Source: a virus. From it: DNA of 22,981 nt. Location of the stretch: positions 1 to 22,981 of IMG/VR virus record IMGVR_UViG_3300047457_000106. One strand, written 5' to 3'. The notes beneath the pieces are model-generated. The model ran no database searches and was not told the DNA's origin. It worked only from the letters and a program-made list of their open reading frames with translations. Positions within the stretch are counted from its first letter, which is position 1; every line of letters starts with the position of its first letter. This document shows positions 1-22,981 of this stretch, in pieces. Both the position numbers and the translations under genes were made by a program.

Positions 1-60
1 ATATAATAAAAATGGCATCGCAACCAATAATAAAGTCGAAAGTAAAAAATCTTTAATCAT
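1..60 (-). CDS. Small membrane protein, partial (cut by left window edge)
   Basis: The visible 20 residues read MIKDFLLSTLLLVAMPFLLY and continue beyond the window. They form a short charged start followed by a hydrophobic stretch, so an N-terminal membrane segment or signal anchor is likely. The ATG at 60 overlaps the stop of the upstream gene in the form ATGATTAA, the same arrangement as at 3789-3796, and this coupling is the main reason to call it. No family can be recognised from so little sequence. Confidence 0.45.
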   Translation of the reverse strand, partial: MIKDFLLSTLLLVAMPFLLY

Positions 61-211
61 TGTTCAAATTTAAGCGGGTTAATAATTCTTCGATAACTAA
101 CCAACGTTCGATTGCTCGTTGGGTATCCGTGTCTAAATGTCCGAATGCGTCGATATTTTCCTGCATCGTTTCGCGTAATTCTTGCTCGTAGGCTTTAATA
201 ATTGTTTCCAT
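53..211 (-). CDS. Small hypothetical protein (52 aa)
   Basis: This short gene starts METIIKAYEQELRETM and ends LTRLNLNND. It is charged and predicted helical, with Glu-rich amphipathic stretches, and has no membrane segment or recognisable domain. The start at 211 is chosen because the leader (AATTAAACGCTATGGAAACA) matches the leaders of the three neighbouring small genes at 449, 689 and 859. A GC-rich hairpin repeat (226-250) lies just upstream. It belongs to the small-gene operon driven from the promoter at 896-927. Function is unknown; accessory genes of this kind often encode host-interaction factors, but nothing here shows that. Confidence 0.65.
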   Translation of the reverse strand: METIIKAYEQELRETMQENIDAFGHLDTDTQRAIERWLVIEELLTRLNLNND

Positions 212-225
212 AGCGTTTAATTAAA

Positions 226-250
226 TGTGCGTTACGGATGCGCACCCCCC
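226..250 (-). repeat. Intergenic hairpin repeat, copy A
   Basis: A 25-base element repeated exactly at 465-489. On the minus strand it is a run of six G followed by TGCGCATCCGTAACGCACA. GTGCG and CGCAC can pair around a nine-base loop. Both copies are followed, one base apart in spacing, by the same gttttgtta on the plus strand. It sits in the leader of the 52-residue gene. It could be an RNA element acting on the next gene or a duplicated intergenic segment; no U-tract follows directly, so it is not a typical terminator. Confidence 0.7.
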
Positions 251-257
251 TGTTTTG

Positions 258-449
258 TTATTCCTCTAATCCTAAAATAAAGTTAAATGTTTGCGTTTCT
301 CCGTCTTCGTCTTCAATCCATCCTTGTTTAATTTTATCTTTTTTACCTAATCTTAAAAAAGCATCGGTAAAATCCTTGGCTTTAAGGGTAAAGCAACCAA
401 CCCCGAATTCAGTAGGAATCCAAATTGTAAATTCTTTAAGTGTTTTCAT
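258..449 (-). CDS. Small hypothetical protein (63 aa)
   Basis: The protein begins MKTLKEFTIWIPTEFGVGCF and ends FNFILGLEE. It looks like a small alternating beta/alpha protein with a central basic stretch (LGKKDKIKQ) and no membrane segment. Its opening (MKT, then alternating hydrophobics) resembles that of the 54-residue gene at 695-859, so the two may be distant paralogues. The start at 449 has the shared A-rich leader and lies behind hairpin copy B. Function is not recognised. Confidence 0.65.
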   Translation of the reverse strand: MKTLKEFTIWIPTEFGVGCFTLKAKDFTDAFLRLGKKDKIKQGWIEDEDGETQTFNFILGLEE

Positions 450-464
450 AACGTTTTTTTTAAT

Positions 465-489
465 TGTGCGTTACGGATGCGCACCCCCC
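465..489 (-). repeat. Intergenic hairpin repeat, copy B
   Basis: Second exact copy of the 25-base element at 226-250, located between the 62-residue gene (ending 501) and the 63-residue gene (starting 449). It carries the same GTGCG/CGCAC stem and six-base G run on the minus strand, followed downstream by AATT and a run of eight A before the start codon. The identical placement in front of two consecutive small genes favours a regulatory role over chance. Confidence 0.7.
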
Positions 490-500
490 GTTTTGTTAAG

Positions 501-689
501 TTATTGTTTATTTAAGAATTTTTCGTAATCGCAAAGAACTTTAATAAAATGCTCACGTTGTTTATCGGTAAGTTTTGCGGATAATGTATCAATAAATAAC
601 TCTGCATTTCTTTGACGTAAAACCTTTTCCATAGCTTCGTAAACTAACTTAGAATCAATGTTTTCAATGTTAAAATCTTGTGTTTCCAT
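501..689 (-). CDS. Small hypothetical protein (62 aa)
   Basis: A strongly helical, charged protein beginning METQDFNIENIDSKLVYEAM and ending CDYEKFLNKQ. Its sequence suggests two or three amphipathic helices and no membrane segment; no family is recognised. The start at 689 follows the stop of the preceding gene (695) by five bases and has the shared leader ending AAACGCTATGGAAAC. It is the second gene of the operon from the promoter at 896-927. Function is unknown. Confidence 0.7.
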   Translation of the reverse strand: METQDFNIENIDSKLVYEAMEKVLRQRNAELFIDTLSAKLTDKQREHFIKVLCDYEKFLNKQ

Positions 690-694
690 AGCGT

Positions 695-859
695 TTAGTT
701 TAATTCGGTTATTAAATAATTAACTGCATCTCCCCACGTTGTCGTACCCAAATAATTACGAGCATAAATCATTGCATAAGATAAATGCGTTTCTTCGATT
801 ACCTTAATAAATAACTCGTTTCCGTCTTTGTCTTGAAATTCAATTCTAAAAGTTTTCAT
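695..859 (-). CDS. Small hypothetical protein (54 aa), first gene of the left operon
   Basis: The protein reads MKTFRIEFQDKDGNELFIKV and continues to NYLITELN, a compact beta-then-helix pattern of unknown family. An upstream in-frame TTG at 898 would give 67 residues, but it lies inside the -7 promoter box (896-903), upstream of the expected transcription start near 890, so it cannot be translated from this promoter. The ATG at 859 also carries the leader shared by the next three genes. This is the first gene after the terminator that ends the late operon. Confidence 0.7.
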   Translation of the reverse strand: MKTFRIEFQDKDGNELFIKVIEETHLSYAMIYARNYLGTTTWGDAVNYLITELN

Positions 860-895
860 AGCGTTTTTTTTAATTGTTTCGTTAATAATCATACG

Positions 896-927
896 CAAAT
901 ATAAATACTAAGTTTCAATCTACCAAA
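896..927 (-). promoter_or_regulatory. Bacteroidetes-type promoter (TTTG-N20-TATATTTG)
   Basis: On the minus strand TTTG (924-927) is followed after 20 bases by TATATTTG (896-903). This matches the established Bacteroidetes -33/-7 consensus TTTG-N19/20-TAnnTTTG recognised by the primary sigma factor of that phylum. Transcription should start near 890, about 30 bases before the ATG at 859. The promoter sits between the late-operon terminator and the small-gene operon, exactly where one is needed. It is the strongest single clue to the host phylum. Confidence 0.85.
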
Positions 928-1001
928 CTTTTTCCAAACTTTTTTTCGATTTTCAACAAAATAATTTGTAACCCGTTGATTAACAAGCGTTTTTAAGGCA
1001 T

Positions 1002-1028
1002 AAAAAAAGGGGTATTTCTACCCCCCCC
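1002..1028 (-). terminator. Rho-independent terminator ending the lysis/late operon
   Basis: The minus strand reads a G run, GGGGTAGAAATACCCC, then seven T. The stem is six base pairs closed by a GAAA tetraloop, followed directly by the U-tract. It lies 20 bases after the stop of the phosphoesterase gene and closes the long leftward late transcript. The G run (eight G) extends beyond the paired region. Confidence 0.9.
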
Positions 1029-1047
1029 TTAACGCTATGTTGCTAAA

Positions 1048-1914
1048 TTACAACGGAAATTTGAAACTATCTATGTTCTTTATTAACGAATTTTCAACGT
1101 CTTTGCATTCAATTTTCAATATCCTACCTCCTAACGGCTTAACGGGTGCGCCTCGTTCAACGTGCCATCCGTGCGAACCATCTCCGTATTCCTCTTTGTA
1201 CGTTCCTGTAAGCATCGAATGGATGTACTTTTGTTTAACCGAATAACCTAATTTGGCGTTATGGTTTAGGCATTCCCTTACGTCATTACGTGCGCTGTTT
1301 TCGTGTATATGTCCCATTGAAAAAACGTCGAAATCTTCGTACATTTCCAAAGCGCGGGTAAGGTTTAACGCTCCTTTAGTAACGACACCACCGCCACCGC
1401 TCCCGTGGAAATACTTTATTTTGGTACTTAATGAAACGTTTGAATGGAACATTTGCCTAACAATTATCCAACCTCCGTACCCGCCTGTATAAACTGAAGT
1501 ACCGTTTTTGTAGTTTAATAAATCTACGAATCTTTGCAGTAAGTCCGTTTCTTGGAATTTAATAACTCCCGTTTCGTGGTTTCCGTAACCTATTACTTTA
1601 ATGATTTCCGCGTAAGGGGAAAACCATTCTACCGCAGTTTCTACGATACTATCTAAGTACCTTCCGTTATTGTGTTCGGTTCTAATGTCCGATTTATTGC
1701 GTCGATTATCGCCGCGTCCTTGCATTAAACAAAAGAAATCCCCGTTTATTACTACGGGAATATTATTCGACTTGCAAAATTCTAAATGCCTCTTTAATAA
1801 ATCGCGCTCGCATTTAGGGTTATCCCAATGAATATCCGATAACATAGCAACGTGAGCCATTTTACCCTCTAACCTTAGTTCGTGGATATTTCGTCCGTGT
1901 TTTATTAGCTCCAT
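1048..1914 (-). CDS. Calcineurin-like metallophosphoesterase
   Basis: This 288-residue protein carries the full metal-binding motif set of the calcineurin-like phosphoesterase fold: LSDIHWD (D27, H29), NGDFF (D59), GNHE (N112, H113), a His at 170 (FHG) and GHIH (H202, H204). Such enzymes use a di-metal centre to hydrolyse phosphodiester or phosphomonoester bonds, and phage members include DNA nucleases and nucleotidases; the substrate cannot be told here. The motif spacing is nearest to stand-alone phage phosphoesterases; there is no capping domain like that of SbcD/Mre11. It overlaps the spanin-like gene by 10 bases (ATGGAGCTAA) and is the last gene before the terminator, an unusual place for a nucleic-acid enzyme. 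Confidence 0.85.
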   Translation of the reverse strand: MELIKHGRNIHELRLEGKMAHVAMLSDIHWDNPKCERDLLKRHLEFCKSNNIPVVINGDFFCLMQGRGDNRRNKSDIRTEHNNGRYLDSIVETAVEWFSPYAEIIKVIGYGNHETGVIKFQETDLLQRFVDLLNYKNGTSVYTGGYGGWIIVRQMFHSNVSLSTKIKYFHGSGGGGVVTKGALNLTRALEMYEDFDVFSMGHIHENSARNDVRECLNHNAKLGYSVKQKYIHSMLTGTYKEEYGDGSHGWHVERGAPVKPLGGRILKIECKDVENSLIKNIDSFKFPL

Positions 1915-2366
1915 AGCTTAAAAAAGAGTTTGATTCTACCGATTAAAGTAGGCGATAAAATGTAACGAACCAAAAATCCAACACAAAACGCCACAATTAA
2001 CCACCACCAACGGAACTTATATTTAACAACTTGTTGCGCCTTAGCGGTCTTCCATTGTGTTTTACCTTCTATTTTTAACGTCTTTACTCGCTCTTTGTAT
2101 TCGATGCGGGTTTGCCAACGTGTTTTTGGAACGTAAACGTTCTTAAATTTTATCACGGTATCGCGATACGCGATAAACTTTTCCCAAACGATTGAATCGT
2201 GACTAATCACGGGAAACGAATCAACGGTTGCAATTCGAATCGTGTCGGTGTCTTGTGTCAATTTTGCGCCGTGTTTAAGCGCTTTTTTGACGTGGTATTG
2301 TGCTTTGCGTTCACTTGAACACGAAAAGAGCGTTAAAACGCTTAAAATCGCTATTATTCGAATCAT
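1905..2366 (-). CDS. Probable unimolecular spanin (lipoprotein with C-terminal membrane segment)
   Basis: The 153-residue protein starts with a short hydrophobic signal ending in a lipobox (SVLTLFSC, Cys16) and a charged region. A long periplasm-like domain follows (about 20-118), rich in beta-type alternation and Lys/Arg. A single C-terminal membrane helix follows an aromatic border (RWWWLIVAFCVGFLVRYIL, 119-137). An outer-membrane lipid anchor plus an inner-membrane helix in one protein is the defined topology of u-spanins, such as T1 gp11, which fuse the membranes in the last step of Gram-negative lysis. It follows holin and endolysin directly and overlaps the amidase stop as ATGA. The assignment comes from topology and context, not sequence similarity. 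Confidence 0.65.
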   Translation of the reverse strand: MIRIIAILSVLTLFSCSSERKAQYHVKKALKHGAKLTQDTDTIRIATVDSFPVISHDSIVWEKFIAYRDTVIKFKNVYVPKTRWQTRIEYKERVKTLKIEGKTQWKTAKAQQVVKYKFRWWWLIVAFCVGFLVRYILSPTLIGRIKLFFKLWS

Positions 2367-3016
2367 AAGTTTTTTAGCATTTCAATCATTCGAGGGCAAG
2401 GGTAAATATCCGATTTATCTTTACGAACTGAATTGTGGGTAAAGATTCCCGCAGTTCCCTTAAATGCTTCTTTATCTATTTTGAAAATCTCGCTTCGGTA
2501 AGCCTTTGGAATTTTATACGTGTCGCAAAGGTAAACGAGTAATTGTCGGGTGCTTTCTATTTGCGCATCCGTGTATTTTTCCCAATGTAAATAACCCTTG
2601 TACGGTTCTTCTAAGGTAGTAACGTTTTTCGGGTCTACTACTCCGTTAACATAGTTGTAGTATTTCCCGTTGCGGAATTTTAACGGACCAAAATTACAAA
2701 CCTCTATCCCTACCGAACTCTTATTTAAGTTTTGGTAAGCCGCACCATTACGGGAAAAATCTTCGACATCTATTCCTAAATGCCACGCCCAATGCTTACT
2801 TGAAAAGCATTGTACTATTTCTCCGTTATTAGCGATAACAAAAGCCGTTGCTATCCGTGTTTCGTTAGAATTCCAAAACCTACTAACCGCCCTTGCGTTT
2901 CCTCCGCCTGCGGTGTGGTGCAAATAGATTTGTTTTTTTGTCGCTTCCTCTTGGAAGTATTGCGATTTATCCAACGGAACTTGAATAATTTTACTAGTGT
3001 CTAATTTCGTCTGCAT
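2363..3016 (-). CDS. Endolysin, N-acetylmuramoyl-L-alanine amidase (Amidase_2)
   Basis: A 217-residue peptidoglycan amidase that cuts the bond between MurNAc and L-alanine. Zinc-ligand positions of the Amidase_2/T7-lysozyme fold are visible: YLHHTAGGG (H34), THNSVR (H194) and YPCP (C207), with the catalytic Glu probably in SVGIEV (E105) and a conserved AWHLG (H79). No signal peptide is present, so export would depend on the holin. There is no separate wall-binding domain, as is common for Gram-negative phages. It overlaps the holin by 23 bases upstream and the spanin-like gene by four bases downstream. Confidence 0.92.
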   Translation of the reverse strand: MQTKLDTSKIIQVPLDKSQYFQEEATKKQIYLHHTAGGGNARAVSRFWNSNETRIATAFVIANNGEIVQCFSSKHWAWHLGIDVEDFSRNGAAYQNLNKSSVGIEVCNFGPLKFRNGKYYNYVNGVVDPKNVTTLEEPYKGYLHWEKYTDAQIESTRQLLVYLCDTYKIPKAYRSEIFKIDKEAFKGTAGIFTHNSVRKDKSDIYPCPRMIEMLKNL

Positions 3017-3455
3017 CCTCTTTTAATTCTTTTGCTCGCGTTAGTAATTTTTTAAGGCTATCCCAAAGGTCTATCCCTCGAACGGCTTTGTAATTTTCGT
3101 TAATGCTTACAACCTCTATCGAAATAAGTACCAACGAAAGTACCTTAGTTAATAGTAATTCTTGGTTAAAAATAGCCTTTAGAATTCCGTTGAGAATGAA
3201 CCAATCAATAAGAAAAAAAAGAATTATGGTGAGTTGATATAAAAACATTTTCGATATAACCGCGCTTAATCTACGTGAACGAATCGGAACTCCGTTTTTA
3301 TGGCTTTTCCAAATACCCGTAATCGTGTCCAAAAAAATAGCGAATCCTACCGCTAAAACCATTCCTGTAATAGGCATAAAAAACGCTCCTATTACACTAA
3401 GTAAGGTTAGCCATTTAGTTTGTATCGTTGTTGTTAATATCGTTAGTGTTTTCAT
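2994..3455 (-). CDS. Phage holin family protein
   Basis: This 153-residue membrane protein has about three hydrophobic segments (roughly 16-48, 70-92 and 99-116) and a charged cytoplasmic C-terminus. The motifs DTITGIWKS (43-51), RRLSAVISKM and SIEVVSINENYKAVRG match the holin family common in Bacteroidetes phages and prophages. It would accumulate in the inner membrane and open lesions that release the amidase. It sits directly upstream of the endolysin and overlaps it. The ATG at 3455 lies within the end of the preceding small membrane gene, so the lysis genes are probably translated in a coupled way. Confidence 0.88.
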   Translation of the reverse strand: MKTLTILTTTIQTKWLTLLSVIGAFFMPITGMVLAVGFAIFLDTITGIWKSHKNGVPIRSRRLSAVISKMFLYQLTIILFFLIDWFILNGILKAIFNQELLLTKVLSLVLISIEVVSINENYKAVRGIDLWDSLKKLLTRAKELKEDADEIRH

Positions 3456-3600
3456 ATTGGCTTAAAAGTTGGAAGGTAAGTAAGCAAGCGTACGCGCCTG
3501 CCAAAACACGAACGTAAATCATTTCGGATTCAATGCAAGCAATAAAGCAACCCGCATAAGCCAAAATAAAATAAATTCCCGCTATACCTTTGTTATTCAT
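3415..3600 (-). CDS. Small two-helix membrane protein (61 aa)
   Basis: The protein starts MNNKGIAGIYFILAYAGCFI and has two hydrophobic helices separated by a short charged turn (ESEM), then a polar Asn/Asp-rich tail. It overlaps the holin by 41 bases. The start at 3600 is preferred because it overlaps the upstream stop as ATGAATAA. A longer reading would use a TTG at 3651 inside the previous gene. A two-helix membrane protein next to the holin could be an antiholin or an accessory holin, but this is inference from position only. Confidence 0.65.
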   Translation of the reverse strand: MNNKGIAGIYFILAYAGCFIACIESEMIYVRVLAGAYACLLTFQLLSQYENTNDINNNDTN

Positions 3601-3796
3601 TGTATAAGTAACTAATAAATAATTGAATCGTGCTAAATTCTTGCTCGTCAATGGTTACGGAAGTATCTAGTAAAATAATCCCTCTATCGGTAGGAAAATG
3701 CGCCTGCGTAGTGTCTAATACTTCGGCTTCCCCGTCTAGTAAATAATCGGTTTCGTTCATTACGAACCCGCCTTGAATTTTGGTTATGTTAATCAT
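3593..3796 (-). CDS. Small hypothetical protein between fibre and lysis genes (67 aa)
   Basis: The protein reads MINITKIQGGFVMNETDYLL and goes on to IQLFISYLYNE. It is acidic, of mixed alpha/beta character, and without a membrane segment. The ATG at 3796 overlaps the fibre gene stop as ATGATTAA; a second ATG at 3760 would give 55 residues. No domain is recognised. Its place directly behind the fibre-like gene would fit a fibre chaperone or a small virion protein, but there is no direct evidence. Confidence 0.6.
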   Translation of the reverse strand: MINITKIQGGFVMNETDYLLDGEAEVLDTTQAHFPTDRGIILLDTSVTIDEQEFSTIQLFISYLYNE

Positions 3797-4397
3797 AAAT
3801 TTGAACTATTACTCGTTTGTGTCCTAAGTTGTCGGGTGTTGTTGTTGAATTTTGAACGGCAAAAATTAGGTAGTTATCAACCAATGGATTAAAAGCAACA
3901 AGCGCCATTGACGAAATCGCCAAATCATGCGGAACTTGTGTTGAAGTGTTGAAGCAATTTAAATTCGTTCCGTCAAAGAAAAAATTTCGTTCAAACCTTT
4001 GAAAGTAATTTGCCCCCGTCATATTTTGACCGCTTGCTAACAAGGTAGCTCCCGTTATTGTGTTACTCGTGTTTAAATAAATTCTAGCCGATGAAGTTGT
4101 AGAGCCTGCCGTTTTGGTAAGTAAGTTTCGAACGTAAATAGAATTATTTGTTACCAACGTTCCCGCAGGAATCAAAACGGATGCGCTTATTTGCATCGTT
4201 GTTCCCGTAAGATTTAACCCAACGGAACTAGATAACGTAGAAGGGTTCGTTTCGGGCGTAGGAATAGCGCCTATTATTTCGGCTCCCGTTACGTATTTAC
4301 TTGCGTATCCATCCGCAGTAACTTCGGAAATTTCTAGTAAATCGGTAGAAGCTAGGTTAGCGCCCTTTGCCGTTAATTGGCTTATTTTTTTCTCCAT
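3789..4397 (-). CDS. Fibre-like or receptor-binding virion protein
   Basis: The 202-residue protein starts MEKKISQLTAKGANLASTDL and continues with LEISEV and YVTGAEI, a segment typical of the N-terminal attachment region of tail fibre-like proteins in Bacteroidetes phages. The rest is low in charge, rich in Ser, Thr, Asn and Gly, and predicted beta-rich (for example GTTMQISASVLIPAGTLV), as expected of a fibre or capsid decoration protein. It is short for a complete tail fibre. It precedes the lysis cassette. Its role in host recognition is inferred from composition and position. Confidence 0.6.
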   Translation of the reverse strand: MEKKISQLTAKGANLASTDLLEISEVTADGYASKYVTGAEIIGAIPTPETNPSTLSSSVGLNLTGTTMQISASVLIPAGTLVTNNSIYVRNLLTKTAGSTTSSARIYLNTSNTITGATLLASGQNMTGANYFQRFERNFFFDGTNLNCFNTSTQVPHDLAISSMALVAFNPLVDNYLIFAVQNSTTTPDNLGHKRVIVQIYD

Positions 4398-4467
4398 TCG
4401 TTAGTTTTTTAACAAGTTTTTGTAACTTAATTATGTTGCTTTTCTTTGGCTCGTATTGCTTTTTCAT
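4357..4467 (-). CDS. Possible tiny Lys-rich protein (36 aa)
   Basis: An open frame starting MKKQYEPKKSNIIKLQKLVK fills the 66-base gap between the connector and fibre genes and runs 41 bases into the fibre gene. Its ATG overlaps the connector stop as ATGA, the coupling used at several other junctions in this window. The peptide is very basic (12 Lys). The last third is the overlapped part and its composition could be dictated by the fibre frame. It may be real, or it may only be a gap with a chance frame. Confidence 0.35.
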   Translation of the reverse strand: MKKQYEPKKSNIIKLQKLVKKLTNGEKNKPINGKGR

Positions 4468-4964
4468 ATAACCCACCCTGTATAGTTTGAATCCGTGTTC
4501 GGGTAAATATCCGAGTTCGTGTTAGTGTAGTATTCGGGGAAAGTGTTACCCGAAAAAATCATAAATTGAACAAACCGCTCGGTATAGTTTTGCGCTAAAT
4601 ATCTTTGCTTGTCTATAAGAAAATCCACCTCGTTTTTTTCTACGTTTTGCGCGTTCTCGCTTGAATGCTTAAAGATACCTTTGTTCGCCATTGTATAAGC
4701 CATAAAAGGCAAATACTCAACCATCGCCCAATGAATAAGCATAGGCTTTAAGTAGGTTTCGACTAAATCTAAATAAGGGTTAGCCAATGTTCCCGCTACT
4801 ATATCCGCTTTAATCTTATTAAGTAAATCTGTTCCCGTGTACTGCTGTATATGAATATCCTGCGCAACTTTAATCCATTGAATAAAGGTGTCGGTATCTA
4901 TGTTGCCGTTTAGTGCGGTAAATCGCACTAAATCATCTCTAGTTATTAGTAATGCTTCTGCCAT
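4464..4964 (-). CDS. Head-tail connector / head completion protein
   Basis: A 166-residue, mostly helical protein: LLITRDDLVRFTALNGNID, then IQWIKVAQDIHIQQYTGTDL, then YLKPMLIHWAMVEYLPFMAY. The pattern of N-terminal helix, IHIQ helix and long hydrophobic central helix resembles gp6-type connector proteins that dock below the portal. It directly follows the portal gene (two-base gap), the classical place for a connector. The C-terminus is polar and Asn/Tyr-rich. The connector role is inferred from fold pattern and neighbour. Confidence 0.6.
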   Translation of the reverse strand: MAEALLITRDDLVRFTALNGNIDTDTFIQWIKVAQDIHIQQYTGTDLLNKIKADIVAGTLANPYLDLVETYLKPMLIHWAMVEYLPFMAYTMANKGIFKHSSENAQNVEKNEVDFLIDKQRYLAQNYTERFVQFMIFSGNTFPEYYTNTNSDIYPNTDSNYTGWVI

Positions 4965-4966
4965 TT

Positions 4967-6769
4967 CTATTTAGGTAAAAATCCTCGGTTCGGCATATCA
5001 ATCGGACGTGTCGAAACCAATGCATTGTTTTTAATTGTATATCCTAAGTTTTCCGCTTTGCGTACGGCTATTTGTTTAGCGTTAGGACTATTTACGTCTA
5101 TTCCGAAGCGTGAATCGAACTGAGCATAAACTTGTTTATTCCATCGGTGATGGCAATTCGGACCGCCTTTATATAACCAAATATCGTAGGTTAAATTACC
5201 GCGTGGACCGAATCCGATTTCTTTGCCATCCGCATTAACGTAGAATCCGTTAACTACGCTTTTGCTCATTCGTAAAATGTCTTCTTTTCGGTAAATCTTT
5301 TTAGCGGATTTCATTAACTTACAAAACGGGCGGGTTTTACCGCTTTTCCCTCCGTCTTCGCCTTCGTAAACGTATCTAGTAATAAACTTTACTCCGTCTA
5401 TTACTTCGTCTTGTTCCGATTTAGCGTTGGGAAATGCTACGCCTGTGTTTACTAATTCTACTAACTTAGAAAATAAACTTTTTTCACCCCTTAACAAAGC
5501 GTTTTCTTTTTCGTCCGTGTCATAATCTACGGGCGCTTCGTCTATTAGTAACCAATCTTCTTGCGGTTCTTCGCCGAATTCCTGTAAGGCTAAAGCTATT
5601 TGCTCTTCGGTTGTTTGTGCTTTAAGTTCGGTTGCATCCGCTCCCGTTTCCTCAGTAACTTGTTCTTCGGTAGTTGCGTTTTCTAAGTCGGTAAATTCTA
5701 AAGGTTTAAGGGTTCTAAAGAATAGTTTTAAGGCTATGCCGTTAAACGCTAGAATCCTATCGAAAGCCTCTATTATCTCGTCTTGAAACGGCTTAATAAC
5801 CATATTATTAAACAAGATAAACGAGTTTTGTAATTCATCTGCGTTACTAGAAAACCCGTTACTCGAAGCAATACCAAAAAGTAACGGACTTGTAACGTTA
5901 TGACCTAGCATTATTTTGCGTAAACATTCCTCGCTTAGGTAAGTGTAATGGTCGGGCGCATCGTTTAACGGTATATCGTCTACCGTTGTTTTAGATTCCG
6001 AGTTTAGGTTAAATGCTACGATAACTTTTTGACCTTTCGAACCCGTAAGTTTAGATAAAACCTTTTGTGAAATAAGGTCTTGTTGTTCTTCCGAAGGAAC
6101 TCCGTTGTTAAAGTTGACTACTTTAGTTCCGCTGAATCCGTTTTGCACTTCGTTTATTAAATAGTCGCTTACTTCTTCCTCTAAAACTGCGTAAGGTATC
6201 GCGCCTTGGTAGTCGGGGTAGGCATAATATTTCATCCCAACCCCGTAAGGCTTAACAAACATTATTTCTACTTTGTCTTTTGAGTAACCGAACGCACTAA
6301 AACGAGTTGGCGGGAACTTGCGTACATCTTCCCAATTATCCGAATAGTAATAGCCTGTTATCTCGCCTTTTTCGTTGCATTTTTCCGCACGTAATAAGTT
6401 TACAGGTATGTGGTAAACCTTTAATATTTTATCGTGCTTTTCGTTGTAATGAACTTGCATAGCGAACTGCCCAAATAACTTTCTATCGAATACCATTTTA
6501 CGCAAACATTCCGCACTAAATAACGTCATCATTTGAGCGTATTCGTTAGGCTTACGCGAAGCATCTAAGGCGCTTAAACCTTTGCCGTAAATTAAACGGC
6601 TTACGTTATTTATTATCGCGCTATTTGTAGTTGATTTCGTGTACCTATCTATTAGGTAGTTAAAGTAGTTGTTATCTTCTCCGAATTCTACCCACGCATC
6701 GCGTTTAGATTCTTGGATAGTCGGTTGTTGGTATTCTGCAAGTTGAAGTATATGGACGTTATTACTCAT
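4967..6769 (-). CDS. Portal protein fused to a C-terminal Cys/His domain
   Basis: Residues 1-360 look like a phage portal: an N-terminal region with WVEFGEDNNYFNYL and YGKGLSALD, a central core, and a long helical stem/crown part (GHNVTSPLLFGIASSNGFSS followed by FNNMVIKPFQDEIIEAFDRI, 289-339). The portal forms the ring at the capsid vertex through which DNA is packaged. Residues 361-425 are an acidic linker with several Glu-rich stretches. Residues 450-600 form a separate domain with RPFCKLM (C483), GFGPRG and GGPNCHHRW (C539, H540, H541), which recalls the C-terminal part of MuF-type minor head proteins and could bind metal. The portal assignment is fairly secure; the name of the C-terminal domain is not. 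Confidence 0.8.
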   Translation of the reverse strand: MSNNVHILQLAEYQQPTIQESKRDAWVEFGEDNNYFNYLIDRYTKSTTNSAIINNVSRLIYGKGLSALDASRKPNEYAQMMTLFSAECLRKMVFDRKLFGQFAMQVHYNEKHDKILKVYHIPVNLLRAEKCNEKGEITGYYYSDNWEDVRKFPPTRFSAFGYSKDKVEIMFVKPYGVGMKYYAYPDYQGAIPYAVLEEEVSDYLINEVQNGFSGTKVVNFNNGVPSEEQQDLISQKVLSKLTGSKGQKVIVAFNLNSESKTTVDDIPLNDAPDHYTYLSEECLRKIMLGHNVTSPLLFGIASSNGFSSNADELQNSFILFNNMVIKPFQDEIIEAFDRILAFNGIALKLFFRTLKPLEFTDLENATTEEQVTEETGADATELKAQTTEEQIALALQEFGEEPQEDWLLIDEAPVDYDTDEKENALLRGEKSLFSKLVELVNTGVAFPNAKSEQDEVIDGVKFITRYVYEGEDGGKSGKTRPFCKLMKSAKKIYRKEDILRMSKSVVNGFYVNADGKEIGFGPRGNLTYDIWLYKGGPNCHHRWNKQVYAQFDSRFGIDVNSPNAKQIAVRKAENLGYTIKNNALVSTRPIDMPNRGFLPK

Positions 6770-7094
6770 ACATTATAAAGTCATTAGTTGTTGTATTTGA
6801 AATGTAACCGCCATCGTTAACCGAGAACGTGTCTATCGGTTGGTTCGTGCAAAACATTCGCTCCTTTAATAGTAGGTTTCCCCCTCCGTCTTTAATTACC
6901 GCCCAATAAAAATGATTCTCCAAGGTTGGTAAAACACCGCTAAACGAATGCACGTAATCGCCTGTAGTAAATAACCCCGCAACGGGTACGGATACGTTCG
7001 TGTTTTCGTCCGTTATTTCTAAGGTTACACCGCTTCCAAACCTAGGAATAAAGTTAAACGTTTGAGTTACGTTAGTTTGTTGAACTACTATCAT
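6762..7094 (-). CDS. Small beta-rich virion-associated protein (110 aa)
   Basis: The protein alternates hydrophobic and polar residues throughout (FNFIPRFGSGVTLEITDENT, FYWAVIKDGGGNLLLKERMF) and so looks like a small beta-sandwich. It has no signal peptide or membrane segment. It lies between a terminator (7130-7152) and the portal gene, overlapping the portal start as ATGAGTAA. Related-looking proteins occur beside portal or tail tube genes in Bacteroidetes phages. A structural role is likely but not proven. Confidence 0.6.
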   Translation of the reverse strand: MIVVQQTNVTQTFNFIPRFGSGVTLEITDENTNVSVPVAGLFTTGDYVHSFSGVLPTLENHFYWAVIKDGGGNLLLKERMFCTNQPIDTFSVNDGGYISNTTTNDFIMYE

Positions 7095-7129
7095 ATTAGT
7101 ATAACTCGTTAACGTGTTTTTTGTGCAAT

Positions 7130-7152
7130 AAAAAAGGGGGCTATTAACCCCC
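7130..7152 (-). terminator. Rho-independent terminator after the tail tube gene
   Basis: On the minus strand GGGGG, a short TTAATAG loop region, and CCCCC are followed by six T. The stem has five G-C pairs, extendable by two weaker pairs. It lies between the probable tail tube gene and the 110-residue gene. No promoter was found in the following 35 bases, so downstream portal, fibre and lysis genes probably depend on read-through. Confidence 0.85.
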
Positions 7153-7173
7153 TCTTTACCTTTTTAGAACATC

Positions 7174-7749
7174 TTATGAATTAACTACCGTAGGCGTGTT
7201 AAGCAAAGTTACTAATTGCGCTTCGGTTGCAGCATCTAGGAAATTAGCAGGGGTTGCCTCTTGTCCTGTAAAAGTCAAAGAATAACCGTTCATATCTCCC
7301 AAAGCAGTTCCGTTGGAAATAGTACCCGCAGTTACGTCCATACCTCGCAAAAGTCCTGCAATAAAATATTGACCGTTGTTGTTTTCAACGATAATGTTTG
7401 GTCTTCCGTAAGAAAGCAATTTAATTTGCTTGTGGGTAATTGCGTCTTGCTTTTTCAAAGTAACGGTTAATACTTGCTCGAAGAAAGTAGTTCCGTTTTC
7501 GCGTGAACTTGTAATAGTTTGCTCGAAGGAGTTTGTACCTTTAAGTTCATATTTGTAAATAAACGCAGTTGTAGCAGGCGCAATAGGGGATAAATTGATA
7601 GCCGTAATTTGGTCCTCGTAACCTAATGCAGTATCGTAGGTAATGTCGGTTTCATCGTACATTCCGTAATTAAGAATGTAAAGGTTTTTTAACCCCCCTA
7701 CCGCATCTTTACAAGGCTCAATTCTACCGTGTGAAATATCGCAACTCAT
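7174..7749 (-). CDS. Probable major tail tube protein
   Basis: A 191-residue, beta-rich soluble protein beginning MSCDISHGRIEPCKDAVGGL. The segments YKYELKGTNSFEQTITSSRE and TFFEQVLTVTLKKQDA, then IKLLSYGRPNIIVENNNGQY and FIAGLLRGMDVTAGTI, fit a tail tube fold and match proteins seen next to capsid genes in Bacteroidetes phages. It is flanked on both sides by terminators and has an A-rich leader, consistent with separate high-level expression of an abundant virion component. A head decoration role is the main alternative. It stands apart from the tail genes upstream. Confidence 0.55.
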   Translation of the reverse strand: MSCDISHGRIEPCKDAVGGLKNLYILNYGMYDETDITYDTALGYEDQITAINLSPIAPATTAFIYKYELKGTNSFEQTITSSRENGTTFFEQVLTVTLKKQDAITHKQIKLLSYGRPNIIVENNNGQYFIAGLLRGMDVTAGTISNGTALGDMNGYSLTFTGQEATPANFLDAATEAQLVTLLNTPTVVNS

Positions 7750-7770
7750 TTTATTTTAGTTTTAATTGTT

Positions 7771-7803
7771 AAAAAAAAGGGTGGCAGTTTTATCCACCAC
7801 CCC
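7771..7803 (-). terminator. Rho-independent terminator after the major capsid gene
   Basis: The minus strand has GGGTGGTGG, an ATAAAA loop and CTGCCACCC, followed by eight T. The stem is nine pairs including two G-T wobbles. It lies 20 bases after the capsid gene stop and before the tail tube gene. Partial termination here would raise capsid transcript over downstream genes. Confidence 0.85.
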
Positions 7804-7823
7804 GTTATATTTTTAGTTATGGA

Positions 7824-8765
7824 TTATCCGTAAACAACAATATCTTCGATAACTCCGTATTGCGCACCCGCAGCGTATCGCATAATAACACGTACGTTAT
7901 TATCTCCCAACGTGGAAGAAGTGTCAATTACTCGAACTTCTTGGGTATCACTTAAAAGTGAGCATCCAAAGTAAAGGTTAGATACAGTAGTAGCCATAGC
8001 GGTATTATTCGCAAGCCCGTTAGCCATAAAAATTGGAATACCATTGAAACTCAAGTTTCCGTTAGTGTACCATTGCGTACCTTGAGCATTGATACCCGCG
8101 TTAGCAAGTGAACCTGTACCCGAAGTTCCGAAACCACCCAAAGCGGAAATATACGCTTTTACGAAGTTTTGAGATAGGTAAATTTTCAAATCAGGTTTTC
8201 CGTACAAAGAAGCAGGGATAGCATCAACGATAGCTTGTAACTCGCCGATTACGTTCAAAGGAGTAATTGGGGAAGACGGTACTAATTGACCTGCAGGCAA
8301 TAAAGGGTCTACCAATGCAGTTGCGTACAACCCGTCAAATTGACCCGAAGTTGATGCAGAACCTTGCCAAATAGATACCTCGTTAGCAGCGGCTACTTTT
8401 TCGGCAGCGTAAGCAATTAGATAATCGGCAAAAGATTTTGGTAAAGTGTCGAAAGAAGAGTAACCCATTTCGATAGATTGCCAAGTTGAATGGAACTCTT
8501 TTTTACAAAGTGTCATGTTCACTTGTAAATCTTTAACTTCTAAAACTCGCTCGGTTAAGTTTACCGTTCCCGCGTTGGAATAGTCGCAAGTTGCATCCGC
8601 AAGAAAGTTAGTTGTTTCAAGGCGTTGGATAACGCTCTTAAATTTTACGTTAGGCATAACGGTTACACCGCCACCTTCGATAGTTGGTGCGCTCAAAAGA
8701 GCAGCAGAAACGTACTTACCTGCCCATTGACCTGCGTAAGACGTTGTAATGTTTGGATTTGGCAT
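7824..8765 (-). CDS. Major capsid protein
   Basis: This 313-residue protein begins MPNPNITTSYAGQWAGKYVS and lacks Lys-rich or coiled-coil regions. Segments such as LTERVLEVKDLQVNMTLCKK, a helix SFADYLIAYAAEKVAAANEV, and a C-terminal beta region (VRVIMRYAAGAQYGVIEDIV) fit an HK97-fold major capsid protein. It is preceded by a scaffold-like gene and an XkdF-type protease and followed by a terminator. It has an A-rich leader and a more even, Ala/Gly-rich composition expected of a highly expressed protein. Its own cleaved N-terminal delta domain is absent, in keeping with a separate scaffold. Confidence 0.8.
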   Translation of the reverse strand: MPNPNITTSYAGQWAGKYVSAALLSAPTIEGGGVTVMPNVKFKSVIQRLETTNFLADATCDYSNAGTVNLTERVLEVKDLQVNMTLCKKEFHSTWQSIEMGYSSFDTLPKSFADYLIAYAAEKVAAANEVSIWQGSASTSGQFDGLYATALVDPLLPAGQLVPSSPITPLNVIGELQAIVDAIPASLYGKPDLKIYLSQNFVKAYISALGGFGTSGTGSLANAGINAQGTQWYTNGNLSFNGIPIFMANGLANNTAMATTVSNLYFGCSLLSDTQEVRVIDTSSTLGDNNVRVIMRYAAGAQYGVIEDIVVYG

Positions 8766-8782
8766 TTTTTCTAATTTTTAGA

Positions 8783-9382
8783 TTATTTATACATTTTGTT
8801 TAATACGGAATCCATTATTCCGCGTGGTGCTTTAGCGCCTATCTTAACGAAGTCCGCTTTAGCTTCATTTTCAGGGTTAAACGCGATTGGTTCGGGTGTT
8901 TCGCTAAGTTCGGTCGCTTCGGTTGCGGTCTCGTTAACTTTGGATAACTTTGCCAATTCAGCTTTTAACAATTCGTTTTCTTCTTTAAGTTTTTCCATTT
9001 CGCTAAAGAACGTTTCTTTAACGATAGATTCGATAGTTTTTTTAGGAGTAGATACAGGAGCGCTCATTTCTTCTTCGGGCATAGGCTCGGTTACTTCCTC
9101 TTTGGTTTCTTCTTCTACTTCCTCTACTTCTTCCTCTTTTTCTTTAACCTCGGAAATAATACCTTCCTCGACAACTACCAAAATTCTTCCGTCTTCTAGT
9201 TCGTATTCGCCAACGGGAACGGCAATTTTTTGCTCGTCTTCCGTTACTACAAAAACCTCTTTTCCTGCTTCGAAAGTTTCCGCTTCGATTTTGGTTACTC
9301 CATCCCCCATAAGCATTTGCTCTAACTTAATTTCTTTGCTAAGAAGGCTTTTAATGTGTTGTAAAAGTGTGCTATTTTTCAT
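8783..9382 (-). CDS. Head scaffolding protein
   Basis: A 199-residue, highly acidic protein with an N-terminal domain (about 1-80, beta-like: VFVVTEDEQKIAVPVGEYEL), a Glu/Val repeat region (about 78-105), and a coiled coil (about 125-150, EMEKLKEENELLKAELAKL). The C-terminal tail is basic and ends GIMDSVLNKMYK. This profile, directly upstream of the major capsid gene, is typical of scaffolds, which bind capsid subunits through a basic C-terminus and are removed after assembly. The XkdF-type protease gene nearby could degrade it. The opposite strand carries a long spurious frame because of the Glu/Lys-rich codons. Confidence 0.75.
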   Translation of the reverse strand: MKNSTLLQHIKSLLSKEIKLEQMLMGDGVTKIEAETFEAGKEVFVVTEDEQKIAVPVGEYELEDGRILVVVEEGIISEVKEKEEEVEEVEEETKEEVTEPMPEEEMSAPVSTPKKTIESIVKETFFSEMEKLKEENELLKAELAKLSKVNETATEATELSETPEPIAFNPENEAKADFVKIGAKAPRGIMDSVLNKMYK

Positions 9383-9393
9383 TTGTGTTTATA

Positions 9394-9813
9394 TTAAAAT
9401 TTACTTCCAAGTTCTTTTTTCATTACTGCTACATCACCTTTAATAGTATTTAATTTATTATATACAATTTCGGCTTCTTTATAAGCAGGATTTTCTTTTA
9501 CTGAAAGACCAAGTTCTTTAGCTTTTTTATCTAAATCTTGAAAAGTTCTAAATAAATATTCCATTTTTTGATTTACATTTAAACTAAAATCTTGTATTCT
9601 ATTCAATAAATCTTTTTGTTTTTTAGATAATTCTTCTAATATTATTTTTCTGTCGTTTTCAACTTTATCAAATAATGCAATTTCTTTTTTACCTTCTTTA
9701 ATTGCATTTTCTAATTGAGCAATAGAACTTAACTCCACTTCGTGTTTTGCTAACTCCGTTTTTTTGGCTTGTATTTCGTCCGCCTTGTTGATTTTGTCTA
9801 AAATGTTTTTCAT
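9394..9813 (-). CDS. Coiled-coil protein of atypical base composition (139 aa)
   Basis: Almost the whole protein is heptad-like and Lys/Glu-rich (for example AKHEVELSSIAQLENAIKEG and NRIQDFSLNVNQKMEYLFRT), so a long coiled coil is predicted; no catalytic domain or membrane segment is visible. It lies next to the scaffold and could be a second scaffold component or a chaperone. Its DNA differs from all neighbours: from 9386 to 9740 only two CpG dinucleotides occur, and codons are A/T-ending, while the adjacent genes are rich in CpG. This suggests recent acquisition from another source. Confidence 0.65.
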   Translation of the reverse strand: MKNILDKINKADEIQAKKTELAKHEVELSSIAQLENAIKEGKKEIALFDKVENDRKIILEELSKKQKDLLNRIQDFSLNVNQKMEYLFRTFQDLDKKAKELGLSVKENPAYKEAEIVYNKLNTIKGDVAVMKKELGSKF

Positions 9814-9850
9814 AACTTAATAACTTATTTGATTTTTGTTTGTTGCATTT

Positions 9851-10027
9851 TTATGGTAGTGGATTCCAATTCGGCGCGGGCGGTTGTGGTATTGTAACAT
9901 CTCCTCCGATACCTTGATTTTGTAGTTCGCCCGTACAACATTTACGCCTGTATTTTCCGTCTTTACATAGGCACGCACGTTTTCCGCTTGTACGGCTTGC
10001 CCTTGGTTTGTTTCCGTTTTCGTTCAT
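9851..10027 (-). CDS. Small Cys-rich phage protein (58 aa)
   Basis: The frame begins MNENGNKPRASRTSGKRACL and contains the cluster CLCKDGKYRRKCC (four Cys), then GELQNQGIG and a Pro-rich end (PQPPAPNWNPLP). Tiny proteins with a CLC-DG-Y-CC core and a following QGIG are recurrent near capsid genes of Bacteroidetes phages. Four Cys could bind zinc. The ATG at 10027 overlaps the stop of the preceding gene as ATGA. It fills most of what would otherwise be a 328-base gap between the coiled-coil and protease genes. Confidence 0.7.
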   Translation of the reverse strand: MNENGNKPRASRTSGKRACLCKDGKYRRKCCTGELQNQGIGGDVTIPQPPAPNWNPLP

Positions 10028-10158
10028 CCTTGACCTTTATTTAGTTTAACGTAATTCTTTGAACTCTTTAATTTGCTCGTTTTACTTTTAGCGTGAACGT
10101 TAGGACGTTTTACCTTTGGTTTTCGAACGTGAGTAGTTACGTTAGTTTGTTTTGCCAC
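10024..10158 (-). CDS. Small basic phage protein (44 aa, GTG start)
   Basis: From a GTG at 10158 the frame reads (M)AKQTNVTTHVRKPKVKRPNV and ends SKNYVKLNKGQG. It is extremely Lys/Arg-rich and contains the AKSKTSKLKSSKNY pattern seen in tiny conserved proteins of Bacteroidetes phages. Such a peptide could bind nucleic acid or an acidic partner such as the scaffold; this is inference. It overlaps the end of the protease gene by 17 bases and the next gene as ATGA. There is no ATG in the frame, so GTG is the only plausible start. Confidence 0.65.
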   Translation of the reverse strand: MAKQTNVTTHVRKPKVKRPNVHAKSKTSKLKSSKNYVKLNKGQG

Positions 10159-11035
10159 TTTTTATTTGTTCTAATTTTCTTTGCGCCCATTCTATACCTT
10201 CATCCCCACCCCAAGCCAACCACATTAAACGCCCGCACCCGTCCCCAAGTTCCTTTTGTGAGTTTTGGCGGTGGCGCTCAAAACTTGCCATTCTCGAAAT
10301 AGTGTCTTCGCTTATTGGTTCGCCTTTTGCTAATTGGTTTGCTCGTTGTTTACCTACGTCCGTTCCGCAATCCCCCCACCCGTTTTCCTCTGCCCATCTC
10401 AAGGCTATTTTAGCGTTTTCAGTTGCGCCTTTTGGGTAGTCCGTGTAAGATTCTAGTTCAACGCCTAATAACCTTTTTAACTCGTTAATTACTTCGGTGG
10501 CTTCGGCTTCCTCTGCGCTCATTTCGAATTTATCCGCAAAGTAACCTTCGATTGAAAAGCCTTTTACTTTGCCTTCTTTAACATCGTTCCAAATTTCCTC
10601 GTTATTTACTTTCATCGAAATAATCCAAGTACCTTTTGGTAAATCGAAACCGTATAGTCGGCTTTTATCCGTTTTACTATCTTCGATTATCCAACTTTCT
10701 ACAACGCTTAATCCTGTAACCTTTTTTTCGTGTTCGTACGTTGCGTTATTTTGATTTGAGTTAATTAAAAATAGTTCACTAGCTTTTCTAATTGTGTCCG
10801 AACTAAAGTAAATATAGTATTCTTCGTTCTTTGCGTTTCTGCGGTAAATTTGTTTGTTAGGCACTAAAGCCGCGCCCATTAAAATACGCTTTTCGGAATC
10901 TACTTCTTTTAACTCTATTTCGTGTTTGTTTAAGGCTACAAAGTTTTCTTCGATAGCGGGTGAGTGAACAACGCTAACCGCGTCTATTCCGCTTTGCGGG
11001 TCTTCATCGTCAATAATGAGTTCAATAATTCTCAT
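10142..11035 (-). CDS. XkdF-type phage serine protease with extra C-terminal domain
   Basis: Residues about 1-170 match the XkdF/Peptidase_S78_2 pattern: SVVHSPAIEENFVAL, ILMGAALVPNKQIYRR, THE-type His in ATYEHEKKV (H102), and GFSIEGYF with the putative nucleophile S161. Such proteases process the scaffold and capsid during head maturation. Residues about 197-291 form a second domain (YTDYPKGATENAKIALRWAE, CGTDVGKQRANQLAKGEPIS, WLAWGGDEGIEWAQRKL) with C223 and C267, often found fused to phage structural or protease proteins and of unknown role. It lies just after the tape measure gene and four genes before the capsid gene. Confidence 0.8.
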   Translation of the reverse strand: MRIIELIIDDEDPQSGIDAVSVVHSPAIEENFVALNKHEIELKEVDSEKRILMGAALVPNKQIYRRNAKNEEYYIYFSSDTIRKASELFLINSNQNNATYEHEKKVTGLSVVESWIIEDSKTDKSRLYGFDLPKGTWIISMKVNNEEIWNDVKEGKVKGFSIEGYFADKFEMSAEEAEATEVINELKRLLGVELESYTDYPKGATENAKIALRWAEENGWGDCGTDVGKQRANQLAKGEPISEDTISRMASFERHRQNSQKELGDGCGRLMWLAWGGDEGIEWAQRKLEQIKSGKTN

Positions 11036-11056
11036 ATCTAAATAATTTTAATTTGG

Positions 11057-13363
11057 TTAAAGTGTTGCGTTTTGTATTCTATTCCTATCTAAACTTTGTG
11101 CGCTTGAAACTTCCCCGCTAACTACGTACGCTTGCGTTGGTTGTTGTTGAAGTTGGGCTAATTGGTTTAGTCCGTTATTTCCTACAACGTTAAAGTTAGG
11201 CGCTTGCGGAGTTCCACCGCCTCCGCCCATTGTAGGGATTGAACCACCGCCACCCGAACCGCCCGAAACCGAACCCCCGCCTTCAAACTTTTGCATAGCA
11301 ATTTTACGAACATTCATTATTCCCGTAGCTACTGCAATACTAGCAGCGATACCACCCAACACGGGGCCAACAACGGGAATACTTGCCATTGAACTATAAG
11401 CCGCCGTAGCCGCTTTGTACGTGTCTATCGTTGCCCCTGCTATATCCGCAGCCTTCTTAACGTTAAATGCTTTTTTTTGGTTTTTCTTACTAGATTCGCC
11501 AAACAAAACCGCCAAGTTTCCTAACGCTTCAAATTGTCCTTTAGCTAGGTCTAAGTATTTATTTATTTGCTCATTTCTTCGATTCTTTTCTTCGTCATCG
11601 TATTTCTTTTGAACATCCGCTAACTCCCTTCCTTTGGCTATTGCTATGGTCTTTTCGGCATCCGCGTTGCCCTTAGCCATTTCCTCCATAGCTAAATACT
11701 TTTCACGGATTAAACCTAATTCGCGTTCCTGCTCCGTTAGTTTGGCTTGGTAGTTCGCTTCGTCTAAGGCTTCTATTTGCGCTAAGAATTCCTCGTTTTG
11801 TTTCTTTTCTAAATCCTTTGCTTTTTGGTTGGCTTCTTCTTGTTTTTTTAATTCTAGGTCTTTATATTTTTGCTTTACCGCAATAACGTCCTTTTGGTAT
11901 TGTTCGGTAATCGCAGTAGTGTCTTGCCCTGCTTTATCCGCAAGCGCAGACATTTCATCGAACTTATTGGCGAGTTCCTGTAACTCTTTTTCCTGCGCGT
12001 CCGTTATTCTAGCTTGTCGGTCTTTTTCTTGCGCATCCAAAAAGTTAGTTAAATCTTGGCTTACGTCTTTTTGCGTTTTAGCGTTATCCTTAGCAGCGTT
12101 TTCCTTCGCTTGCTTCATTGCTAATTCATTGTCTAAAACTTGTCCTTTAAGCGTGTTTAATTTGTCCTCTGCTTCCTGTATTGCTTTATCTCCGTCCGCT
12201 TTTACGGCATCGGGGTTAAACACCATTTTAGAAATTCCACCCGCTATGGATTCGTTCATTTTGGAAATTTCCTTATTTAAGTTGAACGTTGCAACTTTAC
12301 CAAACCCTAACGCTTCGCTAAGTGAATTTACGGTGCTTATTGCCGCATCTATGGGGGTGGCTAAGATTCTTAAACCTACTAACGCCAATTCTACTCCTAC
12401 TCGTGCAACGGTTTTTAAGATTCCGAAATTTCGTTTTTCGGCTTCTAACTCCATTTTTTTCTTCTGCTTCATCGCGGCTATGTACTGCTCTTGTTCGAGT
12501 AGTGCCGTTTTAAGCCGTTGTTGGCGAAGTTTATTTATTTCTTGTTCGGACTTTCCCGCTAACTTCATTGCCTTTTCTTCCAAGGCGAATCCGTCTAATT
12601 TCTTTTGCGCTAATTCTGCGCCTTGCTTTTCCTTTTCTATTAGTGCGTTTTGCTCTTTGCTTACCCCACTAACCGCAGCTTTAATATCGTCCCAATACGC
12701 CACCATAGCACCCAAAGCAATAAGTAAAACGCCAATACCCGTTGCAGCAATCGCGCCTTTAATGCCGTTTAGGGAAACTTTAGCCGAAGTTCCCATAGTT
12801 TTAAATGAAGTTCCCGCCGCTGCATTTGACGCAGTTTGAGCATTCGTTGCCGCTATATTAGCCGAAGTTGCTACGGTTTGTTCCGTCGTTGCTATTGCAT
12901 CCGCCTCCTTAGTTACGGTAAGAATTCCTAATTTTACCGCTACATCTTTTATTTGACCGCCTAAATTCTTAAAGCTATCCCGTGCCTCCCCTAATTGGTT
13001 TAGTCCTTGCGTTATAGCCATAGCACTTTGAACCCTTAGCATTGCTTTTTGTACGTCCTCGGATTCCGTACCCATTAAACCCATAGCGCCCGTAACCGCT
13101 TCGAACCCTCCTGCTACCCCTTGTAATGCAGCACCGAAAGCCTTGAATTTAGCGTCGGGGTTGTAGGCATCCGTCAAGGCTTTAGCATCTCCGATTCTAT
13201 CTTTAAGGTCGGCGGCTCGCTTAGCTGCATCCTTAGCTTGTTGCGAAGTTGCCCCGTAGGTATCTGCTAACCTTTGTACTTCGGCTTGCGCTTCCTTTAA
13301 TTGTGCTTTAAGGCTTTTACTATTATCCTTTATTTCAAGTTCAATCGTTCTTTTTTCTGCCAT
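11057..13363 (-). CDS. Tail tape measure protein
   Basis: The longest Ala/Lys/Gln-rich protein after the 790-residue one: 768 residues, an N-terminal coiled coil (about 10-60, KSLKAQLKEAQAEVQRLADT), hydrophobic segments (about 197-225 KGAIAATGIGVLLIALGAMV and about 315-345), a long charged coiled-coil middle, another hydrophobic region (SIPVVGPVLGGIAASIAVAT) and a Gly-rich tail. This is the usual profile of tape measure proteins, which set tail length and enter the host envelope. By the usual 0.15 nm per residue the tail would be about 115 nm. No lytic domain is visible. The long frame on the plus strand inside it is a shadow. Confidence 0.85.
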   Translation of the reverse strand: MAEKRTIELEIKDNSKSLKAQLKEAQAEVQRLADTYGATSQQAKDAAKRAADLKDRIGDAKALTDAYNPDAKFKAFGAALQGVAGGFEAVTGAMGLMGTESEDVQKAMLRVQSAMAITQGLNQLGEARDSFKNLGGQIKDVAVKLGILTVTKEADAIATTEQTVATSANIAATNAQTASNAAAGTSFKTMGTSAKVSLNGIKGAIAATGIGVLLIALGAMVAYWDDIKAAVSGVSKEQNALIEKEKQGAELAQKKLDGFALEEKAMKLAGKSEQEINKLRQQRLKTALLEQEQYIAAMKQKKKMELEAEKRNFGILKTVARVGVELALVGLRILATPIDAAISTVNSLSEALGFGKVATFNLNKEISKMNESIAGGISKMVFNPDAVKADGDKAIQEAEDKLNTLKGQVLDNELAMKQAKENAAKDNAKTQKDVSQDLTNFLDAQEKDRQARITDAQEKELQELANKFDEMSALADKAGQDTTAITEQYQKDVIAVKQKYKDLELKKQEEANQKAKDLEKKQNEEFLAQIEALDEANYQAKLTEQERELGLIREKYLAMEEMAKGNADAEKTIAIAKGRELADVQKKYDDEEKNRRNEQINKYLDLAKGQFEALGNLAVLFGESSKKNQKKAFNVKKAADIAGATIDTYKAATAAYSSMASIPVVGPVLGGIAASIAVATGIMNVRKIAMQKFEGGGSVSGGSGGGGSIPTMGGGGGTPQAPNFNVVGNNGLNQLAQLQQQPTQAYVVSGEVSSAQSLDRNRIQNATL

Positions 13364-13517
13364 TTCTCTTTACTTTTATTTCGCGCATACCTTGTTTCCA
13401 AAGTCCTTTAATGTCCGTATGTAGTTTATATTTTCCCTTTGCGATTTCAATAAATTCGTGTTTTCCTACGAACTCATCTACTTGTAATAACCCGATTATT
13501 TGTTTTATGTAACTCAT
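13341..13517 (-). CDS. Small basic tail-region protein (58 aa)
   Basis: A frame of 58 residues reads MSYIKQIIGLLQVDEFVGKH and ends RNGRKKND. It has a short helix, a likely beta hairpin (HEFIEIAKGKYKLHTDI) and a strongly basic C-terminus. Its ATG at 13517 overlaps the stop of the 790-residue gene as ATGA, and its end overlaps the tape measure start by 23 bases, so it fills the only gap in the tail cluster. The family is not recognised; small proteins next to the tape measure are often tail chaperones or tip components. Confidence 0.65.
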   Translation of the reverse strand: MSYIKQIIGLLQVDEFVGKHEFIEIAKGKYKLHTDIKGLWKQGMREIKVKRNGRKKND

Positions 13518-15886
13518 CTTATAATTATTATTTGTCCGTTTCTAATTTCCCCGTTTGCAAACTCGTATTCTATGCTAACTATTATTGTATCGTTGCGCCC
13601 TTCCGTTTCTAAGGTGTATCCGTCTTCCGTTATCCTAGTATCGCTTTCCTCGGTTATCCGTGTTGCGGTATCTAAAGTCGGTAAGGTTATTTCTATGGTA
13701 CGTTCTTCCGTTATTTCATCGGGGGTTATTACTACATCCGAATTTGTAGAAGCAAACCTAACTGCCGCCACCGAACCCGTTTTAGCGCTTACGTTAGGGA
13801 AGGTAATTGGTACAACTACCGAAGGGGTTTCGGGTTCGGGTACTATTATTTTATCGGGTTCAACAGGCATAAAATCGTTAAGTAGTTCGAACTCCGTTAC
13901 CCCTGTAACCATATTCGTTTTCATTTGGTTGATAATATACCTTTTGTCGCGGATAATTAAGCGGTCATTTAATTGAATTCCTGTTAATAGGCTTACGGGT
14001 AAATTTGCCTTTACCGTTGTTAGCCTGTTTTTAGGGTTAAATAAGTTAGCTAGGTAAGGAAAGTAATACGTTGCGAAAATACTCTGTTGAATAGGGGTAA
14101 GCCAATAAGACGAAGTTTCGGGCGCAAAGTTTATCGAGTATTGAATTCCGTTATTTGTTAAGTCCTGCCCGAACATCGTATAATCTAAATTTGTAAAATG
14201 GTTAGTTCCGTCCGTATAGTGTATGTGGCTAGCTAGCGTAACCCCTCCGTATTTATACATAAGTAAAGGCTTTGGAATGTACGGACTAAACGAACTATCT
14301 AACGAGTACCCTACTTGTAAGTTAGTACCCGTAAATTTGTTAAATAGCATATTTTCGAACGGAACTTCTAAACTAAATTCGCCTCCGTCGTACGGGTATT
14401 GGTATTCCGTGTTTCCCCATTGCTTTAAGCCGAGTTCGAAATACTTTTTATTCATAAACCCTTCCGAATCTTGGAACTTAAAGCCTATTTTTTTGTAAAG
14501 TTTTACTCGGTCTATTCCTATTTCGTCTTTATCCGTAAACTCGGTAATGTCTATTACTGCCCCTGCTCCGTACCAATCTGCTAAAGGTACTATTTGAAAA
14601 GTGTTCGGGTTAGTTCCGTAGCAAGTTAGGTTAAATTGTTTCAGTATCCCCGAAATAAAATCTTGCACTTTCATTGTAGGCGCTAAGGTTTGAAGGTCGG
14701 TAAAGGTAGTTAGGTTGTTTACGTTCGTGTTTACGGTAACAAAATCCGTATTAAGCAAAGGGTTAAAATAAGTAACCGAATAAGTAATATCCAAAGAAAT
14801 ACTAACCGCCGCCGTTGCCCTTAACTTAAATTCGTAAACATCATACAACCCTTGAACGTTTGGAATTTGCGTAATGTTTGCGTTTAAGGTAAATCCTTGC
14901 CCTTCGGTTGTTTGGTATAACGCTCCATTTATGTACGTGTCTAAGTAATAAATTACGGTAGGGTTTGAGTTACTCGCTACCGCTATATTGATTCCCATAA
15001 AAGACGCTCCAAATTGGTAGTAAACGTTTAACAAGTTTTGCGTAAAATCAAAAACGTAAGGAGGCGAACTCGGATTAAGGTTGTACGTACTTCCTCCCTG
15101 CGCTATTACTGAATTAAAGGTAACGTTTTGCGCTTGCCCGATAAAGTCGAAATCGTTTTTATTTTTGTACCATAGGTAAGCCTGCTTAAATCTATTGTCC
15201 GTTAAGAAACTTCCTGTAAACGTTACTCCGTATTGCGCTGCAATTAAATCGAAAATACTTTTAACTCTAACCGCAGGGAACAACTCGCGGTAATCTATTG
15301 CGCCTGCGTTGTTGCTTATATTGTTTGCTCCCGTGTTTGTGTACCAATTAGGAAAATTTCCGCTTGGGTCTACCCCTTGGTATTGCCAAACTCGATTTGA
15401 AGTTATTAAGGGATAACATACGTCCCAATCAATAGTTGGGTTTGTTATGCGGTTGTATATTTCCGTAAACGAGTAGTCGTGGTCAAGTGTGGAATGGTCT
15501 AACACACTTAACAAGTCTTCCCCTACTAAATCTTTGAGCGTAGTAACTTCTCCGTAAAACGTTATAGTGTAATTGTTCGGTTGTCCGTTTTTTAGTTGGC
15601 TTTTTTCCATTTGGATTTTACCCCTACGGAAAAATGTCATATCTATTTCGATATATCCGTTTAATCGTTCTTGGTAGTTAATCGTACCCGTTACTGCGTT
15701 CTCGTAAAAGTATTCCCAAATAGCGTTATTAACGGGACTTGTTGGAATTGTAAATGATTGCGAAAAGTCGGTAAATGTTTTAGAAATGTCCTGTATATTT
15801 TGAATAGTAGAAGTTACCTCGATATTTTCATCGTTGAATAAATCTAACTTTTGCCCTTCTACGAAAACCCTTACTTGCCTTTTCAT
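13514..15886 (-). CDS. Large tail/baseplate structural protein (790 aa)
   Basis: The protein begins MKRQVRVFVEGQKLDLFNDE and has an early DISKTFTDFSQSFTIPTSPV segment, a signature of a structural protein common beside tape measure genes in Bacteroidetes phages. It is beta-rich and rich in Asn, Thr and Tyr, with no enzyme motif, and probably forms the tail tip or baseplate hub. The C-terminus (about 741-764) carries a threefold motif of the type (R)ITEESD-RITEDG-LETEG, then a beta-strand end. It begins in the stop of the 365-residue gene (TAATG). Confidence 0.7.
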   Translation of the reverse strand: MKRQVRVFVEGQKLDLFNDENIEVTSTIQNIQDISKTFTDFSQSFTIPTSPVNNAIWEYFYENAVTGTINYQERLNGYIEIDMTFFRRGKIQMEKSQLKNGQPNNYTITFYGEVTTLKDLVGEDLLSVLDHSTLDHDYSFTEIYNRITNPTIDWDVCYPLITSNRVWQYQGVDPSGNFPNWYTNTGANNISNNAGAIDYRELFPAVRVKSIFDLIAAQYGVTFTGSFLTDNRFKQAYLWYKNKNDFDFIGQAQNVTFNSVIAQGGSTYNLNPSSPPYVFDFTQNLLNVYYQFGASFMGINIAVASNSNPTVIYYLDTYINGALYQTTEGQGFTLNANITQIPNVQGLYDVYEFKLRATAAVSISLDITYSVTYFNPLLNTDFVTVNTNVNNLTTFTDLQTLAPTMKVQDFISGILKQFNLTCYGTNPNTFQIVPLADWYGAGAVIDITEFTDKDEIGIDRVKLYKKIGFKFQDSEGFMNKKYFELGLKQWGNTEYQYPYDGGEFSLEVPFENMLFNKFTGTNLQVGYSLDSSFSPYIPKPLLMYKYGGVTLASHIHYTDGTNHFTNLDYTMFGQDLTNNGIQYSINFAPETSSYWLTPIQQSIFATYYFPYLANLFNPKNRLTTVKANLPVSLLTGIQLNDRLIIRDKRYIINQMKTNMVTGVTEFELLNDFMPVEPDKIIVPEPETPSVVVPITFPNVSAKTGSVAAVRFASTNSDVVITPDEITEERTIEITLPTLDTATRITEESDTRITEDGYTLETEGRNDTIIVSIEYEFANGEIRNGQIIIIR

Positions 15887-16983
15887 TAAATTACGTTGTT
15901 AATTAAATCGTTGCTTTCCTCGAATTCCAAAGTGTAATTTATTTTTTTGTTGTTTAGGTTCTTTTCCTTATTTAAGTCTTTGGTTTTCATTTTAACGGGT
16001 TTTCCGTTAAGTAAAATTCGTTCGCTTAACAATAACTGCTGAAGGTTTGAGTTAAACGATTCGTCCACCCACCCCGTGTTTAATCTATGCGTTATTATCC
16101 CGTTGGTGTTAAATGTTTGCCGTTGGTTTAGGTTTGTGTCCCAACTTCCAAATAAATCCATTTCTTGCATTAAATTAAACTCCGTTGTTGACGTTGTTAA
16201 AGTTTCGTAAGAAGCCTTAAAGAAAAATTCACGTTGCCAACATCCGTACATATTTACGAAGTCCAAAGTAATTACATCGTAGTAACATTCCTCGATTGGG
16301 TAAAATGTAGCCTCCCAAATTAGTACATTTAGGTTTGTAAATATTTCTACTTTGTTGCCTGTAAGGTAGTAACTTGGGTAAACCCTGTAAACGTTGTAAA
16401 TGTTATCCGCAGGAACTACGGGCGTAGTGTAAGTTAAACCCGTTTGGAGTTGCGTATATTTTACATAATAGTTTGTAGGTAAATAAGCCGTTATTGTTCC
16501 CGCCCTTTCAAGTGTATTAACCGAAGGGTTGTTATTTGCATCCGCCCAATAATAGTAATTCTTTTCGTCTAATTGCGCGTAAGCCTGTGCCGTATGCGGT
16601 GGGTTGTAACCTTGCGAATAATACCCGAAGCCGTCAAAAGCAAAGTAAGTAAAGGAGTTTAAAAGCGTGTAAGTGTTCAAAACTAATTTGTACCTTTTAA
16701 CGTCGACGCAAATATATTGAGCGGTGGATAAAGCGGCGTTATCAAAAGAATAGTTACTGCTAAATGTATCGTGGGTAATATACTCCATTAAATACGGAGA
16801 AATGTTATAAAGCGTTTGCGTATTGTTACTCGCAGGAATCAATTTTTCTAGCGTGTAAGTTGGTAAGGTTGGCGGGGTGCTTCCGTTCGTGTAAATATAT
16901 AACTCTACCTTGCTTCCGCTTTGCCCTACTTCGTCAATTTCTATAATGTACGGGCTTCGTGCGTATATTCTATTTATAGCCAT
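15886..16983 (-). CDS. Tail-associated structural protein (365 aa)
   Basis: Begins MAINRIYARSPYIIEIDEVG and consists mainly of Tyr-, Asn- and Thr-rich beta-strand sequence (YNVYRVYPSYYLTGNKVEIF), with no membrane segment and no catalytic motif. The C-terminus is polar and Lys/Asn-rich. Proteins with the RIYARSPY opening stand before the large tail protein in other Bacteroidetes phages, so a distal tail or baseplate role is likely. It overlaps the preceding gene by 14 bases and the next by one base. The exact role is unknown. Confidence 0.6.
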   Translation of the reverse strand: MAINRIYARSPYIIEIDEVGQSGSKVELYIYTNGSTPPTLPTYTLEKLIPASNNTQTLYNISPYLMEYITHDTFSSNYSFDNAALSTAQYICVDVKRYKLVLNTYTLLNSFTYFAFDGFGYYSQGYNPPHTAQAYAQLDEKNYYYWADANNNPSVNTLERAGTITAYLPTNYYVKYTQLQTGLTYTTPVVPADNIYNVYRVYPSYYLTGNKVEIFTNLNVLIWEATFYPIEECYYDVITLDFVNMYGCWQREFFFKASYETLTTSTTEFNLMQEMDLFGSWDTNLNQRQTFNTNGIITHRLNTGWVDESFNSNLQQLLLSERILLNGKPVKMKTKDLNKEKNLNNKKINYTLEFEESNDLINNVI

Positions 16984-17506
16984 AGTTCTTCATATTTTCT
17001 TTCATTATTGTATCGAATAGTTCCTCGGATTCTAACCCGTAAGCGTCTATCATTTCGTTTGGTAATGTTTTAAATGCCTGTTCAAATGGCTTGGTAAAAA
17101 ACATACTAGGCTTTATTCCTTTTTGCCAAATAGAACGTGTTATAAGCATTGCCGTAGCGTCGCTACTTAAAAACCTTCCTTTCTTGTCTCTAAATTGAAT
17201 GCTACGATATTTAACCCATTTTTTTATTCCTTCGGTTAGTCCTCCTTTTTTACCCGAACCCGAACCAAACCTAAAGTTACTTAGGCTTCGTCCACTACTT
17301 ACGCCTTTTACCCCTTGGTCTTGGTAAAACCCGTATTCCTCCATTTCAAAAAATAAACGAATAGAATTAGGCATAACCTTTACTTCAGCGTTTAACGAAT
17401 CTTTTAATTTGCCTGAAGCAGATTTTTGACGTAGGTTATTTTTCGCGTTTTTTATAACAATATCGCGAAACTTTTCTAAGGCTTGTAATTGTAGTTCTTT
17501 TTCCAT
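16970..17506 (-). CDS. HK97 gp10-like neck/tail completion protein
   Basis: A 178-residue protein beginning MEKELQLQALEKFRDIVIKN, an N-terminal helix, then FEMEEYGFYQDQGVKG and IKKWVKYRSIQFRD, with TRSIWQKGIKPSMFFTKPFE near the C-terminus. The YGxYxDxGVKG and G-(I/T)KPS-FFTKPF elements resemble HK97 gp10-type proteins that join head and tail or complete the tail top. A TTG two codons upstream (17512) gives a longer reading, but the ATG at 17506 overlaps the upstream stop as TAATG and is the better start. It stands between the tail terminator-like and distal tail genes. Confidence 0.65.
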   Translation of the reverse strand: MEKELQLQALEKFRDIVIKNAKNNLRQKSASGKLKDSLNAEVKVMPNSIRLFFEMEEYGFYQDQGVKGVSSGRSLSNFRFGSGSGKKGGLTEGIKKWVKYRSIQFRDKKGRFLSSDATAMLITRSIWQKGIKPSMFFTKPFEQAFKTLPNEMIDAYGLESEELFDTIMKENMKNYGYK

Positions 17507-17961
17507 TAACAACGTGTCATATCGTTAGGAAAATCAACGTCAAAAGTCATTGCCCACCCTGCTAAGTAGTTTTCGAATCGCTCGGTAAAAGGTTCGCAGG
17601 TAGGCGCTCCGTTAAGTTGGTAAAGGTTGTCCCAAATGTTACCGTGTTTTAGCATTTCAAAGGCTCGGTTAAGAATCGCAAGTTGAGTATTAAGTACGTC
17701 TATTTCGTTATCCGCAGTTTCAAAGGTGTTCGGTGCTTCCTCTTTTCGTTGGCTTACGTTATCCATTGCAAGTAAAGTAACGTTCGCAGTCATTACGTTA
17801 TCATTAAACGTAACTTGATTAACCATAACGTGAACTAACGGGAATATAGTTTGCTTTCCTAAGTCAACGTTAAAAATCGAACCTTGCGAAACGGTGTTAA
17901 CTAACGGGTCTGCGTTAAAATGCGTTCTTAGTTGGTCTAGTAAGGAGTAATATCCGTTCAT
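17506..17961 (-). CDS. Probable tail completion/terminator protein (151 aa)
   Basis: Begins MNGYYSLLDQLRTHFNADPL with VNTVSQGSIFNVDLGKQTIF PL-type strands, then DNVSQRKEEAPNTFE and a C-terminal FENYLAGWAMTFDVDFPNDM. The layout (N-terminal helix, strands with a conserved FPLVHV, long middle helix, C-terminal strands) fits the small alpha/beta proteins that cap the tail tube. Its start overlaps the stop of the second chaperone frame as ATGA, which supports translation of that frame. The role is inferred from size, fold pattern and position. Confidence 0.55.
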   Translation of the reverse strand: MNGYYSLLDQLRTHFNADPLVNTVSQGSIFNVDLGKQTIFPLVHVMVNQVTFNDNVMTANVTLLAMDNVSQRKEEAPNTFETADNEIDVLNTQLAILNRAFEMLKHGNIWDNLYQLNGAPTCEPFTERFENYLAGWAMTFDVDFPNDMTRC

Positions 17962-18227
17962 ATTTTATTCTTTTTTATTTCCATTAGTTCAACTTCGTTT
18001 TTTTCCTGCTCGAAGGTAAGATAGGTGAGACATTTAAATAATCCGTATTTTGTAACTTCGTCATATTTTGTAAGGTCTCCCTTAGCAAGTCCGTAGATAC
18101 TTGAATACCAACCCCATTTTTTCCCAAATTGGGTTCGTGCGCTAAAATCGCTCGTTCGTTCATCCTGTTCACTTCGTTCTCCAAATAACTTAGGGTAGCG
18201 CTTAATAACTCGTTTCCTAAAGTCCAA
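17958..18227 (-). CDS. Tail assembly chaperone extension (gpT-like), reached by -1 frameshift
   Basis: This 89-codon frame encodes DFRKRVIKRYPKLFG and then QFGKKWGWYSSIYGLAKGDL, KYDEVTKYGLFKCLTYLTFE and a Lys/Glu-rich end. The KWGWYSSIYGLAKGD pattern is typical of a small tail-region protein of Bacteroidetes phages. The frame is open from 18281 but has no ATG; its only start would be a TTG in the T run. It lies -1 relative to the 243-residue frame, and a slip at 18226-18235 joins them into a 252-residue product (163 residues plus 89). Its stop overlaps the next gene as ATGA, showing it is used. Confidence 0.75.
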   Translation of the reverse strand: MDFRKRVIKRYPKLFGERSEQDERTSDFSARTQFGKKWGWYSSIYGLAKGDLTKYDEVTKYGLFKCLTYLTFEQEKNEVELMEIKKNKI

Positions 18228-18715
18228 AAAAAAACGCTCGCCCCTATTGCAACGTCCATAGGCGCGTACTTCATAGCATCGCTAAACTCGGATGCTCCGT
18301 TATATTCAAAAATGTTATATTTGTCTTTTCGTGTTTCGGTAATGGGTCGGTACATTACTGCCATAGCTTTGTGGTAATCGTCCCAATTTGCTAAATAGTT
18401 ATCCAAGTCCACGTATTCGCCGAAACTTATATTTTCAAGGTCGGGTATAAACCCGTATTCCATTCCGCCTATTTTGAACCTAGGTTGAAACTTTGGTTTA
18501 ACGGAAAAGATTTCGTTGAAATGTAACACTAAATCGTTAATGCTATTGAGCTTCATTTTAACAACGTCCTTTAATTCTATTCCGCAGAAAATTTCAATCA
18601 TTTTTTGCGCTATAAATTCCTCGTCATTGGAATTTTGCTGAACCTTTAGGAATTTTTGATAATTCATTAAAGGTATTTCACTAATCGAACTCGGTACGTC
18701 TATTTCTATTCGCAT
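17984..18715 (-). CDS. Tail assembly chaperone (gpG-like), zero-frame product
   Basis: The 243-residue protein begins MRIEIDVPSSISEIPLMNYQ and is mainly helical, with ISFGEYVDLDNYLANWDDYH and MAVMYRPITETRKDKYNIFE in the middle. This part resembles the N-terminal domain of phage tail assembly chaperones, which hold the tape measure protein during tail assembly. The last 82 residues (from W164, WTLGNELLSATLSYLENE) are encoded in a region where a second frame is open. Its position between terminase and neck/tail genes, and the frameshift signal, fit the gpG/gpGT system. It starts 10 bases after the preceding stop. Confidence 0.75.
   Translation of the reverse strand: MRIEIDVPSSISEIPLMNYQKFLKVQQNSNDEEFIAQKMIEIFCGIELKDVVKMKLNSINDLVLHFNEIFSVKPKFQPRFKIGGMEYGFIPDLENISFGEYVDLDNYLANWDDYHKAMAVMYRPITETRKDKYNIFEYNGASEFSDAMKYAPMDVAIGASVFFWTLGNELLSATLSYLENEVNRMNERAILAHEPNLGKNGVGIQVSTDLLRETLQNMTKLQNTDYLNVSPILPSSRKKTKLN
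18188..18235 (-). promoter_or_regulatory. -1 ribosomal frameshift signal (T9 slippery run plus weak hairpin)
   Basis: The minus strand reads G followed by nine T and GG (18235-18224). In the chaperone frame this is GTT TTT TTT TGG, so the heptamer T TTT TTT lets both tRNA-Phe slip back one base. The next codon becomes TTG and the new frame runs on. Two bases further ACTTTAGG (18223-18216) can pair with CCTAAGT (18194-18188) with one bulged T, a weak possible stimulator. Confidence 0.7.
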
Positions 18716-18725
18716 ATTTATTAAA

Positions 18726-18908
18726 CTATTTATTTTCGTTTTTGTAACTCATAACAAACTCGTAAGCCTTCAAAAGCATTTCGAAGTGAACGGGAAACCG
18801 CGCCATATTATTAAATACTATTCTTACTCGTTTGCCTGTACGCTCGTGTATGTATTGTTCAACACGAGTAATCATTACCTGTAAATCGTCCGTCTTACCG
18901 TATTGCAT
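18726..18908 (-). CDS. Small hypothetical protein after the terminase (60 aa)
   Basis: Begins MQYGKTDDLQVMITRVEQYI and continues through ERTGKRVRIVFNNMARFPVH to a helical end. It looks like a compact alpha/beta protein with several basic residues. It overlaps the large terminase end by 14 bases and precedes the chaperone gene by 10. No family is recognised. The space between terminase and tail genes normally holds the portal, which here lies 12 kb away. Confidence 0.65.
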   Translation of the reverse strand: MQYGKTDDLQVMITRVEQYIHERTGKRVRIVFNNMARFPVHFEMLLKAYEFVMSYKNENK

Positions 18909-20055
18909 AGCTTCCGTAATTTGCCCCTATGCCTAACGTTTCCATTTCGTGGTATCTAAATGCGTCGATAGCGTGGTTATTAAAATCGATAGGCTTGTTT
19001 AAGCGCTTGCCTTGTTTGTCGGTGTCCCAAACATACGAGCGTAATTCTTTGATTAAATTACCGCTGTTTGACGTTACTAAGTATTCGTTACGCTGAATAA
19101 CGTCTATTCCGTAGTTTATCGAATCCTTGCCTTTGGTTACTCCTTTAATCGTTATTCCGTAGCGTTTTATTTCGTCTATACTTTTTGGTTCGGAGGAATC
19201 CGCGTAAACGGGTACGTGTTTTGGTAGCAGCTTGGCTATTTCGCTATTTAGTAACCCTGTTTGGTAGGCTAACTCGTTAACGATTCGTTGCCCGTTGTAA
19301 TTGTATATTTCAATAATAGCGGTCGGGTCGTTTGTGTAACCAAAGTCCAAACCTATTCCAAGCAACTTCGCTTCTTTGGGTATCGTATCAATTTGTTTCC
19401 AATTTGAGAACACAACCCCCTCTAACATTCCTAATTGCCCTTCGCCGTAAACCTTCCACCAATTAGCCCAATATGTAGACGTTTTCGCTTTCTCTTTGTT
19501 CTTTTCGATTTGGTCTATTATGCTTTGGTCTAAGGCTTCGTTATCCTTGTACGTGAGAATTAAAAAATCGGAGTCGGGTTCGTCTTTTAGTTCGGTGTGT
19601 ACCCAAAATTCGTTAGCAGGGTTAAAATCTAAATATACTTCTTTTCGTGTTCGTATAGCAAGTTCGTTATAGGAATCGAAGGTTACGTTATTACATTCGT
19701 TGATATAAAGAATATCGCGCCTTGCACCACGGAGTTTACTCGAATCGTCTGCGGAAAAGAATTCGATAACGCTTCCGTTTGCGAACTCGTATCTTAAAAG
19801 TGACTTGTTAAACCTATCTTCGAAAAACCTACCCGTCCACTTCATTATTTTTAGGAAATCCTTTAGCGCACCCCTTCGTAAATGTGGGATTGTTTCCGCT
19901 ACTATACTTATTTCCAAACCTTCCTGCCGTGCGGCTTTGTCGATTAACACGGGTATTATTCCGAATGTCTTACCCGCAGAAGTTCCGCCCTGAATAATCT
20001 TAATTCGTTTTTTAAGATTCAGTATCTTCCGTATCGCTGTTGTCTTCCGAAACAT
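18895..20055 (-). CDS. terL: Large terminase subunit (terL)
   Basis: This 386-residue motor protein pumps DNA into the prohead and cuts it. The ATPase domain shows Walker A GGTSAGKT (23-30), Walker B ILYINE (115-120, catalytic E120) and a DFNPANEFWVHTE segment (143-155) with motif-III-like features. The nuclease domain shows GIGLDFGYTNDP (D237), VYADSSEP (D286) and NNHAIDAFRY (D364), the three acidic positions of the RNase H-like fold. Length and motifs fit the Terminase_3/PBSX-type family. The ATG at 20055 lies inside the small terminase gene (44-base overlap). Confidence 0.95.
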   Translation of the reverse strand: MFRKTTAIRKILNLKKRIKIIQGGTSAGKTFGIIPVLIDKAARQEGLEISIVAETIPHLRRGALKDFLKIMKWTGRFFEDRFNKSLLRYEFANGSVIEFFSADDSSKLRGARRDILYINECNNVTFDSYNELAIRTRKEVYLDFNPANEFWVHTELKDEPDSDFLILTYKDNEALDQSIIDQIEKNKEKAKTSTYWANWWKVYGEGQLGMLEGVVFSNWKQIDTIPKEAKLLGIGLDFGYTNDPTAIIEIYNYNGQRIVNELAYQTGLLNSEIAKLLPKHVPVYADSSEPKSIDEIKRYGITIKGVTKGKDSINYGIDVIQRNEYLVTSNSGNLIKELRSYVWDTDKQGKRLNKPIDFNNHAIDAFRYHEMETLGIGANYGSYAIR

Positions 20056-20458
20056 CGGGGAATAATGGTTGTTCTACGTTGGTAATTTCTTTCTTTTCTA
20101 CTAAGTTGTTTAGACGTGCCGTAATGCTTGGGTTATAGATTCCCGCCATACCACCGCCTATTTGGTCGTTTCTAACTTCCTTGCGTATACGCGTAACGAT
20201 AGTTGAAAATCGCTTATATCTATTATTCGAATTTGCAAAATAATTCGATAGGTCTTGTATTATTCCTAAATCCGCGCAATAACATTCGAACCCTTCTATG
20301 GTTAAAGGTCGTTCAAGTTCGCTATATTCGCTCCTACCTTCTTTACCTACGAAAGTATGTTTTAAGATTGGATTGTTCTTTACGTGTCTTTTGTATTCGG
20401 TGAATAGTTCCCAAAGGTGTTCGGGGCTATGTATTTTATTTGGTCTTCCTTGTCCCAT
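20012..20458 (-). CDS. terS: Small terminase subunit (terS)
   Basis: A 148-residue helical protein beginning MGQGRPNKIHSPEHLWELFT, with RPLTIEGFECYCADLGIIQD, then YFANSNNRYKRFSTIVTRIR and a conserved MAGIYNPSITARLNNLVEKK. This matches the P22 gp3-like DNA-packaging family, whose N-terminal helices bind the pac or cos site. The C-terminus is acidic (EDNSDTEDTES) and probably contacts the large subunit. It directly precedes the large terminase and overlaps the small upstream gene by 23 bases. Confidence 0.85.
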   Translation of the reverse strand: MGQGRPNKIHSPEHLWELFTEYKRHVKNNPILKHTFVGKEGRSEYSELERPLTIEGFECYCADLGIIQDLSNYFANSNNRYKRFSTIVTRIRKEVRNDQIGGGMAGIYNPSITARLNNLVEKKEITNVEQPLFPDVSEDNSDTEDTES

Positions 20459-20618
20459 TGTTTTCGTGTTTTGATAATTTAGATTCCTCGTAAGTAGACG
20501 AACAAACTGCTAAACGTTGGTCGGTGTCGGGAAATTCTTTTACCATTGTATCGTTAGACATACAACGCATAACGAATTCTTTTTTTTCTTCGTTAGGATT
20601 CGGCTTCGGTATTGGCAT
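20436..20618 (-). CDS. Small conserved phage protein (60 aa)
   Basis: Begins MPIPKPNPNEEKKEFVMRCM and has MVKEFPDTDQRLAVCSSTYE, with two Cys at 19 and 39. The PIPKP-N-E-F-RCM-(N)-EFPD-DQR-AVC pattern is a widespread small module, sometimes fused to prohead proteases or portal proteins, and here is a stand-alone gene before the terminase. Its function is unknown. It overlaps the 131-residue gene upstream by 26 bases and the small terminase downstream by 23 bases. Confidence 0.75.
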   Translation of the reverse strand: MPIPKPNPNEEKKEFVMRCMSNDTMVKEFPDTDQRLAVCSSTYEESKLSKHENNGTRKTK

Positions 20619-20988
20619 TTTCTTCTTTGTAAATTGAATATAGCTTGTTTAACTTGTTTACGATTTCCCTAACGCAACTACCGCAGGAAGTCGGTTGCAT
20701 TCTTTGTTTAAATACTCGGTTGTAAATCTTCAATAGTTCCCTTTGTTGGTTAGGACTTACGCTGCTTTTTAGGTTAGTATAAAAATCGTCAAGGTATGTG
20801 TATTCGTCTTCCGTTAGGCATTCGGGTTTTGTGTACCTCCAAAGTTCGTTTAACTTTGCCTTACGTTCTTCGCATCCGCAATCTTCGCCAAGTACCCATT
20901 TAGCTACCTTGGCTATTCCTGTAACTTCTAAAATGTTTTCTACCGTGTCTCCTAGTCCTTCGGCTTGTTTTTTTCTTGGTCGTGCCAT
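20593..20988 (-). CDS. Putative zinc-binding phage protein (131 aa)
   Basis: Begins MARPRKKQAEGLGDTVENIL and contains GEDCGCEERKAKLNELWRYT and TSCGSCVREIVNKLN. The two CxC/CxxC pairs (C37, C39 and C103, C106) make a metal site plausible. The middle is helical. Proteins with DCGC-R-K-LN before the terminase genes are common in Bacteroidetes phages, but without a known function. It starts eight bases after the sigma-like gene, and is probably transcribed with it. Confidence 0.65.
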   Translation of the reverse strand: MARPRKKQAEGLGDTVENILEVTGIAKVAKWVLGEDCGCEERKAKLNELWRYTKPECLTEDEYTYLDDFYTNLKSSVSPNQQRELLKIYNRVFKQRMQPTSCGSCVREIVNKLNKLYSIYKEENANTEAES

Positions 20989-20995
20989 AGTTGTT

Positions 20996-21529
20996 TTATT
21001 TAATTAATTCGTAATCCGTGTTTTTGTAATCTTCGTATTCCTCCTTAAACTTAATCCTTACTTTGCTTTTGCAGTTCTTTAAGGTATTGAAAATAGAACT
21101 GCTTGAAATGGTAGTTTCTTTAGCTATGTCTCTAATACTTAAGTCCGTGTCTTTGTAGATTGTGAATAGTTGTTTGTCGTACCAATGCCACGAATCAACT
21201 TCCTCGTAAATCTTAGCTAGCATTCTTGCGTAGGCTTCTTCCTTTGGCAAGTTGGTTGGTTCGTCTTTTAGCAGGGGTAAGTTATCTAAGTTTACCATTT
21301 CTCCCTTTTTTTCGCTCTTAACGTGTAATAAGTAAAGATTGCGTAGAACAAAATACATAAAACCTTTATTAACTTGCCCATTTTGAATAACGTTTTCAGG
21401 TTTGCAATATCGGTACAAACGTAGGTAGGATTCCTGTACAATGTCTTCCGCGTAAAAATCTTCGCCAAAAGTTTTTACAAGTTTAACCCATTCTTTATGG
21501 TCTTTAGCTACTACGCTTACCCATTCCAT
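20996..21529 (-). CDS. Sigma-70-like RNA polymerase factor
   Basis: The 177-residue protein has the ECF/sigma-70 layout. Region 2 shows FYAEDIVQESYLRLYRY (25-41) and FMYFVLRNLYLLHVKSEKKG, the core-binding and -10 recognition helices. A linker follows, then region 4 (KQLFTIYKDTDLSIRDIAKE and TTISSSSIFNTLKNCKSKVR), a helix-turn-helix. Such phage factors can redirect host RNA polymerase to late genes, or act as terminase-linked DNA-binding proteins. It is the first gene after a probable promoter (21547-21554) and leads the packaging and virion genes, so it could autoregulate the late transcript. Confidence 0.85.
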   Translation of the reverse strand: MEWVSVVAKDHKEWVKLVKTFGEDFYAEDIVQESYLRLYRYCKPENVIQNGQVNKGFMYFVLRNLYLLHVKSEKKGEMVNLDNLPLLKDEPTNLPKEEAYARMLAKIYEEVDSWHWYDKQLFTIYKDTDLSIRDIAKETTISSSSIFNTLKNCKSKVRIKFKEEYEDYKNTDYELIK

Positions 21530-21546
21530 TTTGTTTAATTTGTCAT

Positions 21547-21554
21547 CAAATATA
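21547..21554 (-). promoter_or_regulatory. Possible -7 promoter box before the sigma-like gene
   Basis: The minus strand has TATATTTG, identical to the -7 box at 896-903, in a very AT-rich 46-base gap. It is 17 bases upstream of the start codon. At the -33 distance TAAG is found, not TTTG, so the upstream element is weak or absent. It could be an activator-dependent promoter, or a promoter recognised by the phage sigma-like factor itself. Confidence 0.45.
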
Positions 21555-21575
21555 ATATTTATATTTTAATTACAC

Positions 21576-21785
21576 TTACTTAAATCCTTTTTGGTGTCGG
21601 TATACGTATTCGTCTAAGGTTCTAAGGGTTTTAATGCTTACCAATGCACCTGACAAAAAACGGTCTATGGTATATTGGTGCATTTTTAACCCTTTGGATT
21701 TAATTTCCTTTACAACTTGGTTTCGTGTTTTGGTAAGGAGTATATTTTTCAACTCCTTACGTAAGCTATTATCGTCTATAAACAT
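21576..21785 (-). CDS. Small putative DNA-binding protein (69 aa)
   Basis: Begins MFIDDNSLRKELKNILLTKT and continues QVVKEIKSKGLKMHQYTIDR and FLSGALVSIKTLRTLDEYVY. The arrangement of basic helices and the QYTIDRFLSGALVSIKTLRTL segment look like a helix-turn-helix of the Cro/phage repressor type, where the second helix would be the recognition helix. It lies between the methyltransferase and sigma-like genes, a fitting place for a regulator, two bases after the methyltransferase stop. Sequence resemblance is weak, so the role is uncertain. Confidence 0.5.
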   Translation of the reverse strand: MFIDDNSLRKELKNILLTKTRNQVVKEIKSKGLKMHQYTIDRFLSGALVSIKTLRTLDEYVYRHQKGFK

Positions 21786-21787
21786 AT

Positions 21788-22408
21788 CTAAAAAAGTTTT
21801 AATTGCGCGGTGTGGTTGTTAATTCGTTTTAATGCTGCTTCGTAGTATTCAGTATCTAATTCGCAAGCGGTTAATTCAAAGCCGTAATCGTGGCAGGCTA
21901 TCGCAATACTTCCGCTTCCTAAGTGAGTGTCAAGTATTTTATGTCCTTCTTTTGCGTATTTATCTAAAAGCCATTTGTAAAGTTTTATTGGTTTTTGTGT
22001 TGGGTGTATTTTTCCGTCTTTAGGTACCGAATACTTAAAAATTTTAGCTAATTTATCGAATGAAGTCCACGCTAATTCAGCCATAGCCAAAGTAAAATCA
22101 TCGCTTATTTGTTTATCCCATACAATAAAACAACGCGTAGGCGGTAAATTAAAATAATTCCCACCCCATATTATTTGGTTTTTACTAACCCTAAAAAGTT
22201 CATTAAAATACTCATCTTTTGGGACACAATCCCAACCTTTATCAACAACTTCATTAAATTTCATTTTGCCACTTTTCCCACCCTTAAATTTATCTCCAAT
22301 TCCATAAGGCGGGTCGACTATCGCTAAATCAAAATACTCGTCGGGATAACGTGACATTAATAACATATTGTCTTCGTTGGTTATTTCTATTTTGTCCGTT
22401 ACCTGCAT
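21788..22408 (-). CDS. DNA adenine methyltransferase (beta-class, DPPY)
   Basis: This 206-residue enzyme transfers a methyl group from S-adenosylmethionine to an amino group in DNA. The catalytic motif DPPYG (32-36) comes first; HPTQKPIKLYKWLL (135-148) and the SAM-binding ILDTHLGSGSIAIA (158-171) with ELD (183-185) come last. This order (IV before I) marks the beta class; DPPY points to N6-adenine. The segment between the two halves (75-135) is short and gives the target specificity, which cannot be read here. No cognate nuclease gene is nearby, so it is probably a solitary protective methylase. The centre of its gene (22144-22309) is free of CpG. Confidence 0.88.
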   Translation of the reverse strand: MQVTDKIEITNEDNMLLMSRYPDEYFDLAIVDPPYGIGDKFKGGKSGKMKFNEVVDKGWDCVPKDEYFNELFRVSKNQIIWGGNYFNLPPTRCFIVWDKQISDDFTLAMAELAWTSFDKLAKIFKYSVPKDGKIHPTQKPIKLYKWLLDKYAKEGHKILDTHLGSGSIAIACHDYGFELTACELDTEYYEAALKRINNHTAQLKLF

Positions 22409-22409
22409 A

Positions 22410-22646
22410 TTAAAAGGGTAAATCGTCTTCGTCTATTATTTGCGTGTTTACTTGTTTTGGCGCTTCGTTGGTTCGGGGTTCGCTGAATGAACACGAAAAA
22501 TATTTCATTCCTTTGCTAGATTCTTTAAGCCACAACGCTATTTCCATTTCTTTTCCGTTTACGTTTACTTTACCTCGGTAGTCGGGTTGATTACCTTGTT
22601 TTTTGTCATTCTTAAAAATTGCTCCCGTGTTGTTTTTTGTTTCCAT
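22410..22646 (-). CDS. DUF736/SSB-like small protein (78 aa)
   Basis: Begins METKNNTGAIFKNDKKQGNQ and continues PDYRGKVNVNGKEMEIALWL and KYFSCSFSEP to the end IIDEDDLPF. The GAIFKN-PDYRG-IALWLKES-KG-YFS pattern matches small single-domain proteins near DUF736, which have an OB-like beta pattern. The acidic DEDDLPF tail equals the C-terminal tip of single-stranded DNA-binding proteins, used to recruit partners. A role in replication or recombination is therefore likely. It stands two bases before the methyltransferase gene. Confidence 0.7.
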   Translation of the reverse strand: METKNNTGAIFKNDKKQGNQPDYRGKVNVNGKEMEIALWLKESSKGMKYFSCSFSEPRTNEAPKQVNTQIIDEDDLPF

Positions 22647-22649
22647 TTT

Positions 22650-22871
22650 TTATTTATTTAAGTTTATTTCGTTTTCGTTTAGGCTATCGTTTAGAAAATC
22701 TTGTAGCCTTTCTACTATTTGCCATTCGTCTTCGTTTAATTCTTCGTACTTGTATAGCTTTCGAAGTTCTTGTTGAAGTTCCCAAAGAACTACAAACATA
22801 TCTTTGCCTTTTGTTGCGCAGTAAAATTCGTGTTCGTCTTCGGGCAGGTTAAATGTTAGTTTTGCTTTCAT
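22650..22871 (-). CDS. Small acidic hypothetical protein (73 aa)
   Basis: Read from the ATG at 22871, the protein is MKAKLTFNLPEDEHEFYCAT and continues LWELQQELRKLYKYEELNED, a beta start then two or three acidic helices. Similar small proteins (KATLTFNLPEE with LWELDQELR) are common near replication genes in phages. A longer reading from 22949 adds a Met/Gln/Asn-rich stretch, but that DNA is the end of the upstream gene in another frame, so the shorter start is right. Its function is unknown. Confidence 0.75.
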   Translation of the reverse strand: MKAKLTFNLPEDEHEFYCATKGKDMFVVLWELQQELRKLYKYEELNEDEWQIVERLQDFLNDSLNENEINLNK

Positions 22872-22981
22872 AGGTTTCTTTGTAGTATTGTTCTGCTGTT
22901 GCGTATTTTGGCTCATCATCATATCTTGCATCATCCCAAGCATCGGCAAAACCTATTTCATATGCATTTTCAATCTGCTCT
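22849..22981 (-). CDS. Hypothetical phage protein, 3' end (cut by right window edge)
   Basis: The last 43 residues of a gene that enters from beyond the window: EQIENAYEIGFADAWDDARY and DDEPKYATAEQYYKETYESK, then TNI and a stop at 22849. The frame is open over the whole visible length, has a sensible composition, and resembles the C-terminal (E/K)YxxAEQYYxETY module of small phage proteins. It ends 23 bases inside the next gene. The N-terminal part is outside the window. Confidence 0.7.
   Translation of the reverse strand, partial: EQIENAYEIGFADAWDDARYDDEPKYATAEQYYKETYESKTNI

Follow-up and report, generated by a model that had tools for sequence, protein, structure and literature searches.

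A 25-base sequence stands without a mismatch in front of two consecutive small genes of a phage genome, which raises the question of what this sequence does there. The window, that is, the whole stretch of DNA analysed, is a 22,981-base virus record that holds exactly two copies of TGTGCGTTACGGATGCGCACCCCCC, at 226-250 and 465-489 of the plus strand; for an exact repeat of 25 bases within 23 kb a chance origin is ruled out. The genes are read from the minus strand, on which the element has the form GGGGGGTGCGCATCCGTAACGCACA and runs from 489 to 465 (copy 1) and from 250 to 226 (copy 2, identical to copy 1), each time in the gap that separates a small gene's stop codon from the ATG of the gene after it. 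Copy 1 follows the stop codon (503-501) of gene A (501-689, 62 amino acids) after an 11-nt A/C-rich spacer (490-500) and heads gene B (258-449, 63 amino acids), whose ATG (449-447) is reached after a 15-nt, A-rich, unstructured leader (450-464) without a Shine-Dalgarno sequence, an absence usual in Bacteroidota. Copy 2 follows the stop codon of gene B (260-258) after a 7-nt spacer (251-257) and heads gene C (53-211, 52 amino acids), with an A-rich leader of 14 nt (212-225) before the ATG at 211-209. The preliminary description was thus right that the two copies match exactly and lie on the same side of, and at similar distances from, a start codon; the further shared gttttgtta that it mentioned is GTTTTGTTA, which follows both copies with an offset of one base.

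The record has genes for terminase, portal, tape measure and endolysin; the large terminase shares 56% identity with its counterpart in Flavobacterium psychrophilum phages, and the contig is Flavobacterium-phage-like. The recognisable genes lie on the minus strand, and beyond the structural genes there is a small operon of short genes that begins with an ORF at 695-859 (ATG 859-857), followed by genes A, B and C; none of the four has a Pfam or PHROG match above cut-offs. Neither the first gene nor gene A is preceded by the element. A Bacteroidota-type promoter-like sequence, TTTG-N20-TATATTTG, was read by eye before the operon (895-930, minus strand), overlapping a weak sigma-70-like site at 926-898, and no sigma-70-like site was found at either copy of the element. 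A terminator scan of window positions 1-1100 found no terminator-like site, and the element lacks the combination of GC-rich stem and T-run of a rho-independent terminator: the sequence 3' of its stem, where the T-run would be needed, is A-rich. The element is therefore, as originally described, unlike a standard terminator or promoter. Elsewhere in the window, a GGGGTATTTCTACCCC hairpin at 989-1031, followed on the minus strand by a T-run, comes after a phosphoesterase-like gene (1914-1048) and probably terminates the late operon; another hairpin of this kind is found at 7116-7158.

The preliminary description had proposed a search for further copies, the lack of which would have spoken against a functional element. 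A 19-base core, GTGCGCATCCGTAACGCAC, has exact matches in 110 viral contigs, and a search of 84,980 cellular genomes (257 Gb of contigs) gave none. The exact-core copies shown have GGGGG before the core and A or G after it, follow a stop codon, have an ATG at short range and share one orientation, while their upstream flanks are unrelated coding sequence plus a short spacer. Relaxed scans gave at least 317 distinct stem-paired contexts in viruses of many hosts, nearly all in the sense orientation and just 5' of a start codon. Further copies are thus plentiful (at least 300 distinct ones in viruses), and with more than 300 distinct contexts a recent local duplication or a chance repeat is ruled out. 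The carriers that have a name are Stenotrophomonas phage Silvanus, Rhodococcus phage Shagrat, Corynebacterium phages C3PO, Zion and Darwin with their relatives, and Methanosarcina virus MetMV, a metagenome assembly with a predicted archaeal host (PMC7164591); the two copies of MetMV were counted as one, because both lie in its 8.7-kb terminal repeat. None of the named phages has the exact form found in the window. Whole records of 30 to 207 kb contain one to five copies. Because the viral collection is metagenomic, host ranges are known for a minority of the carriers. Most search patterns fixed the GCG/CGC stem core, G4, G5, C11, A12 and A19, so that rarer variants may be missed; a scan that left the stem bases free gave no variant core in the typical position among the matches listed.

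Pattern matches in cellular genomes fall into two sets, one within coding sequence and without a paired stem, the other paired and mostly before a start codon. Contigs with paired matches also encode terminases, an integrase, primases and tail proteins, and we accordingly rejected a chromosomal element: it belongs to viruses and proviruses. In 297 Desulfobacterota genomes the element was found only in the source genome of the match, plasmids gave no convincing match, and a match in a Dinoroseobacter phage was set aside as a chance match in coding sequence. Rfam 15 (E<=1) gave no match at the window copies or at the copies in 12 other loci, where all matches lay outside the element; a weak match to the PhotoRC-I leader RNA in another contig (L211:1053-1102, 22.6 bits) is below the gathering score and overlaps neither of that contig's copies. 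The sequence of the element was also not found in the open-access papers searched.

Comparison of the copies firmly predicts that the element is a 25-nt H-type RNA pseudoknot with the consensus N-N-GGG-NN-GCG-CA-Y-N-N-NNNA-CGC-NN-R. It would consist of a 3-bp helix S1, formed by positions 1-3 of the G-run with loop positions 15-13, a GG loop L1, a 5-bp helix S2, a CA loop L2, a loop L3 of the form NNNA (4 to 7 nt), and a closing purine. In copy 1, assigned from its sequence and from covariation of both helices in relatives, these parts are GGG (489-487) and TCC (477-475) for S1, GG (486-485) for L1, GTGCG (484-480) and CGCAC (470-466) for S2, CA (479-478) for L2, GTAA (474-471) for L3, and A (465). 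The same assignment in copy 2 pairs 250-248 with 238-236 and 245-241 with 231-227, and places L1 at 247-246, L2 at 240-239, L3 at 235-232 and the purine at 226. The preliminary description, which saw a run of six G with a GTGCG/CGCAC stem, had the 5-bp stem right; its picture was incomplete in that the sixth G belongs to this stem and the first three pair with the loop.

Both helices are supported by compensating changes, which the preliminary description had suggested looking for. In a search that left the two outer stem positions free (GGGGG-NN-GCG-CATCC-NNN-ACGC-NN), 229 of 231 distinct viral contexts had both of them paired (91 on average in shuffles, 110 at most), and 108 of 109 remained so after removal of the commonest class (shuffles: mean 32, maximum 47), with 16 pair combinations in all. 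The upper three stem pairs, GCG/CGC, are invariant among the copies found. For the other helix, Corynebacterium phage C3PO provides a swap to C1 and G15. A dedicated S1 scan, in which positions 1-2 were free and C at loop position 15 was excluded, gave 68 stem-paired copies among the matches listed, 63 of them with a standard 1-15 pair (A-U in 46, C-G in 13), compared with 10 of 44 chance matches without the stem. C2-G14 occurs in three copies and G3-C13, through a change of U to C at position 13, in three copies, all stem-paired and before start codons. The pairs seen are thus G-C, A-U and C-G at 1-15, G-C and C-G at 2-14, and G.U and G-C at 3-13. Among 91 distinct 25-mers all eight pairs are kept and four are changed on both sides, and a slide of the register by one to three columns abolishes the pairing signal. 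This set had been filtered for standard pairs at 1-15 and 2-14, whereas the tests of the outer stem, of S1 by scan and of positions 14 and 13 were unfiltered; counts were made on ungapped 25-mers only, because MAFFT misplaced longer loops. Covariation at all variable pairs therefore argues for the predicted fold, and the idea that the stem is under no constraint is contradicted. An earlier model of a simple hairpin was replaced by the pseudoknot after the C3PO swap and the dedicated scan. Pairing of the G-run with the anti-Shine-Dalgarno sequence of 16S rRNA (GGGGGUG/CACCUCC) was also considered and dropped, since the base at position 1 changes together with the loop and GGAGG never occurs as the run. 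The contig L165 carries two different S1 versions.

Some sequences depart from the common form. In Microbacterium phage Stoor and relatives (L330:1500-1565), GGGGG-GCGCG-CATCC is followed by a 41-nt loop with its own hairpin and then by CGCGC, the whole lying over 100 nt upstream of a start codon; this look-alike is possibly a long-loop member, though its G-run could also pair with the flank. A variant at L196:3644-3668, GGGGGGTGCGGCTCTTGAACGCACA, has a changed loop with which S1 is still possible via G.U pairs, and it heads a gene like those behind ordinary copies. A subclass with an 11-nt loop (CATCCGTAACA) was seen in nine contigs (L114, L117, L119, L122, L124, L128, L144, L151 and L153); its members mostly have no close upstream gene, follow TTTTCCACAGG repeats in two contigs, and often have a TTCCATTGCAT-like sequence before the ATG.

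The position of the element is constrained as well. Among the matches listed, 274 of 301 elements have an ATG-initiated ORF within 45 nt downstream, compared with 32 on the opposite side and 91 at random places, and the distance to the ATG is usually 12-30 nt. The spacer from the preceding stop codon is usually 6-12 nt and has a sharp lower edge at 6 nt: 1 nt was found once and 5 nt three times, followed by 50 cases of 6 nt, 49 of 7, 45 of 8, 35 of 9, 23 of 10, 22 of 11 and 14 of 12. For ordinary neighbouring genes of the same contigs, the commonest arrangement is an overlap of a few bases. A ribosome with a stop codon in its A site covers about 6 nt downstream, and the agreement of this footprint with the edge of the distribution suggests that the fold begins just past the terminating ribosome. 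The spacers on both sides of the element are A/C-rich and contain little G (6%). A Shine-Dalgarno sequence lies between element and ATG in hosts that use one, and in Bacteroidota-like contigs this place is taken by an A-rich leader. For 21 of 266 copies among the matches listed there is no same-strand gene within 60 nt upstream. In the large contigs L227, L252, L253, L272, L275, L280 and L282 a second conserved stretch, TTTAAAAACTAG or AAAACTACACCAAAAT, was seen between element and ATG, which suggests a host-specific initiation signal.

These features bear on two explanations in which the RNA would not act on the next gene. The element could be a recombination or operator site, or an N4-type single-stranded DNA hairpin promoter, with its RNA form irrelevant; its palindromic core and the delimitation of cassettes by direct repeats (see below) would agree with this. 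However, the 3-13 pair is G.U in 88 of the 91 distinct sequences and more G.U pairs occur in S1 and S2, all of which would be mismatches in DNA; the covarying pseudoknot pairs lie outside the palindrome, the orientation is nearly always sense, the spacing is locked to stop and start codons, and there is no promoter signature. The near-constant G.U, the wobbles in the stem, the sense orientation and the one-sided flank thus point to RNA rather than DNA, and we regard a DNA-level role as very unlikely. The preliminary description had also allowed for a protein-binding site, which at the DNA level is disfavoured by the conserved G.U pairs, the one-sided G-run and the sense orientation. Its option of an RNA regulatory element, in contrast, is strongly supported by the compensating changes in stem and pseudoknot as far as the RNA is concerned, with regulation as its probable role. 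Alternatively, the pseudoknot could stimulate readthrough or frameshifting at the upstream stop codon, since known stimulatory pseudoknots have a spacing of 6-9 nt, as many copies do here. No consistent frame relation was found, however: the distance from ATG to stop shows no preference modulo 3 (85/90/87), the three shifts give similar numbers of open fused frames (43/41/40), and slippery heptamers occur at only 10 of 262 sites, which makes recoding, already disfavoured, the least credible of the explanations considered.

The genes behind the elements form about 150 unrelated clusters, mostly of short ORFs, and those that can be named are largely early genes (Erf and RecT annealing proteins, SSB-like DUF3127, RusA, helicases, methylases and repressors). 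The element appears to move from virus to virus together with the genes behind it. The unit of copy 1 and gene B is missing exactly in four relatives of the window (L026, L051, L059 and L097), in which genes A and C are joined with one element between them. For 19 upstream contexts, two or more unrelated genes were found on the other side of the element, and of 31 downstream families with several members, 26 occur behind more than one upstream context. Such empty sites and reshuffled joints support the unit of a gene-plus-leader cassette that the preliminary description had also proposed. Relatives of gene B found by protein search (L523-L526) lie directly behind a promoter-like sequence and have no element, and the first gene of the window operon has none whereas its operon-internal homologue, for example in L042, has one. 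These contrasts indicate that the same gene may occur with or without the element, which is used mainly inside operons.

The element is therefore a constrained RNA fold that is tied to the next start codon, compatible with upstream translation, and portable. We propose, with a probability of roughly 55%, that it is a cis-acting leader-RNA pseudoknot that acts on translation initiation of the next gene. Lying just outside the reach of the terminating ribosome, the fold could stay intact in a translated polycistronic mRNA, and the unstructured A/C-rich linker would connect it to the ribosome-binding site. It would thereby separate that site from the upstream cistron and may offer a fixed recognition surface beside the start site, for the ribosome, a host factor or a repressor. 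A gene with such an element could be dropped into another operon, and the repeats themselves may provide the homology for swapping cassettes of element and gene. The effect on initiation would take one of three forms: a separator leader, passive or contacting the ribosome, a repressor operator, or a ligand switch. Separation from an upstream cistron is unlikely to be the sole role, given the 21 of 266 copies without a close upstream gene, and the almost invariant core (GGG, GCG/CGC, CA and A), which a pure insulator would hardly need, argues for a specific partner. Since most genomes have only one to five copies, the element is not a general viral expression signal. More tentatively, it might represent a new class of autonomous RNA device, among the smallest natural regulatory folds, that works by contact with the ribosome or a universal metabolite and needs no phage-encoded partner in bacteria or, probably, in archaea; phages would pass it on, attached to accessory genes, as a ready-made control unit.

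The partner could instead be a phage repressor, perhaps a single-stranded DNA-binding or annealing protein of the phage itself, that nucleates on the pseudoknot, spreads over the leader and shuts off early genes; this special case of the translational reading is possible but less likely than not. It would fit the near-invariant core, the presence of Erf, RecT, SSB-like DUF3127, RusA, helicases and repressors among the downstream genes, and the layout of the T4 gene 32 operator, in which a pseudoknot of about 28 nt precedes an unstructured ribosome-binding stretch (PMC535899). Yet most downstream genes do not encode DNA-binding proteins, most genomes have single copies, the contig L165 has two S1 versions, and no protein is common to MetMV, Silvanus, Shagrat and C3PO (phmmer, E<=1e-3). 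The main rival outside translation is mRNA processing, with cleavage in the A/C-rich spacer after the stop codon, so that the downstream mRNA would start with the pseudoknot and be protected by it at its 5' end. An unstructured, G-poor spacer of at least 6 nt, outside the terminating ribosome and directly before a compact fold, would suit such cleavage, as would the use of the element mainly at operon-internal genes and its absence from a promoter-proximal homologue. We nevertheless consider this unlikely, as it would leave unexplained the short distance to the start codon and the copies without an upstream gene, and nucleases vary widely among hosts. A riboswitch, in which the pseudoknot, on binding a small molecule or an ion, would control access to the ribosome-binding site, appears a little more doubtful still. 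The tiny, extremely conserved fold beside the ribosome-binding site, and hosts in many phyla with no phage protein in common, speak for it; the roughly 150 unrelated downstream clusters, however, share no common pathway and suggest no ligand candidate, there is no conserved expression platform and no Rfam match, and we know of no riboswitch as small as this element.

Among known systems the element would work most like the T4 gene 32 operator, with which it shares the layout of a pseudoknot and then an unstructured ribosome-binding leader, protein binding being known for T4 only. In T4 and RB69 a pseudoknot of about 25-28 nt lies between cistrons, close to genes of DNA metabolism, and is followed by an A-rich leader that is unstructured and contains the ribosome-binding site (PMC535899). 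That operator, however, belongs to one gene in one phage group, has a divergent sequence and shares none with the element, whereas here one near-invariant core heads some 150 unrelated genes across viruses with many different hosts; the T4 operator is bound and repressed by the single-stranded DNA-binding product of the downstream gene, whereas only some of the genes downstream of our element encode annealing or single-stranded DNA-binding proteins. The promoter-early stem-loops (PeSLs) of T4-type phages are short repeated intergenic hairpin motifs that combine an early promoter with a terminator stem-loop and serve as joints for shuffling small early genes (cited in PMC4503421). The element likewise marks a gene-shuffling joint, but it is a pseudoknot, has neither promoter nor terminator stem-loop, and spans many phage groups. 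In cluster K mycobacteriophages, short conserved repeats also precede start codons and in part contain inverted repeats: SAS lies directly next to the start codon, while ESAS consists of a 17-bp imperfect inverted repeat with a variable spacer whose sequence differs between subclusters, with no pseudoknot and no spread beyond the cluster reported (PMC3203893). The element differs from them in sequence, usually lies 12-30 nt from the ATG and has a 5-bp stem, and is thus not a member of that family. The preQ1-I and SAM-II riboswitches are small H-type pseudoknots beside the ribosome-binding site and resemble the element in fold topology and placement; unlike them, it has no Rfam match, stands before unrelated genes and has no Shine-Dalgarno sequence within the fold. 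Intergenic palindromes such as REP/BIME are found in both orientations and independently of start codons, whereas the element, also a short repeated palindrome between genes, is in sense and tied to the next start codon.

The copies thus represent a structured RNA family of hundreds of virus contigs that is absent from Rfam 15. The element marks early and accessory phage genes, many without known function, and so provides a sequence handle for finding such genes; it may also illustrate how phages can keep a gene expressible while it moves between operons and hosts. The ribosome, a metabolite and a phage protein are the candidate partners of the 25-nt RNA, with which the choice between them is directly testable. 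In a Desulfovibrio gallistercoris metagenome-assembled genome (L300:3090-3122, minus strand) a copy of the element forms a CRISPR spacer between repeats of GAAACACCCCCACGGGCGTGGGGAAGAC, indicating that hosts have met the element. The same genome also has a copy with a different loop before a gene (L304).
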